The notes under the pieces are model-generated. The model searched no databases. It was given only the letters and a program-made list of their open reading frames with translations, and was not told the DNA's origin. Positions 1 to 64,000 of a stretch of 64,000 bases of DNA are shown here, one piece after another. This stretch comes from Pelagicoccus sp. SDUM812003. Lineage in GTDB: Bacteria; Verrucomicrobiota; Verrucomicrobiia; Opitutales; Opitutaceae. The stretch covers positions 52,501 to 116,500 of the forward strand of contig NZ_JARXHY010000014.1 in assembly GCF_031127815.1 (NCBI RefSeq), written 5' to 3'. Position 1 is the first letter of the stretch. Every line of letters starts with the position of its first letter. The position numbers and the translations under genes were made by a program.

Positions 1-188
1 TTCACATGCGGTATTAATTCACCTTTCGGTGAGCTATCCCCCACATAAGGGTAGGTTCTTTACGTGTTACGCACCCGTTCGCCACTCTCATGTTTAATTA
101 GCAAGCTAACTAAACAATCCCGTTCGACTTGCATGTCTGAACCACGCCGCCAGCGTTCATTCTGAGCCAGGATCAAACTCTCCGAAAA
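1..188 (-). rRNA. rrs: 16S ribosomal RNA, 5' portion (cut by left edge)
   Basis: Read on the minus strand, the conserved 16S start AGAGTTTGATCCTGGCTCAG begins at 181. It is followed by the conserved segment ending in GCTGGCGGCGTGG and the stretch CATGCAAGTCGAACGGG. Counting back from E. coli position 8 puts the mature 5' end near 188. Only helices up to roughly E. coli position 180 are inside the window. The gene runs off the left edge, so any 23S/5S genes lie outside. Transcription would come from the promoter-like repeats between about 416 and 935. Confidence 0.97.
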
Positions 189-290
189 GAGAGTTCATGA
201 ATCCATGGATTCTTGAACTACGCTGACAAATTATTAATTGTCAGTATTTTAAGTTATTGATTGGGGTCACAATCAATCACGCTAAATAAA

Positions 291-318
291 TTTCAAAGAA
301 CACCCTGAGTTATCAGGG
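291..318 (-). promoter_or_regulatory. rRNA leader boxB-like hairpin and boxA antitermination signal
   Basis: On the minus strand a perfect 6-bp hairpin (CCCTGA-loop-TCAGGG, 303-318) is followed directly by TGTTCTTTGAAA (302 down to 291). This matches boxA sequences of bacterial rRNA leaders, including the Bacillus form. The order boxB then boxA is that of rRNA operons, where NusB/NusE load on boxA. It lies about 100 nt upstream of the mature 16S end. The sequence match is direct; the function is inferred from rRNA operons elsewhere. Confidence 0.8.
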
Positions 319-433
319 AAAGACTCCATTCATTTCAAAACCAAATCCCTTCGTCAAGTTTTATTTTAAACTTTTTCGTTGGGGCGAAGTTTTTGTTGAA
401 CTTCAACTTGAATCTAAAAGAACGGGAGGCCGA

Positions 434-461
434 ACACTGTTCGAATTGTTTTCCGAATCAA
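434..461 (-). promoter_or_regulatory. candidate rRNA promoter, copy 1 (nearest 16S)
   Basis: The -35-like box is TTGATT (461-456) and the -10-like box CAGTGT (439-434), with a 16-nt spacer and a TCGGCCTCC discriminator. The -10 keeps only the most conserved A and final T of TATAAT, so the call rests on the repetition of the architecture. Confidence 0.5.
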
Positions 462-546
462 GCTCTTTTTTGAACTTTTTCTTCACTTCCAAAACGAGAC
501 GTTTCGAAGCGAAACAATTTAGAAAACTTTAAGAACAGGAGGCCGG

Positions 547-574
547 AAAGTGTCGAATCGTGATTTTGATTCAA
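547..574 (-). promoter_or_regulatory. candidate rRNA promoter, copy 2
   Basis: The -35-like box is TTGAAT (574-569) and the -10-like box CACTTT (552-547), with a 16-nt spacer and a CCGGCCTCC discriminator. A strongly A/T-rich block at 579-596 sits where an UP element would lie. Confidence 0.55.
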
Positions 575-659
575 GCAGAAAATTTAATAATTTTCGCTTT
601 CCGAAAGCCGGTTCAAAAGACCAAGTAGTGAGTTGTGCTAAAAGGAACAGAGGTGGCGG

Positions 660-687
660 AAAGTGCCATCTTCGTTTCTCATTTCAA
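660..687 (-). promoter_or_regulatory. candidate rRNA promoter, copy 3
   Basis: The -35-like box is TTGAAA (687-682) and the -10-like box CACTTT (665-660), with a 16-nt spacer and a CCGCCACCT discriminator. An A/T-rich block follows upstream at about 692-708. Confidence 0.55.
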
Positions 688-781
688 GCAGAAAGTTTAA
701 TTATTTTTCGGGGCTCAAACCCATCGAAAATGAATCAAAACACTCGCTTTCGCGCACCGCTAAAAAGAACAGAGGAGGCGG

Positions 782-809
782 ACAGTGCCACTTCCAAAGA
801 CTAATTCAA
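782..809 (-). promoter_or_regulatory. candidate rRNA promoter, copy 4
   Basis: The -35-like box is TTGAAT (809-804) and the -10-like box CACTGT (787-782), with a 16-nt spacer and a CCGCCTCCT discriminator. A T/A-rich block lies upstream at about 813-840. Confidence 0.55.
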
Positions 810-900
810 GCAGTTTTTTCGACTTTTTTCGGTCGAAAAACGAAGGGCGCTTGATTGGAAACAAGCTGCTTGAGAGCACTGGAAAAGAACGAAGGCCCGG

Positions 901-928
901 ACAGTGCCCAAACCTAATCATCATTCAA
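901..928 (-). promoter_or_regulatory. candidate rRNA promoter, copy 5 (most distal)
   Basis: The -35-like box is TTGAAT (928-923) and the -10-like box CACTGT (906-901), with a 16-nt spacer and a CCGGGCCTT discriminator. It is the outermost copy; no sixth copy was seen further upstream. Confidence 0.5.
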
Positions 929-935
929 GCGTTTT

Positions 936-1513
936 CTGAAAAAACTTTTCCACAATGCAAATTCCACAGGGGGACATCGCCATCGAACCGCTCCAAACAG
1001 GTTGGTTAAGCCCTTTCCGGAATCAACTCGCTGAAACACTTTGGCAGATTTCTGCCAATCTCCGCCAGCACTGCCAGAGAGAAGCGAAATCCACGGCGGC
1101 ACGGAGCCGCCCTCCCCCCCCCCCCTTCCCAGTCTCAGCATAGTCAGGCCGAAAACGAAGGAGACCAAACGCGCCGCCCCAGCGCAGAGCTCGCCCGATC
1201 GTGACGCCATGGCGAGCTCGCTTCTCGAAACTCGAAGCGACAGCGTTCGAGGTGTAAACATCGCAGCGACCTCCAACGCGACAAGTAGCGGGAAATGGGC
1301 AGTCGGAGGCTCGATGTAAGAGCGTAGATAATATATATATAGTTGCATTGAACAGATGAAACCCAAGTCGTGCATTCACGCTCGCCATGCGAATCATTTT
1401 CACCAAACTCGCCCGCTATTACTTAGGCAGCTACTGGCACAAGACGGTTGCATCCTAGGAAAAACCCTGTAACAGACCCAAGTTTTACAGAACAACCACG
1501 AACCCATAGAGCT
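936..1513. other. intergenic stretch without a recognisable gene
   Basis: No convincing gene was found between the rRNA promoter repeats and accB. Open frames exist on both strands, but their products are low-complexity and resemble nothing known. The stretch holds a run of 12 C residues (1114-1125) and a (TA)n-rich tract around 1329-1342. It must carry the accB promoter, but no clear hexamer pair was identified. Confidence 0.6.
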
Positions 1514-1975
1514 TTGGACATCAAAGAGATTAAGCAGATCGTCGACCTAATGAAGAAGTCCGACCTAACGGAATTTTCGGTCGAGGAAGAGAACTTCAAA
1601 TTGCAAATTAAGCGAGCGACCGAGAGCGCCAACGCCCCGCAAATCGTCAGCTACGCCCCTGCTCCTGCCGCAGCGGCTCCTGCAGCTCCCGCTCCTGAAA
1701 CCGCTCCTGCGCCCGCTCCCTCCGCAGCCGTCGAGGACAATTCGAAGTACATCACTTCTCCCATGGTCGGCACCTTCTACACCGCGCCATCCCCGGACAG
1801 CTCCGCATTCGTGAAGGTGGGAGACTCCGTGGAGGCCGAAAGCGTGGTCTGCATCATTGAAGCAATGAAGATCATGAACGAAATCCAGTCCGAGCTCAAA
1901 GGCACGATCGCCGAGATACTCGTCGAGAACGGCCAGCCGGTCGAATTCGGCCAGCGCCTCTTTCGCTTGTCCTAG
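1514..1975 (+). CDS. accB: biotin carboxyl carrier protein of acetyl-CoA carboxylase (AccB)
   Basis: This is the 153-residue carrier subunit of acetyl-CoA carboxylase, which carries biotin between the carboxylase and transferase sites at the first step of fatty acid synthesis. The N-terminus [17 protein letters not shown] is the family's usual start. An Ala/Pro-rich flexible linker (about residues 45-75) follows, then the C-terminal biotinyl domain with EAMKIMNEI, the lysine near residue 119 being the biotinylation site. Homology places the start at a TTG codon at 1514; an upstream in-frame TTG at 1448 would add 22 non-conserved residues. accC follows after 87 bp, the usual pairing. The ligase BirA is encoded separately near 45 kb. 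Confidence 0.95.
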
Positions 1976-2062
1976 GGCAAAGCTCGAACCGACCACTCCT
2001 TCTTTTCAAAGAGGCAGCCAGGAGCGATTCGGCTGCCTCGCCATTTAGACCACCGTATAAGC

Positions 2063-3418
2063 ATGCAGAAAGTATTGATCGCCAATCGTGGCGAAATCGC
2101 CCTTCGCATCGTCAGAGCCTGCCGAGAACTTGGAATCAAGACGCTCGCCGTCTACTCCGAGGCCGACATCGAATCTCTCCACGTACAGCTCGCCGACGAA
2201 GCGATTTGTATCGGCAGGGCCCCCAGCTCCGAGAGCTACCTCAGAGCGGACCGGATCATCAGCGCCGCTGAAATAGCCGATGTAGACGCCATTCACCCCG
2301 GCTACGGATTTCTCTCGGAGAACGCGGACTTCGCCGAGCAATGCGAATCCTGCAACATCAAGTTCATCGGACCATCCTCCCACTCCATCAGAATGATGGG
2401 CGACAAAGCCGTCGCCAAGGAAACGGTTCGCAACGCAGGCGTACCTGTCGTCGACGGCAGCGACGGTCCGATCGACTCGGAGGACGAGGCCCTGAAGATC
2501 TCTCAACGCATCGGCTACCCCGTCATCATCAAGGCGGTCGCCGGGGGCGGCGGTCGCGGCATGCGCGTCGCGCACAACGACATCGCCCTGCGCAAGGAAT
2601 TCAACATCGCCCGCAACGAAGCCGAAAAAGCGTTCGGCAACGGCTCGGTTTACGTGGAAAAATACATCCAGAATCCGCGCCACATCGAGTTCCAGGTGCT
2701 TGCCGACAGCCATGGAAAAGTGCTTCACCTCGGCGAGCGCGACTGCTCCGTCCAGCGACGTCACCAGAAGCTGATCGAGGAAGCGCCCTCCCCTTTCCTG
2801 ACGCCCGAGCTGCGCAAAACCATGGGAGATGCAGCCGTGAAGGCCACCCAAGCGGCCAACTACGAAGGAGCCGGCACGATCGAATTTCTGGTGGACCAAG
2901 ACGGCAGCTTCTACTTCCTCGAGATGAACACCCGAATCCAGGTGGAGCATCCGGTGACCGAGGAAGTGACTGGCATCGACCTCATCAAGCAGCAGCTGCT
3001 CATCGCCCAGGGCGAGGCGATCGCCTTCAACCAGGAGGACATCACCTTCGACAAGCATGCGATCGAGTGTCGCATCAATGCGGAAGACCCCTCTAAAAAC
3101 TTCATTCCCAGTCCCGGCAGCATCGATCTCTACTACGCGCCTGGCGGCCACGGCGTTCGCGTCGATTCCCATGCCTACGGCGGCTACGTCATCCCGCCCT
3201 ACTACGACAGCATGATCGGCAAGCTCATCACCTATGGAGCGACGCGAGAAATCGCCATCCAGCGCATGTACCGGGCTCTCGAAGAATACCTTATCCGCGG
3301 GATAAAGACCACCATCCCTCTGCACAAAGCGATCCTGCGCGACCCCACCTTCCGAGAAGGCAAAGCGACCACCGCGTTCATGGCTGAATTCATGACGCAC
3401 CACAAAACCTTCGAGTAG
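2063..3418 (+). CDS. accC: acetyl-CoA carboxylase biotin carboxylase subunit (AccC)
   Basis: This is the 451-residue ATP-dependent biotin carboxylase, full length for the family. It carboxylates the biotin on AccB using bicarbonate. Visible landmarks are the N-terminal [13 protein letters not shown], the ATP-grasp glycine loop [13 protein letters not shown] (about residues 159-171), and the catalytic stretch [14 protein letters not shown] (about 287-300). The start is the ATG at 2063. It lies 87 bp after accB and is probably co-transcribed with it. The transferase subunits accA and accD are not in this window. Confidence 0.97.
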
Positions 3419-3533
3419 CCCTCGTCAGGAATACCAACTTAGCTGAAACAAAACGGCGAACAGGCGAGACAAAGAAACAGCAGCGTGCTAGCCTCACCGC
3501 GTTAATCTCAATCCAAACTCCTTAGTTCAAATC

Positions 3534-3959
3534 ATGGATCAACAAGAACCAACCATCGAAATCGGCGAAGACCAGGACGGCTCTCTCGGCCAGATCAAAG
3601 TCAACCACACCGTCGTCGCGACCATCGTCAAAATGGCGGCGACCAGCGTTGCGGGAGTTGTCGGCGTCGGTGGCAGCTTCATCGAGAACGTTTCCGCCCT
3701 CTTCTCGAGCAAGGATTACGACAAGGGCGTACGTGTATCAGAAGACGAAGGCGGAAACTACCACATCGAGCTTCGCGTGCACATGCAGTACGGCGTCGAG
3801 CTCGCCAAGACCGCGGAAAACCTCCAGCTCACCGTCGGCAAGCAGGTCACCAACATGACCGGCAAGACGGTAGCCGCAGTCGACGTAATCATCGAAGGCG
3901 TCAAAATGGAGGAGGAAATCCGCCGCGAACGCGCCAAGGAAGCCGAGTCGGAAGACTAG
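3534..3959 (+). CDS. Asp23/Gls24 family envelope stress protein
   Basis: This 141-residue protein matches the Asp23/Gls24 (alkaline shock) family. It has the early GQIKVNHTVVATIVKMAATSVAGVVGV segment (about 20-45) and the later VGKQVTNMTGKTVAAVDVIIEGV segment. Known relatives are abundant, membrane-associated proteins tied to envelope stress, and their biochemical role is unsettled. The next gene, 38 bp downstream, looks like the membrane anchor partner, as in Gram-positive asp23/amaP loci. The 114-bp gap before it suggests its own promoter. Confidence 0.85.
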   Translation: MDQQEPTIEIGEDQDGSLGQIKVNHTVVATIVKMAATSVAGVVGVGGSFIENVSALFSSKDYDKGVRVSEDEGGNYHIELRVHMQYGVELAKTAENLQLTVGKQVTNMTGKTVAAVDVIIEGVKMEEEIRRERAKEAESED

Positions 3960-3997
3960 GCCCCGCCTGAACACGCGGTATACCCCCCTCAAGTGTA

Positions 3998-4579
3998 ATG
4001 ATCGAATCGGCGAAGGAAGTCTTCACCCAGCTGTCTCCCCTGCAAATCGGCGTCGGGGCGATCGCTTTGCTGTTTCTCGCCATCGGCCTCCGACTCGTGC
4101 TCAAGAAGCCGCCCGCCCACCTCACCGCCTTCAGCGGAAACGCAGGCAACGTGCTGGTCTCCCGCAAAGCCCTGCAGGAGCTGGTGAAGCAAGCCTGCCT
4201 GCTGGACGACTGGGTCGAGGCCGCTCGCCCCATCATCCGCGTCAAAAGCGACAAGGTGGAGGCACGCGTCGAGCTACGGCTCAGCCGGCCCGACAACCTC
4301 AAGGACGTCTGCGAACGCGTTCAGGGTCACATCACCGCCCTGCTGCAGAAGTCGCTGAGCTTCGACCAAATCGGATCCATCCAGATCGTGGTGAAGAGTT
4401 TCGGGTCTGAGAGCAGGGAAACCAACGTCCTCATCGAGGAACGACCTGCCCAATCCGAACTCGGCAGCGCCTCTCCAGCTGCAGTCCAGACGCCTACGGA
4501 GCCTCAGGCGGATCAGACGCCGACCGGATCCTCCACCGCAAAGGGCGACGAAAACGATCAGAAGGACCGCGGCGTCTAG
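3998..4579 (+). CDS. AmaP-like membrane anchor for Asp23-type protein
   Basis: This is a 193-residue protein with one strong N-terminal membrane segment (about residues 17-36). A soluble alpha/beta region (about 50-145) contains RVKSDKVEARVELRLS, the kind of circularly permuted Asp23-like fold seen in AmaP. The C-terminal tail is low-complexity and rich in Pro, Thr, Gln and Asp. Its place 38 bp after the Asp23-family gene supports the role of membrane anchor for it. The assignment is by layout and local similarity and is less certain than that of its neighbour. Confidence 0.65.
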   Translation: MIESAKEVFTQLSPLQIGVGAIALLFLAIGLRLVLKKPPAHLTAFSGNAGNVLVSRKALQELVKQACLLDDWVEAARPIIRVKSDKVEARVELRLSRPDNLKDVCERVQGHITALLQKSLSFDQIGSIQIVVKSFGSESRETNVLIEERPAQSELGSASPAAVQTPTEPQADQTPTGSSTAKGDENDQKDRGV

Positions 4580-4659
4580 GGCTCGCCCTTCCCAATGCCC
4601 TGCGGGAGTGGGTGAGGTTTGAGTAGACAAACGCGCCGGGCGGGACAAAACCCCTTTGC

Positions 4660-5319
4660 ATGCTTCCCCTCAATTCGATCCGCTACTACGGAATACTGGA
4701 CACGGGCTACGTCTCCGCGTCCGACTGGCTCGCTAAGTACGACGCCTTGGAACGCGGCGGCGCCGGCATCATCCAAATCCGGGCGAAAACCGAATCAACC
4801 CAGCAGCGAGCCGAGCTGGTGAAACGCGTCGTCGAGCATCGATCGAAAAAGGCCGCGCCCATCGATCAGCAGCCTCACCTCATCGTGAACGACGATCTTG
4901 ATCTCTGCCTTGCCCACCCAGGACTCGGCCTCCACGTCGGGCAGGACGACCTCCCTGCGGCAACGGCTCGCGAACGTCTAGGCCCCGACCGGCTGCTCGG
5001 CCTTTCCACCCATTCCTTCGAGCAGGCCAAAGCCGCCATGGATCTCGGCCCTTCCACACTAAGCTACTTCGCGGTCGGTCCCGTTTTCCCCACCCAAACC
5101 AAGCCCACCTATCAAGCGGTGGGGCTGCAACTGGTCGCTGAAGTCGCGGCGGAAGCCCCCGAACTCCCCTTTTTCTGTATCGGAGGCATCAACCGCCAAA
5201 ACATTCCTCAAGTCATCGCGGCCGGAGCCAAGCGGGTAGTAACCGTTTCCGATACCCTCTGCGACGAGGATACCGCCCAAGCGGTCGCCAAATCGATCCA
5301 GCTCCTCGGACAAGCCTAG
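4660..5319 (+). CDS. thiE: thiamine phosphate synthase (ThiE)
   Basis: This 219-residue TIM barrel joins the hydroxymethylpyrimidine diphosphate and thiazole phosphate moieties to make thiamine phosphate. Family motifs are in order: IIQIRAK (about residue 37), VNDDLDLCLAHPGLGLHVGQDDLP (diphosphate and metal binding, about 75-99), GLSTHS, AVGPVFPTQTKP and CIGGIN near the C-terminus. The start ATG at 4660 fits the family. It stands alone among unrelated genes and no thiamine riboswitch was recognised in the 80-bp upstream gap. Confidence 0.93.
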   Translation: MLPLNSIRYYGILDTGYVSASDWLAKYDALERGGAGIIQIRAKTESTQQRAELVKRVVEHRSKKAAPIDQQPHLIVNDDLDLCLAHPGLGLHVGQDDLPAATARERLGPDRLLGLSTHSFEQAKAAMDLGPSTLSYFAVGPVFPTQTKPTYQAVGLQLVAEVAAEAPELPFFCIGGINRQNIPQVIAAGAKRVVTVSDTLCDEDTAQAVAKSIQLLGQA

Positions 5320-5482
5320 GTCGAGCCTCGCTCGGGACTGTTTTCAGGCGCCGCAGGAAAAGGTTGCGCTCGCGTGCGCATAGGGAGAAGCTACCGCTCA
5401 ATGAGCGATAAAACCGACTCGCCAGCGAGGCGAGATGCGGTATCTCATTTGTAAGAGGCGCCCCTTTCGCCTGCTAGTGATC

Positions 5483-6538
5483 ATGGCCAAATTGAATCAA
5501 AAACTCATCGCGGATAAGCTCAACCTCTCCCGGACCACCGTATCTCGCTGCTTCACCAACCATCCGAAAATCAATCCGGAAACGCGAGCCAAGGTCTTTC
5601 GACTGGCAGCCGAAATGGGCTACTCCTACTCGGCCCAACGCAACGGCAACAACGCCAAGCTCGCCGGGCGCCGCAAGCTGGCTGTCATCGTCGGCATCGG
5701 CGAGAAGGAACGCGACAAGAACGATACCAAAACCGCAGAGGAGCTGCTGACCGGCATCAGCGAGAAGGCCGCCATCGAAAAGCTCGAGATCGAGGCGTTC
5801 TACGTCGATCCGCAGTCCTTCCTACCCCAATCCAGAGCTCGCCAGATCATCAAAGGCGTGAGTTGCCTCGACTGGAAGGGCGCCATCCTCATCTACCCCC
5901 TCAAGGAGGAGGCAGTCAGCAACATCATGGCGAAATTCCCCACCGTGTCAGTGCTGGAGGACTACGACAACTGCGACGTCGATTGCATCCATCCGGACCA
6001 GATCCGCGGAATTTCACGACTCATGCAGCGCCTAGTGGAGCTCGGGCACCGTCGCATAGGATTTCTCAGCTGGAAGTATCCCGTGCACACGCCATGGGTG
6101 GAGCGTCGACTTGGGGCCTACGTCGAAAACATCTACCGCTTCGGCCTGCAACTCGATCAGGACATCATCCTCAACCTTCGCCCCGAGGAGCAAATCCCTC
6201 TCGACGAACTAGCCCAACGGGCCGCGGAGCTGACCCGTCAAGGCGTCACCGCCTGGGTTTGCGCCGCAGACCACCAGGCCTACCACCTCATCGAACGCTT
6301 CAAGTCGCTCGGCATTTCCGTGCCAGAGCATTGCTCCATCACCGGGTTCGACGGCTTGGCGCCGCCTCCCGGTCTGCCGCAGGTCACTTCGATCCACATT
6401 CCCTTTCGCGATATCGGCATTTCCGCCATCAGCTCGCTGCTCCGAAAGATCGACCACCCCAATACCAGCCGGCGCAACATTCAGGTGTCCGGCGACATGA
6501 TCATCGGAGAAACCTCCGGTCCTCCTCCAAAATCCTGA
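5483..6538 (+). CDS. LacI-family transcriptional regulator
   Basis: This 351-residue regulator has an N-terminal helix-turn-helix (IADKLNLSRTTVSRCFTNHP, about 9-28) and hinge helix, then a periplasmic-binding-like sensor domain ending in HCSITGFDGLAPPPGLPQVTSIHIP (about residues 275-300). The ATG at 5483 puts the helix-turn-helix at the very N-terminus, as usual in the family. An ATG at 5435 with GAGG in front is a possible alternative start. It sits 109 bp upstream of the GH16 gene. The inverted repeats at 6613-6626 and 13643-13656 are the best candidates for its operators, so it probably controls the polysaccharide locus in response to an oligosaccharide; this is inferred. Confidence 0.92.
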   Translation: MAKLNQKLIADKLNLSRTTVSRCFTNHPKINPETRAKVFRLAAEMGYSYSAQRNGNNAKLAGRRKLAVIVGIGEKERDKNDTKTAEELLTGISEKAAIEKLEIEAFYVDPQSFLPQSRARQIIKGVSCLDWKGAILIYPLKEEAVSNIMAKFPTVSVLEDYDNCDVDCIHPDQIRGISRLMQRLVELGHRRIGFLSWKYPVHTPWVERRLGAYVENIYRFGLQLDQDIILNLRPEEQIPLDELAQRAAELTRQGVTAWVCAADHQAYHLIERFKSLGISVPEHCSITGFDGLAPPPGLPQVTSIHIPFRDIGISAISSLLRKIDHPNTSRRNIQVSGDMIIGETSGPPPKS

Positions 6539-6612
6539 ACTCCTAGGCAAAGGCCTGAGCGCCTTCTCCCCAACCGGGGAAACGAAATTCGCCTCGGCGG
6601 CGCGGTTTTAGT

Positions 6613-6638
6613 TGCACTACTTTGCATCTTAATAGAAT
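6613..6638 (+). promoter_or_regulatory. GH16 promoter with LacI-type operator
   Basis: The inverted repeat TGCAC-TACT-TTGCA (6613-6626) overlaps a possible -35 TTGCAC (6612-6617). A good -10, TAGAAT, lies at 6633-6638 with a 15-bp spacer. It matches the operator at 13643-13656 apart from one arm base and the central 4 bp. With this -10 the transcript would start only a few bases before the ATG at 6648, so translation would be nearly leaderless. Confidence 0.55.
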
Positions 6639-6647
6639 GTATTTCGC

Positions 6648-7499
6648 ATGAACCCCGTGACCCTTCTAAAAGCGAAAGCAGGCGATGCGCTGCTCGGCGG
6701 CCTGGCTTTGATTTCACCCCTTTCGATCGTCTCGTCCTTCGCGGGCGAGGAAGCGAACACTTCCGGCTGGCAGCTTGTCTGGTCCGACGAGTTCGAAGTC
6801 GATGGCCTGCCAGATCCCGAAAAATGGGGCTACGACGTGGGCGGACACGGATGGGGGAACAAGGAGCTGCAGTACTACACCGAATCGCGAGCCAAGAACG
6901 CTCGCGTGCAGGACGGACTGCTCATCATCGAAGCCCACCAGGAGCCTTTCCAAGGTTCAGACTACACTTCGGCAAGACTGGTGACCCGCGACACTGCCAA
7001 CTGGACCTACGGACGCTTCGAGATCCGGGCCCGGATTCCCGACGGACTTGGCACCTGGCCAGCCATCTGGATGCTGCCGGTAGACTGGAACCTCGGCTCG
7101 GGCAACTGGCCTGACGTTGGGGAAATCGACATCATGGAGCACGTGGGCTACGACGTCGGCACGATTCACGCCTCCGCCCACTCCAAAGCCTACCAATGGC
7201 AGATCGGCACCCAAAAGACCGGAACCATCGAACTCGACGACGCCACCTCCGCCTTCCATACCTACGTCTTGGAATGGACCGAGGACGTCATCCGCGCCTA
7301 CGTCGACGATACCCTTTACTTCGAATACGAAAACGAACACAGCGGCTGGGAAGCGTGGCCTTACCAGCGTGACTACTACCTGATCCTCAACGTCGCCTTC
7401 GGCGGGGCATGGGGTTCGGCTAAAGGGCTCGACCCGGACTGCCTGCCCAAAGCGATGGAAGTGGACTACGTTCGCGTCTACCAGCAGGCCGAAATCTGA
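6648..7499 (+). CDS. secreted GH16 endo-beta-1,3-glucanase (laminarinase-like)
   Basis: This 283-residue glycoside hydrolase has the diagnostic GH16 active-site motif EIDIMEH (about residues 159-165), where the two glutamates are nucleophile and acid/base. Around it are WPAIWMLP and the typical start WQLVWSDEF (about 42-50). It also keeps the C-terminal strand MEVDYVRVYQ. A signal-peptide-like N-terminus ends near residue 32. The GH16 layout without extra modules is closest to bacterial laminarinases and lichenases. Neighbouring regulator, symporter and TonB receptors support a role in cutting a beta-glucan outside the cell. The exact linkage specificity cannot be read from the sequence. Confidence 0.9.
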   Translation: MNPVTLLKAKAGDALLGGLALISPLSIVSSFAGEEANTSGWQLVWSDEFEVDGLPDPEKWGYDVGGHGWGNKELQYYTESRAKNARVQDGLLIIEAHQEPFQGSDYTSARLVTRDTANWTYGRFEIRARIPDGLGTWPAIWMLPVDWNLGSGNWPDVGEIDIMEHVGYDVGTIHASAHSKAYQWQIGTQKTGTIELDDATSAFHTYVLEWTEDVIRAYVDDTLYFEYENEHSGWEAWPYQRDYYLILNVAFGGAWGSAKGLDPDCLPKAMEVDYVRVYQQAEI

Positions 7500-7593
7500 A
7501 TCAGAGGCGACTTCCCACGCTGCCTTCCGTCCGGAAAAGCCTCTTCGGCCCTTCAATGCGACCCACCCGGCGCCTTCCGAACCGATAAACGCT

Positions 7594-7627
7594 GAAGCCG
7601 CGAATCGAAATCGCGGCTTCTTTGTTT
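7594..7627 (+). terminator. intrinsic terminator after GH16 gene
   Basis: A perfect 10-bp stem (GAAGCCGCGA with TCGCGGCTTC, 7-nt loop) is followed by TTTGTTT. It lies about 95 bp after the GH16 stop and between convergent genes, so it may also serve the minus-strand gene to a lesser degree. Confidence 0.85.
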
Positions 7628-7715
7628 CCGGAGCGTCTCGAACCGGAGTTAGCTTGCGAACGAAGCGACAGGCTGCCACGCCGTGGCCTCCGGCTCGCCT
7701 AGTTCGCTCCAGCGC

Positions 7716-8972
7716 CTACGAAAGCTCCTTGTCGACCCAGAAGGGGAAGTTCGCCGTGGCAACGGTGTTGGCCTCTCCGCGTATCTCAACAAACAGACGA
7801 TAGGGGCCCGACTGCATTGGAGCATCGAATCGTACCGTTCCGATCGCGTCCTTCACGAAGACCGTGGAAAGGACCGCGGCCGCCTCTTCCAGATCCCCTC
7901 CCAAACGCTTGTCGCAGCTCTCGCGACGCAGACTCCAGACGATTTCAGGGTCTTCCTCTTCAGGAGAGGTCCATTCCACCTCCGCGAGGAGCGACTCCTT
8001 GGAAGCGACCTTCAAAGAGGCCGATGGCGAGCTTCCGTTTACCCGAAATGCTGAGATCTTGGGGCAGCTCCCGTCGCCGAGCTGCTCTTTCCACTGCGAG
8101 CTGATAGCGAAAACGCCCTCCGTGGCCCTACCTTCTGGCGTGAAAAGCCCGTACCAGGTGTGGGTCGTCTCCTGCTTGTTGCCCCAAAGAAAAACGTAGC
8201 TTCCCAAGCAACGCGAATCCGAGGATCCAATAAATTGATACCGATAGCGGATCTGACCGGCCTTTTCGGTGGAAGTCGGCTCGAGTTCCGCTCCCCAATC
8301 CGTCTTTTCCACCTCCCAAGCGCCGTTCGACCCCCACTCCGTGATCAGATAGGGCCGCGACCAGCCGATGGCATCCAGCGCTGGCTGCACGCGTGAAATG
8401 TCTCCGTAAGAATTGATTCCCACTAAATCCAGCGAGGGACAAAGCGTTTCTATAGCCTTGAGCGAGGCTTCATCCGCAGAGGCCAGCACCGTCATGACCG
8501 GATGCAAGCCATCGACCCGCTTGATGAAGCGAGCTACCTCTTCGACCGCCCGCCACACGTCGGGATCCGAGCCAGTCCCGAGCTCCAACTCGTTGCCCAC
8601 CCCCCAAAGCAGAAGATTCGGCTCGTCTTTGATCGCGAGCACCTCTCGCTTGATCCTCTCCAGCTGTTCCGCGACCGCAGCTTCATCGGCATAGTCGAAA
8701 CCGCGACGTGGCGGTTCGAGCCAATGTCCCGAGCACAGGGTGAGATCGGTTTTGCGCAATGTCGGCAAAATGTCCTGCGTCTGCTCGATTCCCCAGGTTC
8801 GCACCGAATTCGCCCCGCTCGCAGCAAGCTCCTCGATTCGCTCGCAACCACCCGCTCCATTTACGAAAAACGGCACGCCGTCACGAAAGAGCGAAAACCC
8901 TCCTTGATGCTGGCGAATCTCCACCTTGGCTGGCGGCTGATCGATAAGAGGTGCCGAGTGCTCCGTATCCAT
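7716..8972 (-). CDS. clan GH-A glycoside hydrolase (GH2/GH5-like TIM barrel)
   Basis: This 418-residue protein resembles the catalytic TIM barrel of GH2-type enzymes without the N-terminal sandwich domains. It shows NSVRTWG, LLWGVGNELELG (about residues 131-142; NE carrying the acid/base glutamate), MTVLASADEA and YLITEWGSNG (nucleophile glutamate). A beta-rich C-terminal region follows. No signal peptide is evident, suggesting action on imported oligosaccharides, though this is uncertain. The ATG at 8972 begins 2 bp after the stop of the symporter gene, so translation is probably coupled. A longer frame reaching 9284 overlaps the symporter and was not used. Confidence 0.82.
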   Translation of the reverse strand: MDTEHSAPLIDQPPAKVEIRQHQGGFSLFRDGVPFFVNGAGGCERIEELAASGANSVRTWGIEQTQDILPTLRKTDLTLCSGHWLEPPRRGFDYADEAAVAEQLERIKREVLAIKDEPNLLLWGVGNELELGTGSDPDVWRAVEEVARFIKRVDGLHPVMTVLASADEASLKAIETLCPSLDLVGINSYGDISRVQPALDAIGWSRPYLITEWGSNGAWEVEKTDWGAELEPTSTEKAGQIRYRYQFIGSSDSRCLGSYVFLWGNKQETTHTWYGLFTPEGRATEGVFAISSQWKEQLGDGSCPKISAFRVNGSSPSASLKVASKESLLAEVEWTSPEEEDPEIVWSLRRESCDKRLGGDLEEAAAVLSTVFVKDAIGTVRFDAPMQSGPYRLFVEIRGEANTVATANFPFWVDKELS

Positions 8973-8974
8973 GA

Positions 8975-10369
8975 TTATGCGACAGAGCCTCCCAACTCGC
9001 GATTTCTCCGTTCCTTCAGATCGATCTCCATGGTCTCGAGCTCGCGATTGACCAATGGGTAGAAGAATATGGCTACGATCGAAAGCAGGGCCAATCCTGC
9101 GGGGAAAAACGTAAACAGAATTCGGATACCCATCAGCGACTCGGGCGTCTGCTCGGCGTTTGCCACAAACCCGACAGACTCCAGAAACCAGCCCGCCATG
9201 GCCCCACCAATGGTGAGCCCCAACTTTTGGGCGAAAAGCGCTGCGGAAAAGACCAGACCCGTGGAGCGACGGCCTTGCTTCCACTCTCCATAGTCAGCCA
9301 CATCGGCGTACATGGACCACACCAGCGGAACCGTTGGCCCCACCACGATCGAAGCGAACAGGCTGAGAAACACCATGGTCCAAAACGCGTCAGGCGGCAC
9401 GAAGAAAAAGAGGCCGATGGAAAGCGCGTTGAGAGCGGAGAACCAGATCATGATAGACCGCTTCTCCATGCGTGCAGCCAAGGGCTTGGAAAACCACACT
9501 CCGATGATGAGTCCCAGCATGCCCGCGGTCATGACAATGGTCGTCTGGTCGAAAAACAGCCACATGGGCGAGCCATCGTCCTTCACGTAGTACTTGAAGT
9601 AGTAGACCACCGCCCCGTTTCGCGCCGCCACGTTGGCCAGATTGAAAACCGCGACGAAAAACAGAATCAGCCAAGGGCGATTCTTCACCAAGGCCAACAG
9701 GTCCTCCTTCAAGTTGCTCTTCTGCTGCGCCGACGGCTGGATGCGCTCCTTGGTGCCGAAAAAGGTGATTAAGAAAAGCCCGATCGAGGCCACCGCGAAG
9801 ATGGCCATGGTCAGTTGAAAACCGAGCGCCTCGTCGTCAGCCCCGAGCGCCTTCACCAGCGGACGCACCAGCATCGAAATCAGCAAGCCGCCCGCGAAGG
9901 CGCAGAAGAAGCGATAGCTGGCGATCAAGGTACGCTCGCTCGATGAGCTGGACATCACTCCCATCAAAGCGGAATACGGAATATTGATCGCAGTGTACGC
10001 CATCATCATGGCAAGATAGGTGACATAGGCGTAAATGATCTTCCCGTTCGCGCTGAGGTCGGGCGTCGCAAACATCAAGTATCCAACGATTCCATACGGA
10101 ACGCACATCCAGAGCAGATAGGGCCTAAACTTTCCCCATCTGCTATTGGTGCGATCCGCCACATATCCCATCAAAGGATCGTTGATCGTGTCCCACGAGC
10201 GGGCCACCAGAAAGAGCGTGCCTGCCGCCGCCGGACCTATGCCGAACACGTCGGTATAGTAGTAGAGCAGGAAAATGTTGAACGTTTGGAAGAAGAAATT
10301 CGAAGCCGTGTCTCCGAGACCGTAGCTGAGCTTCTCGCCAACGCCAATTCGTTGAGTTGCTTGGGACAT
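8975..10369 (-). CDS. GPH-family (MelB-like) sugar:cation symporter
   Basis: This 464-residue inner-membrane transporter has about twelve membrane segments. The GPH/MelB hallmarks are SYGLGDTASNFFF at the N-terminus, WDTINDPLMGYVADRTNSRWGKFRPYLL (about residues 58-86), and DVADYGEWKQGRRSTGLVFS in the C-terminal half. It would import an oligosaccharide or monosaccharide with Na+ or H+. The coupled downstream glycosidase and the upstream TonB receptor suggest that it moves glucan fragments from periplasm to cytoplasm. The substrate is inferred from context. Confidence 0.92.
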   Translation of the reverse strand: MSQATQRIGVGEKLSYGLGDTASNFFFQTFNIFLLYYYTDVFGIGPAAAGTLFLVARSWDTINDPLMGYVADRTNSRWGKFRPYLLWMCVPYGIVGYLMFATPDLSANGKIIYAYVTYLAMMMAYTAINIPYSALMGVMSSSSSERTLIASYRFFCAFAGGLLISMLVRPLVKALGADDEALGFQLTMAIFAVASIGLFLITFFGTKERIQPSAQQKSNLKEDLLALVKNRPWLILFFVAVFNLANVAARNGAVVYYFKYYVKDDGSPMWLFFDQTTIVMTAGMLGLIIGVWFSKPLAARMEKRSIMIWFSALNALSIGLFFFVPPDAFWTMVFLSLFASIVVGPTVPLVWSMYADVADYGEWKQGRRSTGLVFSAALFAQKLGLTIGGAMAGWFLESVGFVANAEQTPESLMGIRILFTFFPAGLALLSIVAIFFYPLVNRELETMEIDLKERRNRELGGSVA

Positions 10370-10383
10370 TCGTTTCTAGCGTA

Positions 10384-10399
10384 GTCGTTTTCTAACGAC
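10384..10399. promoter_or_regulatory. inverted repeat just upstream of the symporter gene
   Basis: A perfect 6-4-6 inverted repeat (GTCGTT-TTCT-AACGAC) ends 15 bp before the symporter start. It could be a small RNA hairpin affecting translation or an operator half-pair. It does not resemble the TGCAC operators of this locus. Confidence 0.35.
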
Positions 10400-10551
10400 A
10401 GGAGGAAGAGGTCGATCCCCACACAGGAAGGAAACCGATAAAGAGATACTTAAAAGAGGCAGCGTAGAAAACGGATTGAGAAAAGCGGCGCCGGAGCAGG
10501 TTTGCCCCGACACCGCCAAATTCCCCATTCTCCACTACCCGAGGAGATCCT

Positions 10552-13464
10552 TTAGAGATCCACGCCGAACTGGAGGCGGTAAGTCGTCGGCTTGGCGTAA
10601 ATATAGCCGTATGCCGACTGATCGTTCATCACGTTGTAGACATTCAACTGCACGTGGGCATTTCTGTCCTCGCCGATGGTGAACTCGTACTTGGCCATGG
10701 CGTCGATATTGATGCGAGTGTCCGTTTCCAAGACCACACGCTGACCGTTGGTGTCGGTCACGAGCTGACCGGATCCGTCGGTGATGCCCGAGAAGTACTC
10801 GCGCTCGCTCTCGTACTGAAAGCCAAGGCCGAAGGAGAGGCCAGCGAACTGGCCGTCGCGAATCTGGTAGTTACCCCAGCCGCTGAGAGCATGACGCGGC
10901 GTATCATCCTGCTTTTCGCCAGCGCCGTATCCACGGCCCTGCCAGGTGGAGGTGTCGTTCGGATCGAGGAACTGATCCTCGAGCGAGTATCCAGAAAGTC
11001 CCCACGCGCCATCCGGGAAGTACCAGACGGCCCACTTGTCGACGCCGCCCGCGCCCCACTCGTATTCAGGGAAGGCGCCAGCATTGACCACCGAACGCTT
11101 GGTCTGAGCGTAGTTGAGCACGAACTGCATGTTATCGGTAGGTGCATAGTTGAACTGAGCTTCCCAACCGGATGACTCCTGGTCGCCGCTGAGGTAGGCG
11201 TCGTACCCGCCCGCTTCCGCCGCAGCGAAGTCCAGCGTAGCGTTGTTGGTATTGTCGTCCTGAGTGTAGAGCCAGCCAGGCCAGCCAGGATTTGTGGTTT
11301 TGGAAGCGTCGAAGACGCGGTCCATATAAGCGCGGCCTTCCGCCTCGGTGGCGTTGAGGTACCACGTTCCATCGATCTGATAAGCTGCGCCACTATCCAC
11401 GGCCGCGTCCCATTCCGGTTTGGCGACGGTGAAGGAGCCGTTTCTCCAATCCGCTTCCACGGTGGGATTGAAGTCGCCTACATTGTAGATGATGTCGGCG
11501 TCCGGATCGAAGCGTCCCTTCGCGGGAGCTGGAGCCCACCAGTAGAAGATAGGCGTACCCGTTTGCTTGATACGGTAGGCGCTGATCGTACCGCTCAGTT
11601 TGCCTTCGATCAGGTCGAACTTGATACCTGCTTCCTCGCTTTCGGCGGTGACCGCGTCCATTGGATTGCCGTAGACGTCGCGATTGCCGTCGAAGTTTGG
11701 CATGATGCCCTCCGCCTTTAGGGCGTAAACGGAGATCCGATCGTTGAGAGCGAAGGTCAGACCGACTTGCGAAGTGTCCTTTTCCTTGGCTCCCGCATCG
11801 TTGTTGGTGACGGTGTCCTCGCGGAAATCGGTCAGCATGCCGCGGAAGTCGTTTCGGTCGCGGCGCATACCAGCCACTGCGGTCAGACGCTCGTCCAGCC
11901 AGCTGCCCTGGTACACGAGGTAGGTTCCCTGGTTCCAGGATTGGTCATGCACGTCGCTGACGTCTTCCATGCCAGGAGCAGCCGTACCATCGCCATTCAC
12001 GCCGAAGCGCATGTAGGAGGAGTCGGTCGGATCCCAGTAGAAGTATTGGTTTTGGATGGTGCCGCGTGTGAAGACGTCCTTGATCGACTTCTCTTCCGAG
12101 CGTCCGAGCAAGAAGCTGTTCTGCAAGCTCCAGAGCTCGCTGTTTTCGAACAGGTCGAAGTTGTAGTTCAACTCGGCGCGGATCTGACTGCGATCGATAA
12201 TCTCGTTCTTGTCCATCCAGGAACCCTGGAAAATCGCGTCCGTGACTTCGCCATAAACGAACTCGGCATCGCCGTTCTCCACACTAGCTGGGATAACCGT
12301 GATGGTGCTGCGCAGGTTTTCAGGACCGACGTTGTTGGTGATGCCACCCGACACGTCGCGAGAATCGAACTCGACCTTGGATGTGTTGTATCCAAGAAGC
12401 AAATTCAGGTTGTCGCTAAAGCTATGCGTAGCTTGCAGACGGATGTTATGCGACTCGGTATCGAGAAACGTATCGGGTCCGCTCCAGCGCATGGTGCGAA
12501 TCTCCTTGTCCGGGAACTGGAGGAAACCGGCTCGTTCCAAGCGGTCCTGCTGGTTGGCCACGTTCTCGCTTGAGAGGTCGCCACGAGCGCGAACGCTTTG
12601 GAATCCCACCGCGTTCTTGTGCTCCAATCCGTACTCCATGTCGATGGTGACCTCCGTCTTCTCAGTGGGACGGAACGTGAAGATCGGCGAAATGAACTGT
12701 CGCTCGTCCTCGGCGAGCTCGGTGTAGCTGCCATTCTGCTCGTGCACCGCGGTGACGTAGTAGCCCAGCTTCATGGCGTTATCCAAGGTGTCGCCCGCTT
12801 CGAAAACCGCGCGGTAGTGCTTTTGGTTCCCGGCGCTCAGCGTCAGACGCTGCATCGGATCCTCGGTCGGAGTCTTCGGCAGGTAGTTCACTATGCCGCC
12901 GAAGTTGCCGATTCCGTACAAGAGGGCCGCGGGTCCGCGAATGACCTCTACACGTCCAATGTTTGCGGCGTCGGTGGCGAACTGGCGACGGTAGCCGTCA
13001 CGCAAGGTCGCGTCGGTGATGAAGCCGCGCACCTTGTAAGAGGTTTGAGTCTTGTTGCTGGTGGCGCCTTCGGGATTGTGCACGCCGCCGATGGTGCCAA
13101 AACTGTTTCCTTTGCCCGCGTCGTTCTGCGAGGTCATCACCATGCCGGCGCTGTAGGCCAACGACTGGCGGAGATCGGTCGACCCCGTGTCCTTGATGAA
13201 TTCTTCGGTGACGACTTCGATGGGCATCGGGATGTCCTTGATGGCCGCATTGAGTCGCGTGCCTGAAATCGTGTTGGTGGCTCGATATCCTTGGTCTTGA
13301 GAAGCGTCCACGGTGAAGGGAGTGAGCTCGTAGACATCGTCTTCTGACTCCTCCGAATCAAGCGTGCTGACGGATTGACCCGAAAGGGTCGCGGCGAAAA
13401 GTACGCCGGCGCCGAGACAAGCGTAGGATGCCTGCTTACGACGCGATAAGTTAGTGCGTATCAT
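10552..13464 (-). CDS. TonB-dependent outer-membrane receptor, FhuE/FecA-type plug and barrel
   Basis: This TonB-dependent receptor of about 970 residues imports large ligands across the outer membrane. After an N-terminal signal sequence (RRKQASYACLGAGVLFAATLSGQ) come a TonB-box-like acidic stretch, a plug (KDIPMPIEVVTEEFIKDTG, then GPAALLYGIGNFGGIVNYLPKTP) and a long beta-barrel ending in YRLQFGVDL with a near-terminal aromatic strand. The ATG at 13464 has AGGA at 6-nt spacing; ATG 13470 is also possible. The frame extends to 13758, but that runs through the promoter at 13637-13665. No SusD-like gene is adjacent. The symporter and glycosidase follow on the same strand after 182 bp. Confidence 0.9.
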   Translation of the reverse strand: MIRTNLSRRKQASYACLGAGVLFAATLSGQSVSTLDSEESEDDVYELTPFTVDASQDQGYRATNTISGTRLNAAIKDIPMPIEVVTEEFIKDTGSTDLRQSLAYSAGMVMTSQNDAGKGNSFGTIGGVHNPEGATSNKTQTSYKVRGFITDATLRDGYRRQFATDAANIGRVEVIRGPAALLYGIGNFGGIVNYLPKTPTEDPMQRLTLSAGNQKHYRAVFEAGDTLDNAMKLGYYVTAVHEQNGSYTELAEDERQFISPIFTFRPTEKTEVTIDMEYGLEHKNAVGFQSVRARGDLSSENVANQQDRLERAGFLQFPDKEIRTMRWSGPDTFLDTESHNIRLQATHSFSDNLNLLLGYNTSKVEFDSRDVSGGITNNVGPENLRSTITVIPASVENGDAEFVYGEVTDAIFQGSWMDKNEIIDRSQIRAELNYNFDLFENSELWSLQNSFLLGRSEEKSIKDVFTRGTIQNQYFYWDPTDSSYMRFGVNGDGTAAPGMEDVSDVHDQSWNQGTYLVYQGSWLDERLTAVAGMRRDRNDFRGMLTDFREDTVTNNDAGAKEKDTSQVGLTFALNDRISVYALKAEGIMPNFDGNRDVYGNPMDAVTAESEEAGIKFDLIEGKLSGTISAYRIKQTGTPIFYWWAPAPAKGRFDPDADIIYNVGDFNPTVEADWRNGSFTVAKPEWDAAVDSGAAYQIDGTWYLNATEAEGRAYMDRVFDASKTTNPGWPGWLYTQDDNTNNATLDFAAAEAGGYDAYLSGDQESSGWEAQFNYAPTDNMQFVLNYAQTKRSVVNAGAFPEYEWGAGGVDKWAVWYFPDGAWGLSGYSLEDQFLDPNDTSTWQGRGYGAGEKQDDTPRHALSGWGNYQIRDGQFAGLSFGLGFQYESEREYFSGITDGSGQLVTDTNGQRVVLETDTRINIDAMAKYEFTIGEDRNAHVQLNVYNVMNDQSAYGYIYAKPTTYRLQFGVDL

Positions 13465-13636
13465 ATCCATTCCTGGTTCGTGAGTTGCGGGGTTCTGGGG
13501 TGAGTGGGCCGACCGCTCGGCCGTGATTGGGGTGTTGGGGCGAAGCCAAACGAGAGACATCGCTAGGCCAGAGATGTTTGCCTCGTCGGGCTGATTTAGA
13601 TGCAATTTGATACAACACCACCCGCAGGTCAAATCT

Positions 13637-13665
13637 TTTATTTGCACTAGTGTGCACCTTGACAA
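13637..13665 (-). promoter_or_regulatory. promoter of the first TonB receptor with operator in the spacer
   Basis: On the minus strand the -35 is TTGTCA (13665-13660) and the -10 AATAAA (13642-13637), 17 bp apart. The inverted repeat TGCAC-TAGT-GTGCA (13643-13656 on the plus strand) fills most of the spacer. A protein bound there would block RNA polymerase, which fits a LacI-type repressor. The same repeat, with one arm mismatch, lies at the GH16 promoter. Confidence 0.65.
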
Positions 13666-14014
13666 AGAATTCCTCACGATCTCATGCGCGCTGAGATCGG
13701 CGCGCGAATGCGGCGATTCAGCTCTTTCGGCGAACTCCGCCTTCGCGGAAACACGCATAAAGGTACCTAGCCGAAGGCGCTAGCTATGCTTCGGTTCCTA
13801 GTGGAATCCATGCAGCGCTTCGCTCTCACATAAGCATTCGAGGCGCGAATGCGCCCGCGTGAAAACTCTGCAACAAGCTGGTTAAGTCTGCGTGAAGACA
13901 AGCCTGCCCCCATTGACCGGTGGTAAATAAAGCGTAAGCCTAATCAGCGTCGGGCAAAGCGATCCAACGTATTCGCGTTCCCGATACACATCAAACTGAA
14001 CTAGCACACGAAAC
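13666..14014. other. intergenic region between divergent TonB receptors
   Basis: No gene was recognised. The region holds a perfect 7-5-7 inverted repeat, GCATTCG-AGGCG-CGAATGC (13834-13852), whose right part (GGCGCGAATGCG-like) is echoed near 13700. No TGCAC-N4-GTGCA operator was found in front of the second receptor, so that gene may be controlled differently. Confidence 0.5.
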
Positions 14015-16522
14015 ATGAAAACTACCATAAAACGCCAAGCGTTGGCTGCGTTGACCCTAGCGGCGCCAGCGCTCGTCTGCGCCCAGTCCATAGAGAATCC
14101 GGAGCCGGACTACTATGAGCTCGACGCGGTCACCATCACTCCACTGGAGCAGTTCTCCAACCGAGCGATCTACGGCGAAACGCCCATCGCCTTCTCTGAA
14201 GTATCCAAGGCGGATCTCGACACCTACCTCGCGTCGCAGGACATCCCCATGGTGCTCAACTACACGCCTTCGGTCTACGCGACCACTCAAGGTGGCGGAG
14301 CGGGAGACGCTCGCATCAACATCCGCGGCTTCGACCAACGCAACGTTGCGGTCATGATCAATGGCGTTCCCGTGAACGACATGGAAAACGGCTGGGTGTA
14401 TTGGTCGAACTGGGACGGCGTTGGCGACATCGCCTCCTCCGTTCAGGTCCAGCGCGGCATCTCCAATCTTGATCTGGCAGTGCCCTCCATCGGCGGCACC
14501 CTCAACATCATGACCGATCCCGCGGCCAAGCAGCGCGGCGGCATGGTCAAGCAGGAGTTCGGTTCGGACGGCTTTTCCAAAACCACCGTCATCGGCCACA
14601 CCGGTCTCATCAACGACACCTTCGCGGCGTCCGCAGCAGTCGCTCGCAAGATGAGCGGCGGCTACGTCGATGGCGTCTGGGCAGACGCTTGGTCTTGGTA
14701 CGTCGGAGCATCCTATAAGCTAAACGAAAACAACACCATCGAGTTCTACGGCTTCGGCGCCCCGCAGCGTCACGGCCAGAATCTCTACCAGCGCAACATC
14801 GGCACCTATAGCGAATCCTTCGCTCTCGGACTCGACTCCTACGACCCAGCCGCTCTCGATCGCTACTACGAGCGCGGCTACGCCTACAACGAAACCTGGA
14901 ACTACGTCGACCCTGACTACGACGGACTTCAAGCTGACCACCACGGCATCGGACCCCGTCGTTTTCCGGACTACATCAATGAGCGCGAGAACTTCTACGA
15001 TAAGCCTCAAGTCAGCCTAAACTGGTACTTCCGTCCGGAAAACAGCAAGTGGTCTTGGGACAACGTATTCTACTACTCCGGCGGCGAAGGCGGCGGCACC
15101 GGCACCTACGGCAGCGTGGCGCGTGTGATCGACTCCGGCACCTACTTCCATCGCAATCGCGACTGGAACGCCCAAATCGCCCAGAACAGAGCCAATCTGA
15201 ACAGCGAAGGCCTGGCGGAGTCTACCGGCATCCTGCGCAACTCGCGCAACAACCAATGGACCATCGGAGCCATTTCCAAGGTGACCTTCGAAGCTTCCGA
15301 AAACTGGAGCACCTCCTTCGGGATCGACTGGCGCACCGCTGAGATCCAACACTTCCGCGAAGTGCGCGACTTGCTCGGGGGCGACTACTATCTCGAAAAC
15401 GGCGTGCAAAAAGGACTCGGCGGCACCATCGACTACAACAACACCAACACCGTCGATTGGCTCGGAGGCTACTTCCAGGCTGCCTACGAGAAGGACGCGT
15501 TCTCCGGATTCGGCATGATCGGGCTCTCCCAGATCTCCTACAGCTTCGAGGACTTCTTCCGTCCGCTCGGAAACGGTCAGAACTACGTCATCGATTCGGA
15601 CGACTTCGACGGCATGCAAATCAAGCTAGGCGGTCGCTACGACATCAATGAAACGGTCAGCATGTACGCGAACTTCGGATACGTCGAAAAGGTGCCGATC
15701 TTCGACAACGTGATCGACGACTTCACAGGCCGCGCCTACCTCAACCCGCCGGACGAAGTCTTCACCAACTATGAAGTTGGCTTCAACTACATCGACTCCG
15801 ACGGAAAGCTCACCCTTGGAGCAAACATCTACCGTACCAACTGGGACGACCGCGCCTTCTCCAAAAGCCTCCGAATCGAGGAGGACACGGACAACGATGG
15901 CGTCAACGACACAGTCGTCTTCGACGAATACGTTAACATCAGCGGCGTCAATCAGCGTCACCAAGGCTTCGAACTGGAAGGCAGCTATCGCTTCAACAAG
16001 GAGTTCCGCCTGGACAGCACCTTGGCTCTCAACGATTGGGAATACACCAACAACGTGACGGCCCGAATCCCTGGCTTGGACACGGACCTGATTCCCAGCG
16101 AGTTCGACCTCTACATCGAAGGGCTCAAGGTAGGCGACGCCCCGCAGACGCAGTTCACCACTAGCCTGATCTACATGCCGACGTCGGAAATGAACTTCAG
16201 CGCTCGCATGCGTCACAACCGCGACAACTACGCCGCGTTCGACCCGCTGAGCCGTACAGACAAAACGGATACAACTCAGAGCTGGAAGGCTCCCGACTAT
16301 ACGGTCTACGACTTGCACATGAACTGGACCCTGCCGACTCAAACGGACGTGAAGTACGAAGTCTTCGCTAGCGTGCTCAACGTATTCGACGAAAAATACG
16401 TTCAAGACGCCACCGACAACGATCGCTTCAACAGCTTCGACGGCGACCACGACGCCGATGACGCCGCAGTGCACTTCGGCGCGCCACGCCGCATCAACGC
16501 CGGCCTAAAGATCGAGTTCTAA
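14015..16522 (+). CDS. TonB-dependent outer-membrane receptor
   Basis: This is an 835-residue TonB-dependent receptor with a clear signal peptide (ALAALTLAAPALVCAQ). The plug domain contains DIPMVLNYTPSVYAT, INIRGFDQRNVAVMINGVPVNDMENG (about residues 93-118) and GGTLNIMTDP, and the beta-barrel ends in a terminal phenylalanine (INAGLKIEF), as required for outer-membrane assembly. It is transcribed away from the other receptor. Its ligand cannot be read from sequence; context suggests a glycan, but a different substrate such as a siderophore or cobalamin is not excluded. Confidence 0.92.
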   Translation: MKTTIKRQALAALTLAAPALVCAQSIENPEPDYYELDAVTITPLEQFSNRAIYGETPIAFSEVSKADLDTYLASQDIPMVLNYTPSVYATTQGGGAGDARINIRGFDQRNVAVMINGVPVNDMENGWVYWSNWDGVGDIASSVQVQRGISNLDLAVPSIGGTLNIMTDPAAKQRGGMVKQEFGSDGFSKTTVIGHTGLINDTFAASAAVARKMSGGYVDGVWADAWSWYVGASYKLNENNTIEFYGFGAPQRHGQNLYQRNIGTYSESFALGLDSYDPAALDRYYERGYAYNETWNYVDPDYDGLQADHHGIGPRRFPDYINERENFYDKPQVSLNWYFRPENSKWSWDNVFYYSGGEGGGTGTYGSVARVIDSGTYFHRNRDWNAQIAQNRANLNSEGLAESTGILRNSRNNQWTIGAISKVTFEASENWSTSFGIDWRTAEIQHFREVRDLLGGDYYLENGVQKGLGGTIDYNNTNTVDWLGGYFQAAYEKDAFSGFGMIGLSQISYSFEDFFRPLGNGQNYVIDSDDFDGMQIKLGGRYDINETVSMYANFGYVEKVPIFDNVIDDFTGRAYLNPPDEVFTNYEVGFNYIDSDGKLTLGANIYRTNWDDRAFSKSLRIEEDTDNDGVNDTVVFDEYVNISGVNQRHQGFELEGSYRFNKEFRLDSTLALNDWEYTNNVTARIPGLDTDLIPSEFDLYIEGLKVGDAPQTQFTTSLIYMPTSEMNFSARMRHNRDNYAAFDPLSRTDKTDTTQSWKAPDYTVYDLHMNWTLPTQTDVKYEVFASVLNVFDEKYVQDATDNDRFNSFDGDHDADDAAVHFGAPRRINAGLKIEF

Positions 16523-16562
16523 GCGAGCAATCGAAAAGGCGCCCGCCAACTTGCAAAGACAA

Positions 16563-16597
16563 GACGCTACGCTGATTTCGGCGTAGCGTCTTTTTTT
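16563..16597 (+). terminator. intrinsic terminator after the second TonB receptor
   Basis: A perfect 10-bp stem (GACGCTACGC with GCGTAGCGTC, 8-nt loop) is followed by seven T residues. It lies 40 bp after the stop codon and just before the convergent YbaK-type gene. Confidence 0.93.
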
Positions 16598-16620
16598 GCA
16601 AACGGTCTTCGGACGACCGG

Positions 16621-17088
16621 CTAGGTGAGCACCGCGAAGGGAATCATCTCCGGCTCTACCAGCCATTCGAAGTCGTCGTACGACAATCGGATCAGCTCAG
16701 TGTGCGTGCCAGCCGAGAAGGCGATGGTCTCATCCTCCGCCAGCTCCGGAGCTACGAAGACTTTCATACCAAACAAGTTTCCGAACGGCGGGATCGCTCC
16801 CAAATCGCAGCCAGGAAACATGTCGATGAACTCGTCCTCCGTAGCCAAGCAGGCTTCGCGGGCGTTGACGATTTCGGCCATGTAATCCAGGTCGATATGT
16901 TCGGAAGCAGGCAAGACCGCCATGGCGAACTCGCCGTCCAGCTTCACCACCACCGTCTTCGCTAAGTCCCATCCAGACACGTGCGCCTTTGCGGCGACCT
17001 CCTGGGCGGTGTAAGCCGGCGAGTGGGTGATCTTCTCGTACTTGATGCGGTGCATGTCCAAGTACTCTGTTATTCGAGCGATAGGCAT
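16621..17088 (-). CDS. YbaK/ProX-type aminoacyl-tRNA deacylase domain protein
   Basis: This 155-residue protein consists of a single YbaK/EbsC domain. It has the early THSPAYTAQEVAAKAHVSGWDLAKTVVVKLDG segment (about 21-52; conserved lysine in AKTVVVK), and DLGAIPPFGNLFGMKVFVAPELAEDE (about 96-121) near the substrate pocket. Members clear mischarged tRNA in trans, for example Cys- or Ala-tRNA(Pro). It has one of the clearest ribosome binding sites in the window (AGGAGGA ahead of ATG 17088). The exact tRNA substrate is unknown. Confidence 0.87.
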   Translation of the reverse strand: MPIARITEYLDMHRIKYEKITHSPAYTAQEVAAKAHVSGWDLAKTVVVKLDGEFAMAVLPASEHIDLDYMAEIVNAREACLATEDEFIDMFPGCDLGAIPPFGNLFGMKVFVAPELAEDETIAFSAGTHTELIRLSYDDFEWLVEPEMIPFAVLT

Positions 17089-17334
17089 AACGCTCTCCTC
17101 CTATTTGTTTGTTCCGCTACCGAAGGATCCCAATCAGGACCTCCGAAAACGCGCGTCGCAATGCGATCGCGAGGCAACGATGTAAACCGACAAACGTCGG
17201 CGCCACGGCCCTGGGCCATGTCGTCGGCGGCAATGGAGGAATTGTAGCAGCTTATGTCAGGTTGTCCAGATCCGCGCTGCGGCTAATGCCATAAATAGGC
17301 CCTCTAACCCTCGCCTTGCGGCGAAAACCCGACC

Positions 17335-18918
17335 CTAGTCATCGGCCACTCGAAATCGCCAAAAAACGCTATCGGCCCCATCCCCTAGTGGAATCTCCAC
17401 CCGACGCTTGAGAAACGCCTCTTCGCTCTCGAGATCGCTGACTTTCGGAGCTCCCCCCGCCCCCTCCTCCACAGGTTGCCATTGCCGCAGGTCTTCGGAC
17501 CGCTCCCACTGCAGCGTCAGACCCTGGTCCCCCGAGATCCAATCGAATTCCCTCACCAGGGCGTCTCCGTCGACCGACGACTCGATTCGCTCGTCTATGA
17601 TTGCCCGATCGTAGCGGCTCGGATTCGTTCCCAACGCATATTCCAGGACGAGCGGCGTCCCATCGCCGTCCTCATCGGAAAACGGATCCGTGGCAGCCAC
17701 GTCATACCCGAGCTCAAGAAGCCATTCCCCAAACCCTTGGCTGAGCGTCGGCAGCAGCCCTTCGCGAGCCAGGCTTCGATTTGCGTTGTCGGCCCCGAAG
17801 CGATGCCATGAGGACAGGCCGGGGTCGCCAGTCCATTCGATGGCATACACCGATCCATCATAGCAACCAAACAGCAGGCGGCCATCCCCATCGAGGACCG
17901 GTGAAGCGTCGACGTAGTCAGAAACCAAATACTCGAGCACCAGCTCGCCTGCAGGATCCAAGGCAGACACCGAGCTGACGCCCGACCCCAAATAGCAACC
18001 GACAAAAATCCGATCGCTGTCATCGATCGCAGGAGTGGAATAGAACACGTCCCCCACATAGCTTTCCCACAGTTTGACCCCTTCCGTGTCGACGCAGTAC
18101 ACGAAACCGTCATGGCTGGCGAACACCAACGAACCATCGGAAAGCAAGGCGACTCCAGTGTCGATCGCTTCCTCGGCTTGAAACTTCCACAGAAAATCTC
18201 CCTCTGGACTCACCGCGTAGAGCCCACCGTCCCCACCGCCAAAGTAGACCGTACCATCATCACCTATGGTTGGAGAACTCTTGATACGATGATCGACCGG
18301 ATCCTGCGTTTGATCGATCTCGAACTCCCAAAGAGCTTCGCCTGTATTCGAAAACGCATACAGGCTTCCGTCCATCCCTCCCACGAAAATCCGACCAGCG
18401 GAATCGATCGCTGGGGAGCTATCCATTTCCGCACCTACGAAATAGCTCCATCGCAGACCTCCGTCCTTGTCGATCGAATACAGGAATCCGTCCGACGAAC
18501 CGATGAACACGTTTCCCCAAGCATCGAGAGAGGGAGAGCCCACCACCAGATTCCCCGTCTCGAATCGCCAGAGCTCGACACCGTTCGAAGCGTCCACCGC
18601 GTAGAGAGCGTTGTCCCAAGACCCCACGTAGACCGTCGCTTCATCGTGGCTGAGCGTTGGAGTCGAATCTATCCAGTCGGCCGCTTGAAACCGCCAGATC
18701 TCGCTGCCAGACGGAGACAGTGCGTAGAGCCCGTTGTCACGGCTCGCTATGAAGACCGAGCCCGAGCTCGAAACCGCTGGCGAAGCGAAGATGCTGCCGT
18801 TCGTCTGAAACTCCCAAAGCAGATCGCCATCTGCCGCGACACTCGGAAGCGCCCCAGCCAGGCATGATCCAAGCATGACGCTCAGCCCTCTCAATGATCG
18901 TGAAAACGCGGTTGTCAT
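17335..18918 (-). CDS. secreted PQQ-type beta-propeller protein
   Basis: This 527-residue protein has a signal peptide (about residues 1-29, ending SVAA). Repeated blades of about 40 residues follow, with the pattern SP-x-(D/S)-x-G-x-(V/I)-(F/Y)-(V/I)-G-S-x-D-G-x-LYA-(V/I), as in PQQ-binding-like or BamB-like propellers (about residues 30-375). The C-terminal part (about 390-527) contains DPFSDEDGDGTPLVLEYALGTNP, an acidic DxDGDG segment common in secreted verrucomicrobial proteins. It begins 10 bp after the histidine kinase gene and is probably in its operon. It may be a periplasmic or surface scaffold; no enzyme signature was seen. Confidence 0.85.
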   Translation of the reverse strand: MTTAFSRSLRGLSVMLGSCLAGALPSVAADGDLLWEFQTNGSIFASPAVSSSGSVFIASRDNGLYALSPSGSEIWRFQAADWIDSTPTLSHDEATVYVGSWDNALYAVDASNGVELWRFETGNLVVGSPSLDAWGNVFIGSSDGFLYSIDKDGGLRWSYFVGAEMDSSPAIDSAGRIFVGGMDGSLYAFSNTGEALWEFEIDQTQDPVDHRIKSSPTIGDDGTVYFGGGDGGLYAVSPEGDFLWKFQAEEAIDTGVALLSDGSLVFASHDGFVYCVDTEGVKLWESYVGDVFYSTPAIDDSDRIFVGCYLGSGVSSVSALDPAGELVLEYLVSDYVDASPVLDGDGRLLFGCYDGSVYAIEWTGDPGLSSWHRFGADNANRSLAREGLLPTLSQGFGEWLLELGYDVAATDPFSDEDGDGTPLVLEYALGTNPSRYDRAIIDERIESSVDGDALVREFDWISGDQGLTLQWERSEDLRQWQPVEEGAGGAPKVSDLESEEAFLKRRVEIPLGDGADSVFWRFRVADD

Positions 18919-18928
18919 ATCGCCATCC

Positions 18929-20338
18929 CTAAAGCTCGTCCTCCACCGGGAAACGGAGTTCGAAACAGGAGCCCTCCGCAGAGCTTCGCTTCAGCTCCAA
19001 CGAACCTCCCAAATGCAAGGCCAACTGTCTGCAGATCGAAAGCCCGATGCCCGCTCCACCGCTTTTCGAACTCGGCACAGGCGAGAAAAGCCTGTCTCTC
19101 ATCTCTTCCGGAATCCCTGGGCCTGTATCCAAAACGCATACACGGAAGTGTCCCTCCTGCCGATCGATTCGCGCCTCGATCCGATCGCCCGGCCTCGCTG
19201 CCTCCAGCGAGTTCTGGACAAGATTGCTCGCGATGAGCAAAACGATGTTTCCTCGATAGCTGCTGATCGTATCCGCGGCACCGGATTGGCAGACAAAGCT
19301 CAGCGAACGAGCGACCGCCGCTTCGCCCATGCGTCGCTCCAGCTCCCCAGCGATCTCATCTAGACTGATCTCGTATCCAGTCTCTGAATTCACATCCTGC
19401 AAAAGAGCTACCACCTCCTGAACCATGCGTTGCATCCGTCGCGCGGCCTCTTGCGCCCCACGCCACTCCTCGTCGCCAAGATCTCCCGAAGCGCTCGGCC
19501 CCGCCTGCATCACCTGCTGAAGACCCGCTAGCGGATTCTTCAGACCATGCATCAAATGAGCGGCGACCGGTCCTAGAGCCGAGGTGCGGGCCAGCGAGGC
19601 AAGCTCCGCATTCGCTTTTTCCAGACGACGGGACTGCGCCATGATGCTCCGATTCGCTTTGGAAAGACGCCACCAAGCAGCGCCAAACAGCCCCGCGATG
19701 AGCAGACCTCCGATCCCCACCGCAACGCCTGCCTGCCTCCGCAATCGTCGATCGAGCAAAGCGAACGACGCCTCGATCTCCGCTCCGTCCAAAAGATAGC
19801 GAACAACCCCGAGCGATTGCCCCATTCGGCTGGATGCCAAAGGAAGGTAAAGCTCGAGAACGGCAAAGCGATCGAAGGCATCGGTCCCGCCGCGCACGAA
19901 CTGGCCAAACGGCGTCTGTTCATGGTACTCGGACAGCGCCTCTCCAGCGAGCACGGTTTGCCAACGCGATGCTTCCAGCCCACGAGCCTCGACCTCGTCG
20001 GATGAGGTTCTTGCCAATTCCCCGTCCGGGGAATAAAGCTGCACCGCGAAAACGCCTTTAGCGGTCGCGGTCTCGATCAAGATCTCCCACAACTCGGTAT
20101 CGCTGAGACCTTCGAACTCAAAGATGAAACCACGCTCGAACTCCGCTTGATCGATCTGATTCTGTATCAGCAGCGCCAATACCTGCGCATCGCGAGACTT
20201 TATCTGATCTCGAATATCCCGCCTCAGACTCCAGGTAACGCCTGCCACGACAAAAGCGAACACCAGCAGCAAGGCGAGGAGCGATCCGGTTCCGACCGCC
20301 CACGCCCCTTTTCCTTTCGAGTCAAAACGCCTTTGCAT
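18929..20338 (-). CDS. membrane sensor histidine kinase
   Basis: This 469-residue kinase has two membrane segments (about 13-36 and 205-224) flanking a periplasmic sensor region of about 165 residues. A dimerisation domain follows with the phospho-acceptor histidine in HGLKNPLAG (H264). The ATPase domain has the N-box NLVQNSLEA, DTGPGIPEE and GGAGIGLSICRQ. It lacks a HAMP consensus and resembles NtrB-type kinases. No response regulator is adjacent; the nearest is the NtrC-type gene near 32 kb. It lies between a beta-barrel-like gene (33 bp upstream) and the propeller gene (10 bp downstream). Confidence 0.93.
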   Translation of the reverse strand: MQRRFDSKGKGAWAVGTGSLLALLLVFAFVVAGVTWSLRRDIRDQIKSRDAQVLALLIQNQIDQAEFERGFIFEFEGLSDTELWEILIETATAKGVFAVQLYSPDGELARTSSDEVEARGLEASRWQTVLAGEALSEYHEQTPFGQFVRGGTDAFDRFAVLELYLPLASSRMGQSLGVVRYLLDGAEIEASFALLDRRLRRQAGVAVGIGGLLIAGLFGAAWWRLSKANRSIMAQSRRLEKANAELASLARTSALGPVAAHLMHGLKNPLAGLQQVMQAGPSASGDLGDEEWRGAQEAARRMQRMVQEVVALLQDVNSETGYEISLDEIAGELERRMGEAAVARSLSFVCQSGAADTISSYRGNIVLLIASNLVQNSLEAARPGDRIEARIDRQEGHFRVCVLDTGPGIPEEMRDRLFSPVPSSKSGGAGIGLSICRQLALHLGGSLELKRSSAEGSCFELRFPVEDEL

Positions 20339-20371
20339 CAGCTACTTTTTCCATTCGTCACTTTGTTCCTG

Positions 20372-21589
20372 CTAGAGCCCTTGAAAGAGGCTGACTCCTA
20401 GCATCACGCTTTCTCCCCGATATGACAACCCATTCGCATTGGAGTCCTTATCGTCGCCAGACCCTCTAAGGAAGAGGCGAGCTTTCGGAGACAGGCGCCG
20501 CGACAAGTCGAAACTCCAGCGAAACGAATCGTCCTTTCGCGTATCGTCCTGACCGAGAACCGCCGGGCGACGATCATAGTCCACCTCGCCCAATCGAGCC
20601 TCTACCGACAGCTCCCAGGCTCCGAAGTGGAAAACCGCCTTCTGCCGCAGCGACCATTCGCCCCGACCGTAAAACGACCCTTCGGTTTCGCTCTCATCAC
20701 GAAACAAGAGCTGAGTCTTGCCACCCCGCCAGAATCCCTGCTCACGGCTATGCTCCCACTGCAGGCCCCACTCTCTTAGATCCAGGTCCAACGCTCGATC
20801 AAGCCTCTCCCCTCGAGCCGATCGCGACAAGCGCTGCTCGTAGTTTTCCCGTTCCATGGACGCTGCGATCTTGAAGGTTCCAAAACGTCCTGCGTCGAGT
20901 TTGTAGAACGCTTCCGAGCCCAAGGTATCGTACGCTTCGCCCGGAATGTCGTAGTCCGCTCGCGAATACCGGGTTTGAATTCCCGCGAGTCCATTCGACA
21001 TCAGGCTCCGTTCCAAGCTGACGACGAGCCCGGGTTCGCGAAAGCGGATACGAGCCGCGTCGATCTCAAACTCCTGAGCTGAGCGGTCGTATGCTTGCAC
21101 CGTATGCACCGCCTCCATGCCGGTGGACAGTTTCCACCGATCGCCCAAGCGACGACCTACCGAAGCTTGTGCCAGAAACAGGTTTTCCGTATCAAGTCCA
21201 TCGATACCGTCAAACCAGCGAATCTCCCCATAGACCATGATGGTGGTCTCCAATCGGTGGCCCAAAGCCGGCTTGAACGCCAGGTAGTCGAACTCCGTCT
21301 CCAGAAAAGCCGCGTCCACGCCGCCCGTCTCCTCAAGCAGCACATTGTTTTTCCAACCAAATCCAGCCGCGAGCGACGCTTCCTGCGTCCAGTCAACCAT
21401 CGACTGAATCATTTCCTCGAGTTCAGCCAGCTCGGCGAGCTCCTCCTCGACCCCAAGCTCCGCCTCGTCTTCAGCAAATATCAAATCGCTGAGCCAGTCG
21501 AGATCGTCAACTGGCTCCGGATCCTCCTGAGCGAAGCTGGATACTGAAGCCAGAGCGAGGCTTAAAAGCGTTTTCCGGAAGGATGGCAT
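20372..21589 (-). CDS. predicted outer-membrane beta-barrel-like protein of unknown function
   Basis: This is a 405-residue protein with a signal peptide (FRKTLLSLALASVSSFAQ). A very acidic segment (about 22-65) is followed by a series of amphipathic strands with alternating hydrophobic and charged residues, such as FGTFKIAASMERENYEQRLS and KAVFHFGAWELSVEARLGEV. This is the pattern of a beta-barrel. No family was recognised. The ATG at 21589 starts at the signal peptide; an upstream extension of 28 residues has no such feature. It is probably the first gene of an operon with the histidine kinase and propeller genes. Confidence 0.72.
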   Translation of the reverse strand: MPSFRKTLLSLALASVSSFAQEDPEPVDDLDWLSDLIFAEDEAELGVEEELAELAELEEMIQSMVDWTQEASLAAGFGWKNNVLLEETGGVDAAFLETEFDYLAFKPALGHRLETTIMVYGEIRWFDGIDGLDTENLFLAQASVGRRLGDRWKLSTGMEAVHTVQAYDRSAQEFEIDAARIRFREPGLVVSLERSLMSNGLAGIQTRYSRADYDIPGEAYDTLGSEAFYKLDAGRFGTFKIAASMERENYEQRLSRSARGERLDRALDLDLREWGLQWEHSREQGFWRGGKTQLLFRDESETEGSFYGRGEWSLRQKAVFHFGAWELSVEARLGEVDYDRRPAVLGQDDTRKDDSFRWSFDLSRRLSPKARLFLRGSGDDKDSNANGLSYRGESVMLGVSLFQGL

Positions 21590-21654
21590 TCCGACGTGTC
21601 CCCGGGGGACTTCTATTTGATGGCGCGAGGGGTTGACATTTTCGAAACGGTCAG

Positions 21655-21684
21655 GGCGCGGGCGGGAATTCACCCACCCGCGCC
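21655..21684 (-). terminator. GC-rich hairpin between two minus-strand genes
   Basis: An 8-bp GC-rich stem (GGCGCGGG with CCCGCGCC), extendable inward, lies between the coiled-coil gene and the beta-barrel-like gene downstream. It has no T-run, so it may be a weak or factor-assisted terminator or a processing hairpin. Confidence 0.35.
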
Positions 21685-21721
21685 ATTCATTCGCAATGAC
21701 TAGAAATCAAGCCACAGGTCC

Positions 21722-22639
21722 TCAACCTTCAGGACGACGGTCGCCATCCTGGTCATCCCGAAGATCCTGGATCGCCTGACGGCGGCGTTCCTTGATATCA
21801 TCATGAACATCCTTCAACTCGTCGATAAGCGCTCGACGATACTCCTCGCGTTCCTCACGGGTCATTCCCTTCATTTCCTCGCGAGCCTCCTGCTTGCGGG
21901 CCCGTACCTGCTGGCGCAAGGCGTGAATATCGTTTCTGAGCTCGCGCATCGCATCGGACATGGGGCCTCTCTCCAGCTCGACGCGATCCCGCCGATTGTC
22001 TCGAATCAGCTCCCGTAGCGAGCTCGCCAGCTCCTTGCGTTGAGCGATCAATTCGGCGTTTTCCTCTTCGAATTGCTCCTTGGCCGACGCGATCTCCTCC
22101 CGCGTGGCGTCCTCTCCCAGTTCATCCCGTATGGCCCGCCACTGCTCCGCAAGAGACTGCTTCAGCTCGCGGTACTCCTCCAGAAGAGCCTGCCCCTCCT
22201 CGCCAAGGTTTTCCCCGTCGAAACGCTCGCGAAAGTCCGCCCGAAGCTCAGTCACGACCGAGTACCTCAGCTCCTTCGCCGTCTCGATCTCGTCGGCGTA
22301 ATCCGACATGAAGGCGTCTCGAGCCGCCTTCCATGCCTGGTTGCCCGCTCCAATGTCCGGACGATAGTCGGCTTCCCAGGCATCGGAAATCGCCTGCAAG
22401 GTGTCGCGCAGCGCCACCACGTCCTGCTGCAGCCCTTCCGGCAGCGTGTCCAGATTTGCCAAGGCTCGCGCCAGCAGCTGATCATTGGGGCGCATGATGG
22501 GGTTGAGGGGGCGGTCACGGTTCAAGGCGTATCCAGTTTCCGGATCTGATCCGTCACCGGATTGAGCAAGGACCGAGCTCGTCAGGATGCCCGCAGACAA
22601 CGCCATCAGGCCCGCGAGGGATTTTATTCTTATTTTCAT
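21722..22639 (-). CDS. secreted, highly charged coiled-coil protein
   Basis: This is a 305-residue protein with a signal peptide ending near residue 26 (SVLAQ). The rest is almost entirely helical, rich in Glu, Arg, Lys and Gln with heptad-like spacing, for example between about 120 and 290. There is no family I recognise; the size and charge recall periplasmic Spy/CpxP-like or scaffold proteins, but their LTxxQ motif was not seen. The start at ATG 22639 has GGAGAAG in front. A separate promoter is likely because 499 bp of non-coding DNA lies upstream. Confidence 0.75.
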   Translation of the reverse strand: MKIRIKSLAGLMALSAGILTSSVLAQSGDGSDPETGYALNRDRPLNPIMRPNDQLLARALANLDTLPEGLQQDVVALRDTLQAISDAWEADYRPDIGAGNQAWKAARDAFMSDYADEIETAKELRYSVVTELRADFRERFDGENLGEEGQALLEEYRELKQSLAEQWRAIRDELGEDATREEIASAKEQFEEENAELIAQRKELASSLRELIRDNRRDRVELERGPMSDAMRELRNDIHALRQQVRARKQEAREEMKGMTREEREEYRRALIDELKDVHDDIKERRRQAIQDLRDDQDGDRRPEG

Positions 22640-23138
22640 GATACTTCTCCAATTGTTCGGTTTTTCAGCTGGCGACTGAATCCCAACTTGCAGGGCGTGC
22701 GCCACGTTCCGCCAATCAATCCCAAGTCCCTTTCCTTCAGTTTTTTATATTCTTTCCAAAGAATTGTACCGACCGGTTCTAGGGCTGAATCCGGGCATTA
22801 TTTCCCATTTTTCGACACGAATTTGGCAGACATCCGGGGACTATTTCCCGCCGAGGCCGGAGCCTCGCGGGCGATTGGGAAGCACTACCCACTCCCCCCT
22901 TGAGCAACCCTACAGACCAAGTGCCGACAAGCGGCAACGGCCCGTAGACCCAGCGGCCTATCAGTTTCCCTGTATCTAATATTTGATTACTTAATACCCG
23001 CCTTTCCCGTTGATTCGCCTCAGGCATCCCCTGATATCAGGCTCAGGTCTCATCCAACTCTTCATCCAACTTGAGCTCCCTCGCCTGTCGTAGCGCTGGG
23101 CCGCCTCATTCCAGAATCCAACTCCAACTCTAGCCTAA
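22640..23138. other. long divergent intergenic region with paired direct repeats
   Basis: No gene was recognised. Two 18-bp near-identical direct repeats (ATCCGGGCATTATTTCCC at 22789-22806 and ATCCGGGGACTATTTCCC at 22832-22849) are spaced 43 bp, about four helical turns. They may be activator or repressor sites for the minus-strand coiled-coil gene or the plus-strand giant gene. Confidence 0.5.
22789..22849. repeat. two 18-bp direct repeats 43 bp apart
   Basis: The copies at 22789-22806 and 22832-22849 differ at three positions. Both contain ATCCGGG and ATTTCCC arms, which are close to mutually complementary-symmetric but not perfect palindromes. The repeats lie between divergent genes. Confidence 0.6.
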
Positions 23139-26100
23139 ATGAGCGTTACTCTAGCCATTCTTAGACGCTTTCCGAGCGTCGCTTTCCTAGCCGTCCTATC
23201 AGTCGGTCTGGCAACGCCTCCGGTCTTGGCGCAGCAATCTGGCGTGCTGCGCGAGGTATGGACCAATCTCAGCGGTTCGGACATCGATCACCTCCTCGAA
23301 AGCCCCAACTACCCCTCTTCTCCAACGATCAGGGATGTTCTGCCTGGCTTCTCAGCGCCACCCAACTTTGCGGACAGCTACGGGACGCGCCTTCGGGCCT
23401 ACCTGACGCCGAGCGTGAGCGGCGACTACCATTTCTGGATCGCTGGCGACGATCGCTGCGCCCTGTATTTCGGAGAAGAGGGAACAGCTAGCAGCGCTGA
23501 ACTCGTCGCCTACGTTCCGGGGCACACCGGCGCGAGCGAGTGGGAAAAGTATCAGGAGCAGCGTTCCGGCCCCCTTCCGCTCATCGCCGGCCGGACCTAC
23601 TACCTCGAAGCGCTTCATAAGGAGGGCAGCGGCGGAGACCGTGTCTCGGTTCACTGGGAACGCATCAACGGCTTCGAACGAAGCCCCATTCCCAGCGCCA
23701 TGCTTGCTCCCTACGAACAGGCACCCGATTTCGATCCAGAACGAACACTGTATCTGGAAGCTGGAGACGATCGGGAAATCTATCTCCCTCGCGAAAGCGT
23801 ACAACTCGATGGCAGCCTATTCGCCAAGGGACTCTCATCCGAAGAGGCGTCGATCGCGTGGACGCAGATCGAGGGGAGTTCCGTAGATATCCAAGACGCG
23901 AATACGCTGGCTCCTACCATTAGCTCCACTTCGCCCGGCAGCGTGACCTTGCAGCTTTCCGTATCAGCGAACGGAGAAACGCGAACGGACCAGCTAACCG
24001 TGACCACACATCAAGCGTTGGCGACGGGAACTGGGACGTTTACCCAGGAAATCTGGCTCGGCATTGGCGGCGGCCAGATTGAAGACCTCGTCGACTCGAA
24101 TGACTATCCAACCCGACCGCACTTGATTCGCGAGACCGATACGCTCACTGGCCCTCGCCACTGGGGCGATCTCTACGGCGTGCGCACAAGAGGCAGAATC
24201 ACGCCTCCGAAAACCGGAGACTACACCTTCTACGTCATGGGCGACGACGCGACCGCTCTTTTCATCAGCTCCGACCGCACCGAAGAAAACGTGGAGCTAG
24301 TGGCGTTCACTCCAGAACGCACTTCGGAAAACACCTGGACCCAATTCCCCGAACAGGCATCCGCCCCTATTCGCCTCGAAAAAGGCAAGCAATACTACCT
24401 GGAGCTTCTTTATGTCGACAAATGGGGTGGCGACTACCACGGAGCGGCCTGGAGCATCGACGGAGGCCCGATCCAGCTCCTTGCTGGCGAGTTCTTCATT
24501 TCCGAATCGATCGAACAAACGGATACGCCACCGTTTGAGGACGCAGGCAGCTTTGCTGTGGAAGCGGGCCCGAACCAATCGCTCTACCTTCCGGACAGTG
24601 AAACGAAGCTCAATGGGGCGGCCCATCGCATCAGCCAATCTCCTGAGATTGAATCCGTGGAGTGGATACAAGTTTCAGGGCCTAGCGCCATCCTAAGCAG
24701 TCCGAATTCCAACGAGACCGCTGTCACGCTCTCCACTCCTGGCGAATACGTATTCGAATTCTCGGGTACCATGGCTGAAGAAACGGCCCGCGATCGCGTC
24801 ACGGTTTCCTTAAACGCGCCCCTTTCCGAAAATACCGGAAAATTCACCCGTGAAGTATGGCTCGATCTAAAAGGATCCTCAGTTGACGACCTGCTGACTT
24901 CGCCACGGTATCCAGATCATCCCGACATCGTAGACCAGCTGACGAGCTTGACCGGCCCCAAGAACTGGGAAGACCGCTTTGGCGTTCGGGCGAGCGGCTA
25001 CCTGATCCCAACTCGCACGGGTCCTTACACTTTCTACCTGTCGGCTGACGAGTCCGCGACGCTCAAGCTCTCTCCGGACAACTCGCGGGAAAACGCCGTT
25101 CAGATCGCCTCTTCATCACGCCGCAACGAAGGCGACTACCGAGACGAAAACCAGATCTCGGACCCCATACAACTCGTGGCCAATCAGCGCTACTACATCG
25201 AGGTCCTGCACAAGGAGGAGTGGGGAAACGACCATTTCCAAGTCGAGTGGAGCTTTGGCGAAGAGAACGCTCCGACGCCCGTCGGAGGCGGTCAGATTGA
25301 ACCCTTCGAGCCAAACCGGGAAACGTTTGATCCAGATCTGGCGGAGTACGCCTACGCGGGCCGAGATCGGCACTACTACTTGCCCACCTCTCAAATCGAG
25401 CTGCAAGGAGAGATTCTCGTCGTGGGCGAGAGAGACTACTATCATACCGCAGAATGGACCTACATCGGCGACATTCCCGGCGTGGAACTGATCGATCCGA
25501 AGGGCGTTTCGGCCAAGGCGAATCTGCCCGGAGCCGGCTCTTACTCGTTCCGCCTCACCTTGCGGACCGAAAGCGGCATCCACTACGATGACGTATCCAT
25601 TATCATACTACCTCCACTTAGCGAGGAAACCGGAGGTCTTCTCCGCTCCGTCTGGCTCAACGTGGACGGCTCAAGCGTCAGCGAGATGATGATGGATGGC
25701 ACGCTACTCGACCCGCCGAGCTTCGAGGACATCCTTCCGAAATCCGAGACGCCCGTCGACTGGACTGACGCGTACGCGACTCGCCTCTTGGGCTACATCC
25801 ATCCGCCCGCCAGCGGAGACTATCAGTTCTGGATCGCGGCGGACGATATGGCCCAGCTTCGCATCAGCTCTAGCGAGGACCCTGAAGCGAGCGTGCTCGT
25901 GGCTGAACTGATGCGATCGGTCGGTCACCGTCAGTGGGATCGCTACGAGGAACAGGCCAGCGCCCCCATTCCACTGGAGGCGGGCAAGAGATACTTCGTC
26001 GAAGCCCTGCAAAAGGAGTCTCGCTACAGCGACAACCTTTCCATCGCGTGGAGCGGGCCTGGTCTCAACCAGCGAGAGGTGATCACCGCTGGCTACCTCT

Positions 26101-29100
26101 CGCCCGCCTACGAGGCCGCGCCCTTTCCCGAGCACATTCTCGTTTTGGCGGGGAATGACCAGACGCTGCGCTGGCCAGAAAATGAGATCGGACTCCTCGC
26201 TCGCGTCTACGACCATGTCGAGGGTCCCGAGGCGCTGACCTACTCATGGAGCTCAGATCGCCCTGGCGTCGAGTTCGCGTTTCCTGACGCCGTGTCATCA
26301 AGCGCGTCCTTCTCGGGACCAGGGGCGTATACGCTAACGCTTTCCGTCACCGATGGACAGCATACAGCTAGCGACAGCCTGCACGTCACCGTCGAACAGC
26401 CGATCTCCGAAACCGCCGGCTCCATCACTCGCGAGGTTTGGCTGGAGACGCCGGGCTACCGAATTGGAGACCTACTGGAGGATCCGCATTTTCCAGACCT
26501 TCCCCATATCGTGGATACACTTGAAACATTCGAGATCCCGGTCAATTGGGCTGACGACTACGGAACGCGCGTTCGCGGGTATCTGATTCCTCCGGTCTCC
26601 GGAAGCTACGTTTTCTACGCGGCCGCCAATGACAGAGCCCGCGTATCCATCAACACCAGCAGCGAGAGCTTCGCTGGATTGGAGCCGATCATCGATATTC
26701 AAGGCCACACCAGTTACCGTCGTTGGGACCAGCGCGAAGATCAGGCGTCAGCTCCGATCCAGTTGGTAGCGGGTCAAGCCTACCCGATCGAGTTGCTTCA
26801 CAAGGAAGGAAGCAACGAAGACTACGCGTCCCTCGCCTGGAAGCGCCCCGGCTCCTCCGAAATCGAAATCATTTCCGGCGCCTACCTCGCCCCATCCCGA
26901 CACGCTCCCGCGTTGCAGGAGGGTTTGATCGTGATCGCTCCGGAGGACATCTCTCAGCGCTGGCCGCAAAATATCGTCGACCTGCACGGCATCGCATTCG
27001 ACACCGAGTTCGGACCCGAGGCCGTGACCACCCGTTGGGAGCAGGAAAGCGGTCCGGGCGAGGTTACCTTCAGCGTTGCCGGAAGCCTGGATACAGATGC
27101 CCATTTCTCCGAAGCTGGCGTGTATCAGCTTCGACTCTACGCTACCGACGGAGAGAACGAGGCCTACGACACCTTTAAGGTTACGATAGAAGAACCGCTT
27201 TCCTCCAAGGCAGGCGCCGCGACGCGTTCGATCTTCACGAACATCTCAGGCGATCGCGTTATCGACATGGTGAATAGCGAAGCCTTTCCGACCGAACCTG
27301 AATCAACCGGCCCCATCAATCAACTGGATACACAGACCGGCGAATCCGATCACTTCGGCACGCTGGTGACCGGCTATCTCCACCCGCCGGCAAGCGGAAG
27401 CTACCGTTTTAGCATCACCGGTGATGACTGGGCGGAACTCTGGCTCAGCTCGAGCGACAGCCCTCGAGAGAAAACCCTGATCTGCTTTACTCCACGCTCA
27501 ACCGATCCCTACGAATGGGACAAGTATCCAGAATACCAGACATCCGCTGAAATCGATTTGGAAGCGGGCAAACGCTACTACCTGGAGATCCGCCACAAGG
27601 AGCATAACTGGCGCGACCACTTTTCCGTCGCTTGGCTTCGTCCCGACGAGGAGGAAATGTCTATCATTCAGGGAGCCTACCTCTCTCCGACCGACGAAAG
27701 CGACTTGGCGATCATTCCTGAAATCCGCTTAACGGGCGGGCTAGTCACCACTCTAAACGTTGGCGAGGAATACGTCGACGCTGGCTTCAAGGCCATCGAC
27801 AATTTCGGAAATGACATAAGCGACCGGGTGGTCGTATCCAACTCTGTTGATACAAGCAAAGCAGGCAGCTATTCCGTACGTTTCCAAGTCATCAATCCCG
27901 TCACCGGCTTCGCCGAGACAGTAGTGCGTACCGTAAACGTTGTAGTGCCCGAAAGCTTGCCCGCGACGTACCCAGATCCGACAACACGTCCCCCAATGCT
28001 GGTGGAATGGGAAGAGCCGGAGAGTCTATCCCCCCAGCAGGCGGCTCGTTTTCTCGAGCAAGCCAGCTTCGGTCCCACCAAGGCCGAGATCGCCCGCGTA
28101 CAGGATATAGGAATAGAAGCGTGGATTGACGAACAGCTTTCGATCCCGGCCTCCCTGCACGCTGAGTCCATGTTCGCCATCAAGCCAGTTCTCGACGAAC
28201 TTGGCTACGACGACTACAACAGCGAGCGATTGGCCACTTGGTGGACCCAAGCAATCACCGGCCCTGATCAGCTGCGACAAAGAGTGGCTTTCGCTCTCAG
28301 TGAAATCATGGTGGTCTCCGACGGGCACAGTTTCACCCGGGACGGTCGAGCGGTGGCGAACTACTACGATATCCTCGTTCGCAACGCTCTGGGCGACTAC
28401 GAAACGCTTCTCAAAGAGGTCACGCTCAACCCGATCATGGGCATGTACCTGACCATGCTTAGAAGCGACAAGTCGTCTCCAGATGAAAACTACGCCCGAG
28501 AAGTGATGCAGCTCTTCTCCATTGGGCTCGTTATGCTCAACCCCGACGGATCCTCTCTGCGAGACGCCTATGGTCGCGAAATCCCAACCTATGACCAGCG
28601 CGTCATTCTCGAGCTTTCGCGAGCATTCACCGGATGGACCTACGCTGGGTCGAAGAATTTTCACTACACTCATCATGGCGAGACCGACCTTTTCTCTCCG
28701 ATGGTCGCCTACGACGAACACCATGACTCTGGTCGCAAGGAGCTCATGGGGGGATTCATCCTGCCCGAGGGGCTCAGTCCACGGGAAGACCTGATGCGAG
28801 CCATCGCACATATCGCCGATCATCCAAACGTCGGGCCATTCATCGCTCGTCGGCTTATTCAGCGACTCGTCACCAGCAATCCCAGCCCCGCCTACATCTA
28901 TCGCGTGGCAAGCGTTTTCAACGACGACGGAAGCGGAACGCGCGGAAACCTAGGCGCAGTAGTAAAGGCCATCCTGATGGATCCAGAGGCACGCGAACCC
29001 GACAACCACGCGAGCGGGCTATTCGGAAAAGCCCGCGAGCCGATCATAAAGCTGACCCAATTGCTGCGAGCATTCGAAGCGCCGAGCTCCGGCAACTCGC

Positions 29101-29555
29101 CTGTACTCGGTCGCTACCCGATCGACAGCGTATCCACCGCGTTTGGACAATCGCCTCTTCAAGCGCCAAGCGTATTCAACTTCTTCGATCCCGACTACGC
29201 TCCGCCCGGAGAAATCATGGACCAGGGCCATTTGGCTCCGGAGTTCGGCATCATCACCGAGCTCACAACAGTCGATACCGCGAACTTCCTTCATCGGGTG
29301 ATCGATCGAGGAACGCCGACCTGGTGGCGCTACTCAGCAAGTATCCATCCAAACCTGACAACTCTAATAGCCAACGCCCGCGACTCCAACCTCATACTCG
29401 ACGAAATCGACCTGCTCCTCATGGCAGGATCCATGAGCCCGGAAACGCGATCCATCATAAAAACTGCCATCGACACCATGGAAGATCCGGAAGAGCGCGT
29501 CGAAAGCGCCATCAAGCTCATTCTCAGCAGTCCGGAATACTCCATCCAAAAGTAG
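23139..29555 (+). CDS. giant secreted protein with six PA14 modules and a C-terminal DUF1800 domain
   Basis: This 2138-residue protein has a signal peptide (about 1-31, ending VLAQ). Six PA14-like modules start near residues 34, 297, 566, 832, 1094 and 1360. Each has the (R/Q)(E/S)(V/I)W start, a YG(T/V)R segment, an SGxYxFxxxxDD core and a YYxExLHKE segment. PKD/Ig-like domains (VTVS- and LHVTV-type strands) separate them, giving a period of about 265 residues. A DUF5011-like Ig domain (about 1528-1604) and DUF1800 (about 1628-2138, starting LSPQQAARFLEQASFGPT) follow. PA14 modules elsewhere bind glycans. The DUF1501 gene starts 6 bp later. The function of DUF1800 is unknown. Confidence 0.88.
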   Translation: MSVTLAILRRFPSVAFLAVLSVGLATPPVLAQQSGVLREVWTNLSGSDIDHLLESPNYPSSPTIRDVLPGFSAPPNFADSYGTRLRAYLTPSVSGDYHFWIAGDDRCALYFGEEGTASSAELVAYVPGHTGASEWEKYQEQRSGPLPLIAGRTYYLEALHKEGSGGDRVSVHWERINGFERSPIPSAMLAPYEQAPDFDPERTLYLEAGDDREIYLPRESVQLDGSLFAKGLSSEEASIAWTQIEGSSVDIQDANTLAPTISSTSPGSVTLQLSVSANGETRTDQLTVTTHQALATGTGTFTQEIWLGIGGGQIEDLVDSNDYPTRPHLIRETDTLTGPRHWGDLYGVRTRGRITPPKTGDYTFYVMGDDATALFISSDRTEENVELVAFTPERTSENTWTQFPEQASAPIRLEKGKQYYLELLYVDKWGGDYHGAAWSIDGGPIQLLAGEFFISESIEQTDTPPFEDAGSFAVEAGPNQSLYLPDSETKLNGAAHRISQSPEIESVEWIQVSGPSAILSSPNSNETAVTLSTPGEYVFEFSGTMAEETARDRVTVSLNAPLSENTGKFTREVWLDLKGSSVDDLLTSPRYPDHPDIVDQLTSLTGPKNWEDRFGVRASGYLIPTRTGPYTFYLSADESATLKLSPDNSRENAVQIASSSRRNEGDYRDENQISDPIQLVANQRYYIEVLHKEEWGNDHFQVEWSFGEENAPTPVGGGQIEPFEPNRETFDPDLAEYAYAGRDRHYYLPTSQIELQGEILVVGERDYYHTAEWTYIGDIPGVELIDPKGVSAKANLPGAGSYSFRLTLRTESGIHYDDVSIIILPPLSEETGGLLRSVWLNVDGSSVSEMMMDGTLLDPPSFEDILPKSETPVDWTDAYATRLLGYIHPPASGDYQFWIAADDMAQLRISSSEDPEASVLVAELMRSVGHRQWDRYEEQASAPIPLEAGKRYFVEALQKESRYSDNLSIAWSGPGLNQREVITAGYLSPAYEAAPFPEHILVLAGNDQTLRWPENEIGLLARVYDHVEGPEALTYSWSSDRPGVEFAFPDAVSSSASFSGPGAYTLTLSVTDGQHTASDSLHVTVEQPISETAGSITREVWLETPGYRIGDLLEDPHFPDLPHIVDTLETFEIPVNWADDYGTRVRGYLIPPVSGSYVFYAAANDRARVSINTSSESFAGLEPIIDIQGHTSYRRWDQREDQASAPIQLVAGQAYPIELLHKEGSNEDYASLAWKRPGSSEIEIISGAYLAPSRHAPALQEGLIVIAPEDISQRWPQNIVDLHGIAFDTEFGPEAVTTRWEQESGPGEVTFSVAGSLDTDAHFSEAGVYQLRLYATDGENEAYDTFKVTIEEPLSSKAGAATRSIFTNISGDRVIDMVNSEAFPTEPESTGPINQLDTQTGESDHFGTLVTGYLHPPASGSYRFSITGDDWAELWLSSSDSPREKTLICFTPRSTDPYEWDKYPEYQTSAEIDLEAGKRYYLEIRHKEHNWRDHFSVAWLRPDEEEMSIIQGAYLSPTDESDLAIIPEIRLTGGLVTTLNVGEEYVDAGFKAIDNFGNDISDRVVVSNSVDTSKAGSYSVRFQVINPVTGFAETVVRTVNVVVPESLPATYPDPTTRPPMLVEWEEPESLSPQQAARFLEQASFGPTKAEIARVQDIGIEAWIDEQLSIPASLHAESMFAIKPVLDELGYDDYNSERLATWWTQAITGPDQLRQRVAFALSEIMVVSDGHSFTRDGRAVANYYDILVRNALGDYETLLKEVTLNPIMGMYLTMLRSDKSSPDENYAREVMQLFSIGLVMLNPDGSSLRDAYGREIPTYDQRVILELSRAFTGWTYAGSKNFHYTHHGETDLFSPMVAYDEHHDSGRKELMGGFILPEGLSPREDLMRAIAHIADHPNVGPFIARRLIQRLVTSNPSPAYIYRVASVFNDDGSGTRGNLGAVVKAILMDPEAREPDNHASGLFGKAREPIIKLTQLLRAFEAPSSGNSPVLGRYPIDSVSTAFGQSPLQAPSVFNFFDPDYAPPGEIMDQGHLAPEFGIITELTTVDTANFLHRVIDRGTPTWWRYSASIHPNLTTLIANARDSNLILDEIDLLLMAGSMSPETRSIIKTAIDTMEDPEERVESAIKLILSSPEYSIQK

Positions 29556-29561
29556 ATCGCC

Positions 29562-30962
29562 ATGAATCCAAATACGAAAGACATCAACCACATCAATCGC
29601 CGCTCCTTCATACGCCTATCGGCCTGCGCAGCGGTAGGTACTTCCAGCCTCTTCTCCACTCTTTTCAACCTGAGACAGCTCAACGCCGCCACTACTGAAA
29701 CCAACGGCGAAGCAGACGACTACAAAGCCATCGTCTGCATTTTTCTCTACGGCGGAAACGACGCCAACAACCTCCTGGTCCCGACGGATCAAGCCACCTA
29801 CAGCCTCTACGCCGCGGGACGCGAGCAGCTGGCACTCGCTCGAGAATCGCTGCTGCCACTGAACGCCCTGAACTCCGATGGGCGCAGCTTCGGTATCCAT
29901 CCTTCCATGACAGGATGTCATGAGCTCTTCAACAATGGGAGCTTGGCCCTCGTGGCGAACGTGGGCACCCTTCTGGCTCCCGCCACCCTGTCGGATTTCC
30001 GGAACCGCACCGCAGCCATCCCAGACCACCTTTTCTCCCACAGCGACCAGCAGGTCTTGTGGCAGACTTCCGTAAATGAAAACGCAGCCATCGATCCGAC
30101 GGGATGGGGAGGTCGGATCGCGGATTTGCTTCATGCCCGGCACAACGATTCCAGCATTTCGATGCTGGTCTCGCTGTCCGGCTCGAATTTCTTCCAAGTG
30201 GGCGACACCTTGCTCCCCTTCCGTACCGACAGTCGGGGATCGAGCACCTACGACATTCTCAACGGCTGGGACCAGCATGCGACCACTCGCGCCGAAGGCT
30301 TCCGCAGCCTTTTGGAAAAGGACTACGCCCACGTCATGGAGAGGGCCTTCGCGGATATTTCAAACACCGCTATCAAGAACGCCGACACCTTCAACGCCGC
30401 CATCGAAAACGCCAGCGATTTCGAAATGATCCCCGACTCCGGTTTGGGCAATCAGCTTCGCATGGTGGCGAAACTGATCCAATCTCGCCAGGCTCTCGGC
30501 CAGAAACGCCAAGTCTTCTTCGTCGCCACCGGCGGTTTCGACACGCACGGTCCGCAACTGGGCGCCCACGCCGGTCTGCTGGGCGGGCTGGACTCGGCCA
30601 TCAAAGGCTTTCACGACGCCCTCGCCTCCATCGAAGCGGAGGACAAGGTCACCTCGTTCACCGCATCGGATTTCGGCCGGACCTTCGACACCAACGGCCG
30701 CGGCTCGGATCATGGTTGGGGCAGTCACCACATCGTGATGGGCGGGGCGGTCAAAGGGCAGAACATTTACGGACAGTTCCCAGACATCCAAATGGGCAGC
30801 GACCAGGACACCGGACGCGGACGCTGGCTACCCACCACGTCGGTCGATCAATACGGGGCCACCATGGCCCGTTGGTTCGGAGTGCCGGAATCGGAGCTCG
30901 CCACGGTTTTTCCGAATATCGGAAACTTCGGCTCCAGCGACCTGGGCTTCATGAATTCCTAG
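29562..30962 (+). CDS. Tat-exported DUF1501 family protein
   Basis: This 466-residue protein has a twin-arginine signal (NRRSFIRLSACAAVG, Arg13-Arg14). The DUF1501 domain (IFLYGGNDANNLLVPTD, FGIHPSMTGC, ATGGFDTHGPQ, SDFGRTFDTNGRGSDHGWGSHHIVMGGAVKGQ) belongs to the alkaline phosphatase/sulfatase-like superfold, with metal-ligand-like Asp and His residues. It starts 6 bp after the giant DUF1800 gene, the standard pairing in Planctomycetes, Verrucomicrobia and Proteobacteria. A joint role outside the cytoplasm is likely, but no reaction is established. Confidence 0.92.
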   Translation: MNPNTKDINHINRRSFIRLSACAAVGTSSLFSTLFNLRQLNAATTETNGEADDYKAIVCIFLYGGNDANNLLVPTDQATYSLYAAGREQLALARESLLPLNALNSDGRSFGIHPSMTGCHELFNNGSLALVANVGTLLAPATLSDFRNRTAAIPDHLFSHSDQQVLWQTSVNENAAIDPTGWGGRIADLLHARHNDSSISMLVSLSGSNFFQVGDTLLPFRTDSRGSSTYDILNGWDQHATTRAEGFRSLLEKDYAHVMERAFADISNTAIKNADTFNAAIENASDFEMIPDSGLGNQLRMVAKLIQSRQALGQKRQVFFVATGGFDTHGPQLGAHAGLLGGLDSAIKGFHDALASIEAEDKVTSFTASDFGRTFDTNGRGSDHGWGSHHIVMGGAVKGQNIYGQFPDIQMGSDQDTGRGRWLPTTSVDQYGATMARWFGVPESELATVFPNIGNFGSSDLGFMNS

Positions 30963-31008
30963 CGAGAGCGTCTACTCATTTCTTCACTGGAGCATCCAAA
31001 CCACCCCT

Positions 31009-31617
31009 ATGCCTGCTGTTACTTCGAAAAAGCCGTTCCTCGCTGCCGGGCTGACCTTAGCCCTGGCAGCGGGGATCGGATTGGGACTCTATCTAGGCCA
31101 ATCAGGATCGGAAGGCGGTAGCGAACGCTCCGCCTTCTTTCCCGCCGACAAGAAGGAGATCGAAACGATCCTAAATATCCCAAAACCCAAAGCTCCAAAA
31201 AGTGAATACACCGTCGCTCGATCCGATCGAAACGCGAGCGAAACCGCCTCTTCGAGCATAGACGCCCTTGACGGGTTAAACGATCCGCGAACCAGCATTC
31301 GAAGCGACATTCGCCTGCTGGACCACCTGATGGCTCAGACCCATACCGTGTTCCACGAGCTACCGATCGGGGACAATCGCGAAATCACGGCCTTTCTGCA
31401 AGGCGACAACCCTCGCGGAATCGAGTACCTTTCAGAGAGTGATCCCAGCGTAAACACAGACGGAGAAATCGTCGACCGCTGGGGCACCCCCTTCTTCTTC
31501 CATGCTCTCAGTCGCCATCAGATGGAAATTCGTTCAGCGGGGCCGGACAAGCTCCATTGGAGCGAGGACGACATCGTGAGCGAAACCGTGGAAAGCCAGT
31601 CACTGGCGCGATTCTAG
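31009..31617 (+). CDS. membrane-anchored protein with pseudopilin (GspG)-like C-terminus
   Basis: This 202-residue protein has one N-terminal membrane segment (about 9-29) and a low-complexity Ser/Asp/Ala middle. The C-terminus (about residues 149-185) reads DGEIVDRWGTPFFFHALS, then MEIRSAGPDKLHWSEDDIV. It matches the D-x-WGxP(Y/F)x(Y/F) plus SxGPD segment of type II secretion major pseudopilins. The prepilin peptidase motif (G/A-F-T-L-x-E) is missing, so it is not a normal pseudopilin. It is 46 bp after the DUF1501 gene and is probably the third gene of that operon. Confidence 0.7.
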   Translation: MPAVTSKKPFLAAGLTLALAAGIGLGLYLGQSGSEGGSERSAFFPADKKEIETILNIPKPKAPKSEYTVARSDRNASETASSSIDALDGLNDPRTSIRSDIRLLDHLMAQTHTVFHELPIGDNREITAFLQGDNPRGIEYLSESDPSVNTDGEIVDRWGTPFFFHALSRHQMEIRSAGPDKLHWSEDDIVSETVESQSLARF

Positions 31618-31652
31618 ATCGAGAAACGCCAAAGGGCTTTCCTAAACCATCC

Positions 31653-33047
31653 TCACCCTTTCTTGCTCTTCCGGTAGCGGATGTAGTCTCGTTGCACCCC
31701 TAATCGTCGCGCCGCTTTGGATACATTTCCACCGCACTGCTCGATCGCCAGATCGATGAGGCGATCTATCGCGTTCTCCAGCGAAAAGCCTTGCTCCGGC
31801 ACGCTCCAACCGCTCGCGAGCCAATCCTCTTCTTCGCGATGCGACGACTCGATAGAGCTCGGCGCCATGGATACAAACTCCAGCGACTCCGGCACGCCCA
31901 AAATCAACGCTCGCTCGATCTCGTGCTCCAGCTCCCGCACGTTGCCAGGCCAGTCGTAGTCTCGAATCCAAGCGAGGCAACGCTTGGAAAAGGCAGCTCC
32001 GCTGTACCCATATTTTCGTGACAGCTTTTCCAGCAAATGCTCCGCCATGCGTACGGTATCTTCTCCTCGCGATCGAAGCGGGGGAATGGTGAACTGCAAA
32101 AGGTTCAGGCGATGATACAGATCTTCGCGAAACTCCCCTTTTTCGACCAGATCCTTCAATGGGCGATTCGACGCGGCGATGAGGCGTACGTTTATCTCCA
32201 CTTCTTTCGAGCTCCCCACTTTTCGGATACGTCCTTCCTCTATGGCAGTCAGCGCCTTGGCCTGCAGTGAACTCGATAAGCTGGCGATTTCGTCTAGAAA
32301 GAGCGTGCCTCCATCCGCCGCTTCGAACAAGCCGATGCGGGTTTGCTTGGCATCGGTGAAGGCCCCCTTCTCGTGCCCGAAGAGCTCCGACTCCGCCAGC
32401 TGCTCGGGCAAAGCGGCGCAATTCACCACTACCAGCTCCTTGTCGTGGCGCGAGCCATTGGCATGCAGCCAGCGAGCCACGCTGGTCTTCCCGGTGCCGG
32501 TTTCTCCTTCGATCAAGATCGGCGGCAGTTTGTCGCTCAGACGACGGTCCGCCTCGATGACCCTCTCCAACTGGGCGCGAAAGCTCTCCAAGGCATCGCC
32601 AAAAAAAAGCCCTTGCTCGTCGCTCGGAATATCCGTTTCCCGCTTGCGATGCGTCTTTAGGCGTTGGTCGCGGCGACTCGTTTCCGCGCGGGCCAAGACC
32701 AACGGGATCTCCTGCGGATCGAAGGGTTTGGAAAGGTAGTCGCTGGCCCCGCGTCGCATCGCCTCCACCGCCACATCAACGCCTCCATCGGCCGTCATGA
32801 TCACTATCGGGATATCGCCCTGCTCGCGGGCCCGCTCGATAAGGTCCAGGCCTAGGCCATCCGGCAGATTCACGTCCGCCAGCACGTAGTCGAGTGGAAG
32901 GTTTTCCAACGCGTTGCGCCCCTCTGCCAGCGTGCCCACTCCCGTGCAAGCCGCGCCCCGCTTCTCCAGAAACGCCACCAGACGCTTGCGCAGCAAGGCC
33001 TCGTCTTCGACGATTAGAATTTCGCGACCACTCAAAAAGGTGCCCAT
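31653..33047 (-). CDS. NtrC-family sigma-54-dependent response regulator
   Basis: This 464-residue regulator has a receiver domain with phospho-acceptor D58 (LADVNLPDG) and K107. The AAA+ domain has GETGTGKTS (Walker A), FLDEIASL (Walker B) and the loop GAFTDA in place of the usual GAFTGA. A Fis-type helix-turn-helix at the C-terminus has GGNVSKAARRLGVQRDYIRY. The GAFTGA loop touches sigma-54, and the G-to-D change is a known natural variant of the family. No kinase gene is adjacent. A membrane protein gene lies 54 bp upstream on the same strand. Confidence 0.93.
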   Translation of the reverse strand: MGTFLSGREILIVEDEALLRKRLVAFLEKRGAACTGVGTLAEGRNALENLPLDYVLADVNLPDGLGLDLIERAREQGDIPIVIMTADGGVDVAVEAMRRGASDYLSKPFDPQEIPLVLARAETSRRDQRLKTHRKRETDIPSDEQGLFFGDALESFRAQLERVIEADRRLSDKLPPILIEGETGTGKTSVARWLHANGSRHDKELVVVNCAALPEQLAESELFGHEKGAFTDAKQTRIGLFEAADGGTLFLDEIASLSSSLQAKALTAIEEGRIRKVGSSKEVEINVRLIAASNRPLKDLVEKGEFREDLYHRLNLLQFTIPPLRSRGEDTVRMAEHLLEKLSRKYGYSGAAFSKRCLAWIRDYDWPGNVRELEHEIERALILGVPESLEFVSMAPSSIESSHREEEDWLASGWSVPEQGFSLENAIDRLIDLAIEQCGGNVSKAARRLGVQRDYIRYRKSKKG

Positions 33048-33101
33048 GCCCCTAGCAAGCCAGCGGGCCCTTAAGAGGCAAGACCAAGATCCCGCGCAAG
33101 C

Positions 33102-34061
33102 TTACTCCGCGCTCGGGTAGGCGAATCGCTCGGCCAAACGCGGCTCGCTTCGCTCCACTTGGTCATCGCCCCACAACCGGTTTCGAACCGTCACCCGGCC
33201 CTCAAGCAATGCCAGCTGATGGGGCGCGTTGGCTCTCATCGTTGCCTCTACAGCCGCTTTGTCGGAGTACGTTTTCAGCGTCTCGGTCTGTCCGTCCGCA
33301 TCGACTTCGACCACATAGCGAACGCGCTTTCCTTCCCCTGGTCCGATTGGACTATCCGCGAAGTCGCGGCGATTCGGGAACCGAGTTATGGGAACGGAAC
33401 ACAGGTGAGAGCTCCCCTGACTGGAGAAACGTTTGCCGGCAAAGCTGTGATCGTACCAGAAATCGACCGAGCCAACTCGCAGATTTTCCTTGGCGGAAAA
33501 CCACACGCGCACCACGCCCTCCGGCAGGGGAATCGAAACCTCGAGACTGCCGGAGACGGATCCTGCCTCCAAGCGCAGTTCGATGACTCTATTTTCCCGT
33601 TCGAGCATAGCTGCCGATACCGACGCGGGCTGTAGAGCCACGCCGTAAGTTCCAAAAATCAATCGGTTCAAACGAGACCCGAACGGCTCCACCCTCGCCC
33701 CCACTTCGAAGCACTGGCTCAAGGTCTCTTCCGACAGCAAGCGAATCAAGGTAGCATCGGAAACCATCACGGTGGCGGAATACGTGAAATCGTTCTCTTC
33801 CGCCTCCGCGGCCCGATTTCGGGATTCGAAGTCGGCCTGCATCTCATCCGCCCGCACCCGCTTGAGCTCCTCATCATCGAAATAGCTCATCTTGAGCTCC
33901 ACTTCCCACGCTTCCTGCGGGCTTCTGTCATAGTCTGCGGATACAAGAGGTTCGGCTTGCAGAAACGCCACGGGATCCTCCTGCAGGCCCGGACCAAGCA
34001 ACGAAAGGATCAGGAAGGACGCAAAAACAGCAATCAAAAGGGCGAGGGGCAACTTTCTCAT
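33102..34061 (-). CDS. predicted membrane-anchored protein of unknown function
   Basis: This 319-residue protein has a single N-terminal hydrophobic segment (about 3-24) followed by a soluble, beta-rich, mostly acidic part. No family was recognised. The ATG at 34061 begins at the hydrophobic segment; an in-frame TTG at 34085 would add eight residues. Placed directly upstream of the NtrC-type regulator gene, it could be co-transcribed with it, and a role as its sensor or partner is speculative. Confidence 0.6.
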   Translation of the reverse strand: MRKLPLALLIAVFASFLILSLLGPGLQEDPVAFLQAEPLVSADYDRSPQEAWEVELKMSYFDDEELKRVRADEMQADFESRNRAAEAEENDFTYSATVMVSDATLIRLLSEETLSQCFEVGARVEPFGSRLNRLIFGTYGVALQPASVSAAMLERENRVIELRLEAGSVSGSLEVSIPLPEGVVRVWFSAKENLRVGSVDFWYDHSFAGKRFSSQGSSHLCSVPITRFPNRRDFADSPIGPGEGKRVRYVVEVDADGQTETLKTYSDKAAVEATMRANAPHQLALLEGRVTVRNRLWGDDQVERSEPRLAERFAYPSAE

Positions 34062-34192
34062 GAGGAGGATCGACGACGGATTCAAGAGTGGGATCGTCGA
34101 AGCCTTTCGTTCGATCCGGTGGTTATCAACGCAAAAGCGACGTCTCCGCTTCCCCTAAAATCCGAGCGGCCCCGCAGGCGAGGCGCCTCGCC

Positions 34193-35059
34193 CTAGGCTT
34201 GAAGCGTCACGCTTGTCCACTCGCCCAGCTCGTGAAGCTCGATCGATTTCCAATCGCGCAGCGGAGCGAAGGCGTTTTTCACGGATTCCGCCTCCTTGCC
34301 CAGGATCCCGCTCAGGATCAAGGTCCCCCCCTCCGCAACGGTCGGGGCGATTCGCTCGCGAAACTCGATCAGCACCACCGCGAGAATGTTCGCGATCACC
34401 ACACCGTAAGGCTGCTGTGGGAAGCCGCTTTCCAGATCGTCTACCGTAAAAGGGATCTCCGGCGTCTCGTTGAGCTCCCCGTTTTCGATCGCGATGCGCA
34501 CCGCATCCGGATCATTGTCGAAACCAGTCACCGAAGCAAAGCCAAGCTTGCGGGCAGAGATGGCGAGAATGCCTGAACCGCAGCCGGCATCGACAACCGT
34601 GGCGGCGCTGACCGCGGAGCTGCCAAGGCGCTCGCGCGCTTCGATCAAGCGTTCCACGCACAGCCGCGTCGTCTCGTGGTTGCCCGTTCCGAAGGCCATG
34701 CCCGGATCGAGCCAGACCGCTTCATGTCCGACCGGTAGCGTGTATTCGTCTTTCAACCACACTGGCACCCAATGAATGGGCCCAATCGACCACGGCTTGA
34801 AATGCTCCTTGTAGCTATCCTTCCAGTCGGAGTCCTTCAGCTCCCTAAGTATCGGCTTCGCCTTCACTTCGGAGATGGCGGAGAGCTCCTCCCAGGCCTC
34901 GTTCGCTTCGGCTTGCGATTCGAAGATGCCTTGAGCGCGATAACCCTTGCTCTCGAAGTCCTCGAAAAGATTCCAACGCGTGGCGTCTTCGATCTCGAAA
35001 ACGGCCTCCTCCAGGATGGCGAATTCCTCCGCGGTGACGTGTATAGTGATTTCGATCAT
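34193..35059 (-). CDS. prmA: ribosomal protein L11 methyltransferase (PrmA)
   Basis: This 288-residue methyltransferase of the PrmA family trimethylates ribosomal protein L11. Landmarks are DPGMAFGTGNHETTRLC (about residues 118-134), the AdoMet-binding motif VVDAGCGSGILAISARKLG (about 155-173), FDNDPDAVRIA and VIANILA. The N-terminal domain that docks L11 is present. A small membrane protein gene lies 50 bp upstream on the same strand. Confidence 0.94.
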   Translation of the reverse strand: MIEITIHVTAEEFAILEEAVFEIEDATRWNLFEDFESKGYRAQGIFESQAEANEAWEELSAISEVKAKPILRELKDSDWKDSYKEHFKPWSIGPIHWVPVWLKDEYTLPVGHEAVWLDPGMAFGTGNHETTRLCVERLIEARERLGSSAVSAATVVDAGCGSGILAISARKLGFASVTGFDNDPDAVRIAIENGELNETPEIPFTVDDLESGFPQQPYGVVIANILAVVLIEFRERIAPTVAEGGTLILSGILGKEAESVKNAFAPLRDWKSIELHELGEWTSVTLQA

Positions 35060-35109
35060 ACCAGCGAGCGACTGTCGTCTAGACGTTTCGTATTGTATCT
35101 ATTTTTCAA

Positions 35110-35631
35110 CTACTGAGCCAACGGCCCCTTCTTGAATACGGACGCTCCGATCAAGCCGCCCAGCGATCCCAAGGCAAGCGAGCCCAGGCCCACGATGACG
35201 AAGCACACTCCCAGCATCGAGGGGATGTTGTCCACCACCATAAGCTTTTCGAGGACTTCCACCGCTTCTGGCTGGCCCGATTCGTAGGCGTCCTGGACCG
35301 CCTCCTCTCGGATAGGAGCGATATCCTCCTCCGTCAATTGCATGGCCTGATAGGAAAAAAGCCCAAATGCCGGCAGCATGCCCAGAAAAGCCGCCATGGC
35401 CCCGATCTTCACTCCCTGGAATCCGGCGATGGTGATCTTGTGCCGCTTGGCGAAATGCCCCACCGCAGCCAAGCCTCCGAGCAAATAGTGCCCCAAGAGC
35501 AAAACGTAGCTGAACGGCACGAGCCCCAGCAACAGAGTCACCAAGGCGCCAATCAGAATCGACTTCTTCTTTGAACAGGTATCGAGATCGACGATCTCCA
35601 CTTCGTTTTCGTTGTCCGTCAAATCGCTCAT
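35110..35631 (-). CDS. small integral membrane protein of unknown function
   Basis: This 173-residue protein has about three membrane segments (around residues 24-47, 70-95 and 138-165). Between them is a polar loop containing EEDIAPIREEAVQDAYESGQPEAVEVLEKL. No family was recognised. The ATG at 35631 is preferred; a longer reading would start inside miaA with a very basic Arg/Ser-rich leader. It lies between miaA and prmA, all on the minus strand. Confidence 0.65.
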   Translation of the reverse strand: MSDLTDNENEVEIVDLDTCSKKKSILIGALVTLLLGLVPFSYVLLLGHYLLGGLAAVGHFAKRHKITIAGFQGVKIGAMAAFLGMLPAFGLFSYQAMQLTEEDIAPIREEAVQDAYESGQPEAVEVLEKLMVVDNIPSMLGVCFVIVGLGSLALGSLGGLIGASVFKKGPLAQ

Positions 35632-35710
35632 TTCTTTGGTAAACTGACTAGCTTTGTCCTGCTTCGAAGCATGGCGAGTAAATTTGACCGGTACTCCCAG
35701 GTGGACCGGT

Positions 35711-36670
35711 TCATCCCTCGAAGAGCGTCGAGACCTCGAGCGGCGTTTCATCGACCCGTCGGTGGATCGCGCCTGGCGGCAGCTGACCGCGAAACCACGT
35801 GCGCTGCTTCTTGGCGAGCCGGCGGGTGTTCACGATGAGCTTTTCCACCATCTCCTGGCGATCGTATTCGCCTTTTAGATACCCAATCGTTTCGCGATAG
35901 CCGATGGAGCGGCTGGCGCTGGGATTGCGCTCGATGCCCCGCTGCAGCAGGAGCTCGACCTCCTTCAGCAGTCCCGCCTGGAGCATTAGGTGGACGCGCT
36001 GCTCGATTCGGCGATTCAAGCTCTCAGTATCGCGCTCGAGTATCACCACCCTCTTTTCCGCATCAATCAGGGGGTTGCGAAGGGACCGAAACGACTGCTT
36101 CAGCTGCAGCAGCGTCCGACCTGACTGCAAACAGCGTTCCAGAGCCTTGCTGACGCGACGCGGATTTCGTTCGTCCAATCCATCGAGTCCCTCGGGATTC
36201 CGCCGGCGCAGCTCCTCCACCGCCCGCTCCAGCCCCGACTCCATCACGTCCGCCACCTGGCGCGAAATCGCCTCGGTGACTTCCACCTCGTCGACCACTG
36301 GAGCGAGAAAGGCCTTCAGGTAGAAGCCGCTGCCCCCCGTGATCAGGGCCTTGCGCCCACGCGACTGGATTTCCCGGATGGACTCGATAGCCAGCTCCAC
36401 GAATCGCCCCACATCCATGGGTTCGCTCGGCTCGAGAATGTCGATCAGGTGGTGAGGCACCCGGGCTCGTTCCTCGGCAGTCGGCTTAGCCGTGCCAATA
36501 TCCATGCCTCGGTAGAAAAGCAGCGAGTCGCAGGACACGATCTCCGCGTCGTTGGCCTCCGCCCATTGCAGCGAGAGCTCCGTCTTGCCCACCGCCGTGC
36601 AACCCGAGAGGCAAAAAAACGGATCCAGACGCACCGCTTTTTTACGTTTTGACTGTGTAGAATCGTCCAT
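35711..36670 (-). CDS. miaA: tRNA dimethylallyltransferase (MiaA)
   Basis: This 319-residue enzyme prenylates A37 of tRNAs that read UNN codons. It has a P-loop GCTAVGKTELS (about residues 23-33), YRGMDIGTAKP, the ITGGSGFYLKAFL segment and RNPRRVSKALE. The usual DSxQ tRNA-contact motif appears as D-S-L-L, so the conserved Gln is replaced by Leu. Length and other motifs are normal. The gene is divergent from the LpxH-like gene and followed by a small membrane protein gene. Confidence 0.93.
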   Translation of the reverse strand: MDDSTQSKRKKAVRLDPFFCLSGCTAVGKTELSLQWAEANDAEIVSCDSLLFYRGMDIGTAKPTAEERARVPHHLIDILEPSEPMDVGRFVELAIESIREIQSRGRKALITGGSGFYLKAFLAPVVDEVEVTEAISRQVADVMESGLERAVEELRRRNPEGLDGLDERNPRRVSKALERCLQSGRTLLQLKQSFRSLRNPLIDAEKRVVILERDTESLNRRIEQRVHLMLQAGLLKEVELLLQRGIERNPSASRSIGYRETIGYLKGEYDRQEMVEKLIVNTRRLAKKQRTWFRGQLPPGAIHRRVDETPLEVSTLFEG

Positions 36671-36798
36671 TTGTGACCTTCACGCAACTCCACAGTTACG
36701 AGGCAGTTACATCTTGGGCTAGGAAAAACAATTGACTCGCGGGCTAGAGCGACAGCCTTTTTATCATAAGAGCAAAGCTCCCGCCCCCCTCCAGCCGG

Positions 36799-37668
36799 AT
36801 GCAATGCATGAAGAAGCCACCGCTCAAATACAAGTCGATCTTCATATCGGACGTTCACCTTGGCACCCTCAATTGCAAGGTGAAGGAAGTGCTGCACTTT
36901 CTGAAAAACACGCGCTGCGATCGGCTTGTGCTCAACGGCGACATCATCGATGGCTGGCAGCTGGGCCGCGGAAGCCGTTGGACCAAGGACCACACGAAAT
37001 TTGTGAGGTGGGTGCTCAAAAAGGTGGAGAAGAAGCAGCAGGAGGTCATCTACCTGCGCGGGAACCATGACGATATCCTGAGCCGCTTCCTGCCCTTGCA
37101 ATTTTCCACGGTATCCATCGTGGAGGACTACATTCACGAAACGCCCAACGGCCGCTATCTGGTGCTGCACGGCGACATCTTCGACACCGTGACGAAGAAT
37201 TTCACCTTCCTGGCCCATCTCGGCGACTGGGGCTACAAGATGCTGATGAACATCAACCGCTGGTACAACAAGTACCGAGCATGGCGAGGGAAGGACTACC
37301 ACTCCCTCTCCAAGGCGATCAAAGCCAAGGTAAAGAAAGCGGTTAACTTCATTTCGGATTTCGAGGAAAAGCTGGCCAAGCTCGCCGAATCCAGAGGCTG
37401 CGTCGGCGTGATCTGCGGGCACATCCACACTCCCGCAGACAAGATGTTCGGCGATTTGCACTACCTCAACTCCGGAGACTGGGTGGAATCGCTCTCCGCC
37501 ATCGTGGAGCACCATGACGGACGCTTCGAGCTGGTCCACTTCGCCGATTTCGCCCTCGAATACCCGATGAAAAGCGAGGACCCCAACGCCGATGACGGTG
37601 GCTCCGAAGAGGACGCCTACCCGATCGAAATCGTCACCCAGGCCCTGTCCGAAAAAAGCAGCGCCTAG
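36799..37668 (+). CDS. LpxH-like metallophosphoesterase
   Basis: This 289-residue calcineurin-like phosphoesterase has the metal-binding series SDVHLG (about 17-22), NGDIIDGW, RGNHDD, LHGDIFD and GHIHTP. It resembles UDP-2,3-diacylglucosamine diphosphatases of lipid A synthesis but is longer than E. coli LpxH and has a Lys-rich helical insert (about 145-195) and an acidic tail. It may act on lipid A precursors or other phosphodiesters. ATGs at 36799 and 36808 are both possible starts. Confidence 0.85.
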   Translation: MQCMKKPPLKYKSIFISDVHLGTLNCKVKEVLHFLKNTRCDRLVLNGDIIDGWQLGRGSRWTKDHTKFVRWVLKKVEKKQQEVIYLRGNHDDILSRFLPLQFSTVSIVEDYIHETPNGRYLVLHGDIFDTVTKNFTFLAHLGDWGYKMLMNINRWYNKYRAWRGKDYHSLSKAIKAKVKKAVNFISDFEEKLAKLAESRGCVGVICGHIHTPADKMFGDLHYLNSGDWVESLSAIVEHHDGRFELVHFADFALEYPMKSEDPNADDGGSEEDAYPIEIVTQALSEKSSA

Positions 37669-37860
37669 CGGTTAGCAGCTGGCTTCCCGCCACCCTCAGG
37701 CTATCGGACAACGGGATCGCGAACTAATTCACGATCGCCTCAAACGCCTATGTCGAAGCGGTTTAGGATCGCTATCGACACTTTTTTTACCATATTTGGC
37801 CCTATCGTCCAGAGTCCCAAGGCTCTGTCATCAGCTAACCACGTCACACGAATACCAACC

Positions 37861-38790
37861 ATGTTAGGTCACCTAATCCTTCCTCTCGCTCAGGCCGCCA
37901 CGCCTGACGCCGCAACCGAAGAATCCGCCGATATCATCGTGAAAGCGCAGGAAACCTCTCAGCAGGTCATCGACTACCTGATCGCTTTCGCCACCAGCTA
38001 CGGGATGAATATCATCGGAGCCATCATCATTCTGGTGATCGGCTCGATGGTCTCCAAGTTCGTCAGCAAACGCGTCGAAGGCTTCATCCTAAAATCGCCC
38101 AGCACTGACAGCTCGATCGCAGCCATCGCTCGCAAGGTGAGCTATGCCGGCTTGATGACCATCGTCATCATCATCGTGCTCGGCAAGTTCGGGGTGGAAA
38201 CCGCCAGCCTCATCGCAGTGCTCGGTACCGCCGGTCTGGCCATCGGTCTAGCCTTGCAAGGCACGCTGAGCAACATAGCGGCGGGCGTAATGATCCTCAT
38301 CCTCAAGCCGTTCAAGGCGGGGAATGCCGTCAAGATCGCCGGCGGAGACGTCTACCTGGTCGATCAGATCGGACTCTTCGTGACGCACGCCCACCAGCCC
38401 GACTGCCCGCGGGTCATGATTCCCAACTCCAAGATCTGGGGCAATATCATCGTCAATTTCTCCGACACCGATCAAGGCCTGCGCCGCTTCGACATTCCTT
38501 TTGGCATTTCCTATGGCGACGATATCAATGCAGCCCTTGAAATCCTCGAAAAGCTCGCCGCCGACGATCCTCGCGTGAAGACGGACCCAGCGCCCTTCAT
38601 CAAGGTCGATAGCCTAGGCGACTCGTCGGTCAACATTCTCTTCCGCGTCTACACCGCGGCATCCGACTGGTGGCCGGCCAAGCTCGAGCTCACCAAGGCT
38701 GGCAAGGAAGCCCTGGAAGCAGGCGGCCTCACCATCCCATTCCCGCAGCAGGACGTTTACATGCACCAGGTGTCCGAATCGAAATCCTAG
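37861..38790 (+). CDS. MscS-family mechanosensitive ion channel
   Basis: This 309-residue channel has an N-terminal hydrophobic region and membrane segments around residues 50-70 and 100-160. It carries the MscS pore helix pattern GTAGLAIGLALQGTLSNIAAGVMILILKPFKAGNAV (about 119-154), then the cytoplasmic beta domain with VMIPNSKIWGNIIVNFS. It opens to release solutes during osmotic downshock. ATG 37861 gives a normal MscS start; an upstream ATG at 37750 adds 37 residues without family support. A small Pmp3-like gene follows 12 bp later. Confidence 0.92.
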   Translation: MLGHLILPLAQAATPDAATEESADIIVKAQETSQQVIDYLIAFATSYGMNIIGAIIILVIGSMVSKFVSKRVEGFILKSPSTDSSIAAIARKVSYAGLMTIVIIIVLGKFGVETASLIAVLGTAGLAIGLALQGTLSNIAAGVMILILKPFKAGNAVKIAGGDVYLVDQIGLFVTHAHQPDCPRVMIPNSKIWGNIIVNFSDTDQGLRRFDIPFGISYGDDINAALEILEKLAADDPRVKTDPAPFIKVDSLGDSSVNILFRVYTAASDWWPAKLELTKAGKEALEAGGLTIPFPQQDVYMHQVSESKS

Positions 38791-38802
38791 GCTGCCTAGC
38801 GG

Positions 38803-38982
38803 ATGGACGACAAAGTTCTCAAGGTCATCCTGGCGATCCTACTCGCCCCGGTGGCGGTCTTCATTCAGGTCGGGGCCACCAAGCACCTTTGGATCAATCT
38901 GGTTCTTCTGGTGCTCACCTTCGGCACCGCCTCCATGGTACACGCCCTCTGGCTGGTGCTGACGGACCAGAAACCGTCGTAA
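38803..38982 (+). CDS. small Pmp3/YqaE-family membrane protein
   Basis: This 59-residue protein is almost all membrane: two hydrophobic segments (about 5-24 and 28-53) separated by a short QVGATKHLW loop. The pattern ILAILLAPVAVFIQVG and the later MVHALWLVL resemble YqaE/Pmp3 proteins, which stabilise membrane potential under stress. The Pmp3 signature is diverged (APVAVF for PPLGVF). It starts 12 bp after the MscS gene and is followed by a strong terminator, so the two genes likely form one unit. Confidence 0.8.
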   Translation: MDDKVLKVILAILLAPVAVFIQVGATKHLWINLVLLVLTFGTASMVHALWLVLTDQKPS

Positions 38983-39015
38983 GAAACGGCACGAGCCGAA
39001 TCGTTTTATCACATG

Positions 39016-39049
39016 AAAAAGCCGCAGCGACTCGCTGCGGCTTTTTTTT
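39016..39049. terminator. bidirectional intrinsic terminator
   Basis: A perfect 9-bp stem (GCCGCAGCG with CGCTGCGGC, 3-nt loop) is flanked by AAAAA on the left and eight T residues on the right. It sits between the convergent MscS/Pmp3 and coiled-coil gene units and can serve both strands. Confidence 0.93.
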
Positions 39050-39109
39050 GGTTCATCCGCAAAATGCGGAAGAACCTTTTTTTTCGAAATGGAAAAACTC
39101 GCCCTTCGC

Positions 39110-39787
39110 TCAGCGAAGACCAACCGGCGTATCCAGAATCTCCTTCAGCACGATCGCCTTCTTGAGCGAGTCAGCACCCTTCAAATCCTGAGCGAGCTGC
39201 CCCCTTAGCGTGCTAACCGGCAAAGCGACCTCGCGACGCCAAACATCGCGCCTGCCAGCAGCCTTCGACTTTTCCTGAGCTTGCGCCCGCAGACGCTTCG
39301 CTTGCTCCAGCTTGTCCTGAATCTGGCGGCGCTGCTTCTCGTATTCGTCCTCGAGCGAATCGATGCTTGAAACGGCCTCTTCGGCGGCTTGGAAGACCGG
39401 TTCCGGCCTCACCGGTCTCTCCGCCTCGCTCCGCTCCTCTCTGCGCCGAAGCTCCTCGGCGGCCCGACGTTCCTGCGCTTCGCGTTGACGACGCTCGGCC
39501 AGGCGTTCGTGCACCGGGCGCTCAGGGACAAACGGATCGTACGGTTCCGGCTCCCACTGTTCGGCAGGCTCTGGACGACCGGTCGACTGGCCCTCCTTCT
39601 CGCCTCCCTTTTGCTGGCGCTCCAGGATCTTGCGACGAATTTCCTCCTGGATACGACGCGCCCTTTCCGCAGCTTCGGGATCCTGCTCTTCCTCCTCCTC
39701 GCCCCGGCTTCTCAGCGCGGAAATCAGGTAGAAGACGAAAATCGCCAGGGGAGCGAGCTTGCCTAGATTGTCAAACAGCCAGTCCAT
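39110..39787 (-). CDS. membrane-anchored coiled-coil protein next to floA
   Basis: This 225-residue protein has one N-terminal membrane segment (about residues 10-26). A long Glu/Arg/Gln-rich helical region follows, broken by a Pro-rich stretch (about 68-92), with a folded-looking C-terminus (VALPVSTLRGQLAQDLKGADSLKKAIVLKEILDTP). No family was recognised. It starts 4 bp after the floA stop and is probably co-transcribed with the nfeD-nfeD-floA cluster, so a link to membrane microdomains is plausible but only inferred. Confidence 0.75.
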   Translation of the reverse strand: MDWLFDNLGKLAPLAIFVFYLISALRSRGEEEEEQDPEAAERARRIQEEIRRKILERQQKGGEKEGQSTGRPEPAEQWEPEPYDPFVPERPVHERLAERRQREAQERRAAEELRRREERSEAERPVRPEPVFQAAEEAVSSIDSLEDEYEKQRRQIQDKLEQAKRLRAQAQEKSKAAGRRDVWRREVALPVSTLRGQLAQDLKGADSLKKAIVLKEILDTPVGLR

Positions 39788-39791
39788 CTAG

Positions 39792-40814
39792 CTACTTGGC
39801 GTCCTTCTCGCTTTCGCCCTTGCCGGATATGGAATCGCGCATGCGCGTGTCGGACTCCACATTCTTCATCTTGTAGTAGTCCATGATGCCCAGATTTCCA
39901 CTGCGGAAAGCCTCCGCCATGGCGAGCGGCACCTGAGCCTCCGCTTCCACCACCTTAGCCCGCATCTCCTGCACTCTCGCTTGCATTTCCTGCTCCAGAG
40001 CCACCGCCGCGGCGCGACGGATTTCCGCTTGGGCCTGAGCCATGTTCTTGTTCGCTTCGGCCTGGGCCTCCTGCAGCATGGCCCCAACGTTCTGGCCCAC
40101 ATCCACGTCGGCGATGTCGATGGAGAGGATCTCAAACGCGGTACCCACATCCAAGCCACGATCCAAGACCACGCGTGAAATGCTGTCCGGACTTTCCAGA
40201 ACCGTCTTGTAGCTATCGGCCGAACCGATGGTGGTCACGATGCCCTCCCCAACGCGGGCGATGATGGTTTCCTCCTTGGCTCCCCCGACGAATCGGTCGA
40301 GATTGGTGCGGACCGTCACGCGAGCTTTGGCTTTCACTTGTATTCCATCTTTGGCGACACCATCGATGGTCTTCTTCGGACCGTCCTGACTTGGGCAATC
40401 GATCACTTTCGGGTCGACCGAGGTGCGAACCGCTTCCACGACCGACTTCTCCGAGCCCTTCGTCGCCAGGTCGATGGCGCAGGCTCGCTCCCAATCCAGA
40501 CTGATGCCCGCCTTCTTGGCAGCGATGATCGCCTGTACCGTGGGCAGCAGGTTGCCCCCTGCCAAGTAGTGAGCTTCGAGCTGGCCCTCGTGAAGATCGA
40601 TCCCTGCCTTCACGGCAGTGATTTTCGCGTCGACTACCGCGTTGTAGGGCACGCCTCGCAAACGCATCGCCACCAGAGTGGCGAAGCCCACAGTCGCTCG
40701 CGCCAACACCGCTTTCAGCCAGGTCTGGAAGAAGGATAATAGATAGAAGAAGACGACGAGACCGATCAGGCCTACGACCGCCAAAGCGATTGTGATCATT
40801 GTATTGCTTATCAT
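39792..40814 (-). CDS. floA: flotillin-like protein FloA
   Basis: This 340-residue flotillin-like protein has a membrane segment near the N-terminus (about 7-27) and an SPFH domain containing [21 protein letters not shown] and [32 protein letters not shown]-terminal Ala/Glu/Gln-rich coiled coil (about 240-300, [20 protein letters not shown]) follows. FloA organises functional membrane microdomains. The start is ATG 40814; a TTG at 40820 is an alternative. It follows two nfeD-type genes, its usual partners. Confidence 0.94.
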
Positions 40815-40816
40815 AG

Positions 40817-41281
40817 TCAAATTTTGGATACGGTTACTTTGAACTGATCGACTGAGTCGATGCGTACTTTTTGTCCTTTATTCAGAAAACCACTACGCGA
40901 ACAGGCCTCGAGCTTGCGGCCGTCCACCACGATTTGGCCGGACGGCGCCAGCGCGGTGACCGCGCGACCCGTCGCCCCGATCAACTCGCTCTGACCCACA
41001 TCCGGCTGACTCCTCCCGGAAACGCGGTCCTCGAGAAACAGCCGCTTCCCCACCTTGGTCTTGGGCAGAATCTTGTACTCCACGAACAAGCAAAGCACAA
41101 CTCCCACCACGCTGACCAGAAAGGCGATCAAGGCCCCGTCCACCCCGAATTCGCGGTAGGCGAGCCAGATGCCGAACAGCAGGCTCGCCCCACCAAAGAG
41201 CCCCACGATGCCACCTGGAATGAAGATTTCCAACATGATGAGGGCGAAGCCCAGCACCAGCAGTCCCACGATCACGCTCAT
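40817..41281 (-). CDS. NfeD-like short protein with C-terminal OB fold
   Basis: This 154-residue protein has about two or three membrane segments ([20 protein letters not shown] at residues 4-23, then about 26-70). A cytosolic OB-fold domain follows, with [27 protein letters not shown]. This is the short NfeD type commonly paired with flotillins. It overlaps the long NfeD gene by 4 bp (ATGA) and is followed almost directly by floA, so translation is coupled. Confidence 0.9.
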
Positions 41282-42762
41282 GAGCGGGCCTCCTCCACGA
41301 CGTAGGCGAAATCCTCGCGACGAAGCACCTTGACCCGAGCTCCGCGCCGTATGGAGCCGGTCTCGCAGCGCGCATCGAAACGCCGGCCCTCGAACTCGAT
41401 TTCTCCCGAGGGATGCAGATCGGAGACCGCCCTGGCCAAGCTGCCGTTCAGCGGCGACGGCGACGTCCCGAGGTCTGGCGACTCAGGAACGCGGGCATCG
41501 CCGACCACAGCCTCCTTCAACACCAGACGGTCCCAGATGAAGGTTTTCGGCAGGAAGCGGGCCAGTATGAGAATCATCACAATCCCAAGCAAGGAACCGC
41601 CCAGCAGGTTTCGGATCGGCTCTTCGAACATCGCCCACTCCCACTGATAGTCAGGCGTGTTGGCCGGCCAGATGTCCGCCATAGCCCAAATAAGGCTCGC
41701 GATCATGATCACGAAGCCGGGAATCGCGAAAAACAAGGTGCCCGGGGCTACGAATACCTCGAGCGACAGCAGCAAAATGCCCAGCAGGAAGAGCAACATG
41801 GGCTCGTGACCGGACAGTCCCGCCACGTTGTGGCCGAATATGGCCACCAGAAAGCAGATCACTCCAGTGATGCCGAACACGCCAAATCCGGGCGACTGAA
41901 ACTCGATGTAGACCGTGATGAACGCCACCGCCAAGAGAAACGGGGCCAGACTCACGATGAACTCCGCCAGGTTGAGCGACCATGTCGCCTGGAAGCGGGT
42001 GATCTGCGGCTCCTTTCCCCCTGCCAGGCTTCTCAGCAACGGATCCAGTTCATCCACGATGCCAGATCCCAGCAGCGGAGACGGTGGGTCTCCGTACTCC
42101 ATATGGGCTCGCTTGGCGTTTAGATTCAGCAGCTCGCCCTCCGGGCAAATCACTTCGTCGCCGATCTTCAGCTCGAAATCGGGGTCCATCATGGCGCGAA
42201 TGACCTCGCTGCGGTACGGATACTCGCCGGTATACGCCTCCATCTTCGCGTTGAGGTAGGACATGAGCTTACGTTTCATAGAATCGTTGATATCCTCGCC
42301 CTGCCCCGTCACCGGCTCCGCGCTCCCCATAGTGGCCTTGGGAGCGAAATAGATCTGCTGCGTGACCGACGCGATGATGGCCCCCGCGGAAGTCGCCTCG
42401 TCGTTGACATAGGTCAGCGTCTTTCCCGGGAAGCGATCCAGCACCTCCATGATTTCCAAAGTCGAATCGAGCCGTCCGCCAGGCGTGTCCATGTCCAGCA
42501 CCACGTAGTCGTACTCCTCCTCGATAGCGGTCTTCACTCCACCGCGAATAGCGAAAAGCGTCGGCTGCCCGATCGGTCCCTGCACTGGGATCACGTAGAA
42601 GCGGCTCTGCGCAGCGGCTCGGGGAGCTTCAACCGACTCGGCCTGGACCGGCTCCGCCGCGCTTTCGGCGGGCGTCTGCTCGACCTCCTGAGCACGGATG
42701 AAAAGCGGGGACGACCAAGCGACGAGGAAGGCGCTCAACAGGGTAAGGCAACGATTTGTCAT
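41278..42762 (-). CDS. NfeD long form with ClpP/SppA-like serine protease domain
   Basis: This 494-residue protein has a signal peptide (about 1-24) and a ClpP-class protease domain with DMDTPGGRLDSTLEIMEVL (about 91-109) and the catalytic-serine segment TSAGAIIASV (about 124-133). Several membrane segments lie at about 265-400, and the C-terminal OB fold has LHPSGEIEFEGRRFDARCETG. Related NfeD proteins cleave membrane proteins such as stomatin partners. It begins the nfeD-nfeD-floA cluster. Confidence 0.92.
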   Translation of the reverse strand: MTNRCLTLLSAFLVAWSSPLFIRAQEVEQTPAESAAEPVQAESVEAPRAAAQSRFYVIPVQGPIGQPTLFAIRGGVKTAIEEEYDYVVLDMDTPGGRLDSTLEIMEVLDRFPGKTLTYVNDEATSAGAIIASVTQQIYFAPKATMGSAEPVTGQGEDINDSMKRKLMSYLNAKMEAYTGEYPYRSEVIRAMMDPDFELKIGDEVICPEGELLNLNAKRAHMEYGDPPSPLLGSGIVDELDPLLRSLAGGKEPQITRFQATWSLNLAEFIVSLAPFLLAVAFITVYIEFQSPGFGVFGITGVICFLVAIFGHNVAGLSGHEPMLLFLLGILLLSLEVFVAPGTLFFAIPGFVIMIASLIWAMADIWPANTPDYQWEWAMFEEPIRNLLGGSLLGIVMILILARFLPKTFIWDRLVLKEAVVGDARVPESPDLGTSPSPLNGSLARAVSDLHPSGEIEFEGRRFDARCETGSIRRGARVKVLRREDFAYVVEEARS

Positions 42763-42954
42763 CGGAAGGATCAGGCTGTTCTATCTGCCAACGAAAATCA
42801 AGACTCACCCATTGCAACTCGTTTATTAATAGGAAACTGCCCTGAAGAGCCTGCCCGGCTAATACCCTCCGCCCCCGCAAGGGCAAATGAAAGCCGATTT
42901 CGAAAAATCCTTTCGCAAATCCCGCAAAACGCCTTTTTATGCCAAACACAAATC

Positions 42955-43869
42955 ATGGAGGAAGTAGAGTACCTAGGAGCGCGCATCTATCGTTGGCAGG
43001 TCGGAGTGTCGACCTTTCTCGCCTGGCCAGAAAAAGGAGCGCGCCTGATGAATTGGAACCTGAGCTACGCCGACGGCAGCTTCCGCGACATCGTCCATTG
43101 GCCCGACCTTTCCTCGACCGATCAGTTCGTGAAGGCCCGCGGGGGCAACCCCATCCTCTTCCCCTTCTGCGCCCGCACCTTCGAAAACGGACAGATTGGG
43201 CGCTGGACCGACCCCAAGGGCGTATCTCGGCCCATGCCCATGCACGGCTTCGCCCGGCAAGGCGCCTTCGAAATCACGCGCATCGACAAGAAAGGCTTCG
43301 CCGCGAAGCTTCTGCCAACCGAGGAGGATCAGCAGGCCTACCCCTACGACTACGAGTTCGAAGTCATCTACCGCTTCGACGACAAAGCCTTCAGCGTGGA
43401 GCTGCGCCTCAGCAATCAGGATACGGTTTCCATCCCGTGGTCGGCTGGCCATCATTTCTACTTCACCCTTCCCTGGGCCGACGCCACCACACGCGCCGAC
43501 TACCACCTGAAAATCCCCGCCAAAAAAGCGTCTCGCCAGCTGCAAAACGGCAGTCTGGAGGAAGTGGCCTTCAAGAGAACCAGCCCGCTTTCCACCAAAG
43601 CCCTGATCGACCGTATTCACTACAGGCTTACAGATCCCATCGTCGAGTGCTCCAATACCAAAGACGGATCGCAAATCGACATCGAGATCGGCACGCAATC
43701 CACCCCCAACCCCGACTACGCCCTGGTCACCTGGACCGAATCCGAGGACTCTCCCTTCTTTTGCATCGAGCCCTGGATGGGCCCTCCCAACAGCCCCGAG
43801 CACAAGATCGGCTTCCACAGCGTGGGTCCCGGAGAAACGGGCAAGTTCTCCGTCACTATCCGCGTCTAG
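42955..43869 (+). CDS. aldose 1-epimerase family protein
   Basis: This 304-residue protein has the galactose-mutarotase fold. Family landmarks are ILFPFCARTFENG (about residues 65-77), MPMHGFARQGAFE (about 94-106; His), WSAGHHFYF (catalytic-type His) and FFCIEPWMGPPNSP (Glu). It would interconvert sugar anomers; the exact sugar is unknown and relatives include glucose-6-phosphate epimerases. The start is ATG 42955. nadC follows after 62 bp. Confidence 0.88.
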   Translation: MEEVEYLGARIYRWQVGVSTFLAWPEKGARLMNWNLSYADGSFRDIVHWPDLSSTDQFVKARGGNPILFPFCARTFENGQIGRWTDPKGVSRPMPMHGFARQGAFEITRIDKKGFAAKLLPTEEDQQAYPYDYEFEVIYRFDDKAFSVELRLSNQDTVSIPWSAGHHFYFTLPWADATTRADYHLKIPAKKASRQLQNGSLEEVAFKRTSPLSTKALIDRIHYRLTDPIVECSNTKDGSQIDIEIGTQSTPNPDYALVTWTESEDSPFFCIEPWMGPPNSPEHKIGFHSVGPGETGKFSVTIRV

Positions 43870-43931
43870 ACGAGGGGCTCCATCGCGTCACGGAGCGCCC
43901 CCTCACCTCGAATCCCCGTATTCATCCTTCC

Positions 43932-44861
43932 ATGACAGGATCTCCTCGCAAGCGACCCGACCTTTGCTGCCAACGAATCACTTGGCAGGACATCGACCTC
44001 ACTCCCGTGCAAGCCTTGGTGCAACTGGCCAAAGAAGAGGACCTGGAGGGAGGTGGACTCAGGTCCGGAACCAAGACGCCGGGCGATCATTCAGCGGCCC
44101 TCTTGCCCGCCGATCAGAAGGCGAAAGCCTACCTCAGAGCGCGCAAGGAACTGGTCGTATGCGGGCTCCCGCTGGCTCGCGAAGTCCTCGCCGCCTACCA
44201 CCCTGGCCTGTCGCTAGCCCCCGATTGCCAGGATGGCGACTTCCTGCGCCCCGGCCAATCGATCGCCTCCATCAGCGGTCCGGTGCGAGCCTTGCTCAGC
44301 GCCGAGCGACCGTTGCTCAATTTTCTGCAGATGCTCTCAGGCGTATCCACCGAAACCCGACGCTACGTCGCAGCGCTCGGCGAGACTTCGACTCGCCTGC
44401 TCGATACGCGAAAGACGACGCCTGGCTACCGCATACTGGAGAAGTACGCCGTGGCCTGCGGAGGGGCCTGGAATCATCGCATCGGTCTCTTCGACCGAGT
44501 GATGCTCAAGGACAACCACATCGCCGCATTCGGTCCCGAGCCCAAAGCGGCCACAGTGGAAGCCGTTCGAAGATCGCGCCAAAAGCATCCGAAGATGCTG
44601 GTGGAGATGGAGGTCGACGCGCTCGAGCAAATCGAATACGCCCTAGCCGCCGAGGTCGATGTGATCATGCTGGACAACTTCGCCGACGAGGAACTGCATG
44701 AGGCGATCAAGCTGATAGGCGACCGGGCTTGCACCGAGGCCAGCGGCGGCATCACCATCGAGCGACTGCCTCGCATCGCTGGCATCGGCTTGGATTTCAT
44801 TTCGACCGGGGCTCTCGTTCATCAAAGTTCATGGATCGACATCGGTCTGGATTGGGAATAA
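43932..44861 (+). CDS. nadC: nicotinate-nucleotide pyrophosphorylase, carboxylating (NadC)
   Basis: This 309-residue enzyme turns quinolinate and PRPP into nicotinate mononucleotide in NAD synthesis. Visible motifs are LDTRKTTPGYR (about residues 154-164), HRIGLFDRVMLKDNHI (about 180-195), MEVDALEQIEYA, IMLDNF and TEASGGITIERLPRIAG. The start is ATG 43932; a frame open from 42939 merely crosses the epimerase gene in another phase. birA follows 11 bp later and is probably co-transcribed. Confidence 0.95.
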   Translation: MTGSPRKRPDLCCQRITWQDIDLTPVQALVQLAKEEDLEGGGLRSGTKTPGDHSAALLPADQKAKAYLRARKELVVCGLPLAREVLAAYHPGLSLAPDCQDGDFLRPGQSIASISGPVRALLSAERPLLNFLQMLSGVSTETRRYVAALGETSTRLLDTRKTTPGYRILEKYAVACGGAWNHRIGLFDRVMLKDNHIAAFGPEPKAATVEAVRRSRQKHPKMLVEMEVDALEQIEYALAAEVDVIMLDNFADEELHEAIKLIGDRACTEASGGITIERLPRIAGIGLDFISTGALVHQSSWIDIGLDWE

Positions 44862-44872
44862 GGCACACCACG

Positions 44873-45874
44873 ATGGACGACAAAGACGTGCAAATCATTC
44901 GCGAACTCCTGCTCGCGGAAGACGAATATGTTTCAGGCAGCCAACTCGCCGAGCTCATCGGCGTCTCTCGCGTATCCATTTGGTCATACATGGAAAAGCT
45001 GAAGGCGCAGGGCTTCGATTTCGAAGCGGTTCGCAGCAAGGGCTATCGCATGACCGGGCGCCCTTCCATCCTGAACCAGACCTTGATCCAAGCCCAGCTC
45101 ACCCGCAAGGCCTCCGCCTTCACGGTCTTCGTGCACGACGAAATCGACAGCACCAATTCGGAGGCTGAGCGACTGCTCGCTCACGGACAGGAAGCCCCCT
45201 TTGTGGTGATCGCCCGCAAGCAAACGCTAGGGCGCGGCCGCCTGGGACGCGTTTGGCACAGCCCTTCCAATGGAAACGTCTATTCCAGCTTCGCCTTTCG
45301 GCCCTTCGTCTCACCCAGCCACATGTCGCTGTTCACCCTCTGGATGGGCCTGAACCTATGCGAATGCATCAACTCCCTCTATCGAATCAAATGCGGGGTG
45401 AAGTGGCCAAACGACATACACATCGACGGTCGGAAGGTGGCTGGCATCCTGACCGAGGCCCGCATGGAAGCCGACCAAGTGCGCGACGTAATCCTCGGGA
45501 TAGGGCTCAACGCCAACAGCGACGGAAGCGACTGGCCTGAGGAGCTGAAAAACGTCGCCATCTCCCTCAGTCAAGCGACCGGAGAAACCATGGACGTGAA
45601 CCGTCTCTTCGCCGCCATCACCGGCAGGATCGCTATCGCGTATCAACAGTTTCTTGACGGCGCCCACAAGGCCATCGCGAAGGAAAAATGGCCGCAGTTC
45701 GACACCTTGCGTGGCAAGACGATCAGCCTGATGCAAGGCGACAACCAGATCTCCGGCGTGGCTCGCGGCATCGATCTAACCGGTTCGCTCATCGTGGAGC
45801 GTGACGACGGCTCACGGTTTCTGGCGCGTGCTGGCGAAGTTACGCTGAAGAAGGAAAACGAGCCCTCGAGCTAG
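44873..45874 (+). CDS. birA: biotin--protein ligase / biotin operon repressor (BirA)
   Basis: This 333-residue bifunctional BirA has an N-terminal winged helix (SGSQLAELIGVSRVSIWSYMEKL, about 20-42). The ligase domain has DSTNSEAERL, the biotin-binding RQ-type loop QTLGRGRLGRVWHSP (about 117-131), KWPNDIHIDGRKVAGILTEAR and GIGLNAN, and the C-terminal cap is present. It activates biotin and attaches it to AccB, and the DNA-binding domain suggests control of biotin genes as well. A start at ATG 44873 gives the full domain set. The AccB substrate is encoded near 1.5 kb. Confidence 0.95.
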   Translation: MDDKDVQIIRELLLAEDEYVSGSQLAELIGVSRVSIWSYMEKLKAQGFDFEAVRSKGYRMTGRPSILNQTLIQAQLTRKASAFTVFVHDEIDSTNSEAERLLAHGQEAPFVVIARKQTLGRGRLGRVWHSPSNGNVYSSFAFRPFVSPSHMSLFTLWMGLNLCECINSLYRIKCGVKWPNDIHIDGRKVAGILTEARMEADQVRDVILGIGLNANSDGSDWPEELKNVAISLSQATGETMDVNRLFAAITGRIAIAYQQFLDGAHKAIAKEKWPQFDTLRGKTISLMQGDNQISGVARGIDLTGSLIVERDDGSRFLARAGEVTLKKENEPSS

Positions 45875-45896
45875 GCAGCCATTCCCTGAGGCGCAT

Positions 45897-47789
45897 TCAG
45901 TTTCTCAATACGTACTTCGATATGAATTCGAATTCCTTGGTGTAGAAATCGACGCGACGCTCCTCGTCGATAAACCCATGACGTCCCCAGGAATCCACGA
46001 CTAGCTCGCTCGTTTTCCCCGCCTTCAGAAGCGCCTTGTGCAAGGCTTTGGACTGGCCGACTTCCACTCGATCGTCGCTGGCACCGTGCACGAGCAGCAC
46101 CGGCGCTTGAATCCGTTCCGCGTAAAAGATGGGCGAATACTTCTGATATTCCTTTTTGTTTCCCTTCAAGTCGCCGATCTCATCCTCCAAAAACCAGTCC
46201 CAACCATAGCGGTCGTCTCTCCGGCTGGCTAGCAATTGGCGATGCCAATCGTAGACTCCGGCGAAGCCGACCGAGCACCGAAAAAGCTCGGGGGCACGAG
46301 CCGCCGACTCCACCGCGATGTAGCCACCGAAACTGCCTCCACTGATGGCGATGCGTTTCGGGTCCGCGATCCCCTGCTCCATCGCCCACTTGGTGGCGTC
46401 GATCACGTCATCCACCGATCGTTCTAGGATGGATACAAAGCCATCTTGCAGCCAGAAGGCTCTACCTCTTCCGGACGACCCTCTGTAGTTGATATTCAAT
46501 ACAGCGATTCCGTTCTGGGCATAGAATTGGTTCCTCGCTCGAAAGCCCCATTTGTCTTGGGCGTGCGGTCCGCCGTGCGGATCGACGAGGAGAGGGACCC
46601 CTTTTTCCCGACCGGGCGGGAGCGTCAGGTAGCCGCGAATCTCCTGACCCTCTCGATTGACGAACGAGATCGGGCGCGTGCGCGCCAAATCGTAATTCGC
46701 CAGCCTGCTATTGATCTGCGCGATCCGCTTCACCTGACCGTCCTTCGTCAGCTCGAAATAGGTCCCGGGATCTATATCGCTCGCCGAGCGAAAGAAGATC
46801 GATTGGTTCACGCTGTTCACGCCGAGGAAGGAGACGTTCGCGCCCGGCAAGCTCGTTTCCAACTGCTCGGCCAACTGCTTCAGCCCCGCGTCGAACCACA
46901 CCACCCGCGGCATCGGCTCGTCGATGCGAATCCCGTAAAGTCCCAAACTCGTCGGATCGGTCATGAAGCCGTCCACGGTCACGTCGCAAAGCTCGCTCTT
47001 GATAGGATCCCGCACCAGCTGCCCGCTCTCGAAATCGAACAGCTGCACGAATACCCGCTCGTCATCATGCACCTCTGCGAAAGCCGTGGCGCCCGCATCG
47101 AAGAAATGCCAGTCCTCGATCCGTCGCGACAACTCCAGTTCGACCCAATCCGAATCGTCTTCGCCAGACCGATACATCCAAGTCGACTCCCCTTCCTTTT
47201 CACCCAGGCATTTCACCACTCTCGGACGGCCCAGCGTATCCAAAAAGAAACGAATGCCGCGGCCAGGATTCTTCACACGGCTGACCAGCTCTCCAGTGAT
47301 CACGTTCATGTAGCGAACATCCGGAAAACGGGTTCGGACCCGTCGATCAATCACCGCGCAGTACTCCGGATCGTGCGGCATGGTGTGCAGCACGCGGGGC
47401 AAGCGCTCCAGGCCGTCGTCCAGATTCCGGATGTCGTTGAACAGCGGCTCCGCGGAAAACACCCCGAGAATCCGATTCCCAGACAAACCCAGCTTCACTC
47501 CGATCAAGCGGTTCTCCGAAACCCAGCCCTGGCTGTAGATGTCCTGCCCGGGACCCGCAGCCAGACCGCGACTCTCCCCCTTCTCCAAATCCACGGTCAT
47601 CAGGGAGCGGCGGCTCTTGTCCAAATACTCGCCGTAGCTCAAACAGCGCCCGCCTGGCGCCACCTGAAATCCGACCGTCTCCGGGTCACGAAAAAAGTCG
47701 TCGATCATCTCCGCCAATCGATCCTGACTCGGGGCGGCGAAACTGGAGACAACGAGGAAGAGCGCGAGGGTAACAAGAGGGGGTCGCAT
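45897..47789 (-). CDS. secreted S9 family peptidase (prolyl oligopeptidase type)
   Basis: This 630-residue protein has a signal peptide (about 1-19). An N-terminal beta-propeller-like region (about 25-370) is followed by an alpha/beta-hydrolase domain. The catalytic serine is in GGSFGGYIA (about 478-486), the aspartate in HGASDDRVEVGQS and the histidine in WGRHGF. It is likely a dipeptidyl or acylaminoacyl peptidase of the periplasm or outside. It is convergent with birA. Confidence 0.92.
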   Translation of the reverse strand: MRPPLVTLALFLVVSSFAAPSQDRLAEMIDDFFRDPETVGFQVAPGGRCLSYGEYLDKSRRSLMTVDLEKGESRGLAAGPGQDIYSQGWVSENRLIGVKLGLSGNRILGVFSAEPLFNDIRNLDDGLERLPRVLHTMPHDPEYCAVIDRRVRTRFPDVRYMNVITGELVSRVKNPGRGIRFFLDTLGRPRVVKCLGEKEGESTWMYRSGEDDSDWVELELSRRIEDWHFFDAGATAFAEVHDDERVFVQLFDFESGQLVRDPIKSELCDVTVDGFMTDPTSLGLYGIRIDEPMPRVVWFDAGLKQLAEQLETSLPGANVSFLGVNSVNQSIFFRSASDIDPGTYFELTKDGQVKRIAQINSRLANYDLARTRPISFVNREGQEIRGYLTLPPGREKGVPLLVDPHGGPHAQDKWGFRARNQFYAQNGIAVLNINYRGSSGRGRAFWLQDGFVSILERSVDDVIDATKWAMEQGIADPKRIAISGGSFGGYIAVESAARAPELFRCSVGFAGVYDWHRQLLASRRDDRYGWDWFLEDEIGDLKGNKKEYQKYSPIFYAERIQAPVLLVHGASDDRVEVGQSKALHKALLKAGKTSELVVDSWGRHGFIDEERRVDFYTKEFEFISKYVLRN

Positions 47790-47993
47790 CCCTAAAAGTC
47801 AGCCGAGCAGCGCCGCAAAAACAAGCGCTGCGGCAAGCAATTTCGTCTGACCGTCAAGTGAGATCGCGAACCGAAGGGATTTCGTTTCAAGCTTCCAGCT
47901 TGGCCACTCGTAGTAGCTGGTGAACCCTTCGCTAGGACCTGCGGCCGATACCGCCGGTTTCGATCTTGATGGCTAACACCAACGCTCTCTTCT

Positions 47994-48551
47994 ATGAAAC
48001 TGCATCCAGAAATCACCCCGAAACTCGCTCGCTGGATCGAGCAGCAGAAACTGTTTTTCGTCGGATCCGCCCCCCTCTCGGCGGACGGACACATCAACCT
48101 GTCGCCGAAGGGTGGCGATTGTTTCCGCATTCTAGGCCCCAAGGAGGTCGCCTACCTCGACTACACCGGCAGCGGCGCCGAGACCATTGCTCACCTGCGG
48201 GAAAACGGGCGCATCGTTATCATGTTCTGCGCCTTCGAAGGCGGTCCGCAAATCGTGCGTCTCCACGGAACGGGTACGGCGCATCTACCGAGTGACGACT
48301 CGTTCCAATCGCTCGCCTCCCGCTTTCCCAGCAATCCGGGGATGCGCTCAATCATCCGCATCGAGGTCCAACGCGTCTCGGATTCCTGCGGCTACTCAGT
48401 CCCCTACTTCGACTATCAAGGCGAGCGCGACATCCTCGACAAATGGGCGAACGCCAAAGGCCGAGAAGGAGTGACGGCGTACCAAGCGGAAAAGAACCGC
48501 CTCAGCATCGACGGGCTCCCCGCTCTCGAACAGCCGAGCGAGCGTACCTGA
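47994..48551 (+). CDS. pyridoxamine 5'-phosphate oxidase family (FMN-binding) protein
   Basis: This 185-residue protein has the split-barrel PPOX fold: LFFVGSAPLSADGHINLSPKGGD (about 20-42), VAYLDYTGSGAETIAHLRENGRIVIMFCAFEG (about 52-83) and IVRLHGTG. This matches the general-stress or PPOX group that binds FMN or F420. It is probably a flavin-dependent oxidoreductase with unknown substrate; it is not the PdxH type by sequence. Confidence 0.85.
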   Translation: MKLHPEITPKLARWIEQQKLFFVGSAPLSADGHINLSPKGGDCFRILGPKEVAYLDYTGSGAETIAHLRENGRIVIMFCAFEGGPQIVRLHGTGTAHLPSDDSFQSLASRFPSNPGMRSIIRIEVQRVSDSCGYSVPYFDYQGERDILDKWANAKGREGVTAYQAEKNRLSIDGLPALEQPSERT

Positions 48552-48600
48552 TTCCGAAGCTAGTCGCCCTGGCCGGACTGCAACCGCGGCCGCATCAAGC

Positions 48601-49743
48601 CTAGACGCGACCCAATCGCACGCTTAGCTCGTAGCGACCGTCCAGGCGCTTCACGACGCGTCCCTTCAGCTCCAGGGTCATCAAGCCGACGGACAGCGAC
48701 GCCACCGGATGGTCCAGCATGCGGGATAGCGTTTCCAGATCGTAGGCCTCGCCTCCCGCCAGAACGTCGAGCAGCGCTTTCTGGTCTTCGTCCAAGGCGT
48801 CGTCCTGAGAAAACAAATCCTCCGACTCGGATTCGAGCTCCAAGGCTGGGGCCTGGCGCAGATGGTTCAACTCCTCCAACAGGTCGTCGATAGATTCCAG
48901 CAAGAGGGCCCCGTCGCGTATGAGCTGATGGCATCCACGGCTAGAGGCCTGATCGATCCTGCCCGGCACGGCGCAGACCAAGCGCCCCTGATCCGCCGCG
49001 AAGCGGGCCGTGATCATGGAACCGCCCGCCTCCTCGGACTCGATCACGACGACGGCGTGCGACATGCCGCTGACGAGTCGATTGCGCATGGGAAAGGTTT
49101 GCCGATCCGCCCGCCTGCCAAAAGGAAACTCGCTCACCACCGCCCCGCATCTCTGAACGTCCTTGTAGAGGTCGATGTTTTCCGGCGGATACACGATGTC
49201 GATCCCGTTCCCTAGTACGCACACCGTGCTGCCGTCTTCCGCCTCCAAGGCGCCGCGATGAGCGAAGGTATCGATGCCCCGAGCCATGCCGCTCACCACG
49301 CAGAACCCGATTTGAGCAAGATCGCGAGCGAAGCAGCGGGCCACCGACTGTCCGTACAGCGTGGTCTTCCTAGTGCCCACGATGGCTACGGACGGCTTCT
49401 TGAAATCGTAGTTTCCCTGTCGATACAAGCCGATAGGCGGATCATCGATCTCCTTCAACAGCGCGGGATAGTCACCGTCCTCACGGGTCACGAAATCGAC
49501 TCCCCGCGATGCCGCCTGAGCCATCTCGCGCTGCAGATCGAAACGGTTTCTCCAATCGAGCAGAGACTCGACCGCCCGTTTCTGCAGCCCCTGCACCGAG
49601 GCCAAGGACGCCCGGTCCGCCTCGAGGACGCGACAGGGGTCGCCACCGAAGCGATGCAGCAAGCGATTGAGAGAGATGGGGCCAATAGCAGGCAGGCCGT
49701 TCAAGACCCAGTAGGCCTCTCGACGGGAGAGTGGGGATTCCAT
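48601..49743 (-). CDS. dprA: DNA-processing protein DprA
   Basis: This 380-residue DprA protects incoming single-stranded DNA and loads RecA during natural transformation. It has an N-terminal SAM-like region, the Rossmann-type core with VAIVGTRKTTLYGQ (about 118-131), SGMARGIDTFAHRGAL (about 148-163), PMRNRLVSGMS and AGGSMITARFAADQGR, and a C-terminal winged-helix domain (about 310-375). The ATG at 49743 lies inside the end of nnr; the two genes overlap by 43 bp in different frames. Confidence 0.95.
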   Translation of the reverse strand: MESPLSRREAYWVLNGLPAIGPISLNRLLHRFGGDPCRVLEADRASLASVQGLQKRAVESLLDWRNRFDLQREMAQAASRGVDFVTREDGDYPALLKEIDDPPIGLYRQGNYDFKKPSVAIVGTRKTTLYGQSVARCFARDLAQIGFCVVSGMARGIDTFAHRGALEAEDGSTVCVLGNGIDIVYPPENIDLYKDVQRCGAVVSEFPFGRRADRQTFPMRNRLVSGMSHAVVVIESEEAGGSMITARFAADQGRLVCAVPGRIDQASSRGCHQLIRDGALLLESIDDLLEELNHLRQAPALELESESEDLFSQDDALDEDQKALLDVLAGGEAYDLETLSRMLDHPVASLSVGLMTLELKGRVVKRLDGRYELSVRLGRV

Positions 49744-51314
49744 GACTCGCCACTATCAAGCGCCGGCGAGAGAAAGTCCAACAAGTCTGTAGTGCGGGCC
49801 GCGTGCTGGCCGTTTTTCATCGCCCAAACATCCGCAGCTCTTCCGTGCCAATAAACTGCCTGACAGGCCGCCACGAAGCAGTCGTCGGGACGCTGGGCCA
49901 TCAGCCCTGCCGCCAACCCCGCCAGCAGATCGCCGCTTCCTCCGCGCGCCAGCACCGCATTGCCCGTCGGGCAAACGCAAGTGAGGTCGCCCCGAGAGAC
50001 GCGGGTGCAGCTTCCTTTCTTGATCAAAACGAGTTTTCGGTCCTCGGCGTAGCCAGCGATGGCCTCAAGCGAGGAATCCTTTCGACCGCTCAGGCGCCAG
50101 AACTCTCCGTCGTGGGGGGTGACCACAACTCCCTCGTTGCCCCCGGCAGTGAAGGCCTGGACGATCTCCGGCTGCAAGGCGTCCGCATCCAGCAAGACTG
50201 GCTTCTCCCACATGCGCCCGAGCTCCTGCAGCATGGTTCGGGTCTCGCGCTCCTGCCCCATCCCCGGACCAGCCAGCAAAGCCGTCGCTTTAGAAGCGAG
50301 CGTTTGCACCTGCCAAATGCCTTCCAACGCCAAGCCGCCCTCCGGCGTCTCCGGCCAGGAGCGCCACATAGCCTCGGGCAAGCTCGCCGCGAACCGCCCC
50401 GCGATGGATTCGGGAGCCAGCACCGTGACCAGGCCCACGCCGCTTCGCGAGGCGGCCTTCACGCTCATCGCCAGCGCCCCAGGCATGGAGCGCGATCCGG
50501 CAAGCACCAGCAAATGCCCATAGGATCGCTTGTCCGCCGACGCTGGACGAAACGCCCGCAGCGGATCCAGCACCGTATCCGTAATGACACGACAGACGCT
50601 CTCGCGATCCTCTTCGAAAAAGCCGACATCCAAATAGCGGATCATGCCGCAAGCTTCGTTTTTCAGCAGCGGACTCTTGAAAACGCCCGTCGCGTAGGTG
50701 ATGTCCGCCCGAAACGGTCGCTCGTCGGAGCTATCACCCGTACCACTCGGCAGATCGACCGCCACGCGCAGACCGATGCAGCGCAAGGCATTGACTTTCT
50801 CAATGAGGACTCCGCTTCCACCGCGCAGGGGAGGCTTGAACTGCATGCCCAAGAGTCCGTCGATGCAAAGCTCATACGGACCCTGATGCAAAACGGAATC
50901 GACCAGCGCCAGCCAATCGCCTTCCTCCATCCCAGCGGGGTCCAGCGTACGCAGCGCTTCGCTCTCCGCGATCAGCTCATAAGCCTTGCGAGCAAGCGGC
51001 TTCAAATCGGAAACGGGCGAGCTGAAGATCAAAGTCACATCGCTGATCTTCCGGGGCATCTTCAGCAGCTCGCGGATTGCGAGCAGAGCGTCTCCGCCAT
51101 TGTTCCCCTTCCCCACCAAAGCCAGCACACGCCAGTCGCGCTGCGGCAAGCGCGTCATCGAAAAGTCACTACAGATCGCGCTCGCCAGCTTCCGCCCGAC
51201 CCGACGCATGGCGCTCCATCCCTGATCGTCGCTCTTCATCAAGCCCCGCTCCCACTCGTTCGATTCCGAGCAGCTCAGAACAGGATGAGAAGCATGCCGC
51301 ATAAAAAAACTCAT
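49701..51314 (-). CDS. nnr: bifunctional NAD(P)H-hydrate repair enzyme (epimerase + dehydratase)
   Basis: This is a 537-residue fusion. The N-terminal epimerase domain has LVGKGNNGGDALLAIREL (about 66-83) and ELCIDGLLGMQFKPPLRG. The C-terminal ADP/ATP-dependent dehydratase domain has YGHLLVLAGSRSMPGALAMS (about 264-283), VTPHDGEFWRLSG and the catalytic GGSGDLLAGLAAGLM. It repairs damaged, hydrated NADH and NADPH. The ATG at 51314 is used; a longer frame (to 51389) adds only Arg-rich residues over acpS. Its 3' end overlaps dprA by 43 bp. Confidence 0.92.
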   Translation of the reverse strand: MSFFMRHASHPVLSCSESNEWERGLMKSDDQGWSAMRRVGRKLASAICSDFSMTRLPQRDWRVLALVGKGNNGGDALLAIRELLKMPRKISDVTLIFSSPVSDLKPLARKAYELIAESEALRTLDPAGMEEGDWLALVDSVLHQGPYELCIDGLLGMQFKPPLRGGSGVLIEKVNALRCIGLRVAVDLPSGTGDSSDERPFRADITYATGVFKSPLLKNEACGMIRYLDVGFFEEDRESVCRVITDTVLDPLRAFRPASADKRSYGHLLVLAGSRSMPGALAMSVKAASRSGVGLVTVLAPESIAGRFAASLPEAMWRSWPETPEGGLALEGIWQVQTLASKATALLAGPGMGQERETRTMLQELGRMWEKPVLLDADALQPEIVQAFTAGGNEGVVVTPHDGEFWRLSGRKDSSLEAIAGYAEDRKLVLIKKGSCTRVSRGDLTCVCPTGNAVLARGGSGDLLAGLAAGLMAQRPDDCFVAACQAVYWHGRAADVWAMKNGQHAARTTDLLDFLSPALDSGESWNPHSPVERPTGS

Positions 51315-51324
51315 AGACGCCAGT

Positions 51325-51732
51325 CTAGCCCAGAATCGTCGCGAACGCAATGGCCGTCTCGTCCGTATGCGAGAGGCTGATCGCCACATACTTCCCTCTC
51401 ACCTGATGCAGGAGGTGTCTGCCTTTCTCATCCAATTCGACCAATGGTTCGCCGCGTTCGCCGGGAACTACGCTCACGGAGGTCCAAGTCAAGTGTTCGC
51501 CGATTCCCGTAGTAAAGGCTTTGGCGACCGCCTCCTTGGCGGCGAAGCGAGCCGCGAACCGTTCGCCGGGATCCTTGTATTTCAGGCAGTACTCCCGCTC
51601 CGCTTTCGTGTAAACGCGATGCAGAAAACGGTCGCCCTGCCGATCGATCAAGTCTCGTATCCGTTTAACAGATACAATATCGACGCCAATTCCGAGAACC
51701 GGTCCTTTGCAGGGCAGAGATATCGCATCCAT
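51325..51732 (-). CDS. acpS: holo-acyl-carrier-protein synthase (AcpS)
   Basis: This 135-residue synthase moves phosphopantetheine from CoA to acyl carrier protein. The family motifs GIGVDIVSVKRI (about 14-25) and RFAAKEAVAKAF (about 63-74), and the C-terminal VAISLSHTDETAIAFA, are all present. It lies 23 bp after pdxJ and 10 bp before nnr, so the four-gene set pdxJ-acpS-nnr-dprA looks like one operon. Upstream residues MDAISLPCKGPV are slightly longer than usual. Confidence 0.95.
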   Translation of the reverse strand: MDAISLPCKGPVLGIGVDIVSVKRIRDLIDRQGDRFLHRVYTKAEREYCLKYKDPGERFAARFAAKEAVAKAFTTGIGEHLTWTSVSVVPGERGEPLVELDEKGRHLLHQVRGKYVAISLSHTDETAIAFATILG

Positions 51733-51755
51733 GGAAAAACGCGTTTGGCAGCCGG

Positions 51756-52514
51756 CTATGCGCCCGCCATAAGGGCTTTCATTTCCCGTACAGCTTCGTC
51801 GATCCCGAAGAAGAGGGCCCGGCTGATGATGCTGTGTCCGATATTGAGCTCGTGCAGCTCGGGAATGGTGATGACCTCGCTAACGTTGACGTAGTTGATG
51901 CCGTGACCGGCGTTGACGATGAGCCCGAGTTCGGAAGCGAGCGCGGCTCCCTCCACGAGTCGCTCGAACTCCTCGGCTCTCCTTGCAGTGTAGTAGGCAT
52001 TTGCATACGCTCCGGTGTGCAGTTCCACATACTTGGCGCCGATCTTGGCAGAGGCTTCGATCTGCGCCTTGTCCGGATCGATAAACAAACTGCTCTCGAT
52101 ACCGGCTTCCTTGGCGGACTTGACGATGCTATCGATGCGATCGAACTGCCCTGCCACTTCCAGACCGCCTTCAGTCGTCACCTCCTCGCGCTTCTCCGGC
52201 ACGATGCAGATGGTTTCAGGCAAGACCTCCAGAGCGAAGGAGAGCATGTCCTCGGTGGCGGCCATCTCCATGTTGAGCCGAGTCTGGATGCACTCGCGAA
52301 GGCGCCGCACATCCGAGCGTTGCACATGTCGCGCGTCCTCGCGCGGGTGGACCGTGATGCCTTGCGCCCCGGCCTTCTCGCAGAGCAGAGCGATGGTCAC
52401 CGGATCCGGCTCCACGAACTGGCCGCAGCCCCGTGGGCTGTCCTTGTAGCGCGCTTGGCGCACGGTTGCGACATGGTCGATATTGACCCCGAGAAGAATG
52501 GTTTGGCTAGACAT
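51756..52514 (-). CDS. pdxJ: pyridoxine 5'-phosphate synthase (PdxJ)
   Basis: This 252-residue TIM barrel makes pyridoxine 5'-phosphate. It has LGVNIDHVATVRQAR (about residues 8-22), TVHPREDARHVQ (about 54-65), TRLNMEMA, VELHTGAYANAY and NAGHGINYVNV. The ATG at 52514 fits the family start; a longer open frame (to 52550) has no support. It begins the pdxJ-acpS-nnr-dprA cluster. Confidence 0.96.
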   Translation of the reverse strand: MSSQTILLGVNIDHVATVRQARYKDSPRGCGQFVEPDPVTIALLCEKAGAQGITVHPREDARHVQRSDVRRLRECIQTRLNMEMAATEDMLSFALEVLPETICIVPEKREEVTTEGGLEVAGQFDRIDSIVKSAKEAGIESSLFIDPDKAQIEASAKIGAKYVELHTGAYANAYYTARRAEEFERLVEGAALASELGLIVNAGHGINYVNVSEVITIPELHELNIGHSIISRALFFGIDEAVREMKALMAGA

Positions 52515-52577
52515 GGCTAAGTTTTGCCGACGGTATAGGGCAGCCTCCATCCGGACGCAACCAAAGCTTCAAAGAGA

Positions 52578-53312
52578 ATGAGCGACGACGCACCCGCCAG
52601 CACCACCAAGCAAATACCGAAGAACGAGAACTTTCTCGCCAACATCGTCTGCAACCTCGTGCTGCCGATTCTCTGCTTGAAGAACCTGAGCAGCGAGGAT
52701 CGTCTCGGCCCGGTACTTGGTCTGGTCGTGGCCCTGGCCTTCCCGATCGGCTACTTTTTCTACGACTTCGCGAAGCGACGAAACTACAACATCATCTCCA
52801 TCTTCGGATTCCTCAACATCCTGCTCACCGGCGGGATCGGCCTGATGGCCGCGGAACCGAAGTGGGTGGTGATCAAGGAGACCGCCATGCCGCTCATGAT
52901 CGGCGTGCTAGTCCTCGCGACAGCGAATCGCAAAAACTCGCTGCTGAAAACCTTCCTCTTCAACGAAGCCATTTTCGACATCGACAAGATTCGCAGCCAT
53001 ATCGACACCGACGAAAAGCGCTCCACTCTAGAGGGACATTTCAAAGTGGCGAATTGGCTGCTTGTATTCAGTTTTCTGATAAGCGCTCTGCTCAACTTCA
53101 TCCTCGCTTCCATGATCGTAAAAAGCCCTGGCGGCACCGAGCAGTTCAATCAGGAGATCGCCACCCTGACCTGGGTTTCCTGGCTGGTCATCACAGCGCC
53201 AACCATGGCGATTCTCATCTACGCCCTTTGGCGGTTGATAAATGGCTTGAAGGGCCTAACCGGACTTAGCTTCGAAGGCCTGCTGCACGAGCACCACGTG
53301 AAGAAGGACTGA
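52578..53312 (+). CDS. VC0807-type integral membrane protein
   Basis: This 244-residue protein has about six membrane segments. The patterns LVLPILCLK (about 28-36), GPVLGLVVALAFPIGYFFYDFAKRR (about 44-68), IISIFGFLNILLTGGIGLM and AMPLMIGVLVLATA are typical of the VC0807 group. Proteins of this group are uncharacterised and some annotations call them intracellular septation-like. It is divergent from pdxJ and convergent with gltA. Confidence 0.78.
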   Translation: MSDDAPASTTKQIPKNENFLANIVCNLVLPILCLKNLSSEDRLGPVLGLVVALAFPIGYFFYDFAKRRNYNIISIFGFLNILLTGGIGLMAAEPKWVVIKETAMPLMIGVLVLATANRKNSLLKTFLFNEAIFDIDKIRSHIDTDEKRSTLEGHFKVANWLLVFSFLISALLNFILASMIVKSPGGTEQFNQEIATLTWVSWLVITAPTMAILIYALWRLINGLKGLTGLSFEGLLHEHHVKKD

Positions 53313-53335
53313 GCAACTAGCGCCAACGCCTTCAG

Positions 53336-53374
53336 TCCAAAAAAAGGCGACTCCCTGCCGAGAGCCGCCTTTCC
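53336..53374 (-). terminator. intrinsic terminator after gltA
   Basis: On the minus strand the stem AAAGGCG (53366-53372) and CGCCTTT (53349-53343), with a 16-nt imperfectly paired interior, runs directly into a T-run (TTTTTTT, 53345-53339). It lies about 30 bp after the gltA stop. Confidence 0.6.
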
Positions 53375-53402
53375 TGAAATTCGCCTTTTACCGAGCTTTC
53401 GC

Positions 53403-54704
53403 TTAGCCGCGATCCGCGATCGGCACGTAGTCGCGAACGGCCGGGCCTTGATAGACCTGGCGGGGGCGGCTGATTCGTCCTTTCGGGTTGCTGGAAACCT
53501 CCATCCAGTTGGCCACCCAGCCTGGCATGCGGCCGATGGCGAACATCACGGTGAACATTTCCACCGGAATGCCGAGGGCTCGCATGATGATGCCGCTGTA
53601 GAAGTCGACGTTCGGATAGAGGTTGCGAGAGATGAAGTAATCGTCAGCCAGCGCAGCTTGCTCGAGCTTGCGAGCGATGTCCAAACAGGGATCGCTGATG
53701 CCGAGCTTGTTCAGCAGCTGATCGCAGGCCTTGCCGATGATCTTGGCGCGTGGATCGAAGTTCTTGTAGACGCGGTGACCGAAACCCATCAGGCGGCGAT
53801 TGCTTTTGCCGCTCTTGGCCTCCTCGATGAACTTGCTGCCGTCGTCGCCTTCCGCATGAATGGCTTCCAGCATCTGGATGACCGCGAGATTCGCTCCGCC
53901 GTGCAAAGGTCCCCAAAGAGCGGATACGCCTGCGGAGATGGAAGCGAAGAGATTCGCTCCCCCGGAGCCCACCATGCGCACGGTGGAGGTAGAGCAATTC
54001 TGCTCGTGGTCCGCATGCAGGAGCAAAATGAGATTCAGAGCGGACGCCTGGATGGTATCGCGAGGATACTCGTCGTACGGCTCGGAGAACATCATGTGCA
54101 AAAAGTTGTCGCAGTAGCCGATGTTCTTTTTCGGATACATGATCGGCAGACCTTGGCTCACGCGATAAACCGCCGCAGTGATGGTGCGCACCTTGGAAAT
54201 GGCGAAGGCCGCCGCCTTCTCGAAATTTTCCAAGTCCGTGGCGCGATCGTTGGTGGCCAGATGCGGATAGAAGCAAGCCAGCGAATTCATCATGGCCGCC
54301 AGGATCGACATGGGATTCGCGGAGCGCGGGTAGCCTTCGAAAATGCGGTGCATGCGCTCGTCGATCGCCGCGTTTTCTGAAATGAGGTTCGAGAAGTGGG
54401 CCCGCTGCTTCTTGGTGGGCAGCTCTCCGTTGATGATCAAATAGGCGCTCTCGATGAAGTCAGACTTCTCCGCCAGCTGCTCGATCGGGTAGCCGCGGTA
54501 GCGAAGGATGCCTTTTTCCCCGTCGATAAAGGTGATCTCGCTCTGGCACGACCCTGTGTTGCCGAAGCCCTCGTCGTAAGTAATGTAGCCGCCGCTCTTC
54601 GCACGCAGGGTACGCAGGTCGACCGCTCGCTCTTTTTCAGTGCCCTCGATGATCGGAAAGGACAGCTCTTGATCGTCTATTTTGAGAATGGCTTCTTTGC
54701 TCAT
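53403..54704 (-). CDS. gltA: citrate synthase (type I/II)
   Basis: This 433-residue enzyme joins acetyl-CoA and oxaloacetate at the entry to the citric acid cycle. It has a family-typical N-terminal segment ([21 protein letters not shown]), the histidine sites WGPLHGGAN (about 265-273) and [14 protein letters not shown] (about 306-319), and [10 protein letters not shown] with the catalytic aspartate. The C-terminus [17 protein letters not shown] is typical of the long, hexameric form. It ends in the terminator at 53336-53374. Confidence 0.96.
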
Positions 54705-54861
54705 TGTCAGGAAACTCGGAGTTGCAAGTTAGGCGTTGGCGGCGAATCAGGAAATCCTAATTCAAAGAAGACCAACTAATTACCCCGACATGCGGGTCAT
54801 GTAAAGTATCTGCTACCGACTTCGTAACTATTAGCTTTTCTGTTCGCTGTTTTCAGTTGGC

Positions 54862-55485
54862 CTAATCACACGAAGCCACGAAGTTCGCGTAGAGCTGCAG
54901 CCCATTCCGCTGGCTCTTTTCGGGGTGAAACTGACTGGCGAGCAGGGAGCCGACCGCTACGGAGCTGGTGAAGACGCCATCGTAGTCGGTGGTGGTCAAG
55001 GTGATAGATGGATCTTCCGGCAGGATATGGTAGCTGTGCACGAAGTAGAAGCGGTCCGTTTCGGGATCGAGCTCCTCCCAGTACGGGGAGCCTTCCTGCT
55101 GCAGCTTCGCGAAATTCCAGCCCATGTGCGGGATTTTAAATCCTGGACGCGACTTGAAGCGCACAACCTTTCCTGGCAGGACGCCAAGCCCCGTCACATC
55201 GTCTTCTTCCGAATGCTCGAACAGAGCCTGGAGACCGAGACAAACGCCCATGAAGGGACGCTGCTCCTTGACCCAGCCACGGATGAAGTCGTCGAAGGCC
55301 GCGGTCTTGAGGCCGTCAACGCAGTCGCGCAGCGCGCCCACGCCCGGCAAGATAAGCCCGCTCGCTTCTCCGACTTGCTCTGGACGAGTCACGATACGCG
55401 GCTGGGCGCCGATCTTCAGCAAGGCGTTTTCCACGCTGCGCAGATTTCCCATGCCGTAGTTGATGACAGCAATGTCTTTGCTCAT
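54862..55485 (-). CDS. hisH: imidazole glycerol phosphate synthase, glutaminase subunit (HisH)
   Basis: This 207-residue glutamine amidotransferase feeds ammonia to HisF in histidine synthesis. It has the opening YGMGNLRSVENAL (about 10-22), the nucleophile site GVCLGLQALFEHSEED (about 80-95) and the SQFHPEKSQRNG segment (catalytic His-Glu). It is the last of four his genes on this strand. hisA and hisF are not in the window. Confidence 0.96.
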   Translation of the reverse strand: MSKDIAVINYGMGNLRSVENALLKIGAQPRIVTRPEQVGEASGLILPGVGALRDCVDGLKTAAFDDFIRGWVKEQRPFMGVCLGLQALFEHSEEDDVTGLGVLPGKVVRFKSRPGFKIPHMGWNFAKLQQEGSPYWEELDPETDRFYFVHSYHILPEDPSITLTTTDYDGVFTSSVAVGSLLASQFHPEKSQRNGLQLYANFVASCD

Positions 55486-55525
55486 CTCGAAAAGTCTTAG
55501 GAGTTAATCAGAGTTCGGGAACGCT

Positions 55526-56122
55526 CTAAAGCATGCCCTTGGTCGAAGGAAGCCGTCCTTCCATGCGCGGATCGATACGCGAGGCGGCATCGATCGCTCG
55601 CGCCATGCACTTGAAGATGCTCTCCACGATGTGGTGCGGCTCTTCGCCATACTCCAACTCGATGTGCAGGTTCGCTCCCAGACTGTTGGAAAAGCCTCGG
55701 CAGAATTCCTTGATCAGGATGATGTTGAAATCGCGCACGTAGCTTGTCGGAGCGGACACCTTGTAGGCCAGGTAGGGCCGGTTGCCCAAATCGATGGCCA
55801 CCCGGGTGAGGCACTCGTCCATGGGCAGGATGAAAAAACCATAGCGCGTGATGCCCGACTTGTCGCCAAGCGCCTTCTTGAAGAGCTCGCCTAAAACGAT
55901 GCCAACATCCTCCACGGTGTGGTGGTAGTCGACCTCGATGTCTCCGTCCGCCTTCACCGTGAGGTCGAACAGTCCATGGCCCGCGAACAAGGTAAGCATG
56001 TGGTCGAAGAAAGGGATGCCAGTCGCGATGTCCGCTCTGCCCTTTCCGTCGACGTTCAGCTCTGCCGCGATACGGGTTTCCTTCGTATTGCGCTCGAGGG
56101 ATGCTATGCGTTCTTCAGCCAT
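55526..56122 (-). CDS. hisB: imidazoleglycerol-phosphate dehydratase (HisB)
   Basis: This 198-residue manganese enzyme, single-function type, makes imidazole acetol phosphate. The metal-binding motifs [17 protein letters not shown] (about 38-54) and [15 protein letters not shown] (about 65-79), and their second-half copies [20 protein letters not shown], are present. It overlaps the hisC end by 19 bp and is followed 40 bp later by hisH. Confidence 0.96.
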
Positions 56123-57198
56123 TTCGATATCGTTTCGCTCACGTGGAGCATCTGATCTTCGTCGCCCACACTGATACGCAGGAACGACGCAGTCAAGGGG
56201 CTGGACGGGAAATACCGCACCAGTATCTTGCGCTGCTTGAAGTATTCAAAAAGCCCTTGCGCCACTTCCGGACCCGTTTCCCCAGAGGCGTTCCGTGGCT
56301 CGACGAACAGGAAGTTGGATTGGGACGGATAGCAAAACCAGCCCAATGCTTCCCACTCCGCTCGGTAGAAGTCGCGGGTGCGCTTCACCTTTCCCACCAC
56401 CGCCTTCAGGTAGCTCTGGTCTCGAAGGGCCGCCAGGCCGCCAGCCTGAGTGAGTCGATTGACGTTGTAGCTATCTCGGACGCGATCGAGTATATCGACA
56501 ACCGAAGGATCCGCCATGGCGTAGCCTAGTCGCAAGCCCGCCAATCCGTAGGATTTGGAGAAGGTGCGCGTGACCACGAGATTCGGGAAGCGCGAAAGCA
56601 GATCCACGGCAGTCTCCTTCGCGAAATCCGCATACGCTTCGTCCACCACCACTATGCCATCGAAGCCTTCGATCACTTTGGCCAGCTCCTCGTTGGAAAA
56701 GCCGACACCAGTCGGAGCGTTGGGCGAAGTGATAAACAGGATACGCGCATCGAGCTCGATCAGCTCATCGATCGGCAACTCCATGCTGCGATCGAACGGG
56801 AGCTCCACCACGCCGGAGTTTTGAATGCCACAAAGAACTGGATACAAACTGTAGCTCGGCATCAGATAGCCGGCGGCTTTCTCGCAGGCGAACGCTCGCA
56901 CGAGGAGGTTTAGCAAGTCGTCCGACCCATTTCCAAAAATCAACTGATCAGGAGAAAGCCCGTGCAAGTTTGCTGCCGCTTCGCGAAGCGCCATGCTGCG
57001 AGGATCTGGATACAAACGCAGAGCATCTCCCATTGCCTCTTTCAAGGCTTCGTCCACCATCGGACTAGGTGGATAAGGGTTCTCGTTTGTATTCAGCTTA
57101 ACCCAACCCGTTCCTTTCGGTTGAAATCCGGGCGTATAGGCGTGCAGCTTGCGAACATGCGACAACGCGTATTCAGAAGGCGAATTCAAAGCGCTCAT
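56104..57198 (-). CDS. hisC: histidinol-phosphate aminotransferase (HisC)
   Basis: This 364-residue PLP-dependent aminotransferase has [14 protein letters not shown] (about residues 33-46), [23 protein letters not shown] and the PLP-lysine segment [17 protein letters not shown] (about 210-226). The start codon overlaps the hisD stop (ATGA, 57195-57198), so translation is coupled. hisB overlaps its end by 19 bp. Confidence 0.96.
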
Positions 57199-58490
57199 GA
57201 GCGCCTTTCTAAGCGTACCGAGACGGAACGTCCGTGCGCATCCAAACCTTCCATACGAGCAAAAGCCTCAACGGCGGAAGCCGCCTTTCCAAGAGCCGCC
57301 TTGCTGTACTTCACCAAGCTCGACCGACGCATGAAATCGCTGATCTGCAACCCGCTGTAGCACTGGCCGGAGCGACCGGTCGGCAGCTCGTGACTGGGCC
57401 CTGCCACGAAGTCTCCCAAAGCCGTGGCAGACCAGCCGCCTTGCATGATGGCTCCTGCAGTCGTTATGGATTTTATCAGCTTGGAGAATTGCTTTGGATC
57501 GACTTCCAGCTCCATGTGCTCGGGGGCGACGTAGTTCGCGACCTTCGCCGCGTCTTCGTACGTATCCACGATCACAGACATCAACCCGTCCTTGAGAACC
57601 GCCTTGATGGCGTCCTTACGCGAAAGGGTTTTCATCTGCTCGCGCATGGCGGCTCGGATCGCTTTCGTCTTATCCTTGGAAAGACTGACCAGAAAGATCT
57701 TTTCGCGGCCGGAGCCGTGCTCCGCTTGAGCGAGCAGGTCCGCGGCGACGAATTCGGGATCGGCATGATCGTCCGCGATCACCAGCAGCTCGCTGGGGCC
57801 GGGCAAAAGATCAACTCCGATCGTACCATAAACCTGTCGTTTAGCTTCCACCACAAAGGCGTTGCCCGGACCGTAGACCTTTAGCGCCGGCTTGATCGTT
57901 TCCGTTCCGTAAGCCATCGCTCCCACCGCCATGATTCCGCCAAAGCGATAGGCTTCCGTCACACCGGAGAGATACATCGCAGCCAAGCAGCCGTCGTTTA
58001 CCTTTCCTTCTGAATTGCAGGGCGTGAACGCCACGATCTCCTTCACCCCGGCCAGTTTAGCGAGGGAAGCTGTCATCACCACCGTGGATACAAGATCGCG
58101 CGGGATGTAGAGCCCGACTCGACCAAGCGGATAAAAGCGCTCGCCGATCGTCGCTCCGTGGGCGTTTTTCGCGGTCCAGGACTTGGGCAGCGCGTGGCGA
58201 TGAAACTCGGTCACGGAAGCGACGCTATGCTTGATCGCATCGACGTCGCTTTTAGGCAAACGCTTCACCGCCGCCTTCATTTCAGCGCGGCTGATTGGAA
58301 ACTGTTCGCTCTTTAGGGAAACGCCATCGATGCGGCCGAGCGCTTCTGCGACGCCGGCATCGCCCTTGACGCGCACGTCGTCCAGCACCGATGAAACAGC
58401 GTCGACGATGCTTTTCGGAACGGAAGAGGTTTCGCAAAACGCTTCGAGCTTTCCCCAGAAGGTTCGTGATTTGTAGGCCAAGTCTGCCAT
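57195..58490 (-). CDS. hisD: histidinol dehydrogenase (HisD)
   Basis: This 431-residue zinc enzyme performs the last two oxidations of histidine synthesis. It has the NAD-binding segment GVKEIVAFTPCNSEG, DLLPGPSELLVIADDHADPEF (about 230-250), LLAQAEHGSGREKIFLV (about 255-271) and GPSHELPTGRSGQCYSGL near the C-terminus. The ATG at 58490 gives a standard start; 14 more residues upstream are not conserved. It opens the hisD-hisC-hisB-hisH set. Confidence 0.95.
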   Translation of the reverse strand: MADLAYKSRTFWGKLEAFCETSSVPKSIVDAVSSVLDDVRVKGDAGVAEALGRIDGVSLKSEQFPISRAEMKAAVKRLPKSDVDAIKHSVASVTEFHRHALPKSWTAKNAHGATIGERFYPLGRVGLYIPRDLVSTVVMTASLAKLAGVKEIVAFTPCNSEGKVNDGCLAAMYLSGVTEAYRFGGIMAVGAMAYGTETIKPALKVYGPGNAFVVEAKRQVYGTIGVDLLPGPSELLVIADDHADPEFVAADLLAQAEHGSGREKIFLVSLSKDKTKAIRAAMREQMKTLSRKDAIKAVLKDGLMSVIVDTYEDAAKVANYVAPEHMELEVDPKQFSKLIKSITTAGAIMQGGWSATALGDFVAGPSHELPTGRSGQCYSGLQISDFMRRSSLVKYSKAALGKAASAVEAFARMEGLDAHGRSVSVRLERRS

Positions 58491-58592
58491 GGCCTCACTT
58501 TTGCAAGGGCGCAGCTCGCTTGGCAAAGACAATTTTGGCGCCTCGCTACTCGCGAAGGCGCCTGAAAAAATTGGAGACTGGGCTCGGGAGCG

Positions 58593-59372
58593 CTACTCGG
58601 TCAGCACTGGCACGTTGAAGCGATCCGTATCGAAGCTTTCGTTGATGTCGATGGATGTGTAGGTGATCTCGATGGTCTGCACTCCGAATTGAGTGATGAA
58701 CTTGGCCACCAGCTTTTCCGGGAAGCGAACTCCGTCCACCCACTGCTCACCGCTGGTGGTCATGATCGCGCCGTTCTGATTGATCATGTGAACCACTTCG
58801 CCCGTCTCCCTGTCGATGTAACGATGGAAGCCGCGACTGCGTCCGTGGGCATAGTACAGCACCACCAGCTCGCGACCATCGATGGTCTCCGTGCCAAGAT
58901 ATTCAATACGTCCGTTGCGCACCGGCGGCGTATTCAAAAAACTCAGTGTATCCGCCACCGTCGCCTGCATGGCCCGAAGCTCCTGCAGCTGGTAGATGTT
59001 GAGAGTCCAGGATCCCGGCTGGTCCACACGTTCCACCTTCTGCCATGCTTCCGTACGATTGAGCGTGGAGGTCTCCTTCTGGTTCCCAATCACCGATATG
59101 GCCTGGTGATAATTCGGTTTCATGAAGATCGACTCGATCGTGCCCGACTGCCCGTTTCCATAAACCAGCACGCCCTTGTAGTGAATAGACTTCACCGCGT
59201 TGAGAGCCTTCTCGCCGCCGAGGTACTGACGGGCCTTGGCTACCGTTTCCTTAACAATGGCGGCCGCTTCCTCCGGCGAAACCTGAGGCTGCTTTACCTC
59301 CGCTTCCTGCGCCGAAACGGGGCCGATAAAAACAAGCGATACAATCGAAAGGAATACTGCGAATCGATTCAT
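58593..59372 (-). CDS. secreted protein of unknown function, lipoprotein-sorting-like fold
   Basis: This 259-residue protein has a signal peptide (about 1-21, ending VSAQ). The core (about 50-255) carries strands such as ALNAVKSIHYKGVLVYGNGQSG, then YLGTETIDGRELVVLYYAHG and IDRETGEVVHMINQNGAIMTT. This pattern resembles the LolA/outer-membrane lipoprotein-sorting fold or related peptidase-linked domains. I could not assign a precise family. It lies between guaA and hisD on the same strand. Confidence 0.65.
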   Translation of the reverse strand: MNRFAVFLSIVSLVFIGPVSAQEAEVKQPQVSPEEAAAIVKETVAKARQYLGGEKALNAVKSIHYKGVLVYGNGQSGTIESIFMKPNYHQAISVIGNQKETSTLNRTEAWQKVERVDQPGSWTLNIYQLQELRAMQATVADTLSFLNTPPVRNGRIEYLGTETIDGRELVVLYYAHGRSRGFHRYIDRETGEVVHMINQNGAIMTTSGEQWVDGVRFPEKLVAKFITQFGVQTIEITYTSIDINESFDTDRFNVPVLTE

Positions 59373-59462
59373 AAGAAATGTTCTGGGGTTGTTTTGGGGG
59401 ACGCGGAGGGCGGCTTGGCGACTCCTCCGCGAAGCGGAAACTTCAGCAAGGAAAAGCGCGCG

Positions 59463-61004
59463 CTACTCCCACTCGATGGTGCCAGGAGGCTTGGAGCTGA
59501 TATCGTAGACCACGCGATTGACGCCTTCCACCTCGTTGATGATTCGCGTGGAAACCTGCTGCAGCACTTCGTAAGGCACGCGTACCCAATCGGCGGTCAT
59601 GGCGTCCTTGCTCTCCACCACGCGGATGGCGATCACGTTGTCATAGGTGCGCTCGTCTCCCATCACTCCAACCGTGCGGACCGGGAGGAACACACAGAAG
59701 GACTGCCAGACCTTGTAATAAAGGTCCGACTCCATCATGGCTTCGTGCAAGATGGCGTCCGCCTTGCGCAGCACGTCGAGGTTTCGCTTGGTGATTTCGC
59801 CCAGCACGCGCACCCCTAGGCCAGGACCGGGGAACGGCTGGCGCCAAACGACTTCCTTGGGCAGGCCGAGCTCGGTGCCGAGGGCTCGTACCTCGTCCTT
59901 GAACAGTTCGCGAAGCGGCTCCAGCAGTTTGAACTTCATGCTCTTCGGCAAACCACCCACGTTGTGGTGGCTCTTGATGGTGGCCGCAGGATTGCCGTCG
60001 ATGGAGACGCTCTCGATCACGTCCGGATAAAGCGTGCCTTGAGCAAGAAACTTCGCCTCGCCGATGCGCTTGAGCGATTCCTGAAAGACTTGCACGAAGG
60101 TGTTGCCGATGATCTTGCGCTTCTTCTCCGGGTCCGAGACTCCCTTGAGCTTGGCGAGAAACTTGGAACCAGCCCGGGCCACCCGCACGTCCATGTTGAA
60201 GTGACGCTTGTAGAGATCCACTACCAGTTCGCGCTCGTTCTGACGCAGCAGACCGTTATCGACAAACACGCAGGTAAGCTGGCGGCCGATGGCTTTGTGT
60301 ATCAAGGCTGCCGCTACAGACGAGTCAACGCCCCCGCTCAAGCCGAGCAAAACGCGGTCCTCGCCTACCGTGTCACGTATTCTCTGAATGGATTCACGCG
60401 CCAAGTCCGCCATGGACCAGTCGCCAGCGCAGCCGCAAATCTTGCGCAGAAAGTTTTCCAGAATGTTGATGCCGCCTTGGGAGTGGTCCACCTCCGGGTG
60501 AAACTGAATGCCATAGATCTTGCGCTTCTCGTCCGCGATGGCGGCAAAGCTGGAATTTTCGGTCGACGCGACCGCCTTGAATCCGGTCGGCAGCTTCGCG
60601 AGGCGATCGCCGTGCGAATTCCAGACACGCAGCTTGTTCGGCAGACCGCGAAAGAGGCTACCTTTTATCTTCACGTTGAGCGTGCCGTGCCCGTATTCGC
60701 GTTCGCGGCTCTTCTCCACCTTGCCATCGAGCAAATGGGCGATCAGCTGGACCCCGTAGCAGATGCCGAGAACTGGCACGCCCAGCTTGAAGATGGCGCT
60801 ATCCGCCTTGGGAGAATTCGGGGCGAGCACACTGGAGGGACCGCCCGACAGGATGACGCCCACCACGCCATCCTTCTTCAATTGCTTCGCCGAGGTCTTG
60901 TAGGAGTAGATCTTGGAGTACACATTGCATTCGCGAATGCGACGAGCGATGACTTGCGTGTATTGTGACCCAAAATCGAGTACGGCGATGGTTTGGTGCT
61001 TCAT
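59463..61004 (-). CDS. guaA: GMP synthase, glutamine-hydrolysing (GuaA)
   Basis: This 513-residue enzyme converts XMP to GMP. The N-terminal amidotransferase has [13 protein letters not shown] (nucleophile Cys, about 77-89) and the [10 protein letters not shown] segment. The ATP-pyrophosphatase domain has [16 protein letters not shown] (about 217-232), and the dimerisation domain ends in PPGTIEWE. Length and motifs are normal. Confidence 0.97.
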
Positions 61005-61072
61005 AGATGTAAATGGAAATTAAACTAGCTTCGCGGTGGGCTTGTCACTCGTTTTCAACCGCCAACGGCGGC

Positions 61073-61306
61073 TTAAAACGATAGTTCGAAATTCTTGTAT
61101 CCGCATTTTGGACATCGCTCCCCCTCCGAGGCGTCCCGTTTACGGATCGAGTACAGGTTTCCACAGCGCACGCAGTGGAATACCTTTCGCTTTCTTCGCG
61201 CGTCAAACAGCTGCTTGTCCCTCTTCTCGTAGTAGAACCACAGGACCGAAATCGCCAGAAGGGCTGATCCAGTGTAGAGGATGAGAAACCAGGTGAAAGA
61301 ATGCAT
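61073..61306 (-). CDS. small membrane protein with a zinc ribbon
   Basis: This 77-residue protein has one N-terminal membrane segment (about 5-24). A basic stretch (RDKQLFDARRKRK) and a zinc-ribbon-like pair of CxxC motifs (C45-C48: CVRCG; C65-C68: CPKCG) follow, ending near the C-terminus. This layout is typical of small anchored zinc proteins of unknown function. It lies 67 bp after the alpha operon and 68 bp before guaA on the same strand. Confidence 0.82.
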   Translation of the reverse strand: MHSFTWFLILYTGSALLAISVLWFYYEKRDKQLFDARRKRKVFHCVRCGNLYSIRKRDASEGERCPKCGYKNFELSF

Positions 61307-61315
61307 CGAAGAGGT

Positions 61316-61361
61316 TCTTAAAAACGCGAAAATGCGTCCTTCGCGGAAGAACGCATTTTCG
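61316..61361 (-). terminator. intrinsic terminator of the alpha ribosomal operon
   Basis: On the minus strand a perfect 11-bp stem (CGAAAATGCGT with ACGCATTTTCG, 61327-61361) is followed by a short GCG and then TTTTTAAG. It lies about 30 bp after the rplQ stop and just before the zinc-ribbon gene. Confidence 0.78.
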
Positions 61362-61390
61362 AAAATGAAAAAGAAGTGTGAGAACCAGCC

Positions 61391-61894
61391 TTACTTGGCT
61401 TCTTCTGTCTTCGCTTCTTCCGCGGCAGCGCCTTCGGCCTCGGCTGCGGGCTCTTCCTTCTTCGGCTCTTCAACCGGAGCGGCTGGCTTGTCAGCCTTCT
61501 TTGCCTTGGACTTGCCCTTCTTGGCGTAGCCTTCGTCGTCCGCGTCGATCAGCTCGATCAACGCCATTTCGGCGGCGTCGCCACGGCGTGTACCGATTTT
61601 GTAGATACGCGTGTATCCACCGTTGCGATCGGCGAACTGCTCAGCCTTTTCGTCGAAGAGCGTGTGCACCGCGTCAGCGTCGCGAACGCGAGAGATGGCT
61701 ATACGACGATCGTGCAGGCTACCCTTCTTGGCCAGGGTGATGACCTTCTCGACGAACGGACGAAGCGCCTTCGCCTTCTTCAGAGTGGTCTTGATGCGGC
61801 CGTGCTGGATGAGAGCGGTTGAAAGATTGGCGAGCAGAGCTTCACGATGCTCCTTTTTGACGCCGAGTTGATTACGATGCTTGCGGTGACGCAT
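61391..61894 (-). CDS. rplQ: 50S ribosomal protein L17
   Basis: This 167-residue L17 starts with the family motif [28 protein letters not shown] and keeps [26 protein letters not shown] (about 33-58) and [24 protein letters not shown]. The tail after about residue 120 is an unusual Lys/Ala/Glu/Pro-rich extension, longer than in E. coli. It is the last gene of the rpsK-rpsD-rpoA-rplQ set and is followed by the terminator at 61316-61361. Confidence 0.97.
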
Positions 61895-61920
61895 GGCGGT
61901 CTAGAGTAAGTTGTTTAGAA

Positions 61921-62922
61921 TTAGAGCTCCTTCTTCGAGTCGAGAAGACGCTCGTCAAATTTCATTCCAAGCGAGAGTCCGAGCGACTCCAGCTTGTCCT
62001 TGATTTCGTTAAGCGACTTCTTGCCGAAGTTGCGGTACTTGAGCATTTCCTGCTCACTCTTCATCGCGAGCTCACCCACAGTGGTGATGTTCGCATTGTT
62101 CAAGCAGTTCGCAGCGCGAACGGAGAGCTCGATCTCGTTGACGCTCATGTTGAGCAGCTTGCGCAGCTTGTTCTGCTCTTCGCTCACTTCGCCGCCTTCG
62201 TCTTCGAACTCGTAGTTCTCGTCGGAAACGTTGTCGAACACGTCGAGGTGATGCTTGAGAATGGCGGAAGCCTGCTTGAGAGCGTCGTCCGGAGTGATGC
62301 GGCCATCCGTCCAGATTTCGAGAATCAGCTTGTCGTAGTCGGTGATCTGGCCGACGCGAGTCGCTTCGACAGAGTACTTCACGAGGGTGACAGGGCTGAA
62401 AAGTGAGTCGATGGCGATCACGCCGATCGGCTCGTCCTCATCCTTGTTGTCCTCGCCTGGGCAGTAGCCACGACCGACTTTCACTTCGAGCTCCGCAGTG
62501 AACGGCATCTCGCGGTCCAAGGTACAGATGACCTGGTCCGGGTTGATGACTTCCACGTTGGAGTCCGGCTGGATATCGCCAGCGGTGATCGCTCCAGCGC
62601 GGTTGGTGTTGATCATCAGCTTGACGCCTTCGCGCTTGTGGCAAACGAGCAATACCTTCTTCAGGTTCAGAACGATGTCGGTGACGTCTTCCACGATTCC
62701 GTCTACGCTCTGGAACTCGTGGCTAACTCCCTCGATCTTGACCGAAGAAATCGCCGCGCCTTCGATGGAGCTCAACAGAACGCGGCGCAGGGAGTTGCCG
62801 ATCGTGTGACCATAACCCGCTTCGAAGGGTTCAGCGTGGAACGTTGCGTAAGTAGCGGAGGAACCCTCCTCTACTTTCACAAGACGATTTGGCAGTTCGA
62901 ACTTTCCAATACGTTTCGGCAT
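61921..62922 (-). CDS. rpoA: DNA-directed RNA polymerase subunit alpha
   Basis: This 333-residue alpha subunit keeps the assembly domain (EPFEAGYGHTIGNSLRRVLLSSIEGAAI, about 32-59), the flexible linker and the C-terminal domain that contacts UP elements (ELSVRAANCLNNANITTVGELAMKSEQEMLKYRNFGKKSLNEIKDKL, about 267-313). The conserved Arg and Asn of that domain are relevant to the UP-element-like tracts of the rRNA promoters. Confidence 0.98.
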   Translation of the reverse strand: MPKRIGKFELPNRLVKVEEGSSATYATFHAEPFEAGYGHTIGNSLRRVLLSSIEGAAISSVKIEGVSHEFQSVDGIVEDVTDIVLNLKKVLLVCHKREGVKLMINTNRAGAITAGDIQPDSNVEVINPDQVICTLDREMPFTAELEVKVGRGYCPGEDNKDEDEPIGVIAIDSLFSPVTLVKYSVEATRVGQITDYDKLILEIWTDGRITPDDALKQASAILKHHLDVFDNVSDENYEFEDEGGEVSEEQNKLRKLLNMSVNEIELSVRAANCLNNANITTVGELAMKSEQEMLKYRNFGKKSLNEIKDKLESLGLSLGMKFDERLLDSKKEL

Positions 62923-62991
62923 GTTGCGTTATGGTCTTTGGATGGGCTGGGAATTAGTTGGTCGAAAGAGTGAGATGATAAACAATCGCGA

Positions 62992-63603
62992 TTAGAAGCG
63001 GCTGTAGAACTCTACGATGAGCTGCTCGTTGATGCTTTGCTCGAGCTCTTCACGGTTCGGCAAGCGATTGACGGTACCGCGGAAAGCTTCGTCCTGACGG
63101 GTCATCCAGTCGGGTACGTTGCGCAGTCGATTCGCTTCCATGTTGCGAGTGGCGAGCTGACGGGAAGAGGTGGTATTGCGCACTTCAATCTCATCGCCTG
63201 GCTTTACCTGGAAGCTAGGGATGTCGACCTTCTGACCATTCACCAGCACATGGCCGTGGTTTACGAACTGGCGGGACGCCTTGCGGGTCTTGGTGAAGCC
63301 AAGCAGGTAAACGATGCTATCCAAACGCGTCTCGAGGAGCTGAAGGAAGATGGTACCCGTCACCCCGCGCTGCGCCTTGGCGCGATCGAAGGTGCGACGG
63401 AACTGCTTTTCCATCAGACCGTACATGAAGCGCAGCTTCTGCTTTTCGCCCAAGCCGATCGAATACTCGGACTGCTTGCGACGCAGACGCGGACCGTGCT
63501 GGCCGGGTGGATAGTTGCGCTTTTCGAGAGACTTGTTGGAGCCGAAAATGGGCTGACCGAAACGTCTGCTGATCTTGGTAGTTGGACCGGTATAGCGAGC
63601 CAT
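62992..63603 (-). CDS. rpsD: 30S ribosomal protein S4
   Basis: This 203-residue S4 has MARYTGPTTKISRRFGQPI at the start and the S4 RNA-binding domain with LETRLDSIVYLLGFTKTRKASRQFVNHGHVLVNG (about 96-129). The N-terminal zinc cysteines are absent, so this is the C-minus form. The order with rpoA and rplQ is the standard alpha operon. Confidence 0.98.
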   Translation of the reverse strand: MARYTGPTTKISRRFGQPIFGSNKSLEKRNYPPGQHGPRLRRKQSEYSIGLGEKQKLRFMYGLMEKQFRRTFDRAKAQRGVTGTIFLQLLETRLDSIVYLLGFTKTRKASRQFVNHGHVLVNGQKVDIPSFQVKPGDEIEVRNTTSSRQLATRNMEANRLRNVPDWMTRQDEAFRGTVNRLPNREELEQSINEQLIVEFYSRF

Positions 63604-63649
63604 GAGATCTAGATATAAAGATTAACGATTGATGCGAACGCCATGCGCA

Positions 63650-64000
63650 CTAGACGCGGCGACGCTTGGGTGGACGGCAGCCGTTGTGAGGAATGGGAGT
63701 GGAGTCCGTGATGGAAGAGATCTCCAAGCCGAGAGTCTGGAAGGCGCGGATCGCGGAATCGCGGCCCATGCCAGGACCCTTCACTTCGATGTACACTTCC
63801 TTCAGGCCGTGGGCCATGGCGGCCTTGGCCGCGTTCTGGGCGACGACCTGAGCAGCGTAGGCGGTGGACTTGCGAGAGCCGCGGAAGTTCATCTTGCCCG
63901 CGCTCGCCCACGAAACGGTGTTACCCTTGAGGTCGGTGATGGTGACGATGGTATTGTTGAACGTAGCGCTCACCTTGGCGATGCCGGTGGTGACGTTCTT
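63650..64000 (-). CDS. rpsK: 30S ribosomal protein S11 (cut by right edge)
   Basis: The last 116 codons of S11 are visible, starting within [23 protein letters not shown]; the first ten or so residues lie outside the window. The motifs [26 protein letters not shown] and [17 protein letters not shown], and the C-terminus [11 protein letters not shown], are all present. It is the first alpha-operon gene seen here. Confidence 0.97.

Follow-up and report, generated by a model that had tools for sequence, protein, structure and literature searches.

A tandem array of five P1-type promoter-like units upstream of the 16S rRNA gene in Pelagicoccus sp. SDUM812003 and its counterparts in related Verrucomicrobiota

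The window, as we call the whole 64-kb stretch of Pelagicoccus sp. SDUM812003 DNA analysed here, begins with the 5' part of a 16S rRNA gene, followed at some distance and on the opposite strand by an accB-like open reading frame (ORF). Between the two lie a conserved rRNA leader, a promoter-like element designated P2 and five diverged copies of another promoter-like unit, designated P1, all of the latter on the minus strand and oriented toward 16S (Table 1). It should be added that a run of 12 C (plus strand, 1114-1125) is located between accB and the array and possibly represents an assembly uncertainty or a variable tract.

Table 1. Features between the 16S rRNA gene and accB (positions are those of the window)
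Feature	Position	Strand	Core boxes	Other parts and remarks
P1 unit 5 (most distal)	883..949	(-)	-35 TTGAAT 928-923, 16-nt spacer, -10 CACTGT 906-901	A/T tract ~949-930; discriminator CCGGGCCTTC; boxA-like GTTCTTTT 890-883
P1 unit 4	762..830	(-)	-35 TTGAAT 809-804, -10 CACTGT 787-782	discriminator CCGCCTCCTCT; boxA-like GTTCTTTTT 770-762
P1 unit 3	640..708	(-)	-35 TTGAAA 687-682, -10 CACTTT 665-660	discriminator CCGCCACCTCT; GTTCTT-like element GTTCCTTTT 648-640
P1 unit 2	529..595	(-)	-35 TTGAAT 574-569, -10 CACTTT 552-547	discriminator CCGGCCTCCT; GTTCTT-like element GTTCTTAA 536-529
P1 unit 1 (16S-proximal)	416..482	(-)	-35 TTGATT 461-456, -10 CAGTGT 439-434	discriminator TCGGCCTCCC; GTTCTT-like element GTTCTTTT 423-416
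P2	320..375	(-)	A/T tract, then -35 TTGACG 357-352; -10 not clear	start expected near 320-330
Short leader hairpin CCCTGATAACTCAGGG	303..318	(-)		just before boxA
Leader boxA GTTCTTTGAAATTTATTT	284..301	(-)		conserved through the family
16S rRNA gene, 5' end	1..188	(-)		RF00177, 119.8 bits; gene runs off the window
accB-like ORF (biotin carboxyl carrier protein)	1448..1975	(+)		named from its own sequence; divergent neighbour of the array

The pattern CTTGA-N15..20-CASTKTYCG matched five times in the window, exclusively within the array and on the minus strand (431-462, 544-575, 657-688, 779-810 and 898-929), against an expectation of 0.03 by shuffling; five matches were reached in 0 of 100 shuffles. 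With a 52-nt weight matrix built from 25 units of seven loci, the scored unit being omitted each time, the window units received 27.7-47.0 bits, and the best of 123,898 positions elsewhere in the window received 0.7. The spacer was 16 nt long in 5/5 units, and the distances between unit starts were 113, 113, 122 and 119 nt. These figures agree with the sequence-only reading, which had described five diverged units with a period of 113-122 bp, each composed of an A/T-rich stretch, a TTGAAT-like box, a CACTKT-like box 16 nt further on (CAGTGT nearest 16S), a GC-rich discriminator and a GTTCTT-type element; it placed the array correctly at 416-935, but the distal end was set too short, as the A/T tract of unit 5 extends to about 949. 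Tandem Repeats Finder did not detect the array in the window because the linkers have diverged, and a generic sigma70 scan of the window detected 0/5 units.

Across the 25 units of the seven loci the C before TTG, the TTG itself, CA and T of the second box and the discriminator C were invariant, and the spacer columns of the matrix mostly carried about 0.1-0.4 bits, the last two excepted. In nearly all columns 5-20 nt upstream of the -35 box, A or T was the most frequent base (mostly 50-90%), and a GC-rich discriminator (CCGGCCTCC or similar) followed every -10 box. The previously proposed tandem rRNA promoters with UP-like A/T tracts and GC-rich discriminators are thus supported. In unit 1, CA(G/C)TGTTCGGCCTCC was retained in six Pelagicoccus genomes. 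The arrangement TTGNNN-16-CAnnnT, reading into 16S, was collected in 34 units of ten genomes with a pattern that fixed the spacer at 16 nt; separate searches allowing 14-19 and 15-17 nt returned 16 nt again for the units that they detected, save one dubious 14-nt candidate in locus L101.

Linkers between corresponding units showed identities at or near the shuffled level while the boxes were kept, in line with the claim that conservation is confined to the promoter parts. The same was true for most pairs of unit 2-unit 1 linkers from different species, 8/9 of which are 44-48 nt long. That the length stays constant although the sequence has diverged suggests that spacing is under selection; part of this constancy could also stem from infrequent insertions and deletions, and a helical-phase test of the unit spacings was suggestive only, since the units share ancestry. 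None of the units folded better as RNA than its shuffles (z from -0.2 to -0.95), and they therefore appear to act as DNA. A role of the units as RNA structures or terminators was rejected on the same grounds, terminator-like matches furthermore not being common to all units.

The -10 box departs from TATAAT, the consensus CAnnnT agreeing with it only at A2 and T6. Such looseness may be a rule of the lineage, as position 1 is no better kept in the tRNA promoters of this genome. Two other readings of this region were discarded: a sigma54 promoter, proposed by TGGCAC beside the -10 box, has its second element 10 nt away and not 12 (as judged by eye), and dependence on CarD was not upheld by the search for a stand-alone CarD, whose sole match lay in a frame of 1140 aa, the size of Mfd.

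The same promoter type was present in front of other stable RNA genes. A search of eight Pelagicoccus genomes with the unit model ranked the rRNA arrays first and tRNA-Ser(GCU) next, TTGATC-16-CACTGT-like boxes being located directly before this gene in G001, G002, G003, G004 and G007. TTGA[CT] occurred upstream of 18 of the 32 tRNA genes inspected (nearly all from the window's genome, the others from one relative), compared with 2.6 expected by shuffling. Among tRNA promoters with 16-nt spacing, position 6 of the -10 box was T in 17/24, and position 1 was any base. Since the features of both boxes recur before tRNA genes, stable-RNA promoters of this lineage in general seem to combine a strong -35 box with a short spacer and a weak -10 box. 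A generic mRNA promoter consensus derived from 464 kb of DNA of the genus yielded too few TTGAC matches to be useful.

As for the individual sites, TTGATC-16-CACTGT ends about 15 nt before tRNA-Ser(GCU) in loci L175, L155, L176, L180 and L181, at about position 1500 of each. Upstream of the tmRNA gene of G007, TTGATT-16-CACGTT is followed by GTTCTTTGA; in the respective locus (L163, about 1500-1540) the P1-like promoter and then GTTCTTTGAC are found about 140 nt ahead of the gene.

The occurrence of the -35/16 nt/-10 layout right before tRNA genes also bears on another interpretation of the array, namely that the units are repeated operators, through which a regulator controls P2, and not promoters. 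Regular spacing and palindrome-like -10 regions in some units (CGAACAGTGTTCG in unit 1) could be explained in this way. Nevertheless, dyad symmetry over the 34 units was not convincingly above that of shuffled spacers (best p 0.02, with eight centres tried), and the palindrome of unit 1 is absent in G001, G002 and G005. With the dyad test unconvincing, we rejected the operator interpretation as highly improbable and treat the units as promoters below.

The closest named relative found was Pelagicoccus sp. SDUM812002 (L008, judged to be the same record as G003), which belongs to the same GTDB genus as the genome of the window. The array occupied the same place upstream of 16S in seven Pelagicoccus genomes, where three to five units were seen: five in G000, G001 and G003, at least four in G006 and three in G002, G004 and G005. 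Three genomes of a sister lineage (G019, G083 and MAG UBA7389) carried two units. Twelve other genomes of the family (G009, G077, G022, G085, G023, G032, G030, G031, G087, G058, G059 and G065) had only one P1, located about 185-220 nt ahead of boxA and likewise with a 16-nt spacer; in several others no P1 was recognised. The count of units in related genomes, which the sequence-only reading had asked for, thus gave one to five P1 units across the family, plus P2.

Wherever the flank was read in Pelagicoccus and sister-lineage loci (the window, L008, L009, L089-L091, L105, L106, L178 and L179), accB was the divergent neighbour adjoining the array. In a tree of the units, units 1, 3 and 5 mostly grouped with their counterparts of the same number in other species; the array thus probably predates the split of these species and underwent later gains or losses. 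One such event is apparent in G005, which seems to have lost a unit, leaving a 196-nt gap. With relatives carrying one to five copies, the lineage seems to have multiplied its ribosome start signal, and the unit is best regarded as the rrn P1 of the lineage, multiplied in Pelagicoccus.

P2 lies between unit 1 and 16S, about 50 nt ahead of the leader boxA in the window; its TTGAC box was found in 28/30 leaders, 51-79 nt before boxA. The latter, of the GTTCTTTGAAA type, is located between the promoters and 16S and was conserved in 29 genomes. The leader element GTTCTTTGAAATTTATTT resembles boxA in its sequence. In rRNA, boxA is an antitermination signal bound by NusB and S10 (PMC10250234). The sequence-only reading had counted five promoters of one kind, and five P1 units are indeed there, but it omitted P2 as well as boxA, and the total comes to six promoters of two kinds. 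It had also named a single strong promoter elsewhere, such as close to 300, as an outcome that would speak against the array. The predicted start of P2 fits this position, but P2 accompanies the array and does not replace it.

One may nonetheless ask whether P2, perhaps together with unit 1, is the only active promoter, units 2-5 being useless duplicates in decay. Of all elements, P2 is retained in the largest share of leaders, some Pelagicoccus species have three units only, and G005 seems to have lost one. On the other hand, the core boxes of units 2-5 are intact in spite of linkers at shuffled identity, and useless duplicates would be expected to lose the 16-nt spacing. Moreover, the two species represented by L105 and L106 (G001 and G003) keep five P1 units, whereas the -35 box and A/T tract of P2 are absent between unit 1 and boxA. 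We therefore consider it unlikely that the distal units are idle remnants.

The GTTCTT element was found after the -10 box in 27/34 units of the ten genomes at a distance of 9-13 nt (10-11 nt within the window). The sequence-only reading had listed it as one of the promoter parts; it is present in the units, but its distance is not fixed. Because this distance varies, unlike the spacing between the -35 and -10 boxes, GTTCTT is better read as an RNA sequence. It agrees with the core of the leader boxA of the family and is mostly missing from tRNA promoters bearing the same boxes, and on this basis we somewhat favour a function in the RNA, as an antitermination signal of the boxA kind. A promoter element or an initially transcribed DNA element is a less probable, although serious, alternative: the position of GTTCTT coincides with the expected start, and relatives with a single P1 mostly show just a loose pyrimidine stretch at this site. 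It should also be added that a boxA-like sequence so near a start is unusual, which counts against our preferred explanation.

Taken together, we are confident that the array represents the rrn P1 of the lineage multiplied to five, each copy working like a stable-RNA promoter of the sigma70 type. Each would combine a UP-like tract rich in A and T with a strong -35 box (TTGA), the fixed 16-nt spacer, a weak CAnnnT -10 box and a discriminator rich in C and G. Starting about 7-10 nt downstream of each -10 box, near 427, 540, 653, 775 and 894, RNA polymerase would then pass the downstream copies, the leader, P2 (TTGACG) and boxA before reaching 16S, GTTCTT just after each start probably serving as the boxA-like signal. 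The strengths of the copies would be additive, and added copies would raise the rate of polymerase loading at a seemingly single- or low-copy locus; the more distal ones might be weak or occluded. In E. coli, the control of rRNA promoters involves GC-rich discriminators and UP elements (PMC4696680); in Pelagicoccus, a gene of the DksA/TraR family is present. The array promoters may be subject to control by growth rate and by ppGpp.

Of the 29 genomes having the leader, 28 contained its pattern a single time; as drafts with contigs ending in or near 16S they give no firm operon count. The array was found once in G006, an assembly consisting mostly of one 5.5-Mb contig. A low number of rrn operons, as in the trade of gene dosage for promoter number suggested by the sequence-only reading, would be consistent with the single leader of nearly all related draft genomes. 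G032 was the only genome with two leaders (L128 and L145), one of which has a P1 (CATGTT), none being recognised in the other; its two operons may differ in promoters. Coraliomargarita, a relative, has two rRNA operons (PMC3035286). A further-reaching and rather doubtful proposal would be that Pelagicoccus swapped rRNA gene dosage for promoter dosage: a single rrn operon would be served by five P1 copies, each with its own boxA loading the antitermination complex on any transcript, and promoter-to-promoter distances, which are either 111-116 or 119-125 nt and differ by roughly one turn of the helix, would have been selected for unblocked loading of neighbouring polymerases.

In the literature searched we found no report of rRNA promoters or mapped rRNA start sites in Verrucomicrobiota, for which the units outline a stable-RNA promoter. 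Furthermore, related bacteria carry the same rRNA promoter in one, two, three or five copies, a natural series with which the relation between promoter number, operon number and growth rate can be tested directly.

The 16-nt spacer of the Pelagicoccus units is also that of rrn P1 in E. coli. Relative to the E. coli P1-P2 arrangement, Pelagicoccus has P1 multiplied to five, CAnnnT as the -10 box and a boxA-like sequence both after each P1 and after P2. Streptomyces rrn operons have up to four promoters and, with sequences left uncompared, resemble the array in having more than two per operon. The five copies were initially regarded as exceeding the usual one to three; they are unusual, but there is a precedent in the multiple-promoter region (HMPR) of rrnA, with five promoters in Mycobacterium chelonae and two in M. 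tuberculosis (PMC10218544). Both systems have several tandem promoters before one rRNA operon, in a number varying among species, and the last of them near a conserved leader element. In Pelagicoccus, two or more promoters per operon in variable number were recorded as sequence features, and homology is not claimed, the mycobacteria belonging to another phylum and the sequences being unrelated. In contrast to the mycobacterial region, the copies of the Pelagicoccus array share one motif, a 16-nt spacer, a near-constant period and a boxA-like element after each.
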